Positions 1 to 64,000 of a stretch of 64,000 nucleotides of DNA are shown piece by piece. The stretch is from Actinomadura macrotermitis (GTDB lineage Bacteria > Actinomycetota > Actinomycetes > Streptosporangiales > Streptosporangiaceae), in NCBI RefSeq assembly GCF_009604375.1, contig NZ_WEGH01000001.1, positions 1,426,001 through 1,490,000 of the forward strand, read 5' to 3'. The notes under the pieces are model-generated. The model was not told the DNA's origin, made no database searches, and was given only the letters and a program-made list of their open reading frames with translations. Numbering within the stretch: the first letter of the stretch is position 1; each line of letters begins with the position of its first letter. The position numbers were made by a program, and so were the translations under genes.

Positions 1-384
1 GGGCGGATAGTCCTCGCCGACCGGCACCCCCTCCGCCTCCACCCAGGCGTGCGCGCCGAAGGGCGGCAGGCGCCGCGCGCCCACGCACCAGGTGGGCCAC
101 CGGCCGTGCAGGCGGCACAGCAGGGCCGTGGCCAGGGACCGGGGCAGGCATCCCTCCCTGCCGCCGCACGCCAGGCTGACCGCGACCACGTCGTCGCGGG
201 CCGCCCGGGTCTGCGCCACGGTCGCCGGGCGGGCGCCGCGGCGCAGGGCGTCCAGTACGGCGCGGATGCGGCGGGGACGCTGGGTGGCCAGCAGCCGCGC
301 GGCGCCCACGACGACCCGCACCAGGATCCGGCGCCGGAACGGCACCGAGCGCGGACGGTGGTAGATGGCCTCCGGTGTGCTCAT
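1..384 (-). CDS. Lasso peptide B2 leader peptidase (partial)
   Basis: Transglutaminase-like cysteine protease of the McjB C-terminal/lasso B2 family, which cuts the leader from the precursor peptide. The reading frame starts at an ATG that overlaps the stop of the upstream gene (ATGA) and runs off the left edge after 128 codons, so the C-terminus is missing. The segment GGREGCLPRSLATALLCRLHG carries the presumed nucleophile Cys79. The later FGAHAWVEAEG segment carries the catalytic His112. Both match the family pattern. It is the last visible gene of a four-gene lasso cluster. A lasso exporter (D gene) would be expected beyond the edge, but that cannot be seen. Confidence 0.88.
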   Translation of the reverse strand, partial: MSTPEAIYHRPRSVPFRRRILVRVVVGAARLLATQRPRRIRAVLDALRRGARPATVAQTRAARDDVVAVSLACGGREGCLPRSLATALLCRLHGRWPTWCVGARRLPPFGAHAWVEAEGVPVGEDYPP

Positions 385-689
385 CGGGCCTTCCCCAGTC
401 GCCACCGGCGCGGGCCGCGCCGTCCCGCACCCTCCTCCTCGGCGAGCCCCGCCGCGCACAGTTCACCGACCAGGTCCCGCACGTCCTGCCGGGCGCTCGC
501 GCCGTCCACCGCGTACTCGTCGGTGAGCGACCGTACGGCGTCGTCGTCCGTGCCGCCGTTCAACAGGGTCCGCAGGATGATCGCGGCACTGGGATTGAGG
601 GTCCAGTACTGGTCGTGGTCCTCGTCGAGAAGGGCGATTCCGTATTCGGTGTCGGCGGTGAACACGCCGTCGCGCAGTTTGAGCGTCAT
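381..689 (-). CDS. Lasso peptide B1 / PqqD-family RiPP recognition protein
   Basis: 102-aa PqqD-like protein, the stand-alone RiPP recognition element that in split-B lasso systems binds the precursor leader and presents it to B2. The sequence has the family layout: a beta-rich start (MTLKLRDGVFTADTEYGIALLDE), the motif YWTLNPSAAIILRTLLNGG and a helical end with DVRDLVGELCAAGL. It sits 12 nt after the cyclase gene and overlaps B2 by 4 nt, so translation is probably coupled. Length is slightly above the usual 80-95 residues because of a basic C-terminal tail. Its likely ligand is the YxxPxL motif in the precursor leader at 2595-2705. Confidence 0.9.
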   Translation of the reverse strand: MTLKLRDGVFTADTEYGIALLDEDHDQYWTLNPSAAIILRTLLNGGTDDDAVRSLTDEYAVDGASARQDVRDLVGELCAAGLAEEEGAGRRGPRRWRLGKAR

Positions 690-701
690 GATCGGTCTCC
701 C

Positions 702-2513
702 TCAGGCGGGGATGGCGGCGGCCTCCTGTGCGCGCAGCCACACTTCGCATGCCACGGTCTGGAACAGCGCGTCGAACTGCAGGTCCGGGGGCAGCGGCCG
801 GGAGCACACCTCCCGCAGCGCGTCCGCGTCGATCAAGCCCATGCGGGCCAGCCGCGAGTCCTCGCACAGGGCCAGCAGCTCGCCCCGCTGCTCCCGCAGC
901 CCTGTCTCCACCGCGTGGTCGCCGCTGTCCTTGGTGTGGCGGGTGAGGGACTCGCCGGGGACGATCCCGCGCATCGCCTCGACGATGAGCGGCTTGTACC
1001 GCCAAGGGGTGATCCTGTCCTGCGGCCGCACCGCCAGGCCGGCCTCGACCACGCGGTCGTCGTAGTACGGGGCGGCGACGGCGAGCCCGAGCGGGGCGGT
1101 CATCTGGCCGAGCTGCCGCACCATGCGGGCCGAGCCGCCCATGGCCTCCAGCTCGACGTGCTGTCCGCGCGTCCCGGCCAGCGGCTCGGCGGTCCGGGCC
1201 GCGGCGCGGATCAGTTCCCGCACCGCCCGCACCGTGTCCGGTGTCACCCACGGGGGCAGGCGCGGCGGTGTGCCCCAGCCCAGGGTGGGCGTCTCCAAGG
1301 GGGGCGGCGGGTCGGTGAGCCCGTCGCCGGCCCGGGCGAGCCACGCCCGGTAGGTGCTGCCGTCCCGCAGCTGCCGGAGCGTCTCCCGGTACGGCCACGG
1401 GCGCTGGGCGGCGAAGCCGCGCACGCGTTGCCACGCGACCCGGGGGTGCGTGCGCATCAGCGTGTGCAGGTGCGCGGGCGAGCCGGCGAGCAGCTCGTCC
1501 CCGCCGAAGCCGGTCAGGTGCAGCGTGGAGCCCTGTGCCGTGGCCAGCCGGGGGATGGCCAGCCAGCGGTCGCGCTGGGCGGCGACCGGGCTCGGCTCGT
1601 CGAGGTGGTCGCCGGTCTCCCGCATGCCCGCGTACACGGGCGGCACCTGGTCGCCGGGCATGACGTGGTGCTCGACCTCGTTCCCGAGCCCGGCGACCGT
1701 GCGGCGGGCCCAGGCCGCGTCCTCGCCCATGGGGTCGAGACCGTCGGAGGTGTAGGCGATGACCCGCCTGCCATTCCGGGCGGCAAGGGAGCACAGCGAG
1801 GTCGAGTCCAGCCCGCCCAGGTCGCAGCTCACCACGTCCCGCCCCTGCAGACGGGCCTCGACCGCGGCGGACAGCGCCTCCCGCAGCGCGGGTGCGCCCT
1901 CGGCCATCGGCACCACCGGCTCGGGGGCGGTCCACCACGCGACGGTCCGGGGCCGGCCGGCCTGGTCGAGCACCAGGTAGTGGGCGGGCCGGAGAGCCGT
2001 CACCGGACGCCAGACCGGCTCGCCGGTCACCGGATGCATCCCGAACGTGTTCAGCAGGTGGACCGCGAGCCGCTGCTCGTCGACGTCCGCCTCCAGCAGG
2101 CCGGCCAGCACGTCGGCCCGGTCGGCGGCCACGGTGACGTCGCCGACGCGGGCATGGAACAGCCTGCGGAGGCCGGTGACGGTCCCCTGCGCGCGTACGC
2201 ATCCGGCGACCGAGGCGGCGAGGTGCGCGCTCCCGGTCAGGGACCTCGCCAGCGCGTCCAGGCCGGCGATCGTGTCCGTCCGGCGGGCGGCCGCGGCGAG
2301 CCGCTCGGCGGTGACCGCGTGCTCCCCCACGACCGCGATCTTCACCCGGCCCGCCTCGCCCACGGCGAGCGTGCCGGGAGACCAGTGGCCCAGCAGCCAG
2401 GGCCGGCCCGACGGGTGGGCGATCTCCTGGACCTCTTGCGCGCGGCCGCGCAGCGCGGCGCCGGCGGGGGCCGCCGCGGCGCAGTCCGGCAGGACGACGA
2501 ACCAGTCGGCCAT
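702..2513 (-). CDS. Lasso macrolactam synthetase (asparagine synthase homologue, C protein)
   Basis: 603-aa asparagine-synthetase-like enzyme, the lasso cyclase that adenylates an Asp/Glu side chain of the core and forms the macrolactam with the core N-terminus. The ATP pyrophosphatase signature appears as LGGLDSTS near residue 237, with downstream FGGDELLAG and YYDDRVVEAGL typical of the synthase domain. The N-terminus is Met-Ala-Asp, without the Cys2 glutaminase nucleophile, as expected for lasso C proteins that do not use glutamine. The start has a good ribosome site (AGGAGAG). It lies 81 bp after the precursor gene, separated by a strong hairpin. Confidence 0.92.
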   Translation of the reverse strand: MADWFVVLPDCAAAAPAGAALRGRAQEVQEIAHPSGRPWLLGHWSPGTLAVGEAGRVKIAVVGEHAVTAERLAAAARRTDTIAGLDALARSLTGSAHLAASVAGCVRAQGTVTGLRRLFHARVGDVTVAADRADVLAGLLEADVDEQRLAVHLLNTFGMHPVTGEPVWRPVTALRPAHYLVLDQAGRPRTVAWWTAPEPVVPMAEGAPALREALSAAVEARLQGRDVVSCDLGGLDSTSLCSLAARNGRRVIAYTSDGLDPMGEDAAWARRTVAGLGNEVEHHVMPGDQVPPVYAGMRETGDHLDEPSPVAAQRDRWLAIPRLATAQGSTLHLTGFGGDELLAGSPAHLHTLMRTHPRVAWQRVRGFAAQRPWPYRETLRQLRDGSTYRAWLARAGDGLTDPPPPLETPTLGWGTPPRLPPWVTPDTVRAVRELIRAAARTAEPLAGTRGQHVELEAMGGSARMVRQLGQMTAPLGLAVAAPYYDDRVVEAGLAVRPQDRITPWRYKPLIVEAMRGIVPGESLTRHTKDSGDHAVETGLREQRGELLALCEDSRLARMGLIDADALREVCSRPLPPDLQFDALFQTVACEVWLRAQEAAAIPA

Positions 2514-2544
2514 GACCGTCCTCTCCTGGCGCCCGGAATCAGAA

Positions 2545-2582
2545 GACGGGGGCTGCGGAAACCGCTACCGCAACCCGCCGTC
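2545..2582 (-). terminator. Intercistronic hairpin after lasso precursor
   Basis: GACGG at one end pairs with CCGTC at the other, enclosing a second GC-rich stem (GCGG/CCGC) around a TAGCGGTTT loop. It lies between the precursor stop and the cyclase start, with no T tract. It is more likely an attenuator or mRNA-stabilising hairpin that raises precursor expression over the enzymes than a full terminator. Confidence 0.5.
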
Positions 2583-2594
2583 TCAGGGGCTTGC

Positions 2595-2705
2595 TCACAG
2601 GCTGAACCGGAGGGCGAGGAGCCTTTCGGGGCCTCTGTTGGTGCCCAGGCCGGTCCTGCGGAAGCTACCTGCCGCGGTAAGCGTCGGACGCTCGTAAACA
2701 CGCAT
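2595..2705 (-). CDS. Lasso peptide precursor (A protein)
   Basis: 36-aa precursor, too short for usual gene finding. The leader is MRVYERPTLTAAGSFRRTG. It contains the B1-binding motif Y4-x2-P7-x-L9 followed by G13 and F15, and Thr18, which falls at the penultimate (-2) leader position required by B2. The predicted core is LGTNRGPERLLALRFSL (17 aa), with an 8-residue ring between the Leu1 amine and the Glu8 side chain and a 9-residue basic/hydrophobic tail. If cleavage is one residue earlier, the ring would be Gly1-Glu9. A near-perfect ribosome site (AAGGAGGTG) lies just upstream of the ATG. The cyclase, B1 and B2 follow directly. Confidence 0.93.
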   Translation of the reverse strand: MRVYERPTLTAAGSFRRTGLGTNRGPERLLALRFSL

Positions 2706-2870
2706 GGTGTACACCTCCTTCCGTGCCTTGGGTGAACTCCCGTTACCTCAAGAGTTCATGCCCAGCACATCTATATCCAGCCTAGGCCTAATTTCCGTTA
2801 CCACAATTCGGCTCCCTTCAAATGTTCCATGCAAGACCTTTAATCACTCTATGAAGTCGGCGGTTCTCCC
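2706..2870 (-). promoter_or_regulatory. Lasso cluster promoter region, AT-rich with direct repeats
   Basis: The stretch before the precursor is clearly richer in A/T than its surroundings. On the minus strand a TATAGAT -10-like element lies about 64 nt upstream of the start (2769-2775). The 8-mer CCGTTACC occurs twice on the plus strand, at 2740-2747 and 2795-2802, 55 bp apart and on either side of the -10-like element. This looks like a regulated promoter. No convincing -35 was found. Confidence 0.45.
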
Positions 2871-3326
2871 CTTCGGACGGCAGGCCGCCCAGCGAGCGGA
2901 CTTCCCGATGAGGCTGCGGCCTCGGCCCCGCAACTACCGGATCGGCCAGGACACCGGCGCGGCGCCACCAACGACGGACCGGCAGCGGCCGCCGTACGCT
3001 TCTGTGCCCACGACAGTCCCCGGCCGCGCCCGACTTTTAGAACGGTTCCACGATTACGGACGGCCGCCGGAATCTCCGGTGGAATTGTCATGGTACGAAG
3101 GAATGCGGTCCCGACGAGCAGGACACTGCGAGCCGCGGGACGCCTGCGCCAGCCCCGCGCCCGGAGCCTGCCCGCCGCCGTACCCACGGGGCGGCGGGCG
3201 GCCTCGGCGGGCACCCGACCGGACGGGCATCCGCGAAAGATCGTTCCGGAGCATATTTGATCAATGGTCCGTCGACATCGACATAGCGGCTGGGAAACCA
3301 CTCTGATAACAATTCGGGAGCCGGGG
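2871..3326. other. Gene-free stretch between the lasso cluster and the next gene
   Basis: About 450 bases with only short, low-quality open frames on both strands. No RNA gene, repeat or clear promoter was recognised beyond the lasso promoter to its left. It separates divergently transcribed units. Confidence 0.4.
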
Positions 3327-3764
3327 GTGTCCTCATGCCGTCCGCTGCTGGATGCTGCTGGCGTGAGTGCGACCCCGGAAGTGCGGACATCGCCGGCCGA
3401 CCGCACGATCCGGCACCTGAAAGGCTGGCCGGCCCTGCGGCTGTGCCGGGCCGACTGCGGCACCGGCAGGGCGTTCACGCTCGGCAGCGAGCAGATCCTG
3501 CATCTGCACGGACCGCACGAGGCCGAGCTCTACCTCACCGCGCCGATCGTGCAGCGCATCAACGGTGCTCTCGGAGAGTGCGCCATGGTCACGACGCGGC
3601 AGGGCAGCGGGTGGGTGCGGTTCCGGCTGGAGAGCGAGACCGACGTCGCGCTGCTGGTCTCCTTGGTCAGCGTGGCCATCAAGGCCAACACCGCGGCGGC
3701 GTCCTCCCCGTCCCGCCGGATAGCGCCCTGCTCACTGGGTATCCCTACATCGCGAAGAGAATGA
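3327..3764 (+). CDS. DUF5519 (luciferase-domain-like) family protein
   Basis: 145-aa protein resembling the small 'luciferase family' DUF5519 proteins of actinomycetes. The C-terminal half has the family pattern: a segment around EILHLHGPHEAELYLT-like text, then SGWVRFRLESETDVALLVSLVSVAIKAN, matching the usual ending in which a GWVxFR strand is followed by a helix. The family has no established biochemical role, despite its name. The GTG start is chosen for the GGGAG sequence six bases upstream; an ATG at 3264 lacks a ribosome site. The C-terminal tail after residue 125 is low complexity. It probably stands alone. Confidence 0.6.
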   Translation: MSSCRPLLDAAGVSATPEVRTSPADRTIRHLKGWPALRLCRADCGTGRAFTLGSEQILHLHGPHEAELYLTAPIVQRINGALGECAMVTTRQGSGWVRFRLESETDVALLVSLVSVAIKANTAAASSPSRRIAPCSLGIPTSRRE

Positions 3765-3798
3765 CACCGCGAACACCCAGGGAAAAGGGGATTCCGCC

Positions 3799-4017
3799 AT
3801 GGCTCAGGCAGGGGAGCCCGAGGTGCGCGAGCAGCAGGCCATGAAGGAAGTGACCCGCCGTCTCACCACCACCTTCGCCGATTCCCACCCGCCCGAACAG
3901 GTGACCCACACCATCGATGCGGTCTACCACCGCTTCGACGAGCGCCCCATCCGCGACTTCGTGCCGATTCTGGTCGAACGGCTCACCCGCGAACGGCTCA
4001 CCGCGTCGCGGCACTGA
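3799..4017 (+). CDS. Three-helix bundle dimerisation domain protein
   Basis: 72-aa acidic/basic helical protein resembling the short actinomycete 'three-helix bundle dimerization' proteins, which otherwise occur as the N-terminal domain of some protein-tyrosine-phosphatase-like and arsenate-reductase-like enzymes. Visible pattern: VREQQAMKEVTRRLTTTFADSHPPEQVTHTIDAVYHRFDERPIRDFVPILVERLTRERL, with the typical 'F...ip..V...v......F..a.vRdFVP.LVer' spacing. No catalytic domain follows, so this is a free-standing domain. A GC-rich hairpin closes the transcript. Confidence 0.65.
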   Translation: MAQAGEPEVREQQAMKEVTRRLTTTFADSHPPEQVTHTIDAVYHRFDERPIRDFVPILVERLTRERLTASRH

Positions 4018-4041
4018 GCCCCTCGGTACCGGCGCCCTTCC

Positions 4042-4083
4042 GTGATCGCGCGGTCTCGGTACCGCACGTGGCCGCGCGATCAC
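4042..4083 (+). terminator. Hairpin terminator
   Basis: Perfect 12-bp inverted repeat: GTGATCGCGCGG at 4042-4053 and its complement at 4072-4083, with an 18-nt loop. It lies 25 bp after the preceding stop codon. There is no T tract, as is usual in high-GC actinomycetes. Confidence 0.55.
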
Positions 4084-4157
4084 TCCCCCTTCCGTTCCGC
4101 TCAACGGCCTGACGAACCGCGGACCGGGAACGCAGGGGTGGTCGTAAGGTTGGCGGC

Positions 4158-5366
4158 GTGGAGGAGGCTACGGGCGATCTGGGTGACGTCACTCGCAAGC
4201 TCGCGAACATTCAGGCGATCACCGAGTCGTTCGCGTCCCTGGACGTCGACGAGTTCCTGAACGCCCTGCTGGAGCGGGTCCGCCACGTGCTCGACGTGGA
4301 CACCGCGGTGGTGCTGCTGCTGGACGAGCAGTCGCAGATGCTGGTGGCGACCGCGGCCAAGGGCATCGAGGAAGAGGTCAACCAGGCCGCGCACGTGCCG
4401 GTGGGGCAGGGGTTCGCCGGGCAGGTGGCGGCCGAGCTGCGGCCGGTGTACATCGCCGACGTCGCCAGCGCCGGGGTGTTCAACCCGCTGCTGGTGCAGC
4501 GCGGGCTGCACTCGCTGCTGGGGGTGCCGCTGATCGCGGAGAACGCGCTGGTGGGGGTGCTGCACGTCGGGACGCTGAGCCCGCGGCGGTTCACCGCCGA
4601 GGAGGTCGAGCTGCTGCAGCTGGCCGCCGCCCGCGTCGCGCTGGCGGTGCAGTCCCTGCTGCACCGCGCCGAGCGGGCCGGTGCGCTGGAGCTGCAGCGC
4701 AGCCTGGTGCCCGCCGCGCCGCCGGCCGTGCCCGGCCTGGAGCTGGCCGCCCGGTACCGGGCCGGGGCGGCCGCCGTCGGCGGGGACTGGTACGACGCGT
4801 TCACCCTGCCGTCGGGCGAGGTCGGCATCGTCATCGGCGACGTGGTGGGGCACGGGCTGAAGGCCGCGGTGGTGATGGGCCGGATGCGCAGCGCCCTGCG
4901 CGCGTACGCGCTGGAGACCACCGACCCGGCCGACGTCCTGGAGCGGCTGGACCGCAAGATCCAGCACTTCGAGCCGGACGCGACCGCGACCGTGCTGTAC
5001 GCGGTCTACGACCCGGGCACCGGCCGGATGCGCATCGCCTCGGCCGGCCACTGCCCGCCCGTGCTGGCCCTGCCGGGCGAGGAGGCCAGGCTGTTCGACA
5101 TCAAGGGCGGCGTCCTGCTCGGGTTCAGCGCCGAACACCGCAGGTCCACCACCCTCGCCCTGCAGCCGGGCGCCGCGTTGTGCTTCTACACCGACGGCCT
5201 GGTGGAACGGCGCGACAGCACCATCATCGCCGGCATCGGCCGCCTGTGCCGGGCCGCCTACGCCGGCGAACCCGAGGCGGTCAGCGCGGCCATCATGGCC
5301 GAGCTGATCGGCCGGACGCCTGCCGACGACGACGTCGCCCTGCTGGTCATGCGCCGCAAGCCCTGA
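4158..5366 (+). CDS. GAF-domain PP2C/SpoIIE-type serine phosphatase
   Basis: 402-aa soluble phosphatase of the RsbU/SpoIIE type, which in actinomycetes dephosphorylates anti-anti-sigma factors. The GAF sensor domain covers roughly residues 15-165 (ALLERVRHVLDVDTAVVLLLDE, GQGFAGQVA, GVPLIAENALVGVLHVG). The PPM phosphatase covers roughly 185-400, with the metal-binding motifs GGDWYDAF and GDVVGHGLKAA, then SAGHCPPVL and FYTDGLVERRD, and the final DDDVALLVMR. The start is GTG. It has no partner anti-sigma gene nearby. Its 3' end overlaps the end of the convergent peptidase gene by 20 bp. Confidence 0.9.
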   Translation: MEEATGDLGDVTRKLANIQAITESFASLDVDEFLNALLERVRHVLDVDTAVVLLLDEQSQMLVATAAKGIEEEVNQAAHVPVGQGFAGQVAAELRPVYIADVASAGVFNPLLVQRGLHSLLGVPLIAENALVGVLHVGTLSPRRFTAEEVELLQLAAARVALAVQSLLHRAERAGALELQRSLVPAAPPAVPGLELAARYRAGAAAVGGDWYDAFTLPSGEVGIVIGDVVGHGLKAAVVMGRMRSALRAYALETTDPADVLERLDRKIQHFEPDATATVLYAVYDPGTGRMRIASAGHCPPVLALPGEEARLFDIKGGVLLGFSAEHRRSTTLALQPGAALCFYTDGLVERRDSTIIAGIGRLCRAAYAGEPEAVSAAIMAELIGRTPADDDVALLVMRRKP

Positions 5367-7164
5367 GGTGATCGGTGAGGAAACGGGCGATCTCGCCGTA
5401 GGCCTTGAGCTCGTTGTCGCGGTTGGTGAAGCCGTGGCCCTCGTCGGGGAAGACGTCGTAGCGGACCTGGACACCCCGTTCGCGCAGGCGGGAGACGAGC
5501 TGGTCGGATTCGCTGCGGGGCACCCGCGGATCGCGGGCGCCCTGGAGGACGAACAGCGGCGCCGTGATCGCGCCGGCGTGGGTGACCGGGGAGCGCCGCA
5601 GGAGGAACTCGGCGTCGGTGTCGGGGTCGCCGAGGACGGTGCGCACGAGTGTCTTCCAGGTCGGCGGCGCGCCCTTGGCGAGGGTGACCAGGTTGGTGGG
5701 CCCGCAGATGGAGACGCAGGCGGCCCACGGGTAGGGCAGTCGGGCGACGCAGGAGAGCGCGGCGAAGCCGCCGTAGGAGCCGCCCATCGCGGCGATCCGG
5801 CCGGCGTCCAGGCCCGGGCGGGTGCGTAGATGGCGGACGGCGTGGTCGAGGTCGTCCAGGTCGATGCCGCCCCAGTCGCGGTAGATGAGCTTCTGGTGCG
5901 CGATGCCGTAGCCGGTGGAGCCGGCGATGTTCGGCGCGAAGACCGCGATGCCCTGGTTCAGCAGGTGCTGGTAGAGGCCCGAACGCAGGTAGCCGGGGCG
6001 TTCCTGGCCTTCGGGGCCGCCGTGGATCGACAGCACCACCGGGTGGGGGCCGGGGCCGCCGGGCCGGTAGAGCAGGGCGTGGACCTCCCTGCCTCCGGAC
6101 GCCGGGTAAGTGATCGACTCGGGTTCGACGGGGTCGATCACGCGCAGCGCGGGCGGACGGGCGTCGGTGAGGTAGCGGAAGCCCCCGGCGAGGTCGACGG
6201 CGGCCAGCTCGGTGGGGCGGGTGGCCGCGTCGATCAGCAGGACCGCTCCCCCGCCGTCGGGCGCCAGGGCCAGCGCGGTGATGACGCCCGGCGGCACGCC
6301 GGGGTGGATCACCGTGACGCCGTCGCGGCGCAGGTGCAGCACCGACCGCCCGGCCTCGTTGACCGCCCAGGCGAGCGTGTCGCCGGCGGCCTCCAGGAGC
6401 TCGACGTCCCAGTCGTACCGGGCCACCACCTCCAGGCCGTCCCGGTCCAGCGGCTGGAAGGCGGCGGCGGTGAACTCGCTCCACACGTTGGTGAGCAGGT
6501 AGAAGCCGCCGGAATCCGGCGCCCAGCCGCGCGGGGCGAAGATGCCCTGCCCGTGGCGGGCGGTGACGCAGCGCGCTTCGGAGGCCGGGTCGGTGAGGTC
6601 GACGAGGTAGGCGGCGACGTCGGTGTTGGAGGTGGAACCGGCGGCCAGCAGCCACCGTCCGTCCGGTGAGATGCCGGTGGGCTCGAACACCACGCCGTCC
6701 GGTGGGCTGATCCGCCGCTCGGTGCCCTCGTCCAGGTCCCGGACGAGGAGGTCCTGGACGGCCGGGTCCCGGTCGTTGGCGGCATAGGCCAGATACCGGC
6801 CGGTGGCGTCGAAGGGCGCGGCGGCCAGGATCCGCTGGCAGTCAGGGCCGCCGCCGATCTCGACGGGCTCAGCTCCGTCGGCCGCGGCGCGGTAGATCCG
6901 GTACTGCTCGTCGCCTTCAAGGTCGGCGGTGAAGACCAGGTCCTTGCCGTCGGGCGTCCAGGCGATCTGCCGGACGGCCCGTCCGGGCAGCTCGGCCACC
7001 CGCTGCGCCGGGCCGCCGGCGGCCGGCATCGTCCAGAGCCCGAAGTGGCCGCCGGCGTTGCCGGAGTAGGCCACCGTGCCCGCGTCCGGCGAGAGGGCGA
7101 GGGCCGGCTGGAAGCGTTGCCGGGGAACGAAGTCCAGGTACGTGTGCCGCGCCACGGCCTCCAT
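5347..7164 (-). CDS. Prolyl oligopeptidase family (S9) serine peptidase
   Basis: 605-aa cytoplasmic peptidase. The first ~340 residues form a WD40/PD40-like beta-propeller (repeats such as LAWTPDGKDLVFTAD and GISPDGRWLLAAGS). The last ~250 residues form the alpha/beta hydrolase. The catalytic Ser is in MGGSYGGFAALS, the Asp in GARDPRVPRSESDQLV and the His in DEGHGF, in the S9 order. The ATG is chosen for a GGAGGG ribosome site directly upstream. Substrates are probably short peptides. No operon partner is evident. Confidence 0.9.
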   Translation of the reverse strand: MEAVARHTYLDFVPRQRFQPALALSPDAGTVAYSGNAGGHFGLWTMPAAGGPAQRVAELPGRAVRQIAWTPDGKDLVFTADLEGDEQYRIYRAAADGAEPVEIGGGPDCQRILAAAPFDATGRYLAYAANDRDPAVQDLLVRDLDEGTERRISPPDGVVFEPTGISPDGRWLLAAGSTSNTDVAAYLVDLTDPASEARCVTARHGQGIFAPRGWAPDSGGFYLLTNVWSEFTAAAFQPLDRDGLEVVARYDWDVELLEAAGDTLAWAVNEAGRSVLHLRRDGVTVIHPGVPPGVITALALAPDGGGAVLLIDAATRPTELAAVDLAGGFRYLTDARPPALRVIDPVEPESITYPASGGREVHALLYRPGGPGPHPVVLSIHGGPEGQERPGYLRSGLYQHLLNQGIAVFAPNIAGSTGYGIAHQKLIYRDWGGIDLDDLDHAVRHLRTRPGLDAGRIAAMGGSYGGFAALSCVARLPYPWAACVSICGPTNLVTLAKGAPPTWKTLVRTVLGDPDTDAEFLLRRSPVTHAGAITAPLFVLQGARDPRVPRSESDQLVSRLRERGVQVRYDVFPDEGHGFTNRDNELKAYGEIARFLTDHLRACGA

Positions 7165-7242
7165 CGACCCTCCAGCCACCGTCGGTGATGATGCGCAGCT
7201 GGAGGGTAACAACCCCTGCATGATCGAAGCCGGGGATCGCGG

Positions 7243-7686
7243 TCAGTGCCAGTCGCTGATGCGCACGTCGTTGGGGCTGGGCTCCCCCTTGCCGGTTTCC
7301 ACGAGCCGCTTGAGGCTCATCAGGAAGGTCGCCCACTTGGTGCTGCAGTGGTTCATGAACTCGACCTGCTCGCGCCAGCCCTCGTGCTTGAACAGCACGA
7401 TCGTGTAGTCGCCCTCCTGGTGCAGGTCCCACTGCACGGTGGTGCCGACCCACTCCGGCGGGCCGTCCACGATGTCCCAGCGGACGCGCCGGCCCGCGTC
7501 GAGCTCGGCGACCTTCATGTCGAAGCCGCCCTGGGGGAACCGGAACTGGATCACGCCGCCGGGCGAGGTGTCGCCCGTGGTGTTCTCGGTCCACCAGCCC
7601 GACAGGCCGTCCAGGGTGGTGATCGCGTCGTACACCTGCTGCGGCGCGGCCTGCTCGACGCCGATGCGGTGCAGGATGTCTGCCAT
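7243..7686 (-). CDS. SRPBCC (AHSA1-like) domain protein
   Basis: 147-aa START/SRPBCC fold protein of the activator-of-Hsp90-like group. Typical strands and helices are seen: VEQAAPQQVYDAITTLDGLSGWWTENTTGDTSPGGVIQFRF and, at the end, ...STKWATFLMSLKRLVETG. These proteins have a deep hydrophobic ligand pocket, but the ligand is unknown. It is the third gene of an operon with an ArsR regulator and another SRPBCC protein, 14 bp after the regulator. Confidence 0.8.
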   Translation of the reverse strand: MADILHRIGVEQAAPQQVYDAITTLDGLSGWWTENTTGDTSPGGVIQFRFPQGGFDMKVAELDAGRRVRWDIVDGPPEWVGTTVQWDLHQEGDYTIVLFKHEGWREQVEFMNHCSTKWATFLMSLKRLVETGKGEPSPNDVRISDWH

Positions 7687-7700
7687 TTCGGTGTTCCTCT

Positions 7701-8039
7701 CTACTGCTGTGATTCGCGCTGGATGGTCTCGGCGATGCGCTTGATGCGCCGGAGGCGGCCGTCCCAGGCCTCGCCGACCGCGGTGAGCTGGGCGACGGCG
7801 CGCGCGAGCCGCTCCTGGTCGACGCGGTACCGCTTCTCGCGGCCGGCGGCGGTGGCGTGCACCAGGCCGGCCCGGTCCAGGACGGCCAGGTGCTTGGCCA
7901 CCGCCTGGCGGGTCACCGGCAGGTGCTCGCTGAGGCCGGTCGCGGTCCCGCCGCCCTCGTTCAGGAGCAGGTCGAGCAGCCGGCGCCGGGTCGGGTCGCC
8001 GACCGCCGACCACAGGTCGTCGTCCACCAGCACGCTCAT
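7701..8039 (-). CDS. ArsR/SmtB-family transcriptional regulator
   Basis: 112-aa winged-helix repressor. The recognition region reads GLSEHLPVTRQAVAKHLAVLDRAGLV, followed by the wing REKRYRVDQERL. There are no CxC or other metal-thiolate residues, so it belongs to the non-metal ArsR group that travels with SRPBCC/AHSA1 proteins. The ATG overlaps the stop of the preceding SRPBCC gene by four bases. Two matching palindromes upstream of the operon are probable autoregulatory operators. Confidence 0.88.
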   Translation of the reverse strand: MSVLVDDDLWSAVGDPTRRRLLDLLLNEGGGTATGLSEHLPVTRQAVAKHLAVLDRAGLVHATAAGREKRYRVDQERLARAVAQLTAVGEAWDGRLRRIKRIAETIQRESQQ

Positions 8040-8476
8040 GCGGCGGCCTTGGGGGCGTACACCTGCAGCCGGGGCAGGTAGAAGTCCCAGCCGGTGACGT
8101 GGTCGGCGTACTCGGCGGCGGTCTTCGCCTCGTCCCAGCCGCGCTCGCGGAAGCCGCTCTCGGTCATCCGCAGGAGCGTGCCGGTCCCGGCGGGCTCCAG
8201 TTCGAAGACGACCAGGAACGAGTTGCCCGGCGCGGCGGTCTCCCCCTCCTCGTGGGTCCACCGGAAGGAGAACAGCCGCGGCGGGGCGGCGTCGACGACG
8301 GTGAACCGCATCCAGGTGTCACCGAAGCCGATCCGCCCCGACCCTCCCGGCACGACCGGGTACTCCGCCTCGTCCGGCCACCACTCGCGCAGGTGCTCGG
8401 GGCTGCTCACCACGTCGAAGACGACCTCGGGTGAGGCGTCGATGTGGATCTCCCGCTCGATCGTTCCGTGCTCCAT
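8036..8476 (-). CDS. SRPBCC domain protein, first gene of ArsR operon
   Basis: 146-aa SRPBCC/AHSA1 protein (IEREIHIDASPEVVFDVVSSPEHLREWWPDEAEY, then TLLRMTESGFRERGWDEAKTAAEYADHVTGWDFYLPRL), the usual partner of this ArsR type. The ATG is selected for a GAAGGT ribosome-like site; a GTG nine bases upstream is possible. Its stop overlaps the ArsR start (ATGA). It is distinct from the second SRPBCC protein in the operon, so this is not a simple recent duplication. Confidence 0.82.
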   Translation of the reverse strand: MEHGTIEREIHIDASPEVVFDVVSSPEHLREWWPDEAEYPVVPGGSGRIGFGDTWMRFTVVDAAPPRLFSFRWTHEEGETAAPGNSFLVVFELEPAGTGTLLRMTESGFRERGWDEAKTAAEYADHVTGWDFYLPRLQVYAPKAAA

Positions 8477-8491
8477 GCTCGCCACCTTCGT

Positions 8492-8551
8492 GCAACGTTC
8501 GGTTGCGCATCACGCTAGCCGACCCGGCAGGCATGCGCAACCATCGGTTGC
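8492..8551. promoter_or_regulatory. Two GCAAC-N5-GTTGC palindromes (ArsR operators)
   Basis: Identical inverted repeats GCAAC-N5-GTTGC occur at 8492-8506 and 8537-8551, with centres 45 bp apart, immediately upstream of the SRPBCC-ArsR-SRPBCC operon. The spacing of just over four helical turns suits two dimers on the same face of the helix. Confidence 0.7.
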
Positions 8552-8574
8552 ATATCAAGGGGCGGCGGCGGCCG

Positions 8575-9024
8575 TCAGCCGGACTCCGGGCGCGGCCAGG
8601 GGCGGCCGCTGAGGCGCTCGATGTCGGTGTTGAAGCGCCGCAGGTAGGCGGCGAAGGTGGCGATGTCCTCGTCGGACCAGTCGGCCGTGACCCGGTCCAG
8701 GCCCTGGACGATGCTCTCGCGCTCGTCGTCGAGCATCCGCGCGCCCTTGTCGGTGATGCGGAACTTGCGGGCGATGCCGCCGTCCGGGTCGGGGATGCGC
8801 TCGACGAACCCGGCGCGCATCGCGGCGGCGGTCTGCCGGTTGAGGGTGGAGGCGTCGAGCCCGAAGGCGTCGCTCAGCTCGCCGATCGACATCGGGCCCT
8901 GGACGCGGATGCGGCTGAGCAGGACGTAGGTGCTGCGCTCCAGCACCCCGGGCCGGCGGCGCAGGAACTCGTGGCGGCTGAGCAGCATCTGCTCGTACTC
9001 GACCTCGTTCGTGGGCCTGACCAT
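8575..9024 (-). CDS. MarR-family transcriptional regulator
   Basis: 149-aa winged-helix MarR protein. The helix-turn-helix reads MSIGELSDAFGLDASTLNRQTAAAMRAGFVERIPD and is followed by a wing (GGIARKFRITDKGARML). The start MVRPTNEVEYEQ has an AGGAGG site upstream. It is divergent from an MFS exporter, with a palindrome between them, which suggests drug- or metabolite-responsive control of that exporter. Confidence 0.88.
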   Translation of the reverse strand: MVRPTNEVEYEQMLLSRHEFLRRRPGVLERSTYVLLSRIRVQGPMSIGELSDAFGLDASTLNRQTAAAMRAGFVERIPDPDGGIARKFRITDKGARMLDDERESIVQGLDRVTADWSDEDIATFAAYLRRFNTDIERLSGRPWPRPESG

Positions 9025-9116
9025 GCGCCTTGCGCCTCCTGTTCCCGCCGGGCCTGCACCGCCCCCATCCTCGCAGAGGGCGCCGCCCGGCCCGGGGACG
9101 TGCATCGAGCACATTG

Positions 9117-9149
9117 TGTGCATCATGCATTTCAAGTGTACGATGCACA
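9117..9149. promoter_or_regulatory. MarR/MFS intergenic inverted repeat
   Basis: TGTGCATC (9117-9124) and GATGCACA (9142-9149) form perfect 8-bp arms around a 17-bp AT-richer spacer, in the divergent promoter between the MarR gene and the MFS gene. A TTGTGT/TACGAT promoter-like pair for the exporter overlaps it. Probably the MarR operator. Confidence 0.55.
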
Positions 9150-9185
9150 GATCCATCCGGCCGCCGGCGCACAAGGACCCCTCTC

Positions 9186-10634
9186 ATGACCGTCCCCCCA
9201 CCCTCCACCAGGGCGAACGGCGTGGTCGCCACGCTCGCCCTGGCCGGCATCACCGCCGCGATCATGCAGACGCTGGTCACCCCGCTGCTGGCCGAACTGC
9301 CGCGCATCCTGCACACCACCCCCGGCAACTCCGCCTGGGTCATCACCGTCACCCTGCTGGTGGCGGCCGTCTGCGTGCCGGTCTTCGGCCGCCTGGGCGA
9401 CCTGGTGGGCAAGCGCCGCATGCTCCTGGTCTGCGCGGTGCCGCTGGTCGCGGGCTCGGTGGTGTGCGCGCTGTCGTCCTCGGTCGTGCCGATGATCGTT
9501 GGGCGCGGCCTGCAGGGGATGGGCATGGGCATGGTGCCGCTCGGCATCGCCCTGCTGCGCGACGTGGTCCCGCAGGAGCGGCTCAGCTCCGCCATCGCGC
9601 TGGTCAGCGCGTCCATGGGCATCGGCGGCGGCCTCGGCCTGCCGATCGCCGCGGGGATCGCCGAGTACACCAGCTGGCGCGCGCTGTTCTGGGGGTCGGC
9701 CGGCCTGGCCGCGGTGGTCGCGGCGCTGATCTGGTTCCTGATCCCGGACGTGCCGGCCGGCGCCAGGGGGCAGCGCTTCGACGCGCCCGGCGCGCTCGGC
9801 CTCGGCGCCGGGCTGGTCTGCCTGCTGCTCGCGGTCTCCAAGGGCGCCGAGTGGGGCTGGACCTCGGCGACCACGCTCGGCCTGTTCGCCGCCGCCGTGG
9901 TGGTCCTGGCGGCCTGGGGCGTGTGGGAGGTGCGCAGCGACGAGCCGATCATCGACCTGCGCACCACGGCCCGCCCCCGGGTGCTGCTCACCAACCTCGC
10001 CTCGGTGTTCGTCGGCTTCGGCATGTACGCCTCGATGCTGGTGGTGCCGCAGCTGCTGATGTTCCCCGAGGCCACCGGCTACGGCCTCGGCCAGTCGATG
10101 CTCGCGGCGGGCCTGTGGCTGGCGCCCGGCGGCATCATGATGATGATCGTCTCCCCGCTGGGCGGGAAGCTCACCAACGCCCGCGGCCCGAAGTTCACCC
10201 TGGTCTGCGGCGCCCTGGTGCTGGCGGCCGGCTACGGCGCGGCGCTGGCGCTGCTCGGCTCGGCGTGGGGCCTGATGCTCGCCATCATGATCGCCAACAG
10301 CGGGGTGGGCCTCGCCTACGGCGCGATGCCCGCGCTGATCATGAGCTCGGTCCCGCTGCACGAGACCGCCGCCGCCAACGGCTTCAACGCGCTCATGCGG
10401 TCGCTCGGCACCTCGGTCGGCGCGGCCGTCGTCGGCGCGGTGCTGTCCCAGCTGACCGTCACCATGGGCGGCCACACCCTCACCTCCGAGGAGGGCTTCC
10501 GGGCCGGGCTGATGGTCGGCGGCGGCGTCGCGCTGCTGTCCGCGCTGATCGCCCTCGCCATCCCGGCCGCCCGCGACGCCGCCGCCCGGCAGGCCGCGGC
10601 CCCCGCGCCCGAGCAGGCCGCGGTCGAGGGCTGA
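9186..10634 (+). CDS. MFS transporter, DHA2-like (multidrug-type) efflux
   Basis: 482-aa integral membrane protein with about 14 hydrophobic segments. The MFS signature between the second and third segments reads FGRLGDLVGKRRML, and the antiporter-like motif GIGGGLGLPIAAGIAEYTSWRALFW follows, as in EmrB/QacA-type proton-coupled exporters. The start lies just after the MarR operator. The substrate cannot be read from sequence; pairing with a MarR repressor suggests export of a toxic or signalling compound. Confidence 0.87.
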   Translation: MTVPPPSTRANGVVATLALAGITAAIMQTLVTPLLAELPRILHTTPGNSAWVITVTLLVAAVCVPVFGRLGDLVGKRRMLLVCAVPLVAGSVVCALSSSVVPMIVGRGLQGMGMGMVPLGIALLRDVVPQERLSSAIALVSASMGIGGGLGLPIAAGIAEYTSWRALFWGSAGLAAVVAALIWFLIPDVPAGARGQRFDAPGALGLGAGLVCLLLAVSKGAEWGWTSATTLGLFAAAVVVLAAWGVWEVRSDEPIIDLRTTARPRVLLTNLASVFVGFGMYASMLVVPQLLMFPEATGYGLGQSMLAAGLWLAPGGIMMMIVSPLGGKLTNARGPKFTLVCGALVLAAGYGAALALLGSAWGLMLAIMIANSGVGLAYGAMPALIMSSVPLHETAAANGFNALMRSLGTSVGAAVVGAVLSQLTVTMGGHTLTSEEGFRAGLMVGGGVALLSALIALAIPAARDAAARQAAAPAPEQAAVEG

Positions 10635-10694
10635 CCGGCGTCCCCGGGGCCCGGCCCTTGAAAGCGGGGGAAGCGGTAGGCGAAGATCGGCTTC

Positions 10695-11519
10695 GTGAAG
10701 CCCCCCAAGCACGTCGGCGGCCTGCTCGCCTGCGCCGTCCTGTCCGCCGCGTCGCTGTCGGCCTGCGCGGGCGCGCAGGACGGCTCGCTGCTCGGCAAGC
10801 CGACCCTGAAGGTCGGCGTCCGGCCCGACCTGCCCGGGCTCGGCCTGCGCCGCCCCGACGGCACCTTCGAGGGGTTCGACATCGACGTGGCCCGCTACAT
10901 CGCGGGCCGGCTCGGGCGCAAGGTCGAGTTCGTCGCGGTGCCGGCCGCCGACCGCATCCCGGTGCTGCTGGACGGCCGCGCCGACATGGTGCTGGCCACC
11001 CTGTCGGTCACCCCCGAGCGCAAGACCAAGATCGCCTTCGCCGGGCCGTACTACAACTCCTACCAGGACGTGCTGGTGCGCGCCGGCGAGCGCGGCGTGC
11101 GCGGGGTCCGCGACCTGAAGGGCCGCCGGTTCTGCGCCGTGGCGGGCTCGGACACCACCCAGCGGCTGCTCGCGCTGCGCGGGATGACCGCGACGCTCGT
11201 CCCGGCCGCGACCTACGACGAGTGCATGACCAAGATCCAGTCGGGGCAGGTCGCGGCCATCTCCACCAACGACGTGATCCTGGCCGGCCTCAGCCGGCGC
11301 GCGGGCGGCGGCTACCGGCTGCTCGACGCCCGCATCAGCGAGCAGAACACCGGCATCGGCATCCGCCGCGGCGACCCCGACGGCTGCGAGGCGCTGAACC
11401 GCGCCATCACCCGCATGTACCAGGACGGCACGGCGGCGGGGCTGGTGCGCAAGTGGTTCGGCGGCACCGGGCTCGACCGCGCCGAGATCCAGGTCCCCCA
11501 GTTCGAGGGCTGCCTCTGA
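10695..11519 (+). CDS. Polar amino-acid ABC transporter substrate-binding lipoprotein
   Basis: 274-aa periplasmic-binding-protein type II. A lipoprotein signal ends at LSAC (Cys24). The mature part has the family start LKVGVRPDLPGLGLRRPDGTFEGFDIDVARYIAGRLG and the ADMVLATLSVTPERKTKIAFAGPYY segment typical of glutamate/glutamine-binding proteins. No permease or ATPase gene is next to it, so it is an orphan receptor. It converges on the hut operon. Confidence 0.85.
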   Translation: MKPPKHVGGLLACAVLSAASLSACAGAQDGSLLGKPTLKVGVRPDLPGLGLRRPDGTFEGFDIDVARYIAGRLGRKVEFVAVPAADRIPVLLDGRADMVLATLSVTPERKTKIAFAGPYYNSYQDVLVRAGERGVRGVRDLKGRRFCAVAGSDTTQRLLALRGMTATLVPAATYDECMTKIQSGQVAAISTNDVILAGLSRRAGGGYRLLDARISEQNTGIGIRRGDPDGCEALNRAITRMYQDGTAAGLVRKWFGGTGLDRAEIQVPQFEGCL

Positions 11520-11528
11520 CCCGGCGGG

Positions 11529-12878
11529 TCAGTCCTCGCGGGTGACGGCGGCGATGGCGTCGTTCAGTGCGGCGGCGACGTCGGGGACCAGCAGGTGCCG
11601 CCCGTCGCGGACGATCTCGCGGCCCGACACCACCACGTCGCGGACGTCGGCGGCGGTCGCGGCGAACACCGCCGCCTCGGCCGCGTGGTCAGCACCCGCG
11701 CCGGCCGTGCGGACGCTGCCCAGGTCGACCGTCACCAGGTCGGCGTAGGCGCCCGGCTCCAGCCGGCCCGCCTCGGGCCAGCCGAGGCCGTAGTGGCCCG
11801 CCGAGGTCGCCGCGGTGAGCAGCTCACCGGCGGTCCAGTGGCCGCGCTCGCGGGTGCGCAGCCGCTCGTCCAGCTCGACGGCGCGCGCCTCCTCGAACAG
11901 GTCGATCACCGCGTGCTGGTCCGAGCCGAGGCAGACCGGCGACCCGGCGGCGGCGAGGTCGCGGGCCGGGCCGATGCCGTCGGCCAGGTCGCGCTCGGTG
12001 GTCGGGCACATGCACACGCCGGTCATGGTGCCGCCGAGCAGGTCGATGTCGGCGGCGGTGAGGTGGGTGGCGTGCACCGCGACGGTGCGGGCGCCGAGCG
12101 CGCCGCACTCGGCCAGCAGCCGCGCCGGCGTCATCGCGTAGGCGTCCTCGCAGGCCTGGTTCTCGGCGGGCTGCTCCGACAGGTGGACGTGCAGCGGCGC
12201 CTGGCGCTCCTTGGCCCAGGACGCGACGGCGCAGATCTGCTCGCGCGGCACCGCGCGCACCGAGTGGATCGCGGCGCCGACGCGGGCGTGCGGGCGCTCG
12301 CGCTTGCCGGTCTCCTCGTACAGGTCGTCGACGCGGCGGGCCCAGTTCCCGGCCGAGCCGTCGCCGAACCGCAGCTGCGGGCCGGCCAGCGGCGTGCCGA
12401 TGCCGCCGGTCAGGTAGCAGGTGTCCAGGAGGGTGATCCGGATGCCGGCGTCGGCGGCGGCGGCGATCAGCGCCTCGCCCATGGCGTTCGGGTCGTCGTA
12501 AGGGTCGCCGCCCGGCCGGTGGTGCAGGTAGTGGAACTCCCCGACGCAGCTGATCCCGGCGAGCGCCATCTCGGCGTACACGGCGGTGGCGAGGGCGCGG
12601 TAGGAGTCGGGGTCCAGGCGGGCCGCGACCTTGTACATCTGCTCGCGCCAGGTCCAGAACGTGCCGTGATCCGCTTGCACGCGGCCGCGCAGGGCGCGGT
12701 GGAAGGCGTGCGAGTGCGCGTTGGCCAGGCCCGGCAGGGCCAGGCCGCGCAGCCGCACCGCGTCCGGCGGGGCCGGCACGCCGGGGACGATCCGGGTGAA
12801 GCGCTCTCCGTCGGCCTCGATCAGGACGTCCCGGGCCAGGCCGTCCCCGAGCCAGGCCAGCTCGGCATGCCATCGCAT
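11529..12878 (-). CDS. hutF: Formimidoylglutamate deiminase
   Basis: 449-aa amidohydrolase-superfamily enzyme converting N-formimino-L-glutamate to N-formyl-L-glutamate and ammonia in histidine breakdown. The N-terminal metal motif is NAHSHAFHRALRG; HVHLSEQ and the late GSDQHAVIDLFEEARAVELDERLR follow, as in HutF. It is the last gene of the hut operon, starting nine bases after the amidase stop. Use of HutF means this organism has the deiminase branch, which then needs a formylglutamate deformylase; the preceding amidase gene is the candidate. Confidence 0.88.
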   Translation of the reverse strand: MRWHAELAWLGDGLARDVLIEADGERFTRIVPGVPAPPDAVRLRGLALPGLANAHSHAFHRALRGRVQADHGTFWTWREQMYKVAARLDPDSYRALATAVYAEMALAGISCVGEFHYLHHRPGGDPYDDPNAMGEALIAAAADAGIRITLLDTCYLTGGIGTPLAGPQLRFGDGSAGNWARRVDDLYEETGKRERPHARVGAAIHSVRAVPREQICAVASWAKERQAPLHVHLSEQPAENQACEDAYAMTPARLLAECGALGARTVAVHATHLTAADIDLLGGTMTGVCMCPTTERDLADGIGPARDLAAAGSPVCLGSDQHAVIDLFEEARAVELDERLRTRERGHWTAGELLTAATSAGHYGLGWPEAGRLEPGAYADLVTVDLGSVRTAGAGADHAAEAAVFAATAADVRDVVVSGREIVRDGRHLLVPDVAAALNDAIAAVTRED

Positions 12879-12887
12879 AGTGGTCCC

Positions 12888-14083
12888 CTACCCTCGGGCC
12901 AGGTCGTCCAGTACAGCGGCGAGGGCCTCGACGCCGGCCAGGCAGTCGTCCGGCTCGGCGTGCTCGGCGGGGGCGTGCGAGACGCCCGTCGGGTTGCGGA
13001 CGAACAGCATCGCGGTCGGCACCCGCGCCGCCAGGATGCCCGCGTCGTGCCCGGCGCCGGTCGGCAGGACGGGCGCGTCCGGCAGCACCTTCAGCAGCCG
13101 CTCGCGCAGCCCGGTGTCGAACGACACGACCTCGGTGTAGGACTCCTCGGCCAGCTCCACGGCCACGCCGTGCGCCCCGGCGGCGGCGCGGGCGGCCCGG
13201 CCGATCTCCTCGACGGTGCGCCGGACGGCGTCGTCGATCGGGCCGCGGCTGTCCAGCCACGCGGTGACCCGCGAGGGGATGGCGTTGACGCCGTTCGGGG
13301 TGACCGCGACCTTGCCGATGGTGGCGAGGGCGGCGTTGCGGTCGGCGGCCTGCCGGGCGGCCAGCACGGTGATCGCGAACGGCAGCATCGGGTCGCGGCG
13401 GTCGCGGATCAGCGTGGTGCCGGCGTGGTTGCCCTCGCCGGTGAAGTCCAGCCGCCAGCGGCCGTGCGGGACGATCGAGCTGGCCACGCCGACCGGCTGC
13501 TGCAGCGCCCGGCCCTGCTCGACGTGCAGCTCGACGTAGCAGCCGATCCGCGCGAGCAGGCCCTCGTCGGGGCCGATCCGGTCGGGGTCCATGCCGTGCG
13601 CGACCAGGACCTCGGCGAAGGAGCGGCCGTCGCCGTCGCGCAGGCCGCGGGCCCGCTCGGGGGCGATCGCGCCGGCCAGGAGCCGGGAGCCGAGGCAGGC
13701 GACGCCGAACCGGGCGCCCTCCTCCTCCGCGAACGCCGCGACGCCGATCGGGCGGGCCGGGACGTACCCGCGCTCGCGCAGCAGGTCGATCGCGGCGAAC
13801 GCCGACACCACGCCGAGCGGCCCGTCGAACGCGCCGCCGCCGGGCACCGAGTCCAGGTGGCTGCCGGTGAGGACGGCATCCTCTCGGGAGCCGTCCGCGG
13901 GCAGCCACCAGGCGTACAGGTTGCCGTTGGCGTCCCGCTCGATCTCCAGATCGCGGCGGGCCGCCTCGTCGAGGAACCATGCGCGGCACTCCAGCTCCGG
14001 CGGGGTCCAGGCGAACCGGTGGTAACCGCCCGCGGCGTCCCGGCCGATCGGGAGCAGCTCCGCCCACATCTCCTCGAACGACA

Positions 14084-14084
<1 letters not shown>
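12888..14084 (-). CDS. Allantoate amidohydrolase-type M20 peptidase (probable formylglutamate deformylase role)
   Basis: 398-aa zinc amidohydrolase of the allantoate/N-carbamoyl-L-amino-acid hydrolase group. Metal ligands are visible in GSHLDSVPGGGAFDGPLG, AFAEEEGARFG and ELHVEQG, with the last His in VSHAPAEH. It lies between hutU and hutF in the same operon and its ATG overlaps the hutU stop by one base (TGATG). A ureide-hydrolysing role makes no sense there, so the inferred reaction is N-formylglutamate to glutamate plus formate, replacing HutG. That specificity is an inference from position. Confidence 0.8.
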
Positions 14085-15739
<1,655 letters not shown>

Positions 15740-15765
15740 GCCGGTTCTCCTCAGGATGGGAAGGG

Positions 15766-17331
15766 TCAGGACAGCGGGCCGGTGACGGCCTCGGCGGCGG
15801 TGAGCAGCGAGCCGTCGCGCACCAGTTCGGTGGCCGCCTCGATCTCGGGCGCCAGGAAGCGGTCCGGGCCGGGCCCGGGGACGCGCTCGCGCAGCGCGGC
15901 GACGACGGCGCCGGTGGCCGGGCCGGGGTTCAGCGGGGTGCGCAGGTCCAGCGCCCGCGCGGCGGTGACGAGCTCGACCGCGACGACCTGGGCGAGGCCC
16001 TCGACGCTGCGGCGCAGCTTGCGCGCGGCGTTCCAGCCCATCGACACGTGGTCCTCCTGCATCGCCGAACTCGGGATCGAGTCGGCCGAGGCGGGGGCGG
16101 CGCGGCGCTTGAGGTCCGACACGATCGCGGCCTGGGTGTACTGGGCGATCATGAGGCCGGAGTCGACGCCGGGGTCGTCGGCCAGGAACGGCGGCAGGCC
16201 GGCCGAGCGGGCCTTGTCCAGCATCCGGTCGGTGCGCCGCTCGGACATCGAGGCGACGTCGGCGGCGGGGATGGCCAGGAAGTCCAGCACGTAGGCGACG
16301 GGCGCGCCGTGGAAGTTGCCGTTGGACTCCACCCGGCCGTCGGGCAGCACCACCGGGTTGTCGACGGCCGAGGCCAGCTCGCGGGCGGCGACGAGCTCGG
16401 CGTGCGCGAGGGTGTCGCGGGCGGCGCCGTGCACCTGCGGGGCGCAGCGCAGCGAGTAGGCGTCCTGCACCCGGGTGCAGTCGGGGCCGCGGTGCGACTC
16501 CATCACCGCCGAGCCGGCCAGCAGCGCCCGCAGGTTCGCCGCGGACGCGGCCTGGCCCGGGTGCGGGCGCAGGTCCTGCAGGTCGGCGGCGAAGACGCGG
16601 TCGGTGCCGAGCAGCGCCTCGACCGACATGGCGGCGGCGAGGTCGGCGTGCTTCAGCAGCCCGCGCAGGTCGTGCATGGCGAGGACCAGCATGCCGAGCA
16701 TGCCGTCGGTGCCGTTCAGCAGCGCGAGGCCCTCCTTGGCGCGCAGCGTGACCGGCTCGATGCCGGCCTCGGCGAGCGCGTCCGCGGCGTCGCGCAGCTC
16801 GCCCGTGGCGTCGCGCACCGGGCCCTCGCCGATCAGCGCGAGCGCGACGTGCGCGAGCGGCGCCAGGTCGCCCGAGCAGCCGAGGCTGCCGTGCTCGTGC
16901 ACGATCGGGGTGATGCCGGCGTTCAGCAGCGCGGCCAGCGTCCGCGCGGTGACCGGCTGCACGCCGGTGCGGCCGGTGGCCAGGGTGCGCAGCCGCAGCA
17001 GCATCAGGGCGCGCACGACCTCGCGCTCGACCTCGGGGCCGGACCCGGCGGCGTGGGAGCGGACGATGTTCAGCTGCAGCTGCGCCCGCAGCTCCGGCGC
17101 GATGTGCCGGGTGGCGAGCGCGCCGAACCCGGTGGACACGCCGTAGACGGGCGTCGGCCGCTCGGCCAGCTCCTCGATGTGCGCGCGGGAGGCGGTCATC
17201 GCGGCGACCGCCTCGTCGCTGAGCGCCACCCGCGTCCCGTGCCGGGCCACCGCGACGACCTGATCGAAGGTCAGCGCTTCCGGCCCGACCGCGATGTCCT
17301 TGTCCCCCATGCCGAAACTCATACCCATCAT
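15766..17331 (-). CDS. hutH: Histidine ammonia-lyase
   Basis: About 510-521 aa, MIO-dependent lyase converting histidine to urocanate. The prosthetic-group triad is Cys152-Ser153-Gly154 ([14 protein letters not shown]), the Cys variant of the usual Ala-Ser-Gly. The catalytic Tyr is in [10 protein letters not shown] (Tyr63), and LLNGTDG and [11 protein letters not shown] are also present. The exact start is unclear: Met codons occur at residues 1, 2, 4 and 8 and none has a strong ribosome site. First gene of hutH-hutU-amidase-hutF, divergent from the IclR regulator. Confidence 0.94.
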
Positions 17332-17377
17332 CAGACCGCGGCGATCTGCGCGGCGGGAGGCCCCGCACCCGCGTTGT

Positions 17378-17393
17378 GTCTCGGATACGAGAC
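17378..17393. promoter_or_regulatory. IclR/hut operator palindrome
   Basis: Perfect inverted repeat GTCTCG-GATA-CGAGAC in the short region between hutH and the divergent IclR gene, ending a few bases before the regulator start. Position and symmetry fit a binding site of the IclR-family regulator for both directions. Confidence 0.65.
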
Positions 17394-17403
17394 AATGGCC
17401 GGC

Positions 17404-18174
17404 ATGAGCCAGGTCCCCGCCGCACGGCGCGCCCTCGCGGTGCTGACGTTGCTGGCGGGGTCGGCGGGCCCGCTGCCGGCCTCATCGATCGCCCGGTCGC
17501 TCGGGCTGCCGCGCTCCAGCACCTACCACCTGCTGGCCGAGATGGCCGCGGACGGCTTCGTGGTCTACCTGCCCGAGGAGCGGCGCTGGGGCCTCGGCGT
17601 CGCGGCGTTCGAGATCGGCTCGGCCTACCTGCGGCACGGCCCGATCGAGCGGCTCGCCCGGCCGCTGCTGCGCCGCCTGGTCGACCGGGTCGGCGAGATC
17701 GCCCAGCTCGGCGTGCTGCACGGCGCCGAGACGCTGTACCTGCTGAAGGAGCAGCCGCCCCGGCACGCCACCGTGGTCACCGACGTCGGCGTGCGGATGC
17801 CCGCCCAGCTCACCGCGAGCGGCCGGTCGATGCTCGCGCAGCTGCCGCCCGCGCAGGTGCGGGCGCTGTTCCCCGGGCCGCTGGTGGACCGCACCGGGCA
17901 GGGCCCGGCGACGCTCAGCGCGCTGCGCCGCGAGCTGGCCGGCGACGCTCGGCGCGGCTGGTCGGTGGAGGACGGCCTGGTCACCGAGGGGTTCGCCAGC
18001 ATCGCGGCGTGCGCGTTCGACCACACCGGGCACCCCGCCGCGGCCATCACCGTGACCTTCCGCCGGGACCGCTGGCCCGCCGAGACCTGGCCGCGGCTGG
18101 CCGGCCCGGTGCGCCGGGCCGCCGCCGATCTCACCGGGCGGCTCGGCGGTCATCCGCCGGTCATCTCTTCCTGA
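17404..18174 (+). CDS. IclR-family regulator of the hut operon
   Basis: 256-aa IclR protein. The winged helix at roughly residues 8-70 ([39 protein letters not shown]) is followed by the effector domain ([50 protein letters not shown]). A second ATG nine bases upstream gives three more residues. Neither start has a ribosome site, so a leaderless mRNA is possible. The divergent arrangement with hutH suggests it controls histidine utilisation; urocanate would be the natural ligand to test. Confidence 0.87.
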
Positions 18175-18287
18175 GCGTTCCGTCTCGGCGGCATCGCGCC
18201 GGGTTTGCCGGGCCGCCCGCCGGAAGACGATCAATGGTGGACCCGCATCGATCGGCAGACAGGCGGACACCCTTGGTGCACAGACTC

Positions 18288-18887
18288 ATGAGGATCGGCA
18301 TCGTGACGGCCTGCGCCGCGTCCCTGGTGACGGTCGTCCCCGGCGCCGCGTCGCCGGCCGCGGCCTACTGCTTCAAGGGCATCGGCCGGTGGAAGGGGGA
18401 CCGCTACACCCTGCACGTCCGCCGCGACATCCCGCGCGGCTGGCGCTCGTCCGTCCGCAACGCGATGCGGCAGTGGAGCGGGATCAAGGGGTCCAAACTG
18501 CGCTACGCCGGGCCGCGTTTCGCCAGCACCGCCCGCTCCCCGGCATTCCAGATCTTCCGGGCGAACTTCGCCGACGCCGGGCTTCCCGACGTGCCCGGCA
18601 TCGCGTTCGGCACGGACACGCCGCGGCACACCAGCAGCTCGGTCGCGCTGAACACCCGGTTCCACTGGAACACCAAAGGAAGGATGAGCCAGCGCGCGCG
18701 CAGGACCGACGTGTGGACGATCGCCGTCCACGAGATGGGCCACTCCTCGGGGCTCGCCCATCCCTACGCGTCCGGCGGCTGCGGCCGTCCTACGGCCGCG
18801 GAGAAGGCCGGCGTCATGTACGTGAACTGGACCAGGAAGCGCTACCCCAACGCCGACGACAGGGCCGGGATAGCGCGGCGTTACTGA
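18288..18887 (+). CDS. Secreted matrixin-like metalloprotease, copy 1
   Basis: 199-aa exported metzincin. An N-terminal signal (MRIGIVTACAASLVTVVPGAASPAAA) precedes the mature start YCFKGIGRW. The zinc-binding motif HEMGHSSGLAHP at about residues 149-160 matches HExxHxxGxxH, and the Met-turn is in KAGVMYV. There is no pro-domain with a Cys-switch inside this short protein. It is followed after 21 bp by a secreted partner gene. The pair is repeated at 19767-21020. The substrate is unknown. Confidence 0.82.
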   Translation: MRIGIVTACAASLVTVVPGAASPAAAYCFKGIGRWKGDRYTLHVRRDIPRGWRSSVRNAMRQWSGIKGSKLRYAGPRFASTARSPAFQIFRANFADAGLPDVPGIAFGTDTPRHTSSSVALNTRFHWNTKGRMSQRARRTDVWTIAVHEMGHSSGLAHPYASGGCGRPTAAEKAGVMYVNWTRKRYPNADDRAGIARRY

Positions 18888-18908
18888 CACAGGGGGCAGA
18901 CAGCCAGC

Positions 18909-19523
18909 ATGAAGGGCATCATCATCGGCACCGGTGCGGCGGCGGCACTCGCCGTCGGCGCGGGCTACACGGCGATCGCGGACGAGGGCCGGGACCGGCC
19001 CGCGGCGGCGGCGCAGCGGCAGGAGCGGACCGTCACCACGCTGAGCGGCTACGAGCTCGACGCCGACGTCAAGAGCGCCGCCGCGTTCAGCGGCAACGAC
19101 CTGATCTTCGACGGCACCGTCGCCGGCCCGGCCGAGCAGCCGCGCCGCGTGGTGCGCCGGCTGCCGAGCGGCGGCACCATCGACTACGTCTACACGCCCG
19201 TCCCGGTCCGGGTGGACCGGGTGCGCAAGGGCAAGGGCATCGCCCCCGGCCAGGTCGTGCGGGTGCGCGCGCTCGGCGGGACGTCGGGGTCGCACAGCAC
19301 CTTCAGCAGCCTCGGCCCGCGCGCGGCGGAGTTCGGCAACGGCCTCAGGGTCACGCTGTTCACCCAGCCGCAGCTGGACGCCGGGGACGGGCAGCCAGCG
19401 ATCACGCCGAACTTCAGCTTCGGCTACACGGCCGACCAGAAGACCGTCTACAACCTGGGCGGCGAGCACCGCAAGACGACGACCGCCCAGCACTTCCAGC
19501 AGGCGCTGCGCCGGGTCCGCTGA
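18909..19523 (+). CDS. Secreted partner of matrixin protease, copy 1 (unknown family)
   Basis: 204-aa protein with a short N-terminal hydrophobic segment (MKGIIIGTGAAAALAVGAGYTAIA), so exported or membrane-anchored. The body is beta-rich: TLSGYELDADVKSAAAFSGNDLIFDGTVAGPAEQPRRV, IDYVYTPVPVRVDRVRKGKGIAPGQVVRVRALGG. I do not recognise a named domain; the layout recalls small immunoglobulin/OB-like secreted folds. Its tight spacing with the protease, conserved in the second copy, suggests a joint function such as inhibitor, chaperone or substrate. A strong terminator follows. Confidence 0.75.
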   Translation: MKGIIIGTGAAAALAVGAGYTAIADEGRDRPAAAAQRQERTVTTLSGYELDADVKSAAAFSGNDLIFDGTVAGPAEQPRRVVRRLPSGGTIDYVYTPVPVRVDRVRKGKGIAPGQVVRVRALGGTSGSHSTFSSLGPRAAEFGNGLRVTLFTQPQLDAGDGQPAITPNFSFGYTADQKTVYNLGGEHRKTTTAQHFQQALRRVR

Positions 19524-19535
19524 CCGCACCCGCCG

Positions 19536-19573
19536 AGGCCCGCACCCCGCGACCGGGGTGCGGGCCTTTTTCT
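19536..19573 (+). terminator. Rho-independent terminator
   Basis: Perfect 14-bp stem (AGGCCCGCACCCCG and its complement) with a 4-nt loop, followed by TTTTTCTT. It ends the first protease-partner operon. Confidence 0.9.
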
Positions 19574-19692
19574 TCCCGGATGGCCGCAGTAGGCCACCGG
19601 TCCGCAGGTCCCCGGACGACCTACATGATCATCTGCCAGGAAGGACACGGCTCACCCGTCCCACAAGTTCACCTATGTCTCTTTAACCAGGG

Positions 19693-19722
19693 TTGACCCT
19701 TTTGTAACCGCGCCTTCAAGAT
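19693..19722 (+). promoter_or_regulatory. Probable promoter of second protease operon
   Basis: TTGACC at 19693-19698 and CAAGAT at 19717-19722 are separated by 18 bp, about 45 bp upstream of the second matrixin gene, in a locally AT-rich stretch. Consistent with a housekeeping sigma promoter. Confidence 0.5.
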
Positions 19723-19766
19723 CGTTCTGCACTGTTCCCACGCACAGAGGCAGGCATCCAGGGATC

Positions 19767-20375
19767 ATGAAGACGCTCATGAAGATCGGCCTCGCGGCGG
19801 CCGTGGCCGCCGGCCCGCTGGTCGTCGTCTCGGCCGCGACGCCCGCCGCCGCCTACTGCTTCAACGGCATCGGCCGCTGGTACTACAACGGTTACACCCT
19901 CCACGCCCGCACCAGCATCCCCTCGAGCTGGAACGGCTCCATCAAGAGCGCGATGAAGCAGTGGAGCGGCATCAGGGGCTCCTCGCTGCGCTACTACGGG
20001 CCCCAGTTCCGCAGCAACGTCCCCAACCCCGAGTTCCAGATCGACCGCGGCAACTTCCAGCGCCTCGGCCTGCCGGACGTGCCGGGCATCGCCGTCGGCT
20101 CGACCACCCAGCGCCACCGCTCGACCGCGGTCATGCTGAACTCGCAGTTCCGCTGGTACACCAACGGCACGATGAACCAGAGCCAGCGCAAGGTGGACGT
20201 CTGGACCATCGCCGTGCACGAGATGGGACACGCCTCGGGCCTCGCCCACCCCTACCCGAGCAGCGGCTGCGGGCAGCCGACCCAGGCGGAGAAGGCCGGC
20301 GTCATGTACGTGACGTGGAAGAAGAAGCGCTACCCCAACTCCGACGACAAAGCCGGCATCGCGCGGCGATACTGA
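19767..20375 (+). CDS. Secreted matrixin-like metalloprotease, copy 2
   Basis: 202-aa paralogue of the protein at 18288-18887. Signal peptide MKTLMKIGLAAAVAAGPLVVVSAATPAAA, mature start YCFNGIGRW, zinc motif HEMGHASGLAHP, Met-turn KAGVMYV and the same ending (DDKAGIARRY versus DDRAGIARRY). The zinc-binding region is almost unchanged between copies, while the middle has drifted, so the duplication is not recent. Followed 21 bp later by the second partner gene. Confidence 0.83.
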   Translation: MKTLMKIGLAAAVAAGPLVVVSAATPAAAYCFNGIGRWYYNGYTLHARTSIPSSWNGSIKSAMKQWSGIRGSSLRYYGPQFRSNVPNPEFQIDRGNFQRLGLPDVPGIAVGSTTQRHRSTAVMLNSQFRWYTNGTMNQSQRKVDVWTIAVHEMGHASGLAHPYPSSGCGQPTQAEKAGVMYVTWKKKRYPNSDDKAGIARRY

Positions 20376-20396
20376 GAGCGAGGGCAGGTCATCATC

Positions 20397-21020
20397 ATGA
20401 AGCGGATCATCATCGGCGCCGGAGCCGCGGGCGTCCTGGCCCTCGGCATCGGCTACGTCGCGAAGGACGACGGCGGCACGGCCGTCCCCGCGGCCGCGCA
20501 GGCCCCCCGGCCCGCCGCCGGCGACGCCGTCACCACGCTCAGCGGCTACGAGCTGAGCACCGACGTCAAGAGCGCGACGGCCTACACCGGCAACGAGCTG
20601 ATCTTCACCGGCACCGTCGCCGGGCCGGCCGAGCAGCCGCGCCGCGTGGCGCGCACGCTGCCGGGCGGCTCGAAGATCGACTACGTGTACACCCCGATCC
20701 CGGTCCGGGTGGAATCCGTCCGCAAGGGCACCGGGATCAAGGCCGGCCAGATCGTCCGGGTGCGGGCGCTCGGCGGCTCGGTCGGCGGCCACGCCACGGT
20801 CAGCGAGCTCGGCCCGCAGGCCAGCGACTTCCGCAGCGGCCTCAAGGTGACGCTGTTCACCCAGCCGCTGCTGGACGCCGGTGACGGGCTGAAGGCCGTC
20901 ACCCCGAACTTCAGCTTCGGCTACGCGCCGCGGCAGGCGGGCGTGTACGCGCTCGGCGGCCACGACCGCCAGGCCACCGGCGTGAAGGCGTTCCAGCAGG
21001 CCCTGACCCAGGCCAAGTAA
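20397..21020 (+). CDS. Secreted partner of matrixin protease, copy 2 (unknown family)
   Basis: 207-aa paralogue of the protein at 18909-19523. N-terminal hydrophobic segment MKRIIIGAGAAGVLALGIGYVA, then the same blocks: TLSGYELSTDVKSATAYTGNELIFTGTVAGPAEQPRRV, IDYVYTPIPVRVESVRKGTGIKAGQIVRVRALGG and VTLFTQPLLDAGDGLKAVTPNFSFGYAPRQ. Conservation of whole blocks in both copies shows it is under selection together with the protease. Function unknown. Confidence 0.77.
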   Translation: MKRIIIGAGAAGVLALGIGYVAKDDGGTAVPAAAQAPRPAAGDAVTTLSGYELSTDVKSATAYTGNELIFTGTVAGPAEQPRRVARTLPGGSKIDYVYTPIPVRVESVRKGTGIKAGQIVRVRALGGSVGGHATVSELGPQASDFRSGLKVTLFTQPLLDAGDGLKAVTPNFSFGYAPRQAGVYALGGHDRQATGVKAFQQALTQAK

Positions 21021-21028
21021 CGACCGAA

Positions 21029-21063
21029 GGCCCGCGCCATCCTCTTCTGGAGGGGCGCGGGCC
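21029..21063. terminator. Bidirectional terminator
   Basis: GGCCCGCGCC (21029-21038) pairs with GGCGCGGGCC (21054-21063) across a 15-nt loop, between two convergent genes. Confidence 0.65.
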
Positions 21064-21082
21064 CTCGCGCGTCCGCCAAGGA

Positions 21083-21469
21083 TCAGGCACGCCGGCCCTG
21101 CCGGAACGACGCCGCTTCCTCGATCATCCGCACCGCCCGCTCCAGCTCGTTCGCCGGGCACAGCGACTCGCCCGTACCGACCTGGTAGAAGCACCACAGA
21201 CCGCCCTGCCTGTCGTACCGGCAGCCCACCGACAGCGCCTTGAGAAACGCCCGCCGCCGGACGGGGATCACATTCAGGACGAGTTCCTGCTCGATCACCC
21301 CGAAGCCCGTGGTGAAGCCTGGGACGCGGCCGAGCCGGACCTGCAGATGGGACAGGTACGTCACCCGCTCGCGCTGCGGCATCGGGACCCGCAGGTCGGG
21401 CCGCACCACGTCCTCCGGCGGCGGGGCCGCCAGATGCCCGCCAGACCGGCCGCTGTGCCTGCCGGGCAT
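21083..21469 (-). CDS. Hypothetical protein next to XRE/DUF397 locus
   Basis: 128-aa soluble protein, not recognised. It starts in a proline/glycine-rich stretch, then has YLSHLQVRLGRVPGFTTGFGVIEQELVLNVIPVRRRAFLKALSVGCRYDRQGGLWCFYQVGTGESLCPANELERAVRMIEEA. Two Cys residues lie in this conserved-looking core. Its ATG overlaps the stop of the preceding gene (TAATG), so the two form an operon. Similar pairs often stand beside DUF5753/DUF397 regulators in actinomycetes. Confidence 0.6.
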   Translation of the reverse strand: MPGRHSGRSGGHLAAPPPEDVVRPDLRVPMPQRERVTYLSHLQVRLGRVPGFTTGFGVIEQELVLNVIPVRRRAFLKALSVGCRYDRQGGLWCFYQVGTGESLCPANELERAVRMIEEAASFRQGRRA

Positions 21470-21792
21470 TATGCCGTCGGGTTGATCACGCGGCGGATGG
21501 CGGCGGCGGCCTCGCCGGGGTGGACGGGCAGCTCCTCGCTCCACGACCACACGGCGCGGACCTCACCACCCCGGCGGACGACATTGATCTCCTCGTTGAA
21601 CCGCGGCAGTACGCCGATGGCGCAGAGGAACGGACGCCCCTCACCCGTCCGGCGGATCATGACCCGCTCGCCCAGGGCTGTCAGCTCCACCGCGATGCCC
21701 TGAAGGAGCGCCTCCTCCGCGCCGTAGCCGGACCCGCCCGCCGGGGCCGGGTCGAGCGCGGGCGCGGGACGTGCCGGGATGTCGAAGCTCAT
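21469..21792 (-). CDS. Hypothetical protein, first of two-gene operon
   Basis: 107-aa protein, not recognised. Core text: ALLQGIAVELTALGERVMIRRTGEGRPFLCAIGVLPRFNEEINVVRRGGEVRAVWSWSEELPVHPGEAAAAIRRVI, which reads as a small alpha/beta domain. The start (MSFDIPARPAP) is chosen over an upstream Met. It is divergent from the XRE regulator across 135 bp, so the two units may share control. Confidence 0.6.
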   Translation of the reverse strand: MSFDIPARPAPALDPAPAGGSGYGAEEALLQGIAVELTALGERVMIRRTGEGRPFLCAIGVLPRFNEEINVVRRGGEVRAVWSWSEELPVHPGEAAAAIRRVINPTA

Positions 21793-21927
21793 GGTCTGAT
21801 CTCCATCGCTGAGGTTCGGCCGATCGGGCTTCAACCATCTGGTCCGGCGGTTACAGTCGCCATAGCTTCACCTCCACAAGTCACCGGACGCCTACACAAC
21901 GTCATGTGCGGGCGGTGGGAGGCCCCC

Positions 21928-22734
21928 ATGACGACGATCGACCCGGCAGAGTCGGCCCGTGCGTACCTCGCGTATCACCTCAAGCGGCTGCGGGACGAAC
22001 GCCAGTGGTCACAGCCCACGCTCGGGAGCAAGATCCACATCTCCGGCAGCCTCATCAGCGGCATCGAGACCATGCAGCGCCGCCCCACCCGCAAGGGCCT
22101 CCAGGCACTCGACCGGGCGTTCGGACTGGACCAGTTCTTCGCACCGCTGTACCCGCGCATCCTGGAGGAGACAGGTTTGCCGGCGGGGTTCCCCGAGTAC
22201 GCCGACGCAGAGGCCGAAGCGGGGATGATCAGGATCTACCAGAACTTCGTGGTTGCCGGTCTGTTTCAGACCTCGGAATACGCGCAGGCCGTCCTGGCCG
22301 CCGGCGAGCAGCCGGGCAAGCTGGAGAAGCTGGTCAATACCCGACTGGAGCGCCAGGCGTTGCTGAATCGGGAAGATCCACCCGTGATCATCGCCCTGCT
22401 TGACGCCTCAACGCTCCGCCGCCCGTTCGGTGGCCGCGAAGTCATGCGAGGACAGTTTGAACGGCTGCTGGAGCTGGCCGCGCTGCCTCACGTTTACATC
22501 CATATCGTCCCCGAGAACGCCGAACTTTGCCCCGAAGGGGCGTTCACTTTGCTGTCCTCGCCTGGGGAGCCGGACGTAAGCTACGCGGAGATGGCAGGCG
22601 GTTGGGGGCAACTGATCGACGACGCTGATTACGTCGCCAAGCTTGGCATATTGTTCGAGCTGATCCGTTCTAAAGCACTCACCGCTGAAGACTCTGTCAT
22701 CGCTATCCGCAAGGTGTTGGAGGAACCCTCGTGA
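21928..22734 (+). CDS. XRE-family regulator with DUF5753 domain
   Basis: 268-aa protein of the WhiJ/BldB-associated type common in developing actinomycetes. The N-terminal helix-turn-helix covers roughly residues 10-65 (LKRLRDERQWSQPTLGSKIHISGSLISGIETMQRRPT). DUF5753 covers roughly 85-265 (MIRIYQNFVVAGLFQTSEYAQAVLAAGE, HVYIHIVPENAE, YVAKLGILFELIRSKALTAEDSVIAIRKVLEE). It overlaps the first DUF397 gene by four bases (GTGA), which shows coupled translation of regulator and small partner. Confidence 0.9.
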   Translation: MTTIDPAESARAYLAYHLKRLRDERQWSQPTLGSKIHISGSLISGIETMQRRPTRKGLQALDRAFGLDQFFAPLYPRILEETGLPAGFPEYADAEAEAGMIRIYQNFVVAGLFQTSEYAQAVLAAGEQPGKLEKLVNTRLERQALLNREDPPVIIALLDASTLRRPFGGREVMRGQFERLLELAALPHVYIHIVPENAELCPEGAFTLLSSPGEPDVSYAEMAGGWGQLIDDADYVAKLGILFELIRSKALTAEDSVIAIRKVLEEPS

Positions 22735-22937
22735 ACATGGACAGCACGACTTTCACCCAGTGGCGTAAGAGCAGTTACAGCGGCGGCGACAGTGGGCAGT
22801 GCGTGGAGATCGCACAGGTCACCGCGCTGATCGGTCTCCGAGACAGCAAAAACCCTGACTCGGGCCACCTGGCCTTGGACCGCGCCACCTTCGCCACCCT
22901 CATCGACCACGTGAAGGCCGGCGCACTCGACCTCTGA
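22731..22937 (+). CDS. DUF397 protein 1
   Basis: 68-aa DUF397 protein with the family pattern WRKSSYSGGDSGQCVEIA, IGLRDSKNPDSGHLALDRATFATLIDHVKAGALDL. Starts with GTG inside the stop of the XRE gene. DUF397 proteins are thought to bind and modulate the cognate XRE-DUF5753 regulator, though the mechanism is little known. Confidence 0.88.
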   Translation: MNMDSTTFTQWRKSSYSGGDSGQCVEIAQVTALIGLRDSKNPDSGHLALDRATFATLIDHVKAGALDL

Positions 22938-22956
22938 CCACCTCCGGCCCCAGGGT

Positions 22957-22999
22957 GTGGTTCCTCGACGAACCCGGGAACGACCCCACGAGGAACCAC
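22957..22999 (+). promoter_or_regulatory. Intercistronic hairpin A
   Basis: Perfect 11-bp stem GTGGTTCCTCG / CGAGGAACCAC, with a loop containing CCGGGAAC. It lies between DUF397 genes 1 and 2 and is homologous to hairpin B at 23447-23485. No T tract follows. Confidence 0.6.
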
Positions 23000-23038
23000 A
23001 TCCGGGAGGCATGGCATGGAAGAACCGGGAGGCAGGGC

Positions 23039-23236
23039 GTGGAGGAACGCGGACTCGTCTGGCGCAAGAGCAGCCACAGCGGCGGCAGCTCCGGTCAATG
23101 CGTGGAGGTCACACGCAGCTCCGCGCTGATCAACCTCCGAGACAGCAAGAAGCCCGACGCCGGACACCTGACCCTGGCCCACACCACCTTCGCCACCCTC
23201 ATCGACCACATGAAAGCCGGAGCCCTCGACCTGTGA
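23039..23236 (+). CDS. DUF397 protein 2
   Basis: 65-aa DUF397 paralogue: LVWRKSSHSGGSSGQCVEVTRSSALINLRDSKKPDAGHLTLAHTTFATLIDHMKAGALDL. The GTG start is chosen because GGGAGG lies seven bases upstream; a longer frame back to 22955 would translate the hairpin. Its stop overlaps the start of the third copy (GTGA). Confidence 0.82.
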   Translation: MEERGLVWRKSSHSGGSSGQCVEVTRSSALINLRDSKKPDAGHLTLAHTTFATLIDHMKAGALDL

Positions 23237-23424
23237 TCACCCAATGGCGTAAGAGCAGCCACAGCCAGGGCGGGGCCCAAGGCGAGTGTGTCGAGCTTTC
23301 GACCAACATCGTCGACACCACCCTGATCCAGGACTCCAAGAATCCGGGTTCCCACCTGTCGCTGGACCGATCCGGGCTGGCGGCTCTCCTCCAGGAGATC
23401 AAGGCGGGCATGCTGGACCTCTGA
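23233..23424 (+). CDS. DUF397 protein 3
   Basis: 63-aa DUF397 paralogue, the most divergent of the four: ITQWRKSSHSQGGAQGECVELSTNIVDTTLIQDSKNPGSHLSLDRSGLAALLQEIKAGMLDL. Keeps WRKSSxS, CVE and DSKNP. GTG start overlapping the previous stop, so coupled to copy 2. Confidence 0.82.
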   Translation: MITQWRKSSHSQGGAQGECVELSTNIVDTTLIQDSKNPGSHLSLDRSGLAALLQEIKAGMLDL

Positions 23425-23446
23425 CCGCCTCTGGCCGGAGGAGTGC

Positions 23447-23485
23447 GGTTCCTCGGCGAAGCCGGGAACTACTCGCCGAGGAACC
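23447..23485 (+). promoter_or_regulatory. Intercistronic hairpin B
   Basis: Perfect 13-bp stem GGTTCCTCGGCGA / TCGCCGAGGAACC around a 13-nt loop that again contains CCGGGAAC. Located between DUF397 genes 3 and 4. Stem bases differ from hairpin A, yet pairing is kept. Confidence 0.6.
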
Positions 23486-23499
23486 ACACAGGAGGCGGT

Positions 23500-23697
23500 A
23501 TGGAGAAGCACGATCTCATCTGGCGCAAGAGCAGCCACAGCGGCGGCAACTCCGGACAGTGCGTGGAGATCGCACAGTCCCCCACGCTGATCGGCATCCG
23601 AGACAGCAAGAACCCCGACGCCGGACACCTGGCACTGGACCACACCACCTTCGCCGCCCTCATCGACCACCTGAAGGCCAGCGCACTCGACCTCTGA
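23500..23697 (+). CDS. DUF397 protein 4
   Basis: 65-aa DUF397 paralogue closest to copies 1 and 2: LIWRKSSHSGGNSGQCVEIAQSPTLIGIRDSKNPDAGHLALDHTTFAALIDHLKASALDL. The ATG has AGGAGG upstream. The DNA from hairpin B through this gene repeats the arrangement of hairpin A plus gene 2, which points to segmental duplication. Confidence 0.85.
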   Translation: MEKHDLIWRKSSHSGGNSGQCVEIAQSPTLIGIRDSKNPDAGHLALDHTTFAALIDHLKASALDL

Positions 23698-23889
23698 CCG
23701 CCTCCGGCCCGGCGGCCCCGGCCGGTCCTTCCGCCGGAGGCGTCGCGGGCCTTCGCGTGTCAATCCCCCGGGCTCCGGGGTGCGTCATTCCTGCACTTAC
23801 CTTGTCGCCACAGCATGCCACGGATCGTTTACTTTCAGTAATCACCGGTGAGCATTCCGGCAAGAACCGTGCTGCAGGAAGGACATCTC

Positions 23890-24387
23890 ATGGGCGGACG
23901 CGTCATCGACATCCACGCCAACCAGGGCTGGCAGGACACCGGGTTCGCGCTACCGGCGCATCAGGCCGACACGGGGTGGATCCTGAGGTCCGAGGGCGCC
24001 TGGTGCTTCAACACCGGCGCCCGGGACTTCGCCACCCGCGACGCCAATGCCCGCAAGCCCAACGACACCCGGTTCTTCGACGCCGCCACCTCCGGCCGCA
24101 CCGAGTACCCCTACCACGGGGAGGGTGGCCAGGTGGGGCAGCTGATCGGGCGTTGGGGCACCAGCGGGCAGCCTTTCGTGGTCGGCACGCACGCCAACCT
24201 GGAGGACACCGGCCACGCCGGAGGCGGGACGCTGTGGCTGAGGATCAACGACGACGACAAGGGGCTGCGCGACAACGACGGGCACCTGACCGTCACCATC
24301 GCCACCTACGACCGCACCCGGCGCACCCAGTGGAACACCGTCGAGAAGCGGTGGGAGTACTCCGACGACCACTCGCCCGTCAGGTGA
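23890..24387 (+). CDS. LecA (PA-IL)-like lectin domain protein
   Basis: 165-aa protein similar to the galactophilic PA-I lectin fold. VIDIHANQGWQDTGFALPA opens the domain, GQLIGRWGTSGQPFVVGTHANL follows, and the calcium/sugar loop reads LWLRINDDDKGLRDNDGHLTVTI, matching the Asp/Asn-rich loop of LecA. There is no signal peptide, so it is cytoplasmic or exported by a route not visible here. Good GGAAGGA ribosome site. Possible roles are sugar binding or a carbohydrate-targeted partner; no glycoside hydrolase is adjacent. Confidence 0.75.
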   Translation: MGGRVIDIHANQGWQDTGFALPAHQADTGWILRSEGAWCFNTGARDFATRDANARKPNDTRFFDAATSGRTEYPYHGEGGQVGQLIGRWGTSGQPFVVGTHANLEDTGHAGGGTLWLRINDDDKGLRDNDGHLTVTIATYDRTRRTQWNTVEKRWEYSDDHSPVR

Positions 24388-24432
24388 ACTCCAGCATCGG
24401 CCACCGGCCGGGCGCGGGCGCCCGGCACGGCT

Positions 24433-24475
24433 GAGGTCCCGCGGCCCTGCCGGGAAGGCAGGGCCGCGGAACCTC
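24433..24475. terminator. Strong hairpin terminator between convergent genes
   Basis: 19-bp stem with one mismatch (arms 24433-24451 and 24457-24475, core CCGCGGCCCTGCC) and a GGGAA loop, between the lectin gene and the convergent DUF11 gene. Works for either strand. Confidence 0.7.
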
Positions 24476-24534
24476 GGGTGCGAGCGCGGGGGCAAGGGCC
24501 AGGACGGCCTTGGGTCACACCGCCTTCGCCGGTC

Positions 24535-25392
24535 TCAGGGGCAGCTGACCAGGAGGATGGAGGTGACGTTGCAGGACGCGGAGGCGGTGTCGTTGGCGGC
24601 GTTGGGATCGGTGGGCGCGCTGGTGGTGCGCACGCCGGTGACCGTCACCTTGCCGGCCGACAGCAGCGACAGCGGTACCCGGAAGGTCTTGTCGACGGCC
24701 GCGCCGTTGGCGATGGCGCCGTAGTCGCAGGTGACCGTCGCCCCGGCCGTGGTGCAGCCGGACGCCAGGTCGGTCGCGGTCGCGCCCGGCGGGAGGGTGG
24801 CGGTCAGGGCGGCGGAGGTGACCGCGCCGGGGCCGGTGTTGCGGGCGGTCAGGGTGTAGAGCAGGTTGGGCACCAGAATGCCGAGCTTGGGCGATGCGGT
24901 CAGGCCCACGGCGATGTCGGCGGGCGGAGCGACGATGCTCAGCGGCGGGCCCTGCTGCGTGCCGGCGTTCCCCTGGCCCGAGGTCAGGAACTGGTAGCGG
25001 ACGGCGAAGCTCTGCGGCGGTGTGCCGGGATCGACCTGCAGCGTGATCGAGGCGCTGAAGGGGGCGCCGGGAGCGAGGTTGCCGACGGAGACGAAGTACC
25101 CGAGGCCGGCCAGTTCGGTGCAGGTGGTGGGGCAGTTGCTGATCGAGGTGATCTCGTCCAGGCCGCCGCCTCCGGTCTTGTAGAAGCCGATGCGCACGTT
25201 GGTGTAGGAGGCGTCCGCGGTTCCCGACGCGGTGATCGTGAAGGTGTCGCCCGGGGCGACCGACGACGGGGTCACCGTCACCGACATGCCGGGATAGGCC
25301 CAGGCCGGCGTGATCCCGGCCCAGGCGAACGCCAGGATCATCGCCAGGAGAACGGCGCAGGCCCGGTACGACCGGATACCTAATATCGCCAT
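24535..25392 (-). CDS. Secreted DUF11 repeat-domain protein
   Basis: 285-aa exported protein. The signal peptide is MAILGIRSYRACAVLLAMILAFAWAGITPAWA. An Ig-like region covers roughly residues 35-165 (MSVTVTPSSVAPGDTFTITASGTADASYTNVRIGF). A DUF11 domain covers roughly 175-275 (DIAVGLTASPKLGILVPNLLYTLTARNTGPGAVTSAALTATLPPG, CDYGAIANGAA). There is no LPXTG anchor, so it is probably released or loosely wall-bound. The ATG is chosen for an AAAGGA site; the longer frame upstream is not signal-like. Confidence 0.8.
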   Translation of the reverse strand: MAILGIRSYRACAVLLAMILAFAWAGITPAWAYPGMSVTVTPSSVAPGDTFTITASGTADASYTNVRIGFYKTGGGGLDEITSISNCPTTCTELAGLGYFVSVGNLAPGAPFSASITLQVDPGTPPQSFAVRYQFLTSGQGNAGTQQGPPLSIVAPPADIAVGLTASPKLGILVPNLLYTLTARNTGPGAVTSAALTATLPPGATATDLASGCTTAGATVTCDYGAIANGAAVDKTFRVPLSLLSAGKVTVTGVRTTSAPTDPNAANDTASASCNVTSILLVSCP

Positions 25393-25620
25393 TAACGTGT
25401 CCTTTCTGTGGGTTGCCACGGGTAAGTGTGTGTCCACCGAGAGTCCGCACCTATGGCCTGGAAGCGAGATCATTACTCCCAGCCGGTTGCGGCCACCGAC
25501 CGGTAATGATCATGGCCGGGTAGGGTGGGGGCATGGCCTGACGCCTGCCCTCTGCCCGGGCACCTCCGCGATCTCCTTCGTTCATCGCACCTGAGAGTGA
25601 GCCGACGAAGGAGGATCTCC

Positions 25621-26535
25621 GTGACCAGAACGATCGATGTCCCGGACGCGTTCGCGGCGTCCTATGGCGGGAACGGCGCCGAGGCGCGTGCGTGGATCGC
25701 CGGGCTGCCCCGGCTGGGCGGCGAGTTCCTGGACCGCTGGGAGCTGCGGCCCGACGGCCCGCCCGCCTACGGCATGGCCTCGCTGGTCCTGCCCGTGCTC
25801 CGCTCCGACGGGTCCCCCGCCGTCCTGAAGCTCCAGCAGCGGCGGGAGGAGACCATCGGCATCGCCACCGGCCTGCGGGCATGGGACGGCGACGGCATGG
25901 TCCGCCTGCTCGACCATGACGAGGACAGCACCACGCAGCTGCTGGAGCGGCTGGACGCGGCCCGGTCCCTGTCCTCGGTGGCCGACGACGCCGTGGCCGT
26001 GCAGATCCTGGCCGAACTGATGGCGCGGCTGACCTCGGTCCCCGCCCCGGAGGGCCTGCGGCGGCTGTCCGACATCGCCGCCGCGATGCTGGACCAGGTT
26101 CCGCAGCTGGTGCCGGCACTGCACGACCCCGGCGAACGGCGTCTCGTGCGTACCTGCGCGTCCGCCATGGCCGAGTTGGTCGATGCACCCGGCGACCGGC
26201 TGCTGCACTGGGATCTGCACTACGACAACGTCCTCGCCGGTGAGCGGGAACCTTGGCTGGCGATCGACCCTGAACCGCTGGCCGGCGACCCCGGGTTCGA
26301 GCTGCTGCCCGCGCTGGTCAACCGGTGGGACGAGGCGGAGGCCACCGGCGATGCGGCCCGCGCGGTGCTCCGGCGCTTCGACCTGCTGACCGAGGTCCTC
26401 GGCCTCGACCGCGAGCGGGCGACCGGCTGGACCCTCGGCCGCGTGCTGCAGAACGCCCTGTGGGACATCGAAGACGGCGAGGCGGCGCTGGGCCCCGCCC
26501 AGGTCGTCATCACAACGGCCCTGCTGGGCCGGTAG
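25621..26535 (+). CDS. APH-type phosphotransferase (aminoglycoside/hydroxyurea resistance kinase family)
   Basis: 304-aa protein of the APH(6)/hydroxyurea phosphotransferase group (streptomycin-6-kinase-like). The catalytic loop is LLHWDLHYDNVLAG (HxDxxxxN), followed by IDPEPLAGDPGFEL. The N-lobe Lys is in AVLKLQQR. The GTG start has an ideal GAAGGAGGATC site. Such genes give streptomycin or hydroxyurea resistance in some organisms, but many are housekeeping kinases of unknown substrate; resistance is not proven here. Confidence 0.82.
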   Translation: MTRTIDVPDAFAASYGGNGAEARAWIAGLPRLGGEFLDRWELRPDGPPAYGMASLVLPVLRSDGSPAVLKLQQRREETIGIATGLRAWDGDGMVRLLDHDEDSTTQLLERLDAARSLSSVADDAVAVQILAELMARLTSVPAPEGLRRLSDIAAAMLDQVPQLVPALHDPGERRLVRTCASAMAELVDAPGDRLLHWDLHYDNVLAGEREPWLAIDPEPLAGDPGFELLPALVNRWDEAEATGDAARAVLRRFDLLTEVLGLDRERATGWTLGRVLQNALWDIEDGEAALGPAQVVITTALLGR

Positions 26536-26543
26536 TAGACGCG

Positions 26544-26585
26544 CGAAGGCCCGCGGCCCACCGGGAGGCGGGGCGCGGGCCTTCG
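26544..26585. terminator. Bidirectional terminator
   Basis: Perfect 12-bp arms CGAAGGCCCGCG and CGCGGGCCTTCG at 26544-26555 and 26574-26585 between the convergent kinase and transporter genes. Confidence 0.8.
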
Positions 26586-26600
26586 GGCGTCAGTGCCGGA

Positions 26601-27515
26601 TCAGGCCAGGCCGGCCTTCTTCAGCCAGGTGGCGGCCACGTCCTTCGGGTCGGCCTTGTCGACCGACATCGAGGTGTTCATGTCCAGCAGGTCCTGCGTC
26701 GTCAGCTTCGCCGAGATCGCGTTCAGCACCTCCTGGGCCTTGGCGTCGACCTTGGACTTGTAGATCAGCGGCGTCACGTTCTGCGCCGGGAAGACGAACT
26801 TGGGGTCCTCCAGCGCCACGAACTTGTTGCGGGTGATCGCGGCGTCGGTGCTGAACAGGTTCGCGGCCTGGACAGAGCCCTGCTTCAGGCGCGCCACGGT
26901 GATCGGGCCGGCGGTGTCCAGGGACTTGAACTCCTTGAACTCCACCCCGTACTTCTCCTTGATGCCGACCAGGCCGGACTGGCGGGTCTTGAACTCCGAC
27001 GGCCCGCCGATGGTGAGCTGCCCGGCCACCGGCTTGAGGTCGGCGATGGTCTTCAGCTTGTACTTGGTCGCGGTCTCCTGGGTGACCACGACCGCGTCCT
27101 TGTCCTCGGCCTGCGCCGAGTTCAGGATGCTCAGCGCCGCCGGCAGCTTGGACTTCAGGGCCTCGTTCACCTGGTCGGTGGTGGTGGCCGTGGCCTTCTT
27201 GTCGATGTGCAGCAGCAGGTTGCCGTTGTAGTCGGGCACGACCGAGAGCTGGCCCTCGGAGATGGCCTTGAAGTAGGCCTCCCGGGTGCCGGCCATCTTG
27301 ACGTCGGAGGAGATGCCCTTGGCCTTCAGCGCCTGGGCGTAGACCTCGCCGAGCGCCTGGCTCTCGGGGAAGTCCGCAGTGCCGATCACCAGGCCGCCGC
27401 CACCGCCGCTGCTCTTCTTCAGCGGGTCGCCCCCGCCGTCCTTGCTGTCGCCGCACGCGGACAGGGCCAGCACGCCGGCGAGCAGCAGCGCCGCGCCACG
27501 GGTCATACGAAGCAT
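26601..27515 (-). CDS. Quaternary-amine ABC transporter substrate-binding lipoprotein (OpuAC/ProX type)
   Basis: 304-aa receptor. A lipoprotein signal ends in LSAC (Cys21). The mature protein has the OpuAC-type layout: GLVIGTADFPESQALGEVYAQALKAKG, then VPDYNGNLLLHI, LTIGGPSEFKTRQSGLVGIKEKYG and a final hinge LLDMNTSMSVDKADPKDVAATWLKKAGL. Members bind betaine, choline, carnitine or ergothioneine, all trimethylammonium compounds. Last gene of the transporter operon, 37 bp after the second permease. Confidence 0.87.
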   Translation of the reverse strand: MLRMTRGAALLLAGVLALSACGDSKDGGGDPLKKSSGGGGGLVIGTADFPESQALGEVYAQALKAKGISSDVKMAGTREAYFKAISEGQLSVVPDYNGNLLLHIDKKATATTTDQVNEALKSKLPAALSILNSAQAEDKDAVVVTQETATKYKLKTIADLKPVAGQLTIGGPSEFKTRQSGLVGIKEKYGVEFKEFKSLDTAGPITVARLKQGSVQAANLFSTDAAITRNKFVALEDPKFVFPAQNVTPLIYKSKVDAKAQEVLNAISAKLTTQDLLDMNTSMSVDKADPKDVAATWLKKAGLA

Positions 27516-27552
27516 CCGTCAGATTCCTTTCGAAAAAACCGATAAGCCGGTG

Positions 27553-28242
27553 TCAGGAGCCCGCCGTCCGCCGCAGGCCCGGGGAGACGGCCGTGCGCGA
27601 CAGCAGGCTGAACAGGAACTGGATGAGGAAGGCCAGCAGGATCACCAGGATCGCGCCGCCCGCGGTGGTGTCGTACTCCTGGCGCTTCAGGCCGTCGATG
27701 ATGAACCGGCCGAGGCCGCCGAGGCCGACGAACGCCGCGATCGCCGCGGTCGACACGATCTGGATCGCGGCGGTGCGCAGCCCGAGCAGGACCAGCGGCA
27801 GCGCCAGCGGCGTCTCCACCCGCCACAGCACCTGCCGGCCGGTCATCCCCATGCCCTCGGCGGCGTCGCGCAGCTCCGGCTCGACCTGCTGGACGCCGGT
27901 GTAGGCGTTCACCAGGACCGGCGGGACCGCCAGCACCACCAGCGGGATCAAGATCGGCACCAGGTCGCTGGCGCTCAGCGTGACCACCAGCGTCAGCAGG
28001 CCGAGCGTCGGCAGCGCGCGGGCGCCGTTGGCCGACAGCAGCACCGACAGGCCGAGCCCCGACGACGCGCGGCCGCGCACGTGCCCGAGCAGCAGGCCGA
28101 GCGGCAGCGCGATCACCACGGTGATCGCGAAGGCGAGGGCGGAGTAGTACAGGTGCTCCAGCAGCCGGTGCGGGATGCCGTCGGGCCCGTGCCACTGCGC
28201 GGACTCCCCGAACCAGCGCAGCGCGTTCCAGATCGCGTTCAC
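27553..28242 (-). CDS. Quaternary-amine ABC transporter permease 2
   Basis: 229-aa inner-membrane permease with about five or six helices. The binding-protein-dependent transport signature is in the region EPELRDAAEGMGMTGRQVLWRVETPLALPLVLLGLR, which docks on the ATPase. Starts with GTG within the stop of permease 1 (GTGA). The frame upstream of this start is a shadow of permease 1. Confidence 0.88.
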   Translation of the reverse strand: MNAIWNALRWFGESAQWHGPDGIPHRLLEHLYYSALAFAITVVIALPLGLLLGHVRGRASSGLGLSVLLSANGARALPTLGLLTLVVTLSASDLVPILIPLVVLAVPPVLVNAYTGVQQVEPELRDAAEGMGMTGRQVLWRVETPLALPLVLLGLRTAAIQIVSTAAIAAFVGLGGLGRFIIDGLKRQEYDTTAGGAILVILLAFLIQFLFSLLSRTAVSPGLRRTAGS

Positions 28243-29012
28243 AGCGCGCCCTTTCCGGTCGGTGCGGCATCGGCGTGCGCGGGCGCGGCGACCTCGCGCG
28301 CGGCCTCCCGGGCGGCGCGGCGCCCGGCCCGGCCGCCTCCGCCGCGTGCCCGGGTCCACGGGGTGAGCAGCCGCTGCAGCACGACCAGCAGCACGTCCGC
28401 GACGAGCGCGAGCGCGATGGTGAGGACGATGCCGGCCAGGATCGGAGTGAGGAAGTCGCGGTTCAGGCCGTCGGTGAACAGCTGGCCGAGGCCGCCGACG
28501 CCGATCAGCGCGCCGACGCTGACCAGGCTGATGTTGGAGACCGTGGTGACCCGCAGGCCCGCCATGACGACCGGCAGCGCGATCGGCAGCTCCACCTGGA
28601 CCAGCCGGCGCAGCGTGCCGAAGCCCATCGCGACAGCCGACAGCCGCACGTGCTCGGGCACCGACCGCAGCCCGTCCACCACCGCCGGGAGCAGCACCGA
28701 CAGGGTGTACATGGTCAGCGGGATCATCACGGTGGTGCGGGTCAGCCCGGTGAACGGGATGAGCACGATGAACAGCGCGATCGCCGGCAGCGCGTACAGG
28801 GCGCTGGTGAGGCCGGTGACCGGCGCGTACAGCCGCCGCCACCGCACGCAGGCCAGACCGGCCGGCAGCGCGATCGCCAGGCCGATCAGGATCGGCACCA
28901 CCGACATGAGCACGTGGTCGGACAGCAGCGAGCCGATCTCGTCGGTGTTGCGGTCCAGCCAGTTCCAGTTGATGAGCGGCTCGCCGTCGTCGCCGAACGC
29001 GAGCGGGCTCAC
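28239..29012 (-). CDS. Quaternary-amine ABC transporter permease 1
   Basis: 257-aa permease with the ATPase-docking loop VPEHVRLSAVAMGFGTLRRLVQVELPIALPVVMAGLRV and multiple hydrophobic segments. The C-terminus carries a basic/Ala-rich cytoplasmic tail. Paralogous to permease 2, as in two-permease OpuC/ProU-like systems. GTG start overlaps the ATPase stop by four bases. Confidence 0.88.
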   Translation of the reverse strand: MSPLAFGDDGEPLINWNWLDRNTDEIGSLLSDHVLMSVVPILIGLAIALPAGLACVRWRRLYAPVTGLTSALYALPAIALFIVLIPFTGLTRTTVMIPLTMYTLSVLLPAVVDGLRSVPEHVRLSAVAMGFGTLRRLVQVELPIALPVVMAGLRVTTVSNISLVSVGALIGVGGLGQLFTDGLNRDFLTPILAGIVLTIALALVADVLLVVLQRLLTPWTRARGGGGRAGRRAAREAAREVAAPAHADAAPTGKGAL

Positions 29013-29830
29013 CGGTCGGCCGCCTGGGGGCCGGCGACCGGGCGCTCGGCGGCGGCCTCGGCGTCCAGCTCCTGGGTGAAGCGCAGCCGGCGGATGCCGC
29101 GCTCGCCGCCGAGGAAGTCGCGGACGAAGTCGTTGGCCGGGGCGTCCAGCAGCTCGTCGGGCGTCGCGTACTGGGCGAGCTTCCCGCCGACCTGGAACAC
29201 CGCGATGCGGTTGCCGAGCTTGATCGCCTCGTCGATGTCGTGGGTGACGAACACGATCGTCTTCTCCACCTCGCTCTGCAGCCGCAGGAACTCCTCCTGC
29301 AGGCTGGCGCGCACGATGGGGTCGACGGCGCTGAACGGCTCGTCCATCAGCAGGATCGGCGGGTCGGCCGCGAGCGCGCGGGCGACGCCGACGCGCTGCT
29401 GCTGGCCGCCCGACAGCTGCGCCGGGTAACGCTTGGCGAGCCCCTGGTCGAGGCCGACGCGCTCCATCAGCTCGTAGGCGTGCGCGCGGGCCTTCTTCTT
29501 GTCCTGGCCGAGCAGGAACGGCACGGTGGCGATGTTGTCGACGATCGTGCGGTGCGGGAACAGGCCTGCCTGCTGGATGACGTAGCCGATGCCGCGGCGC
29601 AGCGTGGGCGGGTCGACGTCGCGGATGTTCTTCCCGTCCACGCTGATGGTGCCCGAGGTGGCCTCGACCATCCTGTTGACCATCCGCAGCGTGGTGGTCT
29701 TGCCGCAGCCCGACGGGCCGACCAGCACGGTCAGGCTGCCCGCGGGGATCTCCAGGTCCAGCTCGTCGACGGCCACGGTGCCGTCGGGGTAGCGCTTGGT
29801 CACGCCCTCGAAGGTGATCAAACGATTCAC
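29009..29830 (-). CDS. Quaternary-amine ABC transporter ATPase (OpuCA/ProV type)
   Basis: 273-aa ATP-binding subunit. Walker A is GPSGCGKTT, the Q loop is in VIQQAGLFPHRT, the signature is LSGGQQQR, Walker B is ILLMDEPFSAVD and the switch His is in FVTHDIDEA. No CBS pair is present at the C-terminus, so it lacks the ionic-strength sensor of osmotic OpuCA proteins. The GTG start at NRLITFEGV is chosen from homology; an ATG at 29935 with a GGGAGAG site would add 35 residues that translate a DNA repeat. First gene of the four-gene operon. Confidence 0.88.
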   Translation of the reverse strand: MNRLITFEGVTKRYPDGTVAVDELDLEIPAGSLTVLVGPSGCGKTTTLRMVNRMVEATSGTISVDGKNIRDVDPPTLRRGIGYVIQQAGLFPHRTIVDNIATVPFLLGQDKKKARAHAYELMERVGLDQGLAKRYPAQLSGGQQQRVGVARALAADPPILLMDEPFSAVDPIVRASLQEEFLRLQSEVEKTIVFVTHDIDEAIKLGNRIAVFQVGGKLAQYATPDELLDAPANDFVRDFLGGERGIRRLRFTQELDAEAAAERPVAGPQAADR

Positions 29831-29871
29831 GTCCTCATCGGGCGTCGTGGCAACGCCTTCGGTCCGCTCTG

Positions 29872-29905
29872 ACAGGTGATGATCGGTCAGGTGATGATCG
29901 GTTAC
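29872..29905. repeat. Tandem 16-bp repeat in divergent promoter
   Basis: CAGGTGATGATCGGT appears twice, 16 bp apart, between the ATPase and the ammonia-lyase homologue. If the longer ATPase start is right, it would encode TDHHLTDHHL. It is more likely a regulatory repeat. Confidence 0.4.
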
Positions 29906-30016
29906 GGCTTCTACCCAACAGTAGACATCCGACACTCTCCCGCCGACCGGCGGACCCGCCGGGATGCCTCATCCTGATCATAACTACCGGAATACTCAGG
30001 AAAGTAGCGTGTCGCC

Positions 30017-31498
30017 GTGGAGCACAGCCGAATCGTTATCGACGGCACCGGTCTGGACTGCGGTCTGGTGGCCCGTGCGGCGCGCACGGACGTGATGATC
30101 GCCATATCCCCCGCCGGGCTGGACCGGGCCCGCGCGGCGGCGGAGACGGCCCGCGCGGTGGCCGCCGAGCGGCCGGTGTACGGGCGCACCACCGGCGTCG
30201 GCGCGAACCGGATGGTGAACGTGGAGTGGGAGGACGCCGACGCGCACGGCCTGCGGCTGCTGCGCAGCCACGCCGCCGGGGCCGGGCCGCTGGTCGCGCC
30301 CGAGATCGTGCGGGCGATGCTGACGGTCCGGCTGAACCAGCTCGCCGCCGGCGGCTCGGGCGTCGACCCGGGCGTGCTGCAGCCGCTCGCCGACGCGCTG
30401 AACCTCGGGCTGCTGCCGCCCGTCCCGGTGTACGGCGCGATCGGCACCGGCGACCTGACCGCGCTCGCCTCCACCGCGCTCTGCCTGCTCGGCGAGCGGG
30501 CCTGGCTGGGCGGCGTGGACGACGGGCCCGCGCGCGGCCCCGGCTTCCGGCTGCGCTCCTCCGACGCGCTGGCCTTCATCAGCTCCAACGCCGCCACCCT
30601 CGGCGAGGCCGCGCTCGCCGCCGCTGACCTGCGCACGCTGGTCGCCGCGTCCACCGCCGTCGCGGCGCTGTCGCTGCTGGCGGTGCGCGGCTCGGAGGAG
30701 CCCTACGTCCCGGCCGTGCACGACGCCTGCCCGCACCCGGGCCAGCAGGAGGTCGCCGCGGCCATGCGCGCGCTGCTGGCCTTCGACCACCCCGCCCCTG
30801 GCCGGATCCAGGACCCCTACGGCTACCGGGCGTTCCCGCAGGTGCACGGGCCGGCGCTGGAGGCCGCCCGGTACGCCGAGGGCGTGGTCACCCGGGAGAT
30901 CAACGCCCGCGCGGAGAACCCGCTGGTCGACGTGGCGGGCCGCACGGTGTGGCACAACGGCAACTTCCACACCGCCTACGTCGGCCTCGCCCTGGACGCC
31001 GCGCGGGCCGCGCTGTTCCAGACGATGGCGCTGTCGGCGGCCCGGCTCGGCACGCTCACCGAGCCGTCCTTCACCGGCCTGTACCCGTTCCAGGCGGCCA
31101 CCGAGGCGTCCTCGGGGATCATGATCCTGGAGTACGTGGCGCACTCGGCGCTCGCCGACGTGCGGCGGCTGGCCACCCCCGCGGCGCTCGGCAGCGCGGT
31201 GCTGTCGCGCGGCGTGGAGGAGCACGCGGGCTTCTCCACCCAGGCGGCGCGGGCCACCACCGACGCGCTCGCGGCGTACCGGATCGGCCTCGGCTGCGAG
31301 CTGGTCGCGGCGGTGCGGGCGCTGCGGCTGCAGGGCCGCGCCCCGGCGGGCGGGCCGCTGAAGGACGGCTACGACCTGGCGGCGCAGGTGCTGGACGAGC
31401 GGGTGGAGGACCGCCCGCTCGACGCCGACATCGCGGCGGCCGCCGACCTGCTGCCCCGCCTCGCCGAGCTGATCGGGGAGCCGGACCCGGCCCCCTGA
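30017..31498 (+). CDS. Aromatic amino acid/histidine ammonia-lyase homologue lacking the MIO triad
   Basis: 493-aa protein with the fumarase/HAL fold. The catalytic Tyr is kept (PVYGRTTGVG, Tyr55), as are QDPYGYRAFPQVHG and the long helices. The MIO-forming Ala-Ser-Gly is replaced by Gly143-Thr144-Gly145 (AIGTGDLTALA), and the HAL motif LLNGTDG is replaced by ISSNAAT. It therefore probably does not make a normal MIO group. From memory, ergothionase, which removes trimethylamine from ergothioneine, is a MIO-less member of this fold. Divergent from a trimethylammonium-type ABC transporter, which fits such a substrate. Alternatives are another betaine lyase or an aminomutase-like protein. Confidence 0.8.
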   Translation: MEHSRIVIDGTGLDCGLVARAARTDVMIAISPAGLDRARAAAETARAVAAERPVYGRTTGVGANRMVNVEWEDADAHGLRLLRSHAAGAGPLVAPEIVRAMLTVRLNQLAAGGSGVDPGVLQPLADALNLGLLPPVPVYGAIGTGDLTALASTALCLLGERAWLGGVDDGPARGPGFRLRSSDALAFISSNAATLGEAALAAADLRTLVAASTAVAALSLLAVRGSEEPYVPAVHDACPHPGQQEVAAAMRALLAFDHPAPGRIQDPYGYRAFPQVHGPALEAARYAEGVVTREINARAENPLVDVAGRTVWHNGNFHTAYVGLALDAARAALFQTMALSAARLGTLTEPSFTGLYPFQAATEASSGIMILEYVAHSALADVRRLATPAALGSAVLSRGVEEHAGFSTQAARATTDALAAYRIGLGCELVAAVRALRLQGRAPAGGPLKDGYDLAAQVLDERVEDRPLDADIAAAADLLPRLAELIGEPDPAP

Positions 31499-31529
31499 CC
31501 GCGCTCGCGTGCCCATGCGGCCCGCCCGC

Positions 31530-32531
31530 TCAGAGCCGGCCGGTGGAGTCGCGGACGCACAGGGAGGGCTCGCGCACGACCCGGCGTTTGCGCGGTTTGC
31601 CGTCGATGACGTCGACGACCAGGCGGACCGCGGAGTGCACGATGCCGTCGATGTCCCAGTCGACGGTGGTGAGCGGCGGCGTCAGCAGCGCCGACATCGG
31701 GTGGTTGTCGTAGCCGCAGACGGCCACATCGCCGGGGGTGGCCAGGCCGAGCTCGCGGGTGGCGGCGTACACGCCGTAGGCGATGACGTCGGAGAAGCAG
31801 AACACCGCCGAGGGGCGGTCGGAGCGGTCCAGCACCCCCAGCGCGGCGGCGGTGGCGCCGGCCAGCGACTGCGGCGCGACGGCGACGTCGACGCGCAGGC
31901 CGAGCCGCTCGGCCTCGGCCTCCACGTGCACGTCGGCGGGCCGGTCGGGGGTGCCGGCGCGGGTCGGGGTGAGCACCCCGACGCGGCGGTGCCCGAGGTC
32001 GCGCAGGTGCTCCAGGGCGAGGGTGACGCCGCGCCGGTTGTCGAAGACGACCTCGCCCTGCGCCTGGCCGCCGTGCAGGCCGTCGCCGATCGACACGACC
32101 GGGACGGACTCGGCCAGCTCGGCCCACAGCGGCGCGGACGGGTCGAGCGGCTGCACGATCAGGCCGTCGACCCGCTGGTCGCGCAGCCGGCGGGCGAGGG
32201 CCAGCTCGCGCTCGGGGTCGCCGCCGGCGTCGACCAGCAGCGCGTACCGGCCGCGGGCGAGCAGCGCGCGGCCGATGCCGACGGCCAGCGACTGCTGCCA
32301 GTAGTCCTCCAGCGAGCCGCAGAGCAGCCCGACCATGTCGGTGCGGCCGCTGGCCAGGGCGCGCGCGATCGGGTGCGCCTCGTAGCCGAGCTCCTCGGCC
32401 GCGGCGCGGACCCGCTCCTGGGTCTCCTCGCTGGTCTGGATGCCGCGCAGCGCGTACGACACCGCGGCAGGCGACAGCCCCGTCGCCTGCGCGACCTCCC
32501 GGATGGTCGTGCGCTTACGCCTGTCCGCCAC
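31530..32531 (-). CDS. LacI-family transcriptional regulator
   Basis: 333-aa LacI/GalR repressor. The helix-turn-helix is at residues 8-35 (TIREVAQATGLSPAAVSYALRG), followed by the hinge ARALASG. The ligand domain resembles periplasmic sugar-binding proteins (VDGLIVQPLDPSAPLWAELAESVPVVSIGD, AVFCFSDVIAYGVYAATRELGL). It is divergent from the hydrolase/dioxygenase operon, with a triple 13-bp operator between them. A near-identical site lies upstream of egtA at 41714-41729. The ligand is not predictable. Confidence 0.9.
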   Translation of the reverse strand: MADRRKRTTIREVAQATGLSPAAVSYALRGIQTSEETQERVRAAAEELGYEAHPIARALASGRTDMVGLLCGSLEDYWQQSLAVGIGRALLARGRYALLVDAGGDPERELALARRLRDQRVDGLIVQPLDPSAPLWAELAESVPVVSIGDGLHGGQAQGEVVFDNRRGVTLALEHLRDLGHRRVGVLTPTRAGTPDRPADVHVEAEAERLGLRVDVAVAPQSLAGATAAALGVLDRSDRPSAVFCFSDVIAYGVYAATRELGLATPGDVAVCGYDNHPMSALLTPPLTTVDWDIDGIVHSAVRLVVDVIDGKPRKRRVVREPSLCVRDSTGRL

Positions 32532-32591
32532 GCCCCCAACCTTACGGGCCGCCGCTGACGATTCCAGGGCCCGTACTTGACGGCGCGTCGT

Positions 32592-32630
32592 CTGAACCGG
32601 TTCACTGAAGCGGTTAACTGATGCGGTTCA
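32592..32630. promoter_or_regulatory. Triple 13-bp LacI-type operator
   Basis: Three head-to-tail units: CTGAACCGGTTCA (32592-32604), CTGAAGCGGTTAA (32605-32617) and CTGATGCGGTTCA (32618-32630). The first holds a perfect 12-bp palindrome TGAACCGGTTCA with the central CG typical of LacI-family sites. They end 19 bp before the hydrolase start. Confidence 0.8.
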
Positions 32631-32649
32631 GCAAAAGGGAGGGAGACCC

Positions 32650-33555
32650 GTGCCCGGCGTCGACGTGCACCAGCACCTGTGGAGCACGCCGTTCACCGAG
32701 GCGCTGCGCGCCCGCACGGAATTTCCTTACCTGCGCGGCTGGACGCTCCATCTGGAGGGCGAGCCGCCCTACGAGGTGGACCCCGCCGACCACGACGCCG
32801 ACCGGCGCGCCGCGCTCGCCCGCGCCGACGGCCTGGACCGCGCCCTGGTCTCCCTGTCCACCCCGCTCGGCATCGAGTGGCTGCCGCCGGACGAGGCGCG
32901 CCCCCTGCTGGACGCCTACCACCGGGGCGCCGCCGCGCTGCCCGCGCCGTTCGGCGCCTGGGCCGCCGCGAACGTCCACACGGTCGACGCGGACGCCGTC
33001 GCCGCCGACCTCGACCTCGGCTTCGCCGGCCTGCAGCTCCCCGCGTCCGCGCTGACCGACCCGGCCGGCTACGAGCGCTGCGCGCCGCTCCTCTCCCTGC
33101 TCGAGGAGCGCGGCCTGCCGCTCTTCCTGCACCCGGGGCCGGCGCCGGCCGTGCCGGGCGTCCCGGCGTGGTGGGCGGCGCTCGTCCCCTACGCGCAGCA
33201 GATGCACGCCGCCTGGTTCGCCTTCCGCGCGTTCGGCCGTCCCCGCCATCCTCACCTGCGCATATGCTTCGCCATGCTGGCCGGGCTCGCCCCCCTGCAC
33301 GGCGAACGGCTCTCCGCGCGCGGCGGCGGGCGGGGCGAGATCGACCCGGCCGCGTTCGTCGAGACCTCCTCCTACGGCCCGCGCGCCGCCGACGCCGCCG
33401 TCCGCGCGCTCGGCGTCGACGTGGTCGTCCACGGCACCGACCGGCCCTACGCGGGCCCCCGCGACCTCGGCCTCGGCGAGGCCGCCGCCCACGCGTTCCG
33501 CGTGGCCAACCCGTACCGCCTGCTCACCGGAAAGGAGCGAAGCAATGCCGCCTGA
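32650..33555 (+). CDS. Amidohydrolase-2 family metal-dependent hydrolase
   Basis: 301-aa TIM-barrel hydrolase of the amidohydrolase-2 group. Visible metal motifs are VDVHQHLW at the N-terminus, LPLFLHPGP in the middle and the C-terminal Asp in VVHGTDRPYAGPRD. Known family reactions are decarboxylation or hydrolysis of cyclic acids and lactones; the substrate here is unknown. GTG start with a GGAGGGA site. The stop overlaps the dioxygenase start by 11 bp, so the two are co-translated. Under the triple LacI operator. Confidence 0.82.
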   Translation: MPGVDVHQHLWSTPFTEALRARTEFPYLRGWTLHLEGEPPYEVDPADHDADRRAALARADGLDRALVSLSTPLGIEWLPPDEARPLLDAYHRGAAALPAPFGAWAAANVHTVDADAVAADLDLGFAGLQLPASALTDPAGYERCAPLLSLLEERGLPLFLHPGPAPAVPGVPAWWAALVPYAQQMHAAWFAFRAFGRPRHPHLRICFAMLAGLAPLHGERLSARGGGRGEIDPAAFVETSSYGPRAADAAVRALGVDVVVHGTDRPYAGPRDLGLGEAAAHAFRVANPYRLLTGKERSNAA

Positions 33556-34129
33556 GACCCTCACCCCTGGTGCCACGACGTGTCTGGCCGAGCTGCCCGC
33601 GCGCGCGCTCGACAAACGCGAACTGCGCGAGCTGGTGGACGCCCTGGCCGACGAACCGGGCCTGTGGCGGCAGCACGTCGCCTTCTCCGACGACGAGCGG
33701 CACTACGCCTCGCTCTACCGCGACGAGCACGTGGACGTGTGGCTGCTCTGCTGGACGCCGCAGAACGACACCGGCTGGCACGACCACGACATCTCCTCGG
33801 GCGCCGTCCGGGTCGTCGCGGGCGAGCTGGCCGAGTGCAACCCGCGCATCGGCGGCGAGCACGCCGAGACCCGGATCGGCGAGGGCGCCTCGTTCTGCTT
33901 CGGCCCCGACCACATCCACCGGCTCGTCGGATCGGCCCCGGCGAGCGTGTCGATCCACGCCTACTCGCCGCCGCTGTGGCGGCTCGGCCAGTACTCCATC
34001 AGCGACGGCGGCGTGATGCGCCGGCTGTCGGTCAGCTACGCCGACGAGCTGCGCCCCGTCGACGAGCCCGCGACGGCGACCACCGCCGCGAACCCGGCGG
34101 CGAGCCCGCGCAGCAACCCCGCCTCGTAG
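33545..34129 (+). CDS. Cysteine dioxygenase-family thiol dioxygenase
   Basis: 194-aa cupin enzyme that oxidises a thiol to a sulfinate using iron and O2. The 3-His iron site is His79 and His81 (GWHDHD) plus His123 or His125 (GPDHIHRL). The Ser-His-Tyr triad is S136-I-H138-A-Y140 (SIHAYSPPL). There is no reason to prefer cysteine over 3-mercaptopropionate or another thiol. The last ~30 residues (ATATTAANPAAS) are low complexity and overlap the convergent gene region. Coupled to the hydrolase gene. Confidence 0.87.
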   Translation: MPPETLTPGATTCLAELPARALDKRELRELVDALADEPGLWRQHVAFSDDERHYASLYRDEHVDVWLLCWTPQNDTGWHDHDISSGAVRVVAGELAECNPRIGGEHAETRIGEGASFCFGPDHIHRLVGSAPASVSIHAYSPPLWRLGQYSISDGGVMRRLSVSYADELRPVDEPATATTAANPAASPRSNPAS

Positions 34130-34471
34130 TAGGCGTCGGTCACCAGGCGCACCGACGCGTAAGCGGCGGCGGCGCCCACCACGGCGGCGAGCGTGAGGCG
34201 TCCGGCCGGAAGGCCCGGCGCCTCACGCACCGCCGCCGCTGCGGCGGCCCCGGCGACCAGCAGCCCGGCGGCGGCGGCGACCGCCGGGTGCCCGAACGTC
34301 ACGCCGTAGCGGATCGCCAGCGCCGGGACGAAGAAGAAGGCCAGCCCCCACCGCAGCCCGCCCGCGATCACCTCTGTGGCCGCCGTCGCCCGTCCGCGCA
34401 CCGGCAGGCACCGCGACCAGGCTCACCGCGACCGACGCGACCACCACGGCCGTGACCACCCACGCGATCAC
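34036..34471 (-). pseudogene. Small membrane protein gene, probable frameshift
   Basis: Two adjoining frames look like one protein. The upstream frame from a GTG near 34471 reads VIAWVVTAVVVASVAVSLVAV, a membrane helix. It then changes to an out-of-frame low-complexity run, while the frame entered around 34401 continues with RGRATAATEVIAGGLRWGLAFFFVPALAIRYGVTFGHPAVAAAAGLLVAG. One extra base in the GTGCCTGCCGGTG region (about 34400-34412) would account for it. This could be a real mutation or a sequencing error. If intact, it would be a ~145-aa protein with about four helices of unknown role. Confidence 0.4.
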
Positions 34472-34530
34472 GTGAGCCCGGCCGGCGGTCCGGGGATCGG
34501 CACGCCCATCACTGATGCCCCTTCCCGTTC

Positions 34531-35457
34531 CTAGAGGACGGCGAGATCGCTCGCCTTGACCGCCGTGAGGGCGAGCAGCACCGCGAGCAGGGCCACGCCC
34601 GCCGCCGCCTGGACCAGGACCCGGTACCTGCCGGGGGCGTAGGCGAACGCCAGGGCGATCACGCCACCGGCCAGGAAGCCGCCCAGGTGGCCCTGCCAGG
34701 AGGTGAACCCGGCCGAGACGACCAGCCAGACCAGCGACAGGATCGTCAGCTGGTTGGCCTCGGTCATGTCGTGGCCGAGGCGGCGGCTGAACACCCAGTA
34801 GGCGGCGGTGAGGCCGAAGACGGCGCCGGACGCGCCGAGGGCGCCGGTGTGCGGGGAGACGAGGAAGGCCAGCACCGAGCCGCCGAGCGCCGCCAGCAGG
34901 TAGAGGGCGGCGAAGCGGGTGCGGCCGAGCATCTCCTCCAGCGGGCGGCCGAGGCGCCAGATCCACCACATGTTGAGCGCGATGTGCAGCACCCCGAAGC
35001 CCTGGCCGGGCGGCTGGTGCAGGAAGGCCGAGGTGAGCAGCCGGTCCCATTCGCCGTGCGCGATGCCGACCAGGTGGTAGCCGGGGTCGGTGGTGGCGCT
35101 CGGGACGTAGTACCCGCCGTCGGGGCCGACCATGCCCGAGCCCAGGCCGTCGAAGCGCTCCAGCAGGGACGGCCTGGCCAGCTCGGCGAGGTAGGCCAGC
35201 ACGTTCAGCGCGATCAGGACGTAGGTGACCCACGGCGTCACCGTGACGCGCCCGCCGAAGACCGACCGCGCCTGCCGGACGCCCTTGTTGCCCTCCCGCA
35301 CGCATTCGGCGCACTGCTGGCCGACGGCCGCGTCCCGCATGCAGTCCGCGCAGATGTACCGGTCGCACCGGACACAGCGGACATAGGTCTCGCGTTTGGG
35401 GTGGCGGTAGCAGGCGGGAGCGGCCTCCTGCTGAGGGACGGGGTCGACAGCGGTCAT
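34531..35457 (-). CDS. Rhomboid-family intramembrane serine protease with N-terminal zinc-binding domain
   Basis: 308-aa polytopic protease. Residues ~15-60 form a B-box-like zinc domain (CYRHPKRETYVRCVRCDRYICADCMRDAAVGQQCAEC). The rhomboid core begins at the helix TPWVTYVLIALNVLAYLAEL. The catalytic Ser is in GASGAVFGL and the His in SWQGHLGGFLAGG, with the HIALNMWWIWRLG loop typical of the family. It cuts membrane proteins within helices; the substrate is unknown. Upstream are four CTTAA direct repeats. Confidence 0.9.
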   Translation of the reverse strand: MTAVDPVPQQEAAPACYRHPKRETYVRCVRCDRYICADCMRDAAVGQQCAECVREGNKGVRQARSVFGGRVTVTPWVTYVLIALNVLAYLAELARPSLLERFDGLGSGMVGPDGGYYVPSATTDPGYHLVGIAHGEWDRLLTSAFLHQPPGQGFGVLHIALNMWWIWRLGRPLEEMLGRTRFAALYLLAALGGSVLAFLVSPHTGALGASGAVFGLTAAYWVFSRRLGHDMTEANQLTILSLVWLVVSAGFTSWQGHLGGFLAGGVIALAFAYAPGRYRVLVQAAAGVALLAVLLALTAVKASDLAVL

Positions 35458-35497
35458 GGTGGTCTCCGGCGGGCGCGCTCGTCAGGGGGCGGCCGAT

Positions 35498-35537
35498 CTT
35501 AACCGGAGCTTAAGAGCCGGGCTTAATCGAAGCTTAA
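35498..35537. promoter_or_regulatory. Four CTTAA direct repeats upstream of rhomboid gene
   Basis: CTTAA occurs at 35498, 35509, 35522 and 35533, with spacings of 11, 13 and 11 bp, in the promoter region of the rhomboid gene. Two pairs with one-turn spacing resemble OmpR/PhoB-type response-regulator sites. The last repeat touches the end of the neighbouring gene. Confidence 0.5.
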
Positions 35538-36589
35538 GAATCGGTCAGCACCAGCGGCTTGCCCGACGCGTCCGCGGCGACTGCCCAGACCTTGCCCGTG
35601 CCCGGGACGACGGCCAGCCGGTGCGGCCGGGCGCCCGTCGGGACCGTCGCCGCCTCCCACACGCCGTCGACGTAGCGGTAGGGCCGCCCCGCCGCAGGTT
35701 CGGCGCCGCTCAGCGCCCACAGGGTGCCGTCGCCGGCCGGCGCCAGGTCCAGCACGTCCTCGCCCGCGACGGGGACCGTCATCCTGGTCCAGGCGCCGTC
35801 CTTCAGGTGCACGAGCGCGCCCGGGCCGATCAGCCACGCCTCGCCGGGGCCGCCCGGCACGACGGCGGTGAAGTTCACGGTGCTCGGCCGCATGTCCTCC
35901 GGCACGGGGATCTCATGCCAGGCGGCACCGTCCCAGTGGGCGAGGGTGGGGTAGCCGAAGCCGCCGGTCCGGTAGCCGGTGCCCACCGCGTAGGCGTCGT
36001 CGGCGGCGCGGCCCTGCAGGTCGATGAGGTTGGCGAAGGTGCCGGGCAGTGAGGCCTCCTGCCAGGCGTTCCCGCTGCGGCGGTACAGCGGGGCGGCGAG
36101 TCCCTCGACCCGGGCCCAGGCCCCGGCGGCGCTCGCCCGGAACCACGTGTAGGTGTGCCCGGCGGGTGCGGCGACGGGCTGGAACGCCGTGCCGTCGAAA
36201 CGGAAGACCTGCGGGGTCGAGTTCCCGCTGGCGGCCCAGGTCTCCGTGGCCGTGCCGCCGACCGCGACCACGGCGCCCTGGCCCTGCCAGCCGTTGATCG
36301 GGTACTCCTTCCAGGCCGAGCCGGTCCACTGGCGGATCACCGGGTTGCCGTTGCTGCCCACGGCGCACGGCGTCCACGGCACCCAGACGGCGCAGAACGC
36401 GCCCTGGCGGCCGGCGGCCCACACCTTGGCGGGCGAGACGGCGTCGACGTCGTACAGGTCCGCGTTCGGCCAGAGGAACGGCAGCGCGACCGGGTGGAGG
36501 GAGGCGGGGGCGGCGTGGGCGGGGGCGGGGGCGGCGAGGAGGGCGCACGCGGCTGCGGCCGCTGCGGCGGCGAGGCGTTTCATGGTCAT
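35534..36589 (-). CDS. Secreted beta-propeller protein
   Basis: 351-aa exported protein. The signal peptide is MTMKRLAAAAAAAACALLAAPAPAHA. The rest is built of ~45-60 residue blocks such as DLYDVDAVSPAKVWAAGRQGAF, IRQWTGSAWKEYPING, LAHWDGAAWHEIPVP and DGTLWALSGAEPAAGRPYRYVDGVWEAATVP, the W-rich pattern of secreted propellers. No catalytic residues are recognised. A binding or scaffold role outside the cell is likely. Start at 36589 or two codons later. Confidence 0.75.
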   Translation of the reverse strand: MTMKRLAAAAAAAACALLAAPAPAHAAPASLHPVALPFLWPNADLYDVDAVSPAKVWAAGRQGAFCAVWVPWTPCAVGSNGNPVIRQWTGSAWKEYPINGWQGQGAVVAVGGTATETWAASGNSTPQVFRFDGTAFQPVAAPAGHTYTWFRASAAGAWARVEGLAAPLYRRSGNAWQEASLPGTFANLIDLQGRAADDAYAVGTGYRTGGFGYPTLAHWDGAAWHEIPVPEDMRPSTVNFTAVVPGGPGEAWLIGPGALVHLKDGAWTRMTVPVAGEDVLDLAPAGDGTLWALSGAEPAAGRPYRYVDGVWEAATVPTGARPHRLAVVPGTGKVWAVAADASGKPLVLTDS

Positions 36590-36716
36590 CACTATGCCAA
36601 TGAACGACGTTGTCTGCCAGTGGTCACTGGCATGATCCGGCGCGCGGGTCACGGTCGCGCAACCGGGGCGGATCAGTAAAATCGGCCGATCGTTCTCCCC
36701 GAAACGGTGGTTCACC

Positions 36717-37451
36717 ATGCGCTTTCGCCGTGCCCTGCTGCTCGCCGGCCTGGCCTGCCTGACCCTGGCCGGGTGCGAGGCGGCGGGCGGCCCGGCGACC
36801 GCGCGCAAGGCGCCCGTGCCGGTCCGGCCCGCCGCCGCCGGGCCGCCGCTGGTGATGTTCCTCGGCGACTCCTACACCGTCGGCGAGCGCGGCGCGCTGC
36901 CGGAGAACACCTACGCCTCGGCGACGGCGCGGCTGCTCGGCTGGCAGGTCGTGGTCGGCGGCCGGGGCGGCACCGGGTTCGTGGCGACCGGGCTGCGCGG
37001 GCAGACGTTCGGGGCGATGTTCGAGAGCCAGCTCGGCTGGCGGCCCGCGCCCGACCTGCTGGTGGTGTCGGGCGGCCACAACGACGCGCGGTACCCGGCG
37101 GCGCGGGCCGGCGCGGGGGCCCGCGAGCTGCTGGGCCGGGCCGGGCAGCGCTGGCCCGGCACCCGGCAGGTGCTGATCGGGCCGCTGTGGGGCAACGAGC
37201 GCCCGTCCGCCGCCGTGCTCGCCGTCCGCGACGCGCTGCGGGGCGTCGCCGGCGAGCTGCGCGTCCCGTTCGTCGACCCGATCGCCGAGCGGTGGATCAC
37301 CGGTGACCACCGCGACGGCACCGGCAACGCCCGGCGCTACATCAAGCCCGACGGGGTGCACCCGACCGTGCCGGGCCACCGGTACCTGGCCTCCCGGCTG
37401 GCCCAGGACCTGCGCCGGCTCGGCCTGGCGCACCCCCTCCGCACGCGTTAG
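36717..37451 (+). CDS. SGNH-hydrolase lipoprotein
   Basis: 244-aa GDSL/SGNH esterase. The lipoprotein signal ends at LAGC (Cys20). The four blocks are [10 protein letters not shown] (catalytic Ser), VVGGRGGTG (Gly), [10 protein letters not shown] (Asn) and [12 protein letters not shown] (Asp/His). Surface-anchored; it could remove acyl or acetyl groups from cell-envelope sugars or lipids. It overlaps the end of the convergent egtD by four bases. Confidence 0.87.
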
Positions 37452-38398
37452 GCGGGACGGGCCAGCGTGAGCGAGAAGTCGCCCGCCTCGTCGGTCCAGA
37501 ACTCCGCGAGCGCGAGCCCGGCGGCGCCGAGCTCGGCCTCCATCCGCTCGCGCCGGAACTTGGCCGAGATCTCGGTGCGCGTCTCCTCCCCGGCGGCGAA
37601 CTCCACCTCCAGGTCCAGGCCGCCGATCCGCACCCGCTGGTCGCGGGCCGAGCGCAGCCGCATCTCGATCCACTCCTCGGCCTCGTTCCAGACCGCGACG
37701 TGCGCGAAGGCGGCCACGTCGAAGTCGGCGTCCAGCTCCCGGTTGATCACGTGCAGGACGTTGCGGTTGAACTCGGCGGTGACCCCGGCGGCGTCGTCGT
37801 AGGCGCGCACCAGCCGGCCGGCGTCCTTGACCAGGTCGGCGCCGAGCAGCAGCGCGTCGTCCGGCGCCATGGTGGCGCGCAGCCCGCCGAGGAAGCCGAT
37901 CCGCTCGGCGGGCGGCATGTTGCCGAGCGTCCCGCCGAGGAAGGCGATCAGCCGCCGCTCGCCGGCGGGCAGCTGGTGCAGGTGCCGCTCGTAGTCGGCG
38001 ACGACCGGGTGGACGGTGAGGCCCGGATGGTCGGCGGCGATCCCGGCGGCGGCGCCCTCCAGGAAGTCGCCGCTGACGTCCACCGGCACGTAGGTGCGCA
38101 GGGTGCCCGCGAGGGCGTCCAGCAGCAGCCGGGTCTTCTCCCCCGAGCCGGCGCCGAGCTCCAGCAGCGTCCGGGCGCCGGTGACCGCGGCGATCTCGGG
38201 CGCGCGGGCGGCGAGGATCTCGCGTTCGCGGCGGGTCGGGTAGTACTCCTCCAGCGCGGTGATCTGCTCGAACAGCTCGCTGCCGCGCTCGTCGTAGAAC
38301 CATTTGGGCGGGAGCGTCTTCGGTGTCGCGGTGAGGCCGTCGTGCACGTCCAGGCGCAGCGCCTTGGCCAGGTCGTCCGGTGTCAGGAAGCGGTCCAT
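37448..38398 (-). CDS. egtD: L-histidine N-alpha-methyltransferase
   Basis: 316-aa SAM-dependent enzyme making hercynine by three methylations of histidine, first committed step of ergothioneine synthesis. Family text: [35 protein letters not shown], the SAM site [29 protein letters not shown] and [23 protein letters not shown]. Length matches EgtD. Last gene of egtABCD, 11 bp after egtC. Confidence 0.95.
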
Positions 38399-38409
38399 GC
38401 GGGTTCCCC

Positions 38410-39147
38410 TCAGAGCGGTGTGATCTGGACGCCGGCGGCGGGCGCGGCGGTGACCAGCGAGCGGTCGGGCACGGCCCGCCAGCCGGGGCCGTCGTCCAGG
38501 GGCTCGGACGCGAGCGTGATCGCGTCCGGGCTCTCCCGGACGAACAGCGAGTCGCCCCAGGTGGTGGCGGCGAGCGCGGTCCCGTCGGCGGCGAGCAGGT
38601 TGTAGCGGCCGGGCGCCAGGCCGGTGATCGCCTGGACGACGGCGGCCAGGCCGTCGCCGAGGCCGCCGCCCTCGCGCCAGTGCCGGGCGGCGAGCGCGAA
38701 CAGCAGCGCCGAGTCGACGGGCGCGCGGGCGTCCGGGATGTCCGCCAGGTCGCCGGCCAGCTCGCGCAGCTTGCCCTCGATCCCGCCGAATCCGGTGACC
38801 TTGCCGTTGTGGCTGAACAGGCGGGCGCCGGCGCGGAACGGCTGGGCGCACGACTCGTCCACCGGGAAGCCCGACGTCGCCGACCGGACCGCCGCGACCG
38901 CGCAGGACGCCCGGACGGCCCCGGCGATCTCCCGGAACGACTGGTCGGTCCACAGCGGCTGCGCCCGCCGGAACCGGATCGGCTCGGGCGCCTCCCCGTA
39001 CCAGCCGACGCCGAACCCGTCCGCGTTGAGCAGGTTGCCCTGCGTCATGCGGGGCGCGTACGTCTGGTGCTCCAGGGAGTGGTCGCCGCCGTAGATCAGC
39101 TCGTGCAGTGTGCGCGCGGGGCCGAGGTAGCCGACGTGGCGGCACAT
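38410..39147 (-). CDS. egtC: Gamma-glutamyl hercynylcysteine S-oxide amidohydrolase
   Basis: 245-aa class-II glutamine-amidotransferase-like hydrolase that removes the glutamate from the EgtB product. Begins Met-Cys (MCRHVGYLG), so Cys2 becomes the N-terminal nucleophile. Other family parts are [20 protein letters not shown] and [18 protein letters not shown]. The start overlaps the egtB stop by one base. Confidence 0.93.
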
Positions 39148-40469
39148 CAGGCGGCGTCCCTGGCACAGCGGAAACCGGAGAAGATCTGGCGGCGGATGGG
39201 GTAGTCCCAGTTGCGGAAGGTGTTGCGCACCGCCAGCGGGTGGGTCGCCCAGGAGCCGCCCCGCAGAACCTTGTACTCCGGCCCGAAGAAGACTTCCGAG
39301 TACTCCTTGTAGGGGAAGGAGCGGAAACCGGGGTAGCCGTGGAAGTCCGAGGACGTCCACTCCCACACGTCGCCGACCATACGGCGCACCCCGTATGCGG
39401 ACGCGCCCGAGGCGTACGCCCCCTTCACCGAGGGGCGGTGTGCGCGCTGCCCGAGGTTCGCGTGGTCTTCCGCGTAGTCGTCTCCCCAGGGGTAGCGGCG
39501 CGCGTGCTGCGCGTCCGGCCCCCAGCTCGCGGCCTTCTCCCACTCGGCCTCGGTGGGCAGCCGCTTGCCCGCCCAGCGGGCGTAGGCGTCGGCCTCGTAC
39601 CAGCACACGTGCTGGACGGCCTCGGCGAGCGGAATCGGCTCGACGTGCCCGAAACGCCGCCGCACCCACTGCTCCCCCTCGCGCGTCCAGAACGCGGGCG
39701 CGCGCTTGCCGCCGGACTGGCGCCACTCCCAGCCCTTGGGGTCCCACCAGCGCGGGTCGTCGTAGCCACCCGCTTCCATGAACGCCAGGTATTCGGCGTT
39801 GCTGACGGGTTCGGTGTCGATGTAGTAGGCAGGCAGGTCCACCAGGTGCCTGGGGCGCTCGTTGTCGTAGGACCAGTGGTCGTCGGAAGTGCCCATGACG
39901 AACGGCCCGGCACCGATCAGCACCTCGGACGCCGCCGCCGGGGCGATGTGGCCGGCCGGCTCCGGCGGGTCGAGCAGGGCGGGCCCGTCCTTGCGGAGCT
40001 GGTGTGTGGCGAGCATGGTCTCGTCGTGCATGTGCTCGTGCTGCAGGACCATCCCGTACACGAAGCCGCCGCCGGTCAGCCGGTCCGGACCGTCGAAGCG
40101 AACCTTGTCCAGGGAGTCCAGGACCTTGGCACGGACGGTGGCGATGTAGGTGGCCGCCTCCGCCGGGGGCAGCAGCGGCAGCGTGGGGCGGGTAGCCCGG
40201 GGGTGTTCGAACGCGTCGTACAGCCCGTCGATCTCGGGCCGCATCGGCGCGGTCCCGGCGGCGGCGCGCAGCAACCACAGTTCTTCGTAGTTGCCGATGT
40301 GCGCCAGGTCCCAGACGAGCGGGGACATCAGCGGCGAGACCTGGGCGGTGAGGCGGGTGTCGTCGAGCACGCCGGTGGTGAGGCCGTGGCTGCGGTCGCG
40401 GGCCGCGCCGAGCTCTCCGGCGATGCGTTCCTTCAGCGCGTGCTCGTCCAGCGTGTTCAGCGGGGCCAT
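39147..40469 (-). CDS. egtB: Ergothioneine sulfoxide synthase
   Basis: 440-aa non-haem iron enzyme joining gamma-Glu-Cys and hercynine with O2. The DinB-like N-domain supplies iron ligands His57 ([15 protein letters not shown]) and His144/His148 ([12 protein letters not shown]). The C-terminal FGE-sulfatase domain shows [43 protein letters not shown] and [11 protein letters not shown]. The mycobacterial-type sequence and the presence of egtA/egtC indicate that gamma-Glu-Cys, not Cys, is the sulfur donor. Overlaps egtA by 13 bp. Confidence 0.95.
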
Positions 40470-41668
40470 GCGGTGTTCTCCTCGCTCGGCAGGTCGTCGG
40501 CGGGGCAGCGCCCGCGTTCGACGTAGCGGGCGGCGTACTCGGCCACCAGCGGGACCAGCCCGGCGGCGCCGAGCCGGGGCAGCGCGTCCAGCGCCGCGGC
40601 GAAGCAGGCGCGGGCCGCGGCGGCCAGGGGCGGATCGGTGAGGGCGTCGCGGGCGGCCTCGGCCCAGCGGCCGGCGACCGGTTCGACGGCGGCGTCCGCG
40701 GCGGCCGCGGCCGCCGGGTCCTCCAGCAGGGCGGTGGCGACGGCGACCGGCACCGGCCAGTACCGGCCGGGCAGCGCGTCGATCATCCGCAGCTCCAGCC
40801 AGCCGCGCGGCCGCACCGGCGGGAACAGCGTGGACAGGTGGTAGTCCAGGTCGGACAGGGTCGGCTCGCCCTTGTCCAGCCACTCGGCGAAGGTCATGCC
40901 GGGATCGGCGAGCCACTCCCCGGCGGCGGTACGGATCACCATGACGCGGGCGTCCAGCGCGTACCGGGCCCACTCCTCGGCGGGGTCGCCGCCGTCGTGG
41001 ACCGGGCCCGTGGTGACAGGTGCCGTGCGGCAGGGGTCCAGTTCGGTCCAGACGCCCTGCCTGGACGAGCGCAGGCCGGTCCGGCGGCCCGCGCACAGCG
41101 GCGAGTTGGCGAACGCGGCGACCAGCACCGGGCCGAGCGCGTGGGTGCGCCGCCAGCGCCGGGCGGCGTCGGCCGCGTCGGCGCCGATGTCCAGGCAGAC
41201 CTGCACCGAGGCCGTCGAGCACATCATGGCGAGCCCGGCACCGGCGAAGCCGGTGGCGTCGAAGTAGTCGCGCATGCACCCGTAGCGCGGATGCTCGGCC
41301 TGGAACAGGGGCCGCCGCAGCGGGTCGGCGCCGTGTCCGACCAGGTCCAGGCCGGCCGGGACGAGGGCGGCCCGCACGTGCGCGATGTCGGCGGCGAGCC
41401 CCTCGTGCAGGGCCGCGAGGCCCGTGGGGAACGGCGCGGAGCTGAGCTCCAGCTGCCCGCCCGGCTCGTAGCTGATCCGGCTGCCGCACGGCGGCGGCCC
41501 GGCGGCCTCGACGAGCGCGCGCACCCGGGCGCCGGGCGGGTGGGCGGCCGGGTCGTCGGCGCAGGTGACGAACCACTCGGTCTCCGCGCCGACCGTGCCG
41601 GGCGGGCCGTTCTTGAAGCAGACGCCGTGCAGGTACTGGTGGACGTCGTCCACGGTGAGCCGGGTCAT
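40457..41668 (-). CDS. egtA: Glutamate-cysteine ligase of ergothioneine synthesis
   Basis: 403-aa ATP-dependent ligase making gamma-glutamylcysteine. Visible family text: VGAETEWFV, RISYEPGGQLELSSAP, MMCSTASVQVCLDIG, RSSRQGVWTELDP and RPRGWLELRMIDALPGRYWPVPVAVATALL. The start MTRLTVDDVHQYLHG matches homologues; the longer open frame upstream to 41791 would run through the putative LacI site. First gene of egtABCD. No egtE is present in the cluster, so the final C-S lyase must come from elsewhere. Confidence 0.93.
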   Translation of the reverse strand: MTRLTVDDVHQYLHGVCFKNGPPGTVGAETEWFVTCADDPAAHPPGARVRALVEAAGPPPCGSRISYEPGGQLELSSAPFPTGLAALHEGLAADIAHVRAALVPAGLDLVGHGADPLRRPLFQAEHPRYGCMRDYFDATGFAGAGLAMMCSTASVQVCLDIGADAADAARRWRRTHALGPVLVAAFANSPLCAGRRTGLRSSRQGVWTELDPCRTAPVTTGPVHDGGDPAEEWARYALDARVMVIRTAAGEWLADPGMTFAEWLDKGEPTLSDLDYHLSTLFPPVRPRGWLELRMIDALPGRYWPVPVAVATALLEDPAAAAAADAAVEPVAGRWAEAARDALTDPPLAAAARACFAAALDALPRLGAAGLVPLVAEYAARYVERGRCPADDLPSEENTAWPR

Positions 41669-41713
41669 CCGGGGCCGCCTTTCGAGATCGACAACAAGTT
41701 CGAATCCTTCCCT

Positions 41714-41729
41714 GCTGAACCGGATCAGC
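41714..41729. promoter_or_regulatory. LacI-like operator upstream of egtA
   Basis: GCTGAACCGGATCAGC, a near-palindrome whose inner 13 bases match the first unit of the triple operator at 32592 in 12 of 13 positions. It lies 46 bp upstream of the egtA start. Confidence 0.55.
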
Positions 41730-41841
41730 AATCCAACCAATTCCTGAAATTTGTCTACGTCTGAGCGAACACCGACCATGCGGCGCAGCACCCCGTTCCG
41801 TGCACTAGAGTCCCGGTCACCCCCTTTTGTCCGGAGGTCAC

Positions 41842-43020
41842 ATGCGCGCAGACCTGGGCTCCCTTTACGCCGCGCACGCCGATCGTCTTTACGCTCACTG
41901 CTGGTCGCTGCTCGGCGACGAGCAGGCCGCCGCCGCCGTCACCGACACCTTCGCCGCCGCCGTCCGGCATCCGCCGCGCGGCGACAGCGTGCTCTGGCTC
42001 TACGCGCTGTCGCGTTCGGCCTGCACCGAGCGCGGCGCCTTCGACGAGCCCGTGTTCACCGCGGGCGACGACCCACTGCTGCGCGCGGCCGCCACGCTGC
42101 GCGCCGACCACCGTGAGGCGCTGCTGCTGTGGGCGGGCGAATGGCTGGAGGTGCCCGACATCGCGCGGGTCCTCGGCATCGCGCCCGACACCGCACGGCA
42201 GCTGCTGCACGCCGCCCGCGCCCGCCTGGAACGCGGCGTGCTGGACACGCTGATGCGCAGCACCACCGGCGGCGACCTGGAACTGATCGAGGCGTTCGAG
42301 AAGGGCCGGCTGCACCAGCTGCTCGCCCACCGCGCGCCCGCGCAGGCCCCCGGGACGCTGCGCGACCGGATCCTCGCGCTCGCCGAGGAGGGCGCCGTCC
42401 AGCCCCTGGCGACGCTCGCCGCGCCGGCCCCGCCGCTGGTGGTCGTCGGCGCGCCCGCCGCCACGGACCGGCCGCGCCGCGGCCTGGCCAGGGGCATCGC
42501 GGTCATCGCGGGCGCGGCGGCCTCGGTCGCCGCCGCGATCGGGATGCTGGTGTCGTGGCCGGCCGCGCGGGGCGTCGGCGTCAGCTCGGTGACCCCGTCG
42601 TCGTCGGACGGCGTGCACGGCGACCCCGCCCTCACGGGCACCTCGGCGGCGCCGCTCGGCGACAGCGCCGTCCCGACCAAGTCCGGGGAGGCGCCGACCA
42701 CGCAGTACGACCAGTCCCCGGCGCCGGCGACCTCTCCGCAGCCGGTCGCCCAGCCGACGCAGGGCGGCGGTGGCGGTGGGAAGCAGCCGTCCGGCAAGCC
42801 GGAGCACGGCAGGAAGCCCGCCGAGACGACGCCGCCTCCCTCGGCGACGAACCCGCCGCCGAGCACTCCCCCGCCCACCACGGACCCGGCGCCGGAGCCG
42901 ACTCCGCCGCCGCCGACCACCGAGGAGCCGTCGACCCCGCCGCCGGCGCCGACGCCGGCCGAGCCGCCCGCCGAGACGCCCGAGCCGACGTCCAACCCGA
43001 CGCCCTCCCCCGGCGGCTAG
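41842..43020 (+). CDS. ECF sigma-like protein with membrane anchor and Pro/Thr-rich tail
   Basis: 392-aa fusion. Residues ~5-75 resemble sigma region 2 (LGSLYAAHADRLYAHCWSLLGDEQAAAAVTDTFAAAV). Residues ~85-140 resemble region 4 with a helix-turn-helix (DHREALLLWAGEWLEVPDIARVLGIAPDTARQLLHAARARLERG). A single hydrophobic helix follows at ~216-238 (GIAVIAGAAASVAAAIGMLV), then ~150 residues dominated by Pro, Thr, Ser and Glu. The topology is cytoplasmic sigma domains and an outside wall-spanning tail. No separate anti-sigma gene is adjacent, so the tail may sense the envelope directly. GGAGGTC ribosome site before ATG. Confidence 0.78.
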   Translation: MRADLGSLYAAHADRLYAHCWSLLGDEQAAAAVTDTFAAAVRHPPRGDSVLWLYALSRSACTERGAFDEPVFTAGDDPLLRAAATLRADHREALLLWAGEWLEVPDIARVLGIAPDTARQLLHAARARLERGVLDTLMRSTTGGDLELIEAFEKGRLHQLLAHRAPAQAPGTLRDRILALAEEGAVQPLATLAAPAPPLVVVGAPAATDRPRRGLARGIAVIAGAAASVAAAIGMLVSWPAARGVGVSSVTPSSSDGVHGDPALTGTSAAPLGDSAVPTKSGEAPTTQYDQSPAPATSPQPVAQPTQGGGGGGKQPSGKPEHGRKPAETTPPPSATNPPPSTPPPTTDPAPEPTPPPPTTEEPSTPPPAPTPAEPPAETPEPTSNPTPSPGG

Positions 43021-43688
43021 CCGGGTTCTGGCGCGAGCGCCCCGCGGCGCTCGCGCCAGAGCAGCAGGCCGCCGACCAGGCCGCCGCTCACCATGGCGAC
43101 GACGTGGCCGACGGCGGCGACCTCCAGCGTGCCGATGCCCTCGAACAGCACCGGCGCGAGCCCGCACCACCCGGCGAGGGCGAGCAGCCGCGGCAGCCGC
43201 CCCGGCCCGTACAGGACCGCCGCGACCAGCGCGGCCGACAGCACGTAGGACGGGCCGACGTCGGGGATGGTGCGGACCGAGGCCGACAGCAGCCCCGCCT
43301 CCAGCCGCACCAGCGCGACGCCCTGGCTGACCAGGGTGCCGAGCACGTGCGCGACCGCGATCAGCAGCACCGCGCGCAGGTTCCCGAACCGGCGCGCGAC
43401 CGGGAACAGCCCGACCGCGGCGAGCGCCAGCAGCACCGGCTGGGCGCTCTCGGCGACGAAGGCCGAGACGACCATCGTGCCGACCGGGTTGACGGCGAGG
43501 TTGGCCAGGTTGGTGCTCGCCCAGCCGACCAGCGCCCGCTCCCCCTCGGGGGACAGGACGCAGACCTGCACCACCGCCATGGCGGCGAAGAGACCGAGGA
43601 ACGTGAGGGGCGTCGCGTAGCGCCGGAGGAAGCCGTCCATCACCGCGAAGGCTAGGACATCCGGCGGGCGGTACGCCCGGAGATCCAT
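43017..43688 (-). CDS. Rhomboid-like membrane protein
   Basis: 223-aa protein with six or seven hydrophobic segments and the layout of the rhomboid-like family (LLIAVAHVLGTLVSQGVALV, DVGPSYVLSAALVAAVLYG, EVAAVGHVVAMVSGGLVGG). The usual GxSG active-site loop reads GPSY and the His GHVVAM, so it may be a diverged or inactive rhomboid. Convergent with the ECF-like gene, overlapping by four bases. The GAGGCGG site supports the 43688 start; an ATG at 43640 is possible. Confidence 0.7.
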   Translation of the reverse strand: MDLRAYRPPDVLAFAVMDGFLRRYATPLTFLGLFAAMAVVQVCVLSPEGERALVGWASTNLANLAVNPVGTMVVSAFVAESAQPVLLALAAVGLFPVARRFGNLRAVLLIAVAHVLGTLVSQGVALVRLEAGLLSASVRTIPDVGPSYVLSAALVAAVLYGPGRLPRLLALAGWCGLAPVLFEGIGTLEVAAVGHVVAMVSGGLVGGLLLWRERRGALAPEPG

Positions 43689-43704
43689 GGAAATCCGCCT
43701 CGGG

Positions 43705-45297
43705 TCAGGCGGGCACCGCGTCGACCGGGGACTGGCCGCGCCGCACCAGCAGCGCCGCCGCGATCGCGATGGCCGACACCACGCCCGCGACGGTCAGCGC
43801 GGACTGGAAGCCGTCCATGAACGCCTGGTGGCTGCCGTCGGTGATCGCGGCGGCGGTGCGCGCGGACGTTCCGGGCGGGACGGGCGCGACGCCCTGCGCG
43901 ACCAGCCCGGCCTGCCCCGACAGCGGCCCGGCCGCCCGCTCGGGCACGCCCGCCTCGGTCAGCCGGCCGAACAGCACGTCGCCGACCCGGCCCGACAGCA
44001 GCGTGCCGAGCACGGCGGTGCCGAGGACCCCGCCGACCTGGGAGGCGGTCTGCTGGAGGCCGCCCGCGACGCCCGCCAGGTGCTCGGGCGCGTTGCCGAC
44101 GATCGCCTCGGTCCCGGCGACCAGCACCATCCCGAACGCCAGCCCGATCAGCACGAACCACGGCCAGATCTGCAGGTAGGGGGCGTCCACCCCGATCCGG
44201 GCGAGGCCGAACATGGCGGCGGCGGTGAACACCATGCCGATGACCAGCGGGACGCGCGGGCCGAACCGGCTGGTCAGCGCCCCGGCGATGGGCGAGGCGA
44301 CGATGAACACCGCGGTCATCGGCAGCATCCGCACGCCCGCCTGCACCGGGCTCATCCCGTGCACCTGCTGCAGGTAGAGGGTGACGAAGAAGATCGTGCC
44401 GAACATGCCGAAGAACGCCAGCACGATCAGCCCGGTGGCGGCCGACAGCGACACCGACCGGAACAGCCCGAGCGGCAGCAGCGGGTGCGCGGCGCGCAGC
44501 TCGTTCACCGCGAAGGCGGCGAACAGCACCACCGCGACGGCGAACGACACCAGCGGGACGGCGGCGCCGAAGCCGTGCTCGCCCGCCTTGATCAGGCCCC
44601 AGACCAGGGCGAACAGGGCACCGGTCAGCAGGGCGACGCCGGGCAGGTCGAACGACCCGGCGGCCTGCTCGTCGCGGGACTCGCGGATCACCCAGAGGCC
44701 GACCAGCAGCGCGACCAGGCCGAGCGGCGCGTTGAGGAAGAACACCGACTCCCAGCTGACGTTCTCCACCAGCAGCCCGGCCACGATCGGGCCGCCCGCG
44801 ATGGAGATACCGACGGTGGCGCCCCACACGCCGATCGCGGTGTTCAGCCGCTCGGCGGGGAAGGTGCTGCGCAGGATGGCCAGGCTGGCCGGTTGCAGGA
44901 GGGCCCCCGCGAACCCCTGCACCACGCGCCAGAAGATGACCATCCCGAGGCCGCCGGACAGGCCGATGAGCAGCGAGGCGATGGCGAAGCCGACCACGCC
45001 GGCCAGGAAGGTGCGGCGCCGCCCGAACCGGTCGGCGATCTTGCCGGCCGGGATGAGGGTGACCGCGAGCGCGAGCAGGTAGGCGTTGGTGACCCACTGC
45101 AGGCCCGACAGGGAGGCGCCGAGGTCCTTGGCGATGGCGGGGTTGGCGATGGAGACGACGGTGGCGTCCAGGCCGACCATCATCACGCCGAGCGCGACGG
45201 CGACCAGGGTCAGCCAGGGATGGCCGTGCCCGGCGCGGGCGGGCCGTACGGGCGGGGCGCCGGGCTCCAGGAGCCCGGCGCTCGGGGACTGCGACAT
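43705..45297 (-). CDS. DHA2-family MFS exporter (EmrB/QacA type)
   Basis: 530-aa, 14-helix drug:proton antiporter type. Motif VGLDATVVSIANPAIAKDLGAS opens helix 1, IPAGKIADRFGRRRTFLAG is the loop 2-3 signature and GVWGATVGISIAGGPIVAGLLVENVSWESVFFLN is the antiporter motif. Divergent from a TetR regulator, with a 21-bp palindrome between. Probable role is export of an antibiotic or toxic compound. The start MSQSPS is preferred over the longer ATG at 45342, which lies inside the operator. Confidence 0.9.
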   Translation of the reverse strand: MSQSPSAGLLEPGAPPVRPARAGHGHPWLTLVAVALGVMMVGLDATVVSIANPAIAKDLGASLSGLQWVTNAYLLALAVTLIPAGKIADRFGRRRTFLAGVVGFAIASLLIGLSGGLGMVIFWRVVQGFAGALLQPASLAILRSTFPAERLNTAIGVWGATVGISIAGGPIVAGLLVENVSWESVFFLNAPLGLVALLVGLWVIRESRDEQAAGSFDLPGVALLTGALFALVWGLIKAGEHGFGAAVPLVSFAVAVVLFAAFAVNELRAAHPLLPLGLFRSVSLSAATGLIVLAFFGMFGTIFFVTLYLQQVHGMSPVQAGVRMLPMTAVFIVASPIAGALTSRFGPRVPLVIGMVFTAAAMFGLARIGVDAPYLQIWPWFVLIGLAFGMVLVAGTEAIVGNAPEHLAGVAGGLQQTASQVGGVLGTAVLGTLLSGRVGDVLFGRLTEAGVPERAAGPLSGQAGLVAQGVAPVPPGTSARTAAAITDGSHQAFMDGFQSALTVAGVVSAIAIAAALLVRRGQSPVDAVPA

Positions 45298-45333
45298 GGT
45301 GCGTCCTCCGGGACGAGGGAAGTGGAGCCCTAA

Positions 45334-45354
45334 AAGTGTCATGCCATGACACTT
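45334..45354. promoter_or_regulatory. 21-bp perfect palindrome, TetR operator
   Basis: Arms AAGTGTCATG (45334-45343) and CATGACACTT (45345-45354) around a single C. Lies 37 bp from the exporter start and 68 bp from the TetR start. Confidence 0.85.
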
Positions 45355-45421
45355 GTCGTCAAGCGACTCTCGTCATCGCGCGACGGTTGGCACGCGGTGG
45401 CTTCCCGGTTACACTTCGCCC

Positions 45422-46054
45422 ATGACCGCGACCGACGCCCTCCCCGCGGGCCGGCGCGAACGCAAGAAGCAGCAGACCCGCGAGGCGCTCATCGACGCCG
45501 CGTTCCGCCTCTTCGCCGACAAGGGCTTCGACGCCACCACCGTCGAGGAGATCGCCGACGCGGTGGACGTGTCCTCACGCACCTTCTTCCGCTACTTCGC
45601 CTCCAAAGAGGACGTCGCGCTCACCTTCCAGGAGGAGCAGCACCGGGCGGTGCTGGCCGCCCTGGCCGCCCGCCCCGCCGACGAGCCGATCATGACGGCG
45701 CTGCGCCGCACCGTGGTCGGCATCGCGCGGGCCTGCGAGCGCGGCGAACTCGGCTTCGACCCGTCCCGCTTCCAGTGCATGATGGAGCTGATGTCGCGCA
45801 GCGACACGCTGCTGGCGGGCAGCCTGGAGCACGCCCAGCGCAAGCAGGCCGCCGTCGTCGCGGCGATCGCCGACCGGATGGGCGTGGACCCGGCCGCCGA
45901 CCTGCGGCCGCACGTCATCGGCGCGGTGATCCACAGCGCCTTCCGCGCCGCCTCCGACATCCTCGCCACGCCCGAGATGGGCTACACGACGCTGTCCGAG
46001 GCGGCCGACGCGGTCTTCGCCATCCTCGAAGAGGGCTTCGACACCCCGCGGTGA
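45422..46054 (+). CDS. TetR-family repressor
   Basis: 210-aa TetR protein. The DNA-binding domain at residues 15-62 reads RKKQQTREALIDAAFRLFADKGFDATTVEEIADAVDVSSRTFFRYFASKEDVAL. The ligand domain resembles the MftR/actinomycete exporter-linked group. Divergent from the DHA2 exporter with a perfect palindrome between, so it most likely represses both. Confidence 0.9.
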   Translation: MTATDALPAGRRERKKQQTREALIDAAFRLFADKGFDATTVEEIADAVDVSSRTFFRYFASKEDVALTFQEEQHRAVLAALAARPADEPIMTALRRTVVGIARACERGELGFDPSRFQCMMELMSRSDTLLAGSLEHAQRKQAAVVAAIADRMGVDPAADLRPHVIGAVIHSAFRAASDILATPEMGYTTLSEAADAVFAILEEGFDTPR

Positions 46055-46064
46055 TCCCCGGCGC

Positions 46065-46718
46065 TCAGCGCGGCGGGCCGGCCAGCCCCAGCTCGTAGGC
46101 GATGATCACCAGGTGCACGCGGTCGCGGGCGTCCAGCTTGGCGAACAGCCGCGCCACGTGCGCCTTGGCCGTCGCCGCGCTGATGCACAGCTCCGCGGCG
46201 ATCTCGCCGTTGGACAGGCCGCGGCCGACCAGCGCCAGCACCTCACGCTCGCGCTCGGTGATGCCCGGGACCGGACGCCGCGCCGGCGCCGGCTCGGGCC
46301 GGGCGGCGAACTCGGCGATCAGGCGGCCGGTGACGCTCGGCGCGATCAGCCCGTCGCCGGCGGCGACGACCCGGATGCCGGCCAGGATCTCCTCCAGCGC
46401 CATGTCCTTGACCAGGAAGCCGCTCGCGCCCGCGCGCAGCGCGCCGTAGACGTACTCGTCGTCGTCGAAGGTGGTGAGGACCAGCACCCGCGCCGCCCCC
46501 GCCTCCGCGGTGATCCGCCGGGTGGCCTCGATGCCGTCCATGCCGGGCATCCGGATGTCCATCACGACCACGTCGGGCCGCGTCTCGCGCGCCAGCCGGA
46601 CCGCCTCGGCGCCCGTCCCGGCCTCCCCGGCGAGCTCCAGGCCGGGGGTGTCGGCGATGAGCACGCGCAGGCCGGCGCGGATGAGGGGCTGGTCGTCCAC
46701 CAGCGCGACGCGGATCAC
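46065..46718 (-). CDS. NarL/LuxR-type response regulator (pair 1)
   Basis: 217-aa. Receiver domain at 1-120 with phospho-acceptor Asp in VVVMDIRMPGMDG and Lys in FLVKDMALEE. LuxR helix-turn-helix at ~150-210 (ITEREREVLALVGRGLSNGEIAAELCISAATAKAHVARLFAKLDARDRVHLVI). GTG start overlapping the kinase stop (GTGA). Confidence 0.92.
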   Translation of the reverse strand: MIRVALVDDQPLIRAGLRVLIADTPGLELAGEAGTGAEAVRLARETRPDVVVMDIRMPGMDGIEATRRITAEAGAARVLVLTTFDDDEYVYGALRAGASGFLVKDMALEEILAGIRVVAAGDGLIAPSVTGRLIAEFAARPEPAPARRPVPGITEREREVLALVGRGLSNGEIAAELCISAATAKAHVARLFAKLDARDRVHLVIIAYELGLAGPPR

Positions 46719-47839
46719 CGCGGCACCGGCAGCCGCGCCGCCACCCGGAAGCCGCCGCCGGGCCGCGGCCCGGCGGCGAAGTCGCCGTGCAGCAGGCCGA
46801 CCCGCTCGCGCATGCCGACGATCCCGTAGCCGGCGCCGCCCGGCCCGCCGCCGCTCCCCTCGTCCAGGACCTCCACGGCCAGCTCCCCCGCGCGCTGCTC
46901 GATCGTCACCCGGCACTCGGGCACCCCGGCGTGCCGCACCACGTTCGTGACCGCCTCCTGCACGATGCGGAACGCCGACTGCTCGATCTCGGCGGGCAGC
47001 GGCCGCCGCTCGCCGCGCCAGCGCACCTCCACCCGCACCCCCGCGCCCGCCGTCGCCTCGGCCAGCCGCGCCACGTCGGCCAGGCCCGGCGCGGAGCCGA
47101 GCGGGACGGGCCCGGCCTGGCGCAGCGCGCCGAGCATCCGGCGCAGCCCGGCCAGGGTCTCCCGGCTGGTCGCCTCGATCGCGCTCAGCGCGTTGCGCGC
47201 CTCGGCCGGCTGGGTCTCGATCACCCGGCTGCCGACCCCGGCCTGGATCGCGATGATCCCGATGCTGTGCGCGACCATGTCGTGCAGCTCGCGGGCGATC
47301 CGCAGCCGCTCCTCGGTGACGGCCTGCGCGGCGGCCCGGTCGCGCAGCTGCCCGGCGTGCTCGCGGCGCTCGCGGGCCGAGTCGCCGGCCGTCCAGGCCA
47401 CCAGGACGCCCAGCACGATGATCACGACCGTGCGGGAGAGGCCGGCCGGGCCGGAGATGTAGGCGAACGCGGCGACGAGCTGCACCGCGGCCGTCAGCGC
47501 GGCGGCGGCGGCCGAGGTCCGGCGCGGCCGGGTCGCCGCGATGAGGGCGACCGCCAGGTCGTCCATCAGGATCATCACGTAGCCGACGCCCCACGAGGTG
47601 ACGGTCACCGCCCCGCCGGCCCAGCAGGCGAGCATCAGCGCGAGGGCGGGCAGCGGCCGGCGGAGCAGCAGGCCGACGGGCAGCAGCATGAGCAGCAGCA
47701 CCATGAGCAGGCCCCAGCCGTCGCGGTCGCCCTTGACCAGCTGCGCCAGCGCGGCCAGGAGCAGCGGGAACGCCAGGGCGCCGCACCAGCGCAGGGCCGT
47801 CCGCACGACCGGCGGCAGCGAACGCGGCATAACGGACAT
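46715..47839 (-). CDS. NarL-type sensor histidine kinase (pair 1)
   Basis: 374-aa. Four to six N-terminal membrane helices with almost no extracellular loops, then HisKA_3 with phospho-His in ERLRIARELHDMVAHSIGIIAIQAG, and an HATPase domain (FRIVQEAVTNVVRHAG, GYGIVGMRERVGLLHGDF). Intramembrane-sensing kinases of this type often respond to envelope stress or antibiotics. It sits tail-to-tail with the TetR gene. Confidence 0.92.
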   Translation of the reverse strand: MSVMPRSLPPVVRTALRWCGALAFPLLLAALAQLVKGDRDGWGLLMVLLLMLLPVGLLLRRPLPALALMLACWAGGAVTVTSWGVGYVMILMDDLAVALIAATRPRRTSAAAAALTAAVQLVAAFAYISGPAGLSRTVVIIVLGVLVAWTAGDSARERREHAGQLRDRAAAQAVTEERLRIARELHDMVAHSIGIIAIQAGVGSRVIETQPAEARNALSAIEATSRETLAGLRRMLGALRQAGPVPLGSAPGLADVARLAEATAGAGVRVEVRWRGERRPLPAEIEQSAFRIVQEAVTNVVRHAGVPECRVTIEQRAGELAVEVLDEGSGGGPGGAGYGIVGMRERVGLLHGDFAAGPRPGGGFRVAARLPVPR

Positions 47840-47997
47840 GCGGCGATCGTAGCCACATGATCACCCCGGCACATCGGCCCGCGGGCGTACGCCCCAGGGC
47901 CACTGTCGCGCCGGGGATTGCCGCCGCCGGCCCGATGCCCCGCGAGGGGCGCTCACGACAACGTTGACCGCCCTGCCCCCATGGACGGAACGATGCC

Positions 47998-49413
47998 GTG
48001 AGACGTTCGCCCTTCCCCGCTGTTTATGGACTGCTGGCCGCCCAGATCGTGGCCGTGCTGCTGTTCGCCGCCTTCTGGGATTCCTTGGATTTCCGCATTT
48101 ACCGGCTTGGCGGGGATGCGGTCACTCAGGGCGCGGACCTCTATCTGAAACGGCACGCCGGTCTCTGGTACACCAACACGCCCTTCGCGGCCACGCTGTT
48201 CATTCCTCTCGCGGAACTGCCGCTCGCCGTCGCGCGTGTCCTGTGGCAGTCGGCGTCGGTCGGGGCGTTCGCCTGGGCCTGCGCGATGGCGCTCAAGCTC
48301 GCAGGTCACCGCCCATCGAGGCGGGTGATCGCCACCACTGTGGCCCTCGGCCTCCTGCTTCAGCCCATGTGGCAGTCCATCTTTCTGGGGCAGGTGAACC
48401 CTTTCCTGCTGGCTCTCGTGCTCACCGATATCCGGCGCGTTTCCCTGAACCGAGCCGCGGGCATCGGAATCGGCATCGCCGCAGCCATCAAGCTGACCCC
48501 GGGCATCTTCATCGTCATGCTTTTGGTGACGCGGCGCTTCAAGGACGCGTTCATAGCCGGCGGCACTTTCGCCCTCTGCACCTCCATCGCCTACCTCATC
48601 GCGCCGGAAGCGTCCCGTGTCTATTGGAAGGGCACCTTCTGCGACACCTCACGTGTGGGCGTCACCTACATCAGCAACCAGTCCCCGTTCGCCGCGGCGG
48701 CCCGCATCCTCGGTAGTGCGAACGACGTGCCCGGCTGGTTCTTCGCCGTGCCGTTGGCGCTCGGGCTCGCCGGTCTGGCCGTCGCGGCACTGTGGGCGCG
48801 CCGGAACGACTGGCTGGCCGCTGCGGCGGTGACGGGGACAACGGGACTGCTGGTCTCCCCGATCTCCTGGGCGCACCACTGGCTGTGGGTCGTGCCGGCG
48901 CTGCTCGTGCTCGTCCGGAACGGCGCCCGCGTCCCGGCGGCGGGTGCGTACCTGCTCTTCGCCCTGTCGCCGCTGTGGTGGACGCCGCACGGCGGCCACC
49001 GGCTGCAGTTCGGGTTCCACGGGCCGCTGACGCTCGTCGCCAACTGCTACCTGGTGGCCGGGCTCGCGTTCCTCGCCTATATGGCCGCCGCCCTGCGCGG
49101 ACCGGCCGGACGCGGTCAGGTGGTGCGGCGGGAGCGGGACAGGGACAGGCCGCCGAGGATCACGGCGACCAGCCCCAGCATCAGGGCGAAGATACCGCCG
49201 CCCAGGCCGTTGCCGGTGCCGAGGCCGCCGTCGGCGGTGACCACGACGAGCCCGCCGGCGACCATGGCGACCACGCCCGCGCCGAGGGCCGCGACGGCTC
49301 CGTTCCGGCCGAAGCGGGCGGCGCGGGCCAGGGCGAGGCCGCCGGCGACCACGCCGGCCAGCCCCGACAGCGCGGCCACGATGGCCCCGATCCGGCCGGG
49401 GCCCATGGAGTAG
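47998..49413 (+). CDS. GT87-family (DUF2029) polyprenyl-phosphate-mannose-dependent glycosyltransferase
   Basis: Membrane glycosyltransferase of the GT-C/GT87 type used in actinobacterial lipoglycan mannosylation. About ten hydrophobic segments; the first loop carries DFRIYRLGGDAVTQGADLYLKRHAG with the likely catalytic Asp, and GQVNPFLLALVLTDI and PISWAHHWLWVVPAL are family-typical. The open frame is 471 aa, but only the first ~375 residues look like protein; the rest is basic/Pro-rich and lies antisense to the gene at 49116-49445. Base composition of the first 700 bp is slightly lower in GC than that of its neighbours. Confidence 0.82.
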   Translation: MRRSPFPAVYGLLAAQIVAVLLFAAFWDSLDFRIYRLGGDAVTQGADLYLKRHAGLWYTNTPFAATLFIPLAELPLAVARVLWQSASVGAFAWACAMALKLAGHRPSRRVIATTVALGLLLQPMWQSIFLGQVNPFLLALVLTDIRRVSLNRAAGIGIGIAAAIKLTPGIFIVMLLVTRRFKDAFIAGGTFALCTSIAYLIAPEASRVYWKGTFCDTSRVGVTYISNQSPFAAAARILGSANDVPGWFFAVPLALGLAGLAVAALWARRNDWLAAAAVTGTTGLLVSPISWAHHWLWVVPALLVLVRNGARVPAAGAYLLFALSPLWWTPHGGHRLQFGFHGPLTLVANCYLVAGLAFLAYMAAALRGPAGRGQVVRRERDRDRPPRITATSPSIRAKIPPPRPLPVPRPPSAVTTTSPPATMATTPAPRAATAPFRPKRAARARARPPATTPASPDSAATMAPIRPGPME

Positions 49414-49445
49414 GCGTCGGCGGCGAGCAGGAACGTGTCTGGCAT
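49116..49445 (-). CDS. DUF6223-like small membrane protein
   Basis: 109-aa protein with three hydrophobic helices (GRIGAIVAALSGLAGVVAGGLALARAARF, NGAVAALGAGVVAMVAGGLVVV, GGGIFALMLGLVAVILGGLSLS). Resembles actinomycete DUF6223 proteins of unknown role. The ATG has a clear AAGGAG site. Most of it overlaps the 3' end of the GT87 frame on the opposite strand. Confidence 0.72.
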   Translation of the reverse strand: MPDTFLLAADAYSMGPGRIGAIVAALSGLAGVVAGGLALARAARFGRNGAVAALGAGVVAMVAGGLVVVTADGGLGTGNGLGGGIFALMLGLVAVILGGLSLSRSRRTT

Positions 49446-49660
49446 GAGGGGCTCCTTCGGGTACGGCGGGGTGTGACGTGATCATGTCCGCCGGGCCCGC
49501 CTCCGGTCGTCCGCCCGGGGCGGGTGATCCGCCCTCCCGCCGGCGCCGCACCCGGCTACCGCGAACGCGGCACGGGCCGCGCGAGTACCGCGGCCGCGGT
49601 AGCCGGCCGGTCGTCCGCGCGCAGGAGCCGCCCGCGCCGCCGTCCGGCTAGGGTGCGCGC

Positions 49661-50761
49661 ATGGGCAGCGGACAGATCGGCATGAAAGACTGGGCGATCG
49701 CCGTCGCCGTGGCGACGGTCCTGCTGGTCACCGGGCTGTCCGAGCAGGGCTTCGACCCGCTCGGCTGCGCGCTGCTGGCGGCCGGCGGCCTGGCGCTGGC
49801 CGCGCGCCGCCTCGCCCCGGTCCCCGTCCTCGCCGCCACCGGGCTGTGCACGGTGGGCTACCAGGCGGCCGGGTTCGACGTGCCCGCCGTCGCGTTCCTG
49901 TTCGCGGTGTACGCGGCCGTGCGGGCCGGGCACCGCGCCGTCACGGTGGCGGCGAGCGTGGCCATGCTGGCGGCGCTGCCCCTCGCGGCCGTGATCTCGG
50001 GCCTGCACGACACCGGCCGGGCGCTCGCGCAGGCCCGTGGCGCCCTGGAGATCGCCTGGCTCGTCGCCGCCGGCGCCGCGGGCGAGGCGCTGCGGCAGGC
50101 CGAGCGGCGCGCCGACGAGGCCGAGCGCACCCGGGAGGAGACCGCGCGGCGCCGCGCCGACGAGGAGCGGCTGCGCATCGCGCGCGAGCTGCACGACTCG
50201 CTCACCCACCAGATCTCGATCGTCAAGGTGCAGGCCGAGGTCGCGGTGCACGTGGCGCGCCGGCGCGGCGAGCAGGTGCCCGAGGCGCTGCTGGCGATCC
50301 AGGAGGCCGGGCGGGAGGCGGCCCGGGAGCTGCGCGCGACCCTGGAGGCGCTGCGCGACGACGGCACCGCCCCGCCGCGCGGGCTCGAGCACGTCCCCGA
50401 GCTGGTGGAGCGGGCCCGCGCCATCGGCCTGGACGCGACGCTGACGATCGAGGGGCGGCGGCAGGGCGTGCCGGCCGCGGTGGGCCGGACCGTCTACCGG
50501 ATCGTCCAGGAGGCGCTCACCAACGTCGCCCGGCACGCGGGCGCCGCCTCCGCGTCGGTCCGGATCGACTGCCGCCCCGACGCCCTGGCGGTCCGCGTCG
50601 ACGACGACGGCGCGGCCGGGCCGGGCACCGCGCCGCCCGGCGTCGGGCTGCTCGGCATGCGCGAGCGCGTCACCGCCCTCGGCGGCCGGCTGCACGCCGG
50701 GCCGCGCGGCGAGGGCGGCTTCACCGTCCAGGCCGAGCTCCCCGTGGAGCCGGCGCCGTGA
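49661..50761 (+). CDS. NarL-type sensor histidine kinase (pair 2)
   Basis: 366-aa. Short N-terminal membrane region (four or five helices), a coiled segment (EALRQAERRADEAERTREETARRRADEERL), phospho-His in RLRIARELHDSLTHQISIVKVQAEVA and an HATPase domain (VYRIVQEALTNVARHAGAA, GVGLLGMRERVTALGG). Overlaps its response regulator by GTGA. Confidence 0.92.
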   Translation: MGSGQIGMKDWAIAVAVATVLLVTGLSEQGFDPLGCALLAAGGLALAARRLAPVPVLAATGLCTVGYQAAGFDVPAVAFLFAVYAAVRAGHRAVTVAASVAMLAALPLAAVISGLHDTGRALAQARGALEIAWLVAAGAAGEALRQAERRADEAERTREETARRRADEERLRIARELHDSLTHQISIVKVQAEVAVHVARRRGEQVPEALLAIQEAGREAARELRATLEALRDDGTAPPRGLEHVPELVERARAIGLDATLTIEGRRQGVPAAVGRTVYRIVQEALTNVARHAGAASASVRIDCRPDALAVRVDDDGAAGPGTAPPGVGLLGMRERVTALGGRLHAGPRGEGGFTVQAELPVEPAP

Positions 50762-51423
50762 TCCGCGTCCTGCTGGTCGACGACCAGCCGCTGCTGCGCA
50801 GCGGGTTCCGCGCCCTGCTGGACCTCGAGGACGACATCGAGGTGGTCGCCGAGGCCGCCGACGGGGCGCAGGGCCTCGCCCTCGCCCGCGCGCACCTGCC
50901 CGACATCGCCCTCGTCGACATCCAGATGCCGGTCATGGACGGCATCGAGACGACCCGGCGCATCGCCGCGGACCCGGCCCTGGCCGGGGTGCACGTCGTC
51001 ATCCTCACCAACTACGGCATGGACGAGCACGTCCTGGACGCGCTGCGCGCCGGCGCCGCCGGGTTCCTGGTCAAGGACATCCTGCCCGAGGACTTCCTGC
51101 ACGCCGTGCGGGTCGCCGCGCGCGGCGACGCGCTGCTGGCGCCGTCGATCACCCGCCGGCTCATCGACCGGTTCGTCACCCAGCCGGTCCGCACCGGCCG
51201 CGGGCCGGAGGGGCTGACCGGCCGCGAACGCGAGGCCGTCGTCCTGGTCGCGCAGGGCCTGTCCAACGACCAGATCGCCGCCCGCATGGCGATCACCCCG
51301 CTGACCGCCAAGACCCACGTCAACCGGGCCATGGCCAAGCTCGGCGTCCGCGACCGCGCCCAGCTCGTCGTGCTCGCCTACGAGTCGGGCCTGGTGGTCC
51401 CCGCGCCGCGGAACAGTCCTTGA
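50758..51423 (+). CDS. NarL/LuxR-type response regulator (pair 2)
   Basis: 221-aa. Receiver with Asp in IALVDIQMPVMDG and Lys in FLVKDILPED; LuxR domain LTGREREAVVLVAQGLSNDQIAARMAITPLTAKTHVNRAMAKLGVRDRAQLVV. Target genes unknown; the MscS gene follows 76 bp downstream on the same strand and may be read through. Confidence 0.92.
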   Translation: MIRVLLVDDQPLLRSGFRALLDLEDDIEVVAEAADGAQGLALARAHLPDIALVDIQMPVMDGIETTRRIAADPALAGVHVVILTNYGMDEHVLDALRAGAAGFLVKDILPEDFLHAVRVAARGDALLAPSITRRLIDRFVTQPVRTGRGPEGLTGREREAVVLVAQGLSNDQIAARMAITPLTAKTHVNRAMAKLGVRDRAQLVVLAYESGLVVPAPRNSP

Positions 51424-51499
51424 CCATGTGATCCGTGTGGCCTTGGCGGCGAGAGGGCATCCGTCCTGGTGACGCGAGACGACCGGTAAGGCATGGGGC

Positions 51500-52120
51500 G
51501 TGGACTCAGAGCGACTTATCTCACGGCTGCCGTTGCGGCCCAGGCTGCGTCAGGTGTCCGTGCTCTGCGCGCTGGCGGTGTGCGCGGTGCTGGTCGCCCA
51601 CCTCGGCGACCCCACCAGCGGCCACTGGCACGAGAAGGTGCTGTGCTGGAGCGGGGCGGTGGTCTTCCTGGTCGCCGCGCTCACCGCGACGGTCCGGCTC
51701 GGCAACGAGATGCGCCGGATCACGCTGCCCACCCTCGGCGACTCCCACGCGGCGCTGGTGCGCCTGACGATCGTGCTCACCGGCGGGCTGCTCACCGTGA
51801 CCATGACGTTCAGCCTGCTGCGGGTGCCCATCGGCCAGCTGGTCCTCGGCGGCGCGGTCACCGGCGTGCTCCTCGGCATCGCCGGCCAGCAGACGCTGGC
51901 CAACATCTTCGCCGGGATCATGATCTTGTACGCGCACCCGTTCGACATCGGCGACCGGGTGAACGTCCGGTCCGGGCCGCTCGGCGGCGAGCTGGAGGGG
52001 ACCGTGCACGGGATCGGCATCCTCTACGTGGAGATCGACAGCGCCGACGGCCGGTTCTCGGTCCCCAACTCCCTCATCCAGAAGGCCGCGGTGGCGCGGA
52101 TCGAGGACGCCTCCGGCTGA
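51500..52120 (+). CDS. MscS-type small-conductance mechanosensitive channel
   Basis: 206-aa. Three or four hydrophobic helices, then the pore/beta-domain signature QLVLGGAVTGVLLGIAGQQTLANIFAGIMILYAHPFDIGDRVNV and a short beta domain ending VPNSLIQKAAVARIED. Shorter than E. coli MscS (286 aa) because the large C-terminal cage is reduced. GTG start. Releases solutes on osmotic downshock. Confidence 0.85.
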   Translation: MDSERLISRLPLRPRLRQVSVLCALAVCAVLVAHLGDPTSGHWHEKVLCWSGAVVFLVAALTATVRLGNEMRRITLPTLGDSHAALVRLTIVLTGGLLTVTMTFSLLRVPIGQLVLGGAVTGVLLGIAGQQTLANIFAGIMILYAHPFDIGDRVNVRSGPLGGELEGTVHGIGILYVEIDSADGRFSVPNSLIQKAAVARIEDASG

Positions 52121-52124
52121 GGGG

Positions 52125-53408
52125 TCACCACGGGACGTCCGGCGCGCCCTTGAGGATCCGGCGCGAGCCGGCGAAGTTGCCCAGCACCACCCCCACCCCG
52201 ATCGCGGCCGTGGTGATCAGCGCGCCGCCCAGCGCGTGGCCCGCGCCGCCGACGCCGGACGCGTAGCGGACCAGGCCGATGTAGACGTCGGGCCCGGGCA
52301 GCAGCGCACCGGTGACGCCGGGGATGACCAGCGCCGTCGAGGGCACCAGCAGCCGCGTCCCGGCCCAGGTCGCGACCGCCCCGAGGACGACCGCGGCCAG
52401 CAGCACCGACAGCGGCGCGCTCTGCCCGAGCACGTCGCGGGCCACGTTGTTGACCGCCGCGGCCAGCAGCCCTGCCGCGACGCCGGCCGGGACGAGCCGG
52501 ACCGCGCCGCCGTTGGCCAGCGTGTTGCCGGCCGCCCCCACCGCCGCCGCCAGCAGCCCGAGGAGCAGCGGCAGCGAGGCGAACTTCACCCCGTAGGCGA
52601 CCTGCTCGAAGGCGGTGCCGGTCAGGATCAACCCGCCGGCGATCGCCACCCCGGCCACCAGCGCGCCGATCGCCATGATCACGCCGACCATGCGGCTGGC
52701 CGCGATCGAGTCGAACCCGGCGACGGCGTCCTCGACCAGCGACACCACCGACAGGATCGGCAGCATCAGCACCAGGTTGGCCGTCATCAGCCCCGCCACG
52801 GTCCGGCCCGACCCGCCGAGCAGGTAGCACACCAGGCCGGACACCACCACCAGCGCGGCCTGGAACATCGTGATGTAGAAGCCGGGCAGCCCGCCGCGCC
52901 GCAGCGCCGCGCCCGACCGGTCGACCAGCACCAGCACCGCCGCCGCCAGCACGGCGCCCACCGCCGTCCCGCCCGCCTGCAGGCTGATCATCGCCGCCAG
53001 CAGCGCGCTGCCGGCCACCCGCACCCACCAGGGCCACCGCCGCGCGTCCTCATCGATGCGGTCGATGCGGTCCTCGGCCTCGGCCACCCCGATCCGCTCC
53101 GTGGCGATGTCGGTGACGAGCCGGTGCAGCAGGCTCATCCGCACCAGGTCCTTGTCGTCGCCGGACTGCGTCGGCTGCAGCATCACCAGCGGCCGGTCCC
53201 GCTCCACGGCGTTCTGCAGGTGGATGCACCGCGCCGCCAGGTCGATCGTCAGCCCGGGCATCCCGAACCGCCGGGCGACCACGTCGAGCGCCATCACCAC
53301 GGTCCGCGTCTCGGCGCCCGCCGCCAGCATCTCGTCCCCGAGCCGCGCCGCGAGCCGCATCACCCGCGCGGCCTCCCCCTCGTCCAGCGCCCCGTCCTCA
53401 GCCCCCAT
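52125..53408 (-). CDS. ThrE-family threonine/serine exporter
   Basis: 427-aa. The N-terminal soluble ThrE domain (LAARLGDEMLAAGAETRTVVMALDVVARRFG) is followed by about ten membrane helices, as in Corynebacterium ThrE, which fuses both halves. The start is set at MGAEDG for a GGAGG site. Convergent with the MscS gene. Confidence 0.87.
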   Translation of the reverse strand: MGAEDGALDEGEAARVMRLAARLGDEMLAAGAETRTVVMALDVVARRFGMPGLTIDLAARCIHLQNAVERDRPLVMLQPTQSGDDKDLVRMSLLHRLVTDIATERIGVAEAEDRIDRIDEDARRWPWWVRVAGSALLAAMISLQAGGTAVGAVLAAAVLVLVDRSGAALRRGGLPGFYITMFQAALVVVSGLVCYLLGGSGRTVAGLMTANLVLMLPILSVVSLVEDAVAGFDSIAASRMVGVIMAIGALVAGVAIAGGLILTGTAFEQVAYGVKFASLPLLLGLLAAAVGAAGNTLANGGAVRLVPAGVAAGLLAAAVNNVARDVLGQSAPLSVLLAAVVLGAVATWAGTRLLVPSTALVIPGVTGALLPGPDVYIGLVRYASGVGGAGHALGGALITTAAIGVGVVLGNFAGSRRILKGAPDVPW

Positions 53409-53822
53409 GCGCCGCCTCCCCCGATCCCCCACAGTGATCAAGGCCGTACCCTCGCCCGGCCCCCGCCGAACGAGCATCCTCGGCGCAGCCCGGAGTGCCG
53501 GGCAAGGTCAGACGGCACCTTGAGGAATGTGTGGCCGTTCCTGTGAACGGCTTCGGCGCCGAGCGCCGAGGACCGGATTTCGTGCGTCTACAGACGGTCG
53601 GTGGACAGCGGCATGAAGAACACCGAGCCGGGACAGGGGGTCAGGGTGAACTGCGTGGAACCATGCCGCCAGGCGCGGGCGTATGTGCGGGGCTGCCGAC
53701 GCCGGTGGCGCGCAAGACCCGAGCCTGCCTGAAATCCCCGCCGGGCAGCGTTCCCACAGGCCAGTGTGCCGTCATGGACTTAGGGGATGAGGATTTCAGG
53801 CAAGCATCGTTGAAATGCTCGG
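53409..53822. other. Gene-free stretch with a 12-bp inverted repeat
   Basis: About 410 bases with one 112-codon plus-strand frame of poor quality (no domain, no ribosome site). TGCCTGAAATCC at 53726-53737 is repeated inverted at 53791-53802, enclosing 53 bases. No transposase or target duplication is visible. Confidence 0.45.
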
Positions 53823-54395
53823 TCAGGGTTTGACGCAGATTCCCTTCCCGTTCTTCTTGAATGCCTTGGCGAGGCTGCGGGCGGACAGGGTCGCCGACGG
53901 AGGGGTGTACCGCGGGGGGAACTTGATGACCACGCGGCCCACGGCCTGGTAGGCGCGCTTGCTCTTCACACAGGCGAGGTCGCCGCCGGTCCGGGCCTTG
54001 CCCCAGCCGCTGCCCGTACTCGCCTTGCCCGCCCGGTGGCCATCGATCATCACGGAACTGACCGTGACGCGCGTCGCGCCGGCACCCGTGCCGGTGCAGG
54101 TGACCGACAGGTGTGCGTTGATCTTCCGCTTCTTCGAGCTCGCCCCGGGATGCGGAGCGTCATAGGGCTTGCCGCCCTTGAACGAGCCCCTGCAGGTGAT
54201 CACCGAGGCGGCGCTGCTCTGGATGCCGGCCGCGGTCGACCGGGCCGTGAAAGTGAAGGCCTGATCGTCATCCAGGCTTGCGGCGACGGGCCTGGCCGGA
54301 GAGGCGGTCTCGGCGTGAACGGGTGCCGGAGAGAACGAGATCGCGCTGATCGCGAGGGCTGCGGAAAAGCAGGTCATCCTCGATAGCGTCTTCAT
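53823..54395 (-). CDS. Secreted hypothetical protein
   Basis: 190-aa, family not recognised. Signal peptide MKTLSRMTCFSAALAISAISFSPAPVHA. The mature part has three or four Cys residues (VITCRGSFKGG, LSVTCTGTGAG, LACVKSKRAYQ, GKGICVKP), compatible with two disulfides, and is rich in Lys/Ser/Thr. Excellent AGGAGG ribosome site. Single gene. Confidence 0.7.
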   Translation of the reverse strand: MKTLSRMTCFSAALAISAISFSPAPVHAETASPARPVAASLDDDQAFTFTARSTAAGIQSSAASVITCRGSFKGGKPYDAPHPGASSKKRKINAHLSVTCTGTGAGATRVTVSSVMIDGHRAGKASTGSGWGKARTGGDLACVKSKRAYQAVGRVVIKFPPRYTPPSATLSARSLAKAFKKNGKGICVKP

Positions 54396-54733
54396 TTTTC
54401 CTCCTGCTGTGTCGGACAGTCAGGGGGAAAGTATCAGGAGTTGATCACATTCTCAACCGGCTAGACCGAGTGCCATGAGGGGCGATGGAAATTATCACGG
54501 GCACATCGGTTCGCTTTGACAGATCCAGCCTTCCCGAAGCAACTCCCACCACCTCGCCGCGGAACGGGGGCGCGATAGCCGACATGGCCGCGGGCACGCA
54601 TCATCGTATCGGCAAAGAGACCAATGGACGAGATGATTTTCGGCAATCACCCGTCCCATAGGGCTTTGTCGCAGGTCAGGCCGCCGGATATTCCGAGAAT
54701 GCGATCGACCCTGGGGCGATATAGGTTTGTCCC
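54396..54733. other. Gene-free stretch with low GC
   Basis: About 340 bases between divergent genes, with noticeably lower GC than the flanks. No gene, repeat or RNA recognised; presumably promoters for both neighbours. Confidence 0.4.
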
Positions 54734-55354
54734 ATGCTCGAACGCATCACCCCGGATCAGCTCGCCTGGTTCGCCGCCTGGGTCGCCGTCTCGGCCGAAC
54801 AGGCTGACGGCCCTCCGCTGCCGGCGGCCTACGACCATACGATCGCGGTGCTTCACCCCGGTGCCGAACCGGCCACCAGCGACCTGACCGCGCCCTTCCA
54901 TGGGCCGTCCTCAACCGAAGGACACCCGTCGGACAGGCAGAAGACCGTCCTCGACCGGATCCTCCTCACCACCACCGGCCCCGGCGCCCCGGCCTGCCTG
55001 GCGTCCTATGACGCCGACCCCGGCTCCGGCACGGAACTCCTCATCACTTCCACCGGTCCCGGTCCGGCGTCGCCGCCGGAAGACGCCGTGTCCGCCGACA
55101 GCCCCGGCGACATCGCCGAGCGGGTAAGCGGGCACATCACCTACCTCCTGGTCGCCGGCCCCCTCCAGGACCTGGTGTACACCGCATGGGAGGCCCGCTG
55201 GGACTACGAACAGCCTGTGACGATGCTCTGGCCCGCCGACCGCACCTGGTGCCTGTCAAGCGACCCCGACCTCTCGTACACCGTGCTCGGCTGCGACCGT
55301 ACGCTCGCCGCCCGCCTCCTCGCCGAGCCCGTCCTACGCGCACGACAGATGTGA
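54734..55354 (+). CDS. Hypothetical protein
   Basis: 206-aa soluble acidic protein, not recognised. The start MLERITPDQLAWFAAWVAVSAEQ is helical. The end DRTWCLSSDPDLSYTVLGCDRTLAARLLAEPVL resembles the ligand-pocket ending seen in some immunity-like or SUKH-adjacent actinomycete proteins, but this is only an impression. No operon partner. Confidence 0.6.
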   Translation: MLERITPDQLAWFAAWVAVSAEQADGPPLPAAYDHTIAVLHPGAEPATSDLTAPFHGPSSTEGHPSDRQKTVLDRILLTTTGPGAPACLASYDADPGSGTELLITSTGPGPASPPEDAVSADSPGDIAERVSGHITYLLVAGPLQDLVYTAWEARWDYEQPVTMLWPADRTWCLSSDPDLSYTVLGCDRTLAARLLAEPVLRARQM

Positions 55355-55679
55355 TCCGACGATCGCACCTCGTTTCCCGGGCTCCACGGGCCGGACCGGC
55401 AGACGGCACGGCCGGATCACATGGCGGCGTTGGCGTGCAGGCCGGCATCGACGCCGGAACCCCGAGGAACCGCGCACCGAGATCGCCGAGTTCGAGCGGG
55501 AACAGCCGGTGCGGAACTGATGGCGGCCAAGGCGAAACACCACCACTGCGGCCTGCCGACTGGGCCGGCGTACCAGATCCTGATCCCAAGTGAGCAGGCA
55601 GGAACTTCAGCCTTTCCGTGAAAGCCGTTCTGTCGGTGGCGGGTGCCACGGTGGCCTGACCGACGCGGAAGGGGCCAGC
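55355..55679. other. Intergenic stretch, possible gene remnant
   Basis: About 325 bases without a supported gene. One plus frame reads PEEPRTEIAEFEREQPVRN before a stop, which looks protein-like but has no start and no continuation; it may be the decayed end of a gene. Confidence 0.3.
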
Positions 55680-56783
55680 GTGGAGAAGCTGTTCGACGGC
55701 GTAGTGCATGTGAGCTATGGCCAGATCTATGTGCAGAGCGCCGACGATTTCGAGATGGACCTCCATGAAGATCTCGCTGGGCAGCAGAACGGCCTGTGCG
55801 GGGCCGCGACACCGGGGCGGCTGTTCCTGATCACCAGCACGCACACCGGGAGCATCGCCTTCACTGTCGAACTGCACGACGGCCCGCCGCCGCTCGATCC
55901 GAGCTGGGAAGACGTGGTGGAAGCGTCCTTCGCACCGACCAATGACGATGTCGCCCTGGTGCAGTGGGCCGGTGAGGACGCATGGGAACTGGACCTGGAG
56001 GCCACGGACTATCGCGTCCGTTATTGCGCGCATGGGATGGATGAGGCTCATGGCGCCGATATCCGCTTCGACGGCCGGCCACAGCCTGACCGCTACCTCC
56101 TCCAGTTCTGGCCCGCGCCCTCGGCCCCGGATCAGGTCCTGAAACAGACGAGCGAGGCCGCCGCGTACTGGCACAGGGTGGCCCGGGAGCTGCCTCCGCC
56201 GCCGACTCCCGAAGATCGGGCGGCCGCTGCCGAGCAGGCGCGGCTGGAGGAGGAACGCGCCCAACGGCTGCGGGCAGAGGAGGCGGAGGTGGCGGACTGG
56301 GGCGGGCGCTTACCCAGTGAGCGGCTACGGCGGATACCGGGCAACGTCTACGGTCTGGTCGAACTGGACCACGGCCTGGCCGAGGCGCTGGCCGCTGCCG
56401 GGTCTGATCTGCAGCGCCGGGTTGCGTGCTGGGCCGCGCGGCGGGCCTGTGACGAGGCCGGGCTGGCGCGGATCGACTGGATCGCCGCGGCCCTGGAAGC
56501 CGCCGATGCCGGCCGGAGCCTGCCCGCGCCGTTCGATGACGAAGAACGGGCTTGGGACAGGTTGTTCGCCGATGAGCGCGTGCCGTCCACGGGGGTGACG
56601 CTTCCAGAAACCACCATCGACGACTTCTCGCAGCAGGCGGCGGCGCTCCCTGCGGTGTGGGCGGCAGTCGAAGCCGATCCGCTGCACGGGGCCGTCGACG
56701 CGCTGTTCGCGGCGGCGGCCGCCTTCGGGGCGGACGGCTACCGCCGTCTATTCAGCGAGGCGCGCGCGGCGTTCTCTCTGTGA
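55680..56783 (+). CDS. Hypothetical protein
   Basis: 367-aa soluble protein, not recognised. The N-terminal ~150 residues are beta-rich and end in RYLLQFWPAPSAPDQVLKQTSEAAAYWHRVARELP. Then come a charged coiled coil (AAAEQARLEEERAQRLRAEEAEVADW) and a helical C-domain (VACWAARRACDEAGLARIDWIAAALEAADAGRSLP). GTG start with a GGAAGGGG site. The two-domain shape recalls immunity or effector-adaptor proteins. Confidence 0.6.
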   Translation: MEKLFDGVVHVSYGQIYVQSADDFEMDLHEDLAGQQNGLCGAATPGRLFLITSTHTGSIAFTVELHDGPPPLDPSWEDVVEASFAPTNDDVALVQWAGEDAWELDLEATDYRVRYCAHGMDEAHGADIRFDGRPQPDRYLLQFWPAPSAPDQVLKQTSEAAAYWHRVARELPPPPTPEDRAAAAEQARLEEERAQRLRAEEAEVADWGGRLPSERLRRIPGNVYGLVELDHGLAEALAAAGSDLQRRVACWAARRACDEAGLARIDWIAAALEAADAGRSLPAPFDDEERAWDRLFADERVPSTGVTLPETTIDDFSQQAAALPAVWAAVEADPLHGAVDALFAAAAAFGADGYRRLFSEARAAFSL

Positions 56784-56826
56784 GCCGCCCGGTGGCCCCG
56801 GCCTGCGCCGAGGCACCGGATGACGG

Positions 56827-56988
56827 TCAGCGGTGGGTGATCCACCAGATGAGGGCGCCGCCCGCGCCGGTGCCGGCCGCGTAGGCCAGGCCGCGCACGG
56901 CGGCGAAGAGGGCTGCGTGCATCAACCGCCGACCCGTCCGCTTGAGTCTGCGGGTCCGGTCGGGCCGCTGAGGGGTCAGGACGGTCAT
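56827..56988 (-). CDS. Small membrane protein
   Basis: 53-aa. A basic N-terminus (PQRPDRTRRLKRTGRRLMHA) is followed by one hydrophobic helix (FAAVRGLAYAAGTGAGGALIWW). The start is set by an ideal AAGGAGAG site; a longer frame upstream is not supported. Family unknown. Confidence 0.6.
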   Translation of the reverse strand: MTVLTPQRPDRTRRLKRTGRRLMHAALFAAVRGLAYAAGTGAGGALIWWITHR

Positions 56989-57176
56989 CGTCTCTCCTTG
57001 TCCGGCCGCCGGGCGGGTGCGCCGGCGTGCAGGGAGAGCGTGCGACCACGGGCTGTTCAGGTTCGAGGAGATCGCGTTCACTTGGCGAAGCTGTTCGTCT
57101 GCGCCGGTCGTCGCTCATGGTGTGTGCTGGTTTGTGAACGAAGATGAACAGAGATGCCTGGTCGGGGGGAAAGGGC

Positions 57177-59744
57177 GTGAGGGTGGCGCAGATCGATCCG
57201 GCGCAGATCCGCACCCGGCAGGAGCTGGTGGAGCAGCTGGGGCTGCTGTTCGTCCGGGATGGGTGGAGCCACCACCGGCTCGCGGAGGCGGCGGACGGAC
57301 TGAGCCCGGCGACGGTGCGCAAGGCCGTCAGTGATGTGACCGCTTTGCCTCGGCCCAGCACGTTGAAGGCACTTGCCAAGGCGTTCGGGAGGGATGCGGG
57401 GCCTTGGCTGGAGGCGCGGGACCGTATCCAGCGTCTGGAGAAGAACAGCTCTGCGCCGGAGGGAACCGGTTCGGCGCCACGGGTGCAGGTCGGGGTGGTG
57501 CCACGGGCCGCCGACTGCTTCCAGCGGCGCGAGGCCGCGTCCAAGCTGGAGAAGATGGCCGCCGGCGGCGGCACGGTGGTGCTCTGCCAGGTGCTCGCCG
57601 GGATGGGAGGCGTCGGCAAGACCCAGCTCGCCGCCGCATACGCCCGCGAACAGCAAGTGGACGTGCTGGTGTGGGTGACCGCGTCCTCGACCGTGGAGAT
57701 CGTGGCCGCTTATGCGGACGCCGCAACCGCGCTGGGCCTGCCGGCCGTCCCCGGCGACCAGAAGCAGGAGGCGCGGCGCTTCCTGGAGTGGGCGGCCACC
57801 ACCGACGACCGCTGGCTGATCGTGCTGGACGACGTGCAGGAACCCGGTGACCTGCGCGGCTGGTGGCCGCCGGACAGCGGGAACGGCCGGGTCGTGGTGA
57901 CCACCCGCCGTCGTGACGCCGTGCTCAGCGGGCAGGGACGGCGGCTGATCGACGTCGAGCTGTTCACCCCGGATGAGGCTCGCGCCTACCTGACCGCCAA
58001 GCTCGCCGTGCACGGTCTGGACGATGACAGCGCGCAGGTGGACGGGCTCGCCGAGGACGTCGGGTGGCTGCCGCTGGCGTTGGCGCAGGCGGCGGCCTAC
58101 ATGGTGGACGCGGGCCTTGACTGTGCCGGCTACCGGGCGCGGCTGGCCGATCGACGCCGTGAGCTACCGGACGTCCTTCCTGAGCCTGGGTGCCTACCGG
58201 ACGACCATCAGGCAGTGGTCGCAGCGGCCTGGTCGCTGTCCATCGAGCGAGCCGACCGGGCCCGTCCTGCGGGGCTGGCCCGGCCGTTGCTGTGGCTCTG
58301 CTCGATGCTGGACCCGAACGGCATCCCGGCTGTTGTGCTGACCAGTGAAGCCGCGTTGACCTATCTCGCCGAGCACCGGCCCAGCGAACAGGAAGTCGAG
58401 AGCGATCTGGTGTGGGACGCACTGCGTGTCCTGCATCGGTTCAGTCTTATCGACCACACCCCTGAGGCCTTCGCGCAGGAAGTGCGCGTGCACAACCTCG
58501 TCCAACGCGCCACTCGAGAAAGCCTCACTCCGGAACAACGCGCCGCCACCGTGCAGGCCGCTGCCGATGCATTGCTGGAGGTGTGGCCGGAGGTGGAACG
58601 TGGACAGCTTGCTCCGATCTTGCGCGCCAATACCATGCCCCTGCGGCATGCTGCTGGCTCCTTGCTTTGGCAGGGGGAAATGCATGGGGTGCTGTTCTGC
58701 GCGGTTGAGAGCCTTGGTGCAGCTGGGCAGCCAAGTGGCGCCGCAACCGAATGCATCGAATTGCTGACCATTTGCGATCAACTACTCGGCTCTGCTCACT
58801 CTGACACGCTGGACATCCGCCACAACCTCGCGTACTGGCGCGGGGAGGCAGGCGACCCCGCAGGCGCCACCGACGCCTTCCAAGGACTCCTCACCGACCG
58901 CCTTCGCATCCTGGGCCCCGATCACCCCGACACCCTCACCACCCGCGGCAACCTGGCGCGCTGGCGCGGGGAGGCAGGCGACCCCGCAGGTGCCGCCGAC
59001 GCGCTCCAAGAACTGCTCACCGACCGCCTTCGCATCCTGGGCCCCGACCACCCCGACACCCTCGCCACCCGCAGCAACCTCGCGTACTGGCGCGGGGGAT
59101 CAGGCGACCCCGCAGGTGCCGCCGACGCGCTCCAAGAACTGCTCACCGACCACCTTCGCATCCTGGGCCCCGACCACCCCGACACCCTCGCCACCCGCCA
59201 CAACCTCGCGTACTGGCGCGGGGGATCAGGCGACCCCGCAGGTGCCGCCGACGCCTTCCAAGAACTGCTCACCGACCACCTTCGCATCCTGGGCCCCGAT
59301 CACCCCGACACCCTCACCACCCGCAGCAACCTGGCGCGCTGGCGCGGGGAGGCAGGCGACCCCGCAGGTGCCGCCGACGCCTTCCAAGAACTGCTCACCG
59401 ACCGCCTTCGCATCCTGGGCCCCGACCACCCCCACACCCTCACCACCCGCAGCAACCTCGCGTACTGGCGCGGGGGATCAGGCGACCCCGCAGGTGCCGC
59501 CGACGCCTTCCAAGAACTGCTCACCGACCGCCTTCGCATCCTGGGCCCCGACCACCCCGACACCCTCACCACCCGCAACAACCTCGCGTACTGGCGCGGA
59601 TACGCGGGCGATCCCGCAGTCGCGGTGGAAGCGTTCGCGGAGCTACTGGTCGACTGCCAGCGGGTGCTCGGCTCCGAGCACCCGCTCATCAGCAGCGTGC
59701 AAGACAATCTGTCCTACTGGCGGAAGCAGGCGGACCCCTCGTAA
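57177..59744 (+). CDS. HTH-NB-ARC-TPR (STAND) regulatory ATPase
   Basis: 855-aa STAND protein. An N-terminal helical/HTH region covers ~5-85 (LVEQLGLLFVRDGWSHHRLAEAADGLSPATVRKAVSD). The NB-ARC ATPase covers ~105-330, with the P-loop VLAGMGGVGKTQLAAAYA, Walker B WLIVLDDV and GRVVVTTRR. A winged-helix/arm region is followed by eight TPR units (~545-845), of which the six central ones are nearly identical. GTG start chosen for a GGGGGAAAGGG site; an ATG 33 bp upstream is an alternative. Such proteins act as ligand-triggered switches in regulation or in phage defence; which one applies here cannot be told. Confidence 0.85.
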   Translation: MRVAQIDPAQIRTRQELVEQLGLLFVRDGWSHHRLAEAADGLSPATVRKAVSDVTALPRPSTLKALAKAFGRDAGPWLEARDRIQRLEKNSSAPEGTGSAPRVQVGVVPRAADCFQRREAASKLEKMAAGGGTVVLCQVLAGMGGVGKTQLAAAYAREQQVDVLVWVTASSTVEIVAAYADAATALGLPAVPGDQKQEARRFLEWAATTDDRWLIVLDDVQEPGDLRGWWPPDSGNGRVVVTTRRRDAVLSGQGRRLIDVELFTPDEARAYLTAKLAVHGLDDDSAQVDGLAEDVGWLPLALAQAAAYMVDAGLDCAGYRARLADRRRELPDVLPEPGCLPDDHQAVVAAAWSLSIERADRARPAGLARPLLWLCSMLDPNGIPAVVLTSEAALTYLAEHRPSEQEVESDLVWDALRVLHRFSLIDHTPEAFAQEVRVHNLVQRATRESLTPEQRAATVQAAADALLEVWPEVERGQLAPILRANTMPLRHAAGSLLWQGEMHGVLFCAVESLGAAGQPSGAATECIELLTICDQLLGSAHSDTLDIRHNLAYWRGEAGDPAGATDAFQGLLTDRLRILGPDHPDTLTTRGNLARWRGEAGDPAGAADALQELLTDRLRILGPDHPDTLATRSNLAYWRGGSGDPAGAADALQELLTDHLRILGPDHPDTLATRHNLAYWRGGSGDPAGAADAFQELLTDHLRILGPDHPDTLTTRSNLARWRGEAGDPAGAADAFQELLTDRLRILGPDHPHTLTTRSNLAYWRGGSGDPAGAADAFQELLTDRLRILGPDHPDTLTTRNNLAYWRGYAGDPAVAVEAFAELLVDCQRVLGSEHPLISSVQDNLSYWRKQADPS
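58830..59600 (+). repeat. Six 126-bp tandem repeats encoding TPR units
   Basis: The motif CTGGGCCCC recurs at 58911, 59037, 59163, 59289, 59415 and 59541, exactly 126 bp (42 codons) apart, with very few base differences between units. Variation is mostly at Arg/His in TDRLRILG, at SNL/HNL/GNL and in the GEAG/GGSG hinge. Confidence 0.92.
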
Positions 59745-59765
59745 CCGTTTGTACGATCTTGTGGC

Positions 59766-61295
59766 ATGTCTGTGAATCGCCGTTCCGTGCCCGAGTCCGC
59801 CGTGCGCAAGGCGCTGGACGCCGTCCCCGACGAGCTCGACCGGACGGTGAAGCTCGCCCAGTACGGCGGCCCCTACAGCATCGAGCTGATCAGCGACATG
59901 CTGCTGGAGTACGTCGCGGCCCTCTCGGTGACCGACGATCCGGGGATCGAGCGGCGTGACACCTGGAAGGCGCTGCGCAGCGCCGCCGAGCTGGCCGCCG
60001 AGTACGTCCAGGCGTGCGCCACGCCGGTGGGCGAGGAGGCCCGGGGGTGGGTGGAGTACCTCGGGGTCGGGTTCGGGTTCACCGTCGAGGACGAGGAGAC
60101 CATCTTCGCGAGCGACTGGGCGCACGCCTTCCACCTGGCGTTGATCTGCCGGGACGAGCGGAAGCTGAAGCGCCTCTCCTACTCCTACCTGCACCCCGAC
60201 GATGATGCGCAGGCGAAGGCGCTTTTGGCTTACCAGGCGGGCGCCCCGCTGGACGACGGTTTCCAGGCCATGGTGGACGCGGCCGTGCAGCGATGGCAGG
60301 CGGACACGACGCGGGTGAAGGACCTGCTGCCCTGGGAGCTGCTCGGTCTCGCCGCTCTCGCCCACGATCGGGGTGAGCCCCTGGAGATCGACGGGCTGCC
60401 CGAGCGGCTTGTGACCGGCGCGGGTCCGAAGAAGGCGGAGGCGGCCGGGCCGGTGCCCCGTCACCCGTTCGAGGCGGAGTTCGCCGAAAGGTGGCTGGGG
60501 AGCAGCGCCGAGCTCGATCAGGGCTCGATCAAGAAGTGCTTCCGGCCCGAGGTCATCGTCTCCATGCGCGGCTCGGCCTTCCATCACTTCCTTCAGGACC
60601 GGCTGATGACCTTCCGGTTCCGGTCCGTGCTCGACCCGGCCGCCGAGGACGTGCGGCAGTGGACGGAGCTGGTGCTGGCCGGCCAGGCCTACGTCGCCTA
60701 CTTCCGGCTGGAGCGGGAGACGCGCGGCACGGAAGTCGAGATCGCGCTCGGCGACCACACGCAGGTGCTCACCGCCAGTGGCTCGCGGATCAGCTCGCCC
60801 GCCTGGGAGTACCGCACCGCCGTCGCGGTCGCGCTCGCCACGCGGGACCGGGCGACCCTCGACTTCCTCGCCGGGCTGGACGAGGGCGTGCTCCGGTCCG
60901 GACACGACCTTCCGGACACGTTGGAGTACGCCCTCGCTCTGCGCGCCCTTCTGGCCGGCGAGGACCCGCGTCCCCATGTGGATCGGGCTCTTGCCAAGGG
61001 CGGCGACGAGCACTGGGAGTGCCTGCGCGACCCCTACGTGCGGCTCCTGGACCGGCTTGTCGCGGATGACCCGGAAGGCTTCGACACCGTCCTGGCCGAG
61101 GCGCTGAACCTCTACCGCGACTACTACCCGTCCAACGACGTCGACATCGACTCGATGTTCTCCTTCGACGCCCTCGGCCTCGCCTGCCTTGCGCACGACC
61201 GGGGCTGGCCCGTCGCGGTCGAGTCGGACTTCCTGCCCCGGCGCCTGGTGGAGGGCGCCTGGCTCGGCACTCCCCCGGACCTCAGCCGGTACTGA
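59766..61295 (+). CDS. Imm49-family immunity protein with duplicated domain
   Basis: 509-aa protein with two Imm49-like halves. The hallmark segment occurs twice: ELLGLAALAHDRGEPLEIDGLPERLV near residue 205 and ALGLACLAHDRGWPVAVESDFLPRRLVEG near the end. Imm49 proteins neutralise polymorphic toxins. No toxin gene is next to it, so it is an orphan immunity gene, perhaps protecting against neighbours' toxins. It starts 21 bp after the STAND gene. Confidence 0.8.
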   Translation: MSVNRRSVPESAVRKALDAVPDELDRTVKLAQYGGPYSIELISDMLLEYVAALSVTDDPGIERRDTWKALRSAAELAAEYVQACATPVGEEARGWVEYLGVGFGFTVEDEETIFASDWAHAFHLALICRDERKLKRLSYSYLHPDDDAQAKALLAYQAGAPLDDGFQAMVDAAVQRWQADTTRVKDLLPWELLGLAALAHDRGEPLEIDGLPERLVTGAGPKKAEAAGPVPRHPFEAEFAERWLGSSAELDQGSIKKCFRPEVIVSMRGSAFHHFLQDRLMTFRFRSVLDPAAEDVRQWTELVLAGQAYVAYFRLERETRGTEVEIALGDHTQVLTASGSRISSPAWEYRTAVAVALATRDRATLDFLAGLDEGVLRSGHDLPDTLEYALALRALLAGEDPRPHVDRALAKGGDEHWECLRDPYVRLLDRLVADDPEGFDTVLAEALNLYRDYYPSNDVDIDSMFSFDALGLACLAHDRGWPVAVESDFLPRRLVEGAWLGTPPDLSRY

Positions 61296-62445
61296 GCACC
61301 AGGCCGCTCGTCGGGACGCCCGTGCCCGCCGTGACCAGGACGTTCCGCACGTCCGCGACCTGGTTCGCGGCGGTGCCCCGGATCTGGCGCACTCCTTCTG
61401 TGATGCCGTTCATCCCGTGGATGTAGGCCTCGCCGAGCTGGCCTCCGTGCGGGTTGACCGGCAGGTGGCCGTCCAGCTCGATGCCGCCGTCCTTGATGAA
61501 GTCGCGCGCCTCGCCGCGTCCGCAGAAGCCCAGCTCCTCGAGCTGCACCAGGACGAACGGCGTGAAGTGGTCGTAGAGGATCGCGGTCTGGACGTCGGCG
61601 GCGGTCAGGCCCGACTGCCGCCACAGCGTGTCGCCCACGTTGCCCATGGCGGGCAGGGCGGCCAGGTCGCCCGAGTAGTACCCGAACATCATCATCTGGT
61701 CGGGCCCGGTGCCCTGCGCGGCCGCCTGGATCACGGCGGGCGGGTGCGGCAGGTCGCGGGCCCGCTCCGCGCTGGTGACGACGACGGCCACGCCGCCGTC
61801 GGACTCCTGGCAGCAGTCCAGCAGGTGCAGCGGGTCGACGATCCAGCGGGACGCCTGGTGCTCCTCCAGGGTGATCGGCCGGCCGTGGAACCAGGCGGCG
61901 GGGTTGGTCGCGGCGTGGCGGCGCATCGCGACGGCGACGCGGCCGAAGTCCTCGCTGGTCGCGCCGTACTCGTGCATGTAGCGGCGGGCGTGCATGGCGA
62001 CCCAGGCCGCCGGTGTCGCGAACCCGTACGGCAGGTGCCAGGAGAACTCCAGGCCGGTCGAGTCGGCGCGTGAGGACGGGCTGGCCTGCCCGAACCGGTG
62101 CCCGGAGCGCTCGTTGAACGCCCGGTAGCAGACGACGACGTCGGCCTGGCCCGTCGCGACGGCCATCGCGGCGTGCGCGACGGTCCCGCAGGCCGCGCCG
62201 CCGCCGTAGTCGACGCGGGAGAAGAACCGCAGCGCCGGGATGCCGAGCTCGCGCTGGACGGCGATCTCGGAGTTGACGTCGGCGGTGAAGGTGACCAGGC
62301 CGTCCACGTCGGCGGGGGCGAGGCCGGCGTCGCGGATCGCGGCCAGGCACGCCTCGGCGGCGAGCCGCAGCTCGGAGCGGCCGGACTCCTTGGAGAACTC
62401 GGTGGCGCCGATCCCGGCGATCGCGGCCCTGCCGGAGAGCGTCAT
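61282..62445 (-). CDS. Ltp2-like thiolase-fold lipid-transfer protein (steroid side-chain aldol lyase)
   Basis: 387-aa thiolase-superfamily protein like actinobacterial Ltp2/Ltp3, which cleaves the C17 side chain of the steroid after hydration. Text: MTLSGRAAIAGIGATEFSKESGRSELRLAAEA, CYRAFNERSGHRFG, DCCQESDGGVAVVVTSAERA and NPHGGQLGEAYIHGMNGITEGVRQIRG. The thiolase nucleophile Cys region is altered, as in Ltp2. Its ATG overlaps the stop of the hydratase gene. In Mycobacterium Ltp2 works in complex with the ChsH2 DUF35 domain, which the upstream gene supplies. Confidence 0.85.
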   Translation of the reverse strand: MTLSGRAAIAGIGATEFSKESGRSELRLAAEACLAAIRDAGLAPADVDGLVTFTADVNSEIAVQRELGIPALRFFSRVDYGGGAACGTVAHAAMAVATGQADVVVCYRAFNERSGHRFGQASPSSRADSTGLEFSWHLPYGFATPAAWVAMHARRYMHEYGATSEDFGRVAVAMRRHAATNPAAWFHGRPITLEEHQASRWIVDPLHLLDCCQESDGGVAVVVTSAERARDLPHPPAVIQAAAQGTGPDQMMMFGYYSGDLAALPAMGNVGDTLWRQSGLTAADVQTAILYDHFTPFVLVQLEELGFCGRGEARDFIKDGGIELDGHLPVNPHGGQLGEAYIHGMNGITEGVRQIRGTAANQVADVRNVLVTAGTGVPTSGLVLSTG

Positions 62446-63716
62446 GCGTCCTCCTTGAATCGGACGGTGGCGGTGACGTGGTCGCCGAGGCTCACCGCGC
62501 CGCGCACCGTGAGGGTGTGCTCGTCCACGCGCTCGCCGGTGAGGGTGAGGGTGTCGCCCGCGTAGGCGGGGACGCCGAGCCGCACCGCGATGCCCGCCAG
62601 GGTCGCGCCCGGGACGGTCTCCAGGGCGTGGCGCTGCACGAGGCCCATGGTGGTGAGGATGTTGAGGAAGATGTCCTTGGAGCCCTGCGCGCGGGCGAGG
62701 GCGGTGTCGTGGTGCACCGGGGTGAAGTCGCGGGTGGCGAGCGCCGACGCGATCACGAAGGTGGGGGTGAGCGGGATCGGCCGGCCCTCGGGTTCGGGCG
62801 GCTCCTCCACGACGGGGTCCGGGGCGTCCGCCGGGGTCCACTGCGGCAGGACGAGCTCGTCGTCCATCCGCTCGAAGACCAGCCGGACCGGCATGCCGAT
62901 CCCCACGTCGTCCGGCGGGCATCCGTTGACGTTGCCGACGACGCGGACGCCCTCGGCCAGCTCGACCACCGCGACGACGTAGGGCGGCGTGCGGCCCGGC
63001 ACCGGCGGGTGGTGGTGCACGACGTAGGAGTGGACGACGCCCCGGCCCGAGGCCACGATGAAGTCGCGGTTCACCGAGTGGCAGGACGGGCACATCGGCC
63101 CCGGCGGGTGCCGGAGCGTTCCACAGTCCGCGCACCGCTGGATCCGCAGCTCACCGGCGTTGACGCCGTCCCAGTAGAACTGCGTGTCGCGTCCGATCGC
63201 GGGCTGCATCGGGTACTTGCCGCTTTTCTTCGGGGCGGCGGCGGAGCGCTTGCGCGGCTGGAACTTCAGCACCCGGAACAGCATCTCGGCGACGCGCTCG
63301 TCGTTCTCGTCGTACCAGGACTGGTACCAGGTGACGAAGTAGCCCTCGCCCATCGCGGTCTTCTTCGGCCCGGCGACGCCCCCGAACCGCATGGTGGAGG
63401 TGAGCCGCTCGCCGATCTTCACATAGCGGTCGTAGGTCTGCTCGCAGTTGGTCGCGACGACGCCGGTGTAGCCGCTGGCGTTCAGCAGCCGGAGGGGTTC
63501 GTCGGCGATCGAGCCCTGCTTGGGGACGCCGAGCCCCGGCATCGACCAGACCTGGATCATCGCGGGCGGCGCGACGTCGTCCCAGGTCCCGGTGTCGCCG
63601 AGGGCCTGCGTCCAGTTGCGGATCATGGCCGCGTTCACCGGGTCCGGGCACGGCGCGGCGGGCTGCTCGCCGAGCGCGGTGAGGCGTTCGGCGAGCGCGG
63701 TCAGCTCGTGGTGCAC
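62442..63716 (-). CDS. Fused ChsH2-ChsH1 steroid enoyl-CoA hydratase (MaoC-DUF35-MaoC)
   Basis: 424-aa. A first MaoC-like hot-dog domain covers ~1-150 (PPAMIQVWSMPGLG, EGYFVTWYQSWYDENDERVAEMLFRVLKF). A DUF35 domain covers ~170-290, with zinc ribbon CADCGTLRHPPGPMCPSC and OB fold VVHSYVVHHHPPVPGRTPPYVVAVVELAEG. A second MaoC domain covers ~300-424, with the hydratase motif FVIASALATRDFTPVHHDTALARAQGSKDIFLNILTTMGLVQRH. In Mycobacterium these are two proteins, ChsH2 and ChsH1. GTG start nine bases after the dehydrogenase stop. Confidence 0.87.
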   Translation of the reverse strand: MHHELTALAERLTALGEQPAAPCPDPVNAAMIRNWTQALGDTGTWDDVAPPAMIQVWSMPGLGVPKQGSIADEPLRLLNASGYTGVVATNCEQTYDRYVKIGERLTSTMRFGGVAGPKKTAMGEGYFVTWYQSWYDENDERVAEMLFRVLKFQPRKRSAAAPKKSGKYPMQPAIGRDTQFYWDGVNAGELRIQRCADCGTLRHPPGPMCPSCHSVNRDFIVASGRGVVHSYVVHHHPPVPGRTPPYVVAVVELAEGVRVVGNVNGCPPDDVGIGMPVRLVFERMDDELVLPQWTPADAPDPVVEEPPEPEGRPIPLTPTFVIASALATRDFTPVHHDTALARAQGSKDIFLNILTTMGLVQRHALETVPGATLAGIAVRLGVPAYAGDTLTLTGERVDEHTLTVRGAVSLGDHVTATVRFKEDA

Positions 63717-63725
63717 CAGGTCTCC

Positions 63726-64000
63726 TTAACGCGGGGCGCGGGGCAGGCCGAGGCCGATCATCGCGATCAGCTCGCGCTGGATCTCGTTGACGCCGCCGCC
63801 GAAGGTCAGCACGACGGCGCCCTTGACGCCGTGGTCGAGGCGCTCGACGAAGTCCGCGGTCGCCGGGTCGCCCGGGTCGCCGTAGCGGGCGAGGACGTCG
63901 CCGACGATCCGGCCGACGTCCTGCATCCGCTCCGAGCCGTAGATCTTGGTGGCGGACGCGTCGGCGGCGCCCAGCCAGCCGAGGTCCATGTTCGCCGCGA
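63726..64000 (-). CDS. Acyl-CoA dehydrogenase, C-terminal part (ChsE-like)
   Basis: Only the last ~91 codons are inside the window; the gene begins beyond the right edge. Text such as WLGAADASATKIYGSERMQDVGRIVGDVLARYG and VLTFGGGVNEIQRELIAMIGLGLPRAPR is the acyl-CoA dehydrogenase C-terminal helix bundle with the usual GGG-xNEIQRxLIA ending. Its position before the hydratase/lyase genes fits the steroid 2'-propionyl-CoA side-chain dehydrogenase, usually a heterotetramer. Confidence 0.82.
   Translation of the reverse strand, partial: AANMDLGWLGAADASATKIYGSERMQDVGRIVGDVLARYGDPGDPATADFVERLDHGVKGAVVLTFGGGVNEIQRELIAMIGLGLPRAPR

Follow-up and report, generated by a model that had tools for sequence, protein, structure and literature searches.

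The leaders of lasso peptide precursors usually follow the motif YxxPxLxxxGxxxxxTx, which places Tyr at position -17 (PMC6856326); in a further set YxxPxL occupies positions -17 to -12 and Ile at -2 is reported as a variation, the accessible text of that study containing no mention of a shorter spacer that we could find (PMC10368454). Counting by eye, 17 residues run from Tyr to the cut in six of the seven precursors printed in the accessible parts of two papers, namely A127-LP, 9401-LP1, 9401-LP2, 9810-LP and Snou-LP (Table 1 of PMC5974421) and leepeptin (PMC6856326), the seventh, Sven-LP, being without the Tyr motif (PMC5974421). Tyr at -17 is a usual feature of lasso leaders and not a defining one. 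Leu opens three of the 62 cores in the table of PMC12427821, those of citrulassin, lagmysin and stlassin. Leepeptin had been predicted to begin with Gly and was found as LYGVRNDE..., cut at TG/L (the slash marking the cut) and closed by a Leu1-Glu8 bond (PMC6856326), and citrulassin N has a Leu1-Asp8 bond (PMC12971885).

The locus considered here lies at the left end of the window, by which we mean the whole stretch of DNA analysed, 64,000 nucleotides of the Actinomadura macrotermitis genome (contig positions 1426001-1490000). A 36-residue ORF on the minus strand (2705-2595) encodes MRVYERPTLTAAGSFRRTGLGTNRGPERLLALRFSL followed by a stop (Table 1). A preliminary description made from the letters had taken this ORF, with its strong ribosome site, for a lasso precursor, and this is borne out: an AAGGAGG box precedes the ATG, with a similar site before the ATG in most relatives, and the translation, searched without its first Met, matches Pfam PF19397 (DUF5972; 37.0 bits, cut-off 22.6), a family for which a literature search returned no paper, and the NCBIfam model lasso_leader_L3 (19 bits, cut-off 19). 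The pooled pN/pS ratio is 0.33 over the 45 pairs of ten precursors of the Gly-Pro-Glu (GPE) type (leader 0.34, core 0.32), computed with L039 set aside for its length along with L042 and L096, and this precursor against its nine relatives gives 0.14-0.56; selection acts on the precursor gene at the protein level. A chance ORF was considered and is ruled out by these profile matches, the pN/pS ratios and the aligned relatives. An in-frame GTG at 2714 abuts the Shine-Dalgarno sequence and is hence a poorer start than the ATG. The same description had credited the ORF with every lasso precursor mark; YxxPxL, the Gly, the Phe and the Thr at -2 (this last depending on the register chosen) are indeed in place, as is an acid within core positions 7-9, Glu8, whereas the stretch between Phe and Thr lacks one residue, which puts Tyr at -16 and leaves 16 residues from Tyr to the cut. 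Upstream, a 12-base motif search with L040 left out scored 148.7 against 125.4-132.9 in three shuffles, an 18-base run placed the site of this locus elsewhere than the 12-base run, and a simple scan upstream of A returned no sigma-70-like site.

Table 1. Features of the lasso locus, in window positions
Feature	Positions	Strand	Remarks
A gene, leader MRVYERPTLTAAGSFRRTG	2649..2705	minus	carries YxxPxLxxxGxF, with Thr at -2; Phe-Thr spacer shorter by one residue
A gene, core LGTNRGPERLLALRFSL and stop	2595..2648	minus	17 residues; predicted Leu1-Glu8 ring
Ribosome site AAGGAGG	2714..2720	minus	eight bases 5' of the ATG
Possible promoter TTGTGG-16-TAGGCT	2779..2806	minus	by eye, from a motif common to the upstream regions of relatives; weak
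C, lasso cyclase, asparagine-synthetase-like	702..2513	minus	603 aa; PF00733, 135.7 bits
B1, RiPP recognition element, PqqD-like	381..689	minus	102 aa; lasso_PqqD_Strm, 103.1 bits (cut-off 70)
B2, leader peptidase, transglutaminase-like	1..384	minus	lasso_biosyn_B2, 113.6 bits (cut-off 33); PF13471

The gene order A-C-B1-B2 given in the preliminary description is confirmed by matches to family models, and an ABC exporter of 567 residues, D, which starts on the stop codon of B2, follows just beyond the left window edge. B2 crosses that edge and ends 50 bases outside; it is complete in the genome, with 145 residues, and is the sole PF13471 match there. All five genes are open, and the locus thereby combines a recognition element (RRE; B1), a transglutaminase-like peptidase (B2) and an asparagine-synthetase-like cyclase (C) with the short precursor. 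The precursor, B1 and B2 are all picked up by curated models; C falls below the curated cyclase cut-offs, its best such model, for albusnodin/ikarugamycin macrolactam cyclases, giving 231.9 bits against a cut-off of 300; its PF00733 score is well above cut-off and its near relatives are named lasso peptide isopeptide bond-forming cyclases. Among solved structures, B1 matches the RREs TfuB1 (6jx3, E=3.6e-13) and TbiB1 (5v1u, E=0.0046), with none found for C at E<=1e-5 or for the core at E<=1. In B2, Cys79, His112 and Glu124, which we take to be functional residues, are kept in all 29 aligned homologues, and C, compared with 29 aligned homologues, keeps D231, L232, G234, S237 and T238, presumably part of the ATP site. 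A column comparison of homologues, made with L096, L097, L098 and L102 left out, marks two positions in B2 and fifteen in C as specific to the short-leader clade, and yielded no change in B1 that would compensate for the short leader. Outside the window, some 1.1 kb past the D gene, lies a cyclodipeptide synthase gene (contig 1422106-1423158, minus; PF16715, 136.1 bits); no such ORF family is common to the other lasso loci compared.

Two features missed by the preliminary description are a conserved core family and a one-residue shortening of the leader that its members share. Judged by alignment, the core is a member of a conserved GPE-type family with near-identical members in Streptomyces. 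A contig scan with C returned 12 loci. In eleven of them (L037-L047) C is preceded by a precursor with the short leader, and ten of these precursors have a GPE core; in the remaining one, L042 of Streptomyces lomondensis (from 5792), the precursor core is out of the family frame, and the genes for C, B1, B2 and D seem intact. The twelfth locus, L048, has a GPPD core and a standard leader. The order A-C-B1-B2-D is kept in 12 of 13 GPE-type loci, this one included. The exception, L096 of genome G829 (1096-3273), retains an open precursor and D, but of C no more than some 50 N-terminal residues, and neither B1 nor B2; together with the frame of L042 this indicates that the cluster is not retained everywhere. 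Identity of D to the exporter described here ranges from 43% (L043) to 80% (L037). In the alignment of eleven precursors, ours included and L042 left out, Y4, E5, R6, P7, T8, L9, G13, S14, F15, T18 and G19 of the leader and G21, G25, P26 and E27 of the core are invariant, Glu8 of the core thus being present in 11/11; core positions 9 and 14 are Arg or Lys in all eleven, position 5 is Arg in ten, and ten end in [RK]FS[LF]. Two ORF families recur upstream of A, at distances of up to 6 kb, in L037, L045, L047 and L048 (4 of the 13 loci compared); we take them to be argG- and argH-like.

Tyr stands at -16, not -17, in this precursor and in the other 12 GPE-type precursors read. In a tree of 30 cyclases, rooted at its midpoint only and built with L096, L097 and L098 left out for a lost, cut-off or fused C, the 12 short-leader rows form one group with support 100/99, and all other rows (18/18) have Tyr at -17, the leader of L088 (FRRTTG) having been assigned as standard by eye. 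The leader shortening would thus most simply have arisen once and been kept in the 13 family members read, so the B1/B2 pairs of this family would accept, or need, a shorter reach. In a citrulassin-type locus, L098 of G049 (1070-4132), a portion of C continues into the terminal part of B2 and B1 has no match, reflecting either loss or an assembly fault.

Within the genus (65 genomes, E<=1e-3) the precursor profile finds this GPE-type cluster and 12 of citrulassin type, and in wider scans at E<=1e-4, of the order (345 genomes) and the class (394), it is the only GPE-type cluster found, G608 carrying a GPD type. In 392 genomes of the genus of G361, presumably Streptomyces since the precursor of G703 sits at the contig position that it has in Streptomyces sp. 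CB03234 (L037), 16 matches at E<=1e-6 comprise five of GPE type, eight of GPKD/GPRD type and three of GPPD type; with about 19-22 candidates scored per genome, the order, class and G361-genus scans may have missed some. Plasmid records gave no match to the precursor. The cyclase family is large (898 relatives at E<=1e-100 among 7994 candidates scored), and the best relatives of C in a large protein set, including one from Streptomyces sp. NPDC049837, are 85-87% identical. In the cyclase tree C is sister to that of Streptomyces sp. CB03234 (100/99), and the other members of the clade are from Streptomyces and two unplaced actinobacterial MAGs (L043, L044). Since C nests among Streptomyces cyclases though its host, of the same class, belongs to another order, the cluster was likely acquired horizontally. 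A GAF-SpoIIE gene (window 4158-5366) is common to ten genomes of the genus; comparing its left side, 20 kb in this genome have no match longer than 250 bases to those ten, which shows this stretch to be a variable region without thereby marking an insertion point. On the plus strand of window 3264-4017 lie a small ORF matching the PF17648 "luciferase domain" (42.8 bits) and another of 72 aa matching a three-helix domain (74.1 bits); G013, G026, G051 and G103 have matching DNA, which in them is separated from the GAF-SpoIIE gene.

Building on the genes, their families and order, the conserved core and the short leader observed at these loci, we propose with considerable confidence that this is a complete A-C-B1-B2-D lasso cluster whose precursor is cut after Thr-Gly and closed between Leu1 and Glu8 to give LGTNRGPERLLALRFSL, a likely threaded, cationic peptide of 17 residues exported by D. 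B1 would bind YERPTLTAAGSF in the leader, B2 would cut two residues after the Thr-containing end, at TG/L, and C would activate Glu8 with ATP and join it to the amine of Leu1 around a pre-folded tail, for which Arg14 and Phe15 are the likely plugs; the mature peptide is predicted to leave through D. With no Cys in the core it would fall into class II, and the product type is likely that of an ordinary lasso peptide. The earlier prediction of an eight-residue ring to Glu8 stands, and the earlier mass of about 1894.09 Da agrees with the 1894.0901 Da now computed for cyclised LGTNRGPERLLALRFSL ([M+H]+ 1895.0974, [M+2H]2+ 948.0523), which has a net charge of about +2 from its three Arg and free C-terminus.

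The register on which this product depends, TG/LGTNRGPERLLALRFSL, is the best of three possible ones, in which Glu would stand at position 7, 8 or 9; as Tyr at -16 is off the usual spacing, the cut could have shifted too. Cutting one residue later, at TGL/GTNRGPE, would make a seven-residue Gly1-Glu7 ring ([M+H]+ 1782.0133) and retain the usual Tyr distance of -17, and the Gly after Leu or Ile is invariant in all eleven aligned precursors, as a first core residue often is. It would, however, leave Thr at -3, and both leepeptin and the citrulassins are cut at TG/L (PMC6856326, PMC12971885). A sister locus in G608 (L063/L086), YERPTLTAAGTFDKKTG IGISSGPDGVLLRKRL, also favours the cut at TG/L: its leader is of full length, Tyr standing at -17 and Thr at -2, and TG is followed by IGISSGPD, the same (I/L)-G-x-x-x-G-P-acid frame as our core with the acid at 8, so that the missing residue is most simply explained by a deletion in the leader and not by a shifted core; we regard the later cut as improbable. 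Still fainter is the prospect of a cut directly after Thr, T/GLGTNRGPE, with a nine-residue Gly1-Glu9 ring ([M+H]+ 1952.1188): Gly is the commonest first residue among the lasso cores in the table of PMC12427821, yet Thr would then stand at -1 and Tyr at -15, and leepeptin was at first predicted in just this way and found otherwise (PMC6856326).

With the cut at TG/L retained, Arg9 sits directly behind the ring as in the citrulassins, and its conversion to citrulline would give a cyclised mass of 1895.0741; a PAD gene occurs in two of five Streptomyces GPE carriers (G703, G745). Linkage of PAD to the citrulassins does not extend to all carriers, and matches in 4 of 12 citrulassin-type genomes of the genus indicate that it is not closely tied to the type. 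The genome studied here has no PAD match in a search that was positive in 6 of 19 genomes, and three of 11 family members have Lys at position 9, one being the precursor of the PAD-carrying G703, all of which makes citrulline in this product very improbable. A separate matter, which may hold beside our preferred reading, is whether an acquired cluster is silent or decaying and makes nothing in this host. Its isolation as the only GPE-type cluster found in 65 genomes of the genus, the nesting of its cyclase among those of Streptomyces and the decay in G829 and L042 speak for this, but the five genes are all open and the precursor's pN/pS against its nine relatives is 0.14-0.56; we judge this reading unlikely.

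We suggest that the conserved positive charges at 9 and 14 (Arg or Lys) and at 5 (mostly Arg), together with the RFSL end, may point to one conserved target, and that selection maintains a function. A narrow-spectrum antibacterial role against related actinomycetes is a guess to which we give somewhat less than even weight. We are evenly divided on a broader proposal, namely that these loci represent a mobile, undescribed family of cationic Leu1-Glu8 peptides, LGxxRGPE[RK]xxxx[RK]FSL, with a reset leader ruler that brings Thr one residue nearer the RRE-binding motif, and with charges and tail serving a single conserved target. The locus adds a lasso family that is uncharacterised within the searches made; with its masses predicted exactly and relatives identified by name among public Streptomyces genomes, several routes are open for testing production. 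The common one-residue deletion amounts to a natural experiment on how rigidly the B2 cut is spaced from the motif that the RRE binds, and presenting B1/B2 of this clade with leaders of either length would be a direct test of leader spacing. The conserved core family and the shared leader deletion are the parts most worth specialist attention.

The preliminary description knew of no lasso peptide with this core and called it unusual. The first point agrees with our searches: the core is not among the 62 lassos in the table of PMC12427821, of which 41, with leepeptin, were scored against it without a near match (best capistruin 13.0, citrulassin 10.5; self 84) and the remaining 21 compared by eye, and nothing close appears in the accessible parts of PMC13352647 or PMC9576775. 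The core strings were found in no paper of the literature searched, though a prediction may well exist in a mining table, most subscription papers and all supplementary tables having been out of reach, and strings of family variants led to one unrelated paper only. The second point is borne out only in part, for citrulassin, lagmysin, stlassin and leepeptin also begin with Leu and the family has near-identical members in Streptomyces.

Leepeptin shares the Leu1-Glu8 ring after a TG/L cut, established there by mass and NMR, and differs in its unrelated core LYGVRNDEEINWHFDYWT of 18 residues and its standard leader (PMC6856326). The citrulassins resemble our locus in the TG/L cut, Leu1, Gly6, an acid at 8, Arg9 and the same gene types, but have Asp in place of Glu at 8, GND in place of GPE, an SKN tail, a standard leader and, in part, citrulline at 9 (PMC12971885); our core, with GPER and RFSL, departs from their pattern LLxxxG[NR]DRxxxSKN with Asp8, and their cyclases, about 48-51% identical to C, form a separate clade of the tree. 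Lagmysin, LAGQGSPDLLGGHSLL, likewise has Leu1 and an acid at 8 (PMC12427821), and the GPKD/GPRD-type look-alikes from Streptomyces, which on our reading of their sequences would belong with it, share YERPTL leaders and the Gly-Pro corner with our precursor. Lagmysin and these look-alikes are set apart by Asp8, GGKQLL-like tails, a standard leader and a separate cyclase clade. The closest counterpart is the Streptomyces sp. CB03234 cluster (L037), uncharacterised within the literature searched, with the same gene order, a short leader and the core LGTTRGPEKHLVLKFSL, which differs from ours by five substitutions; its C, B1, B2 and D are 79%, 71%, 90% and 80% identical to those described here, and ORF families that we presume to be argG- and argH-like replace the neighbours of our locus.
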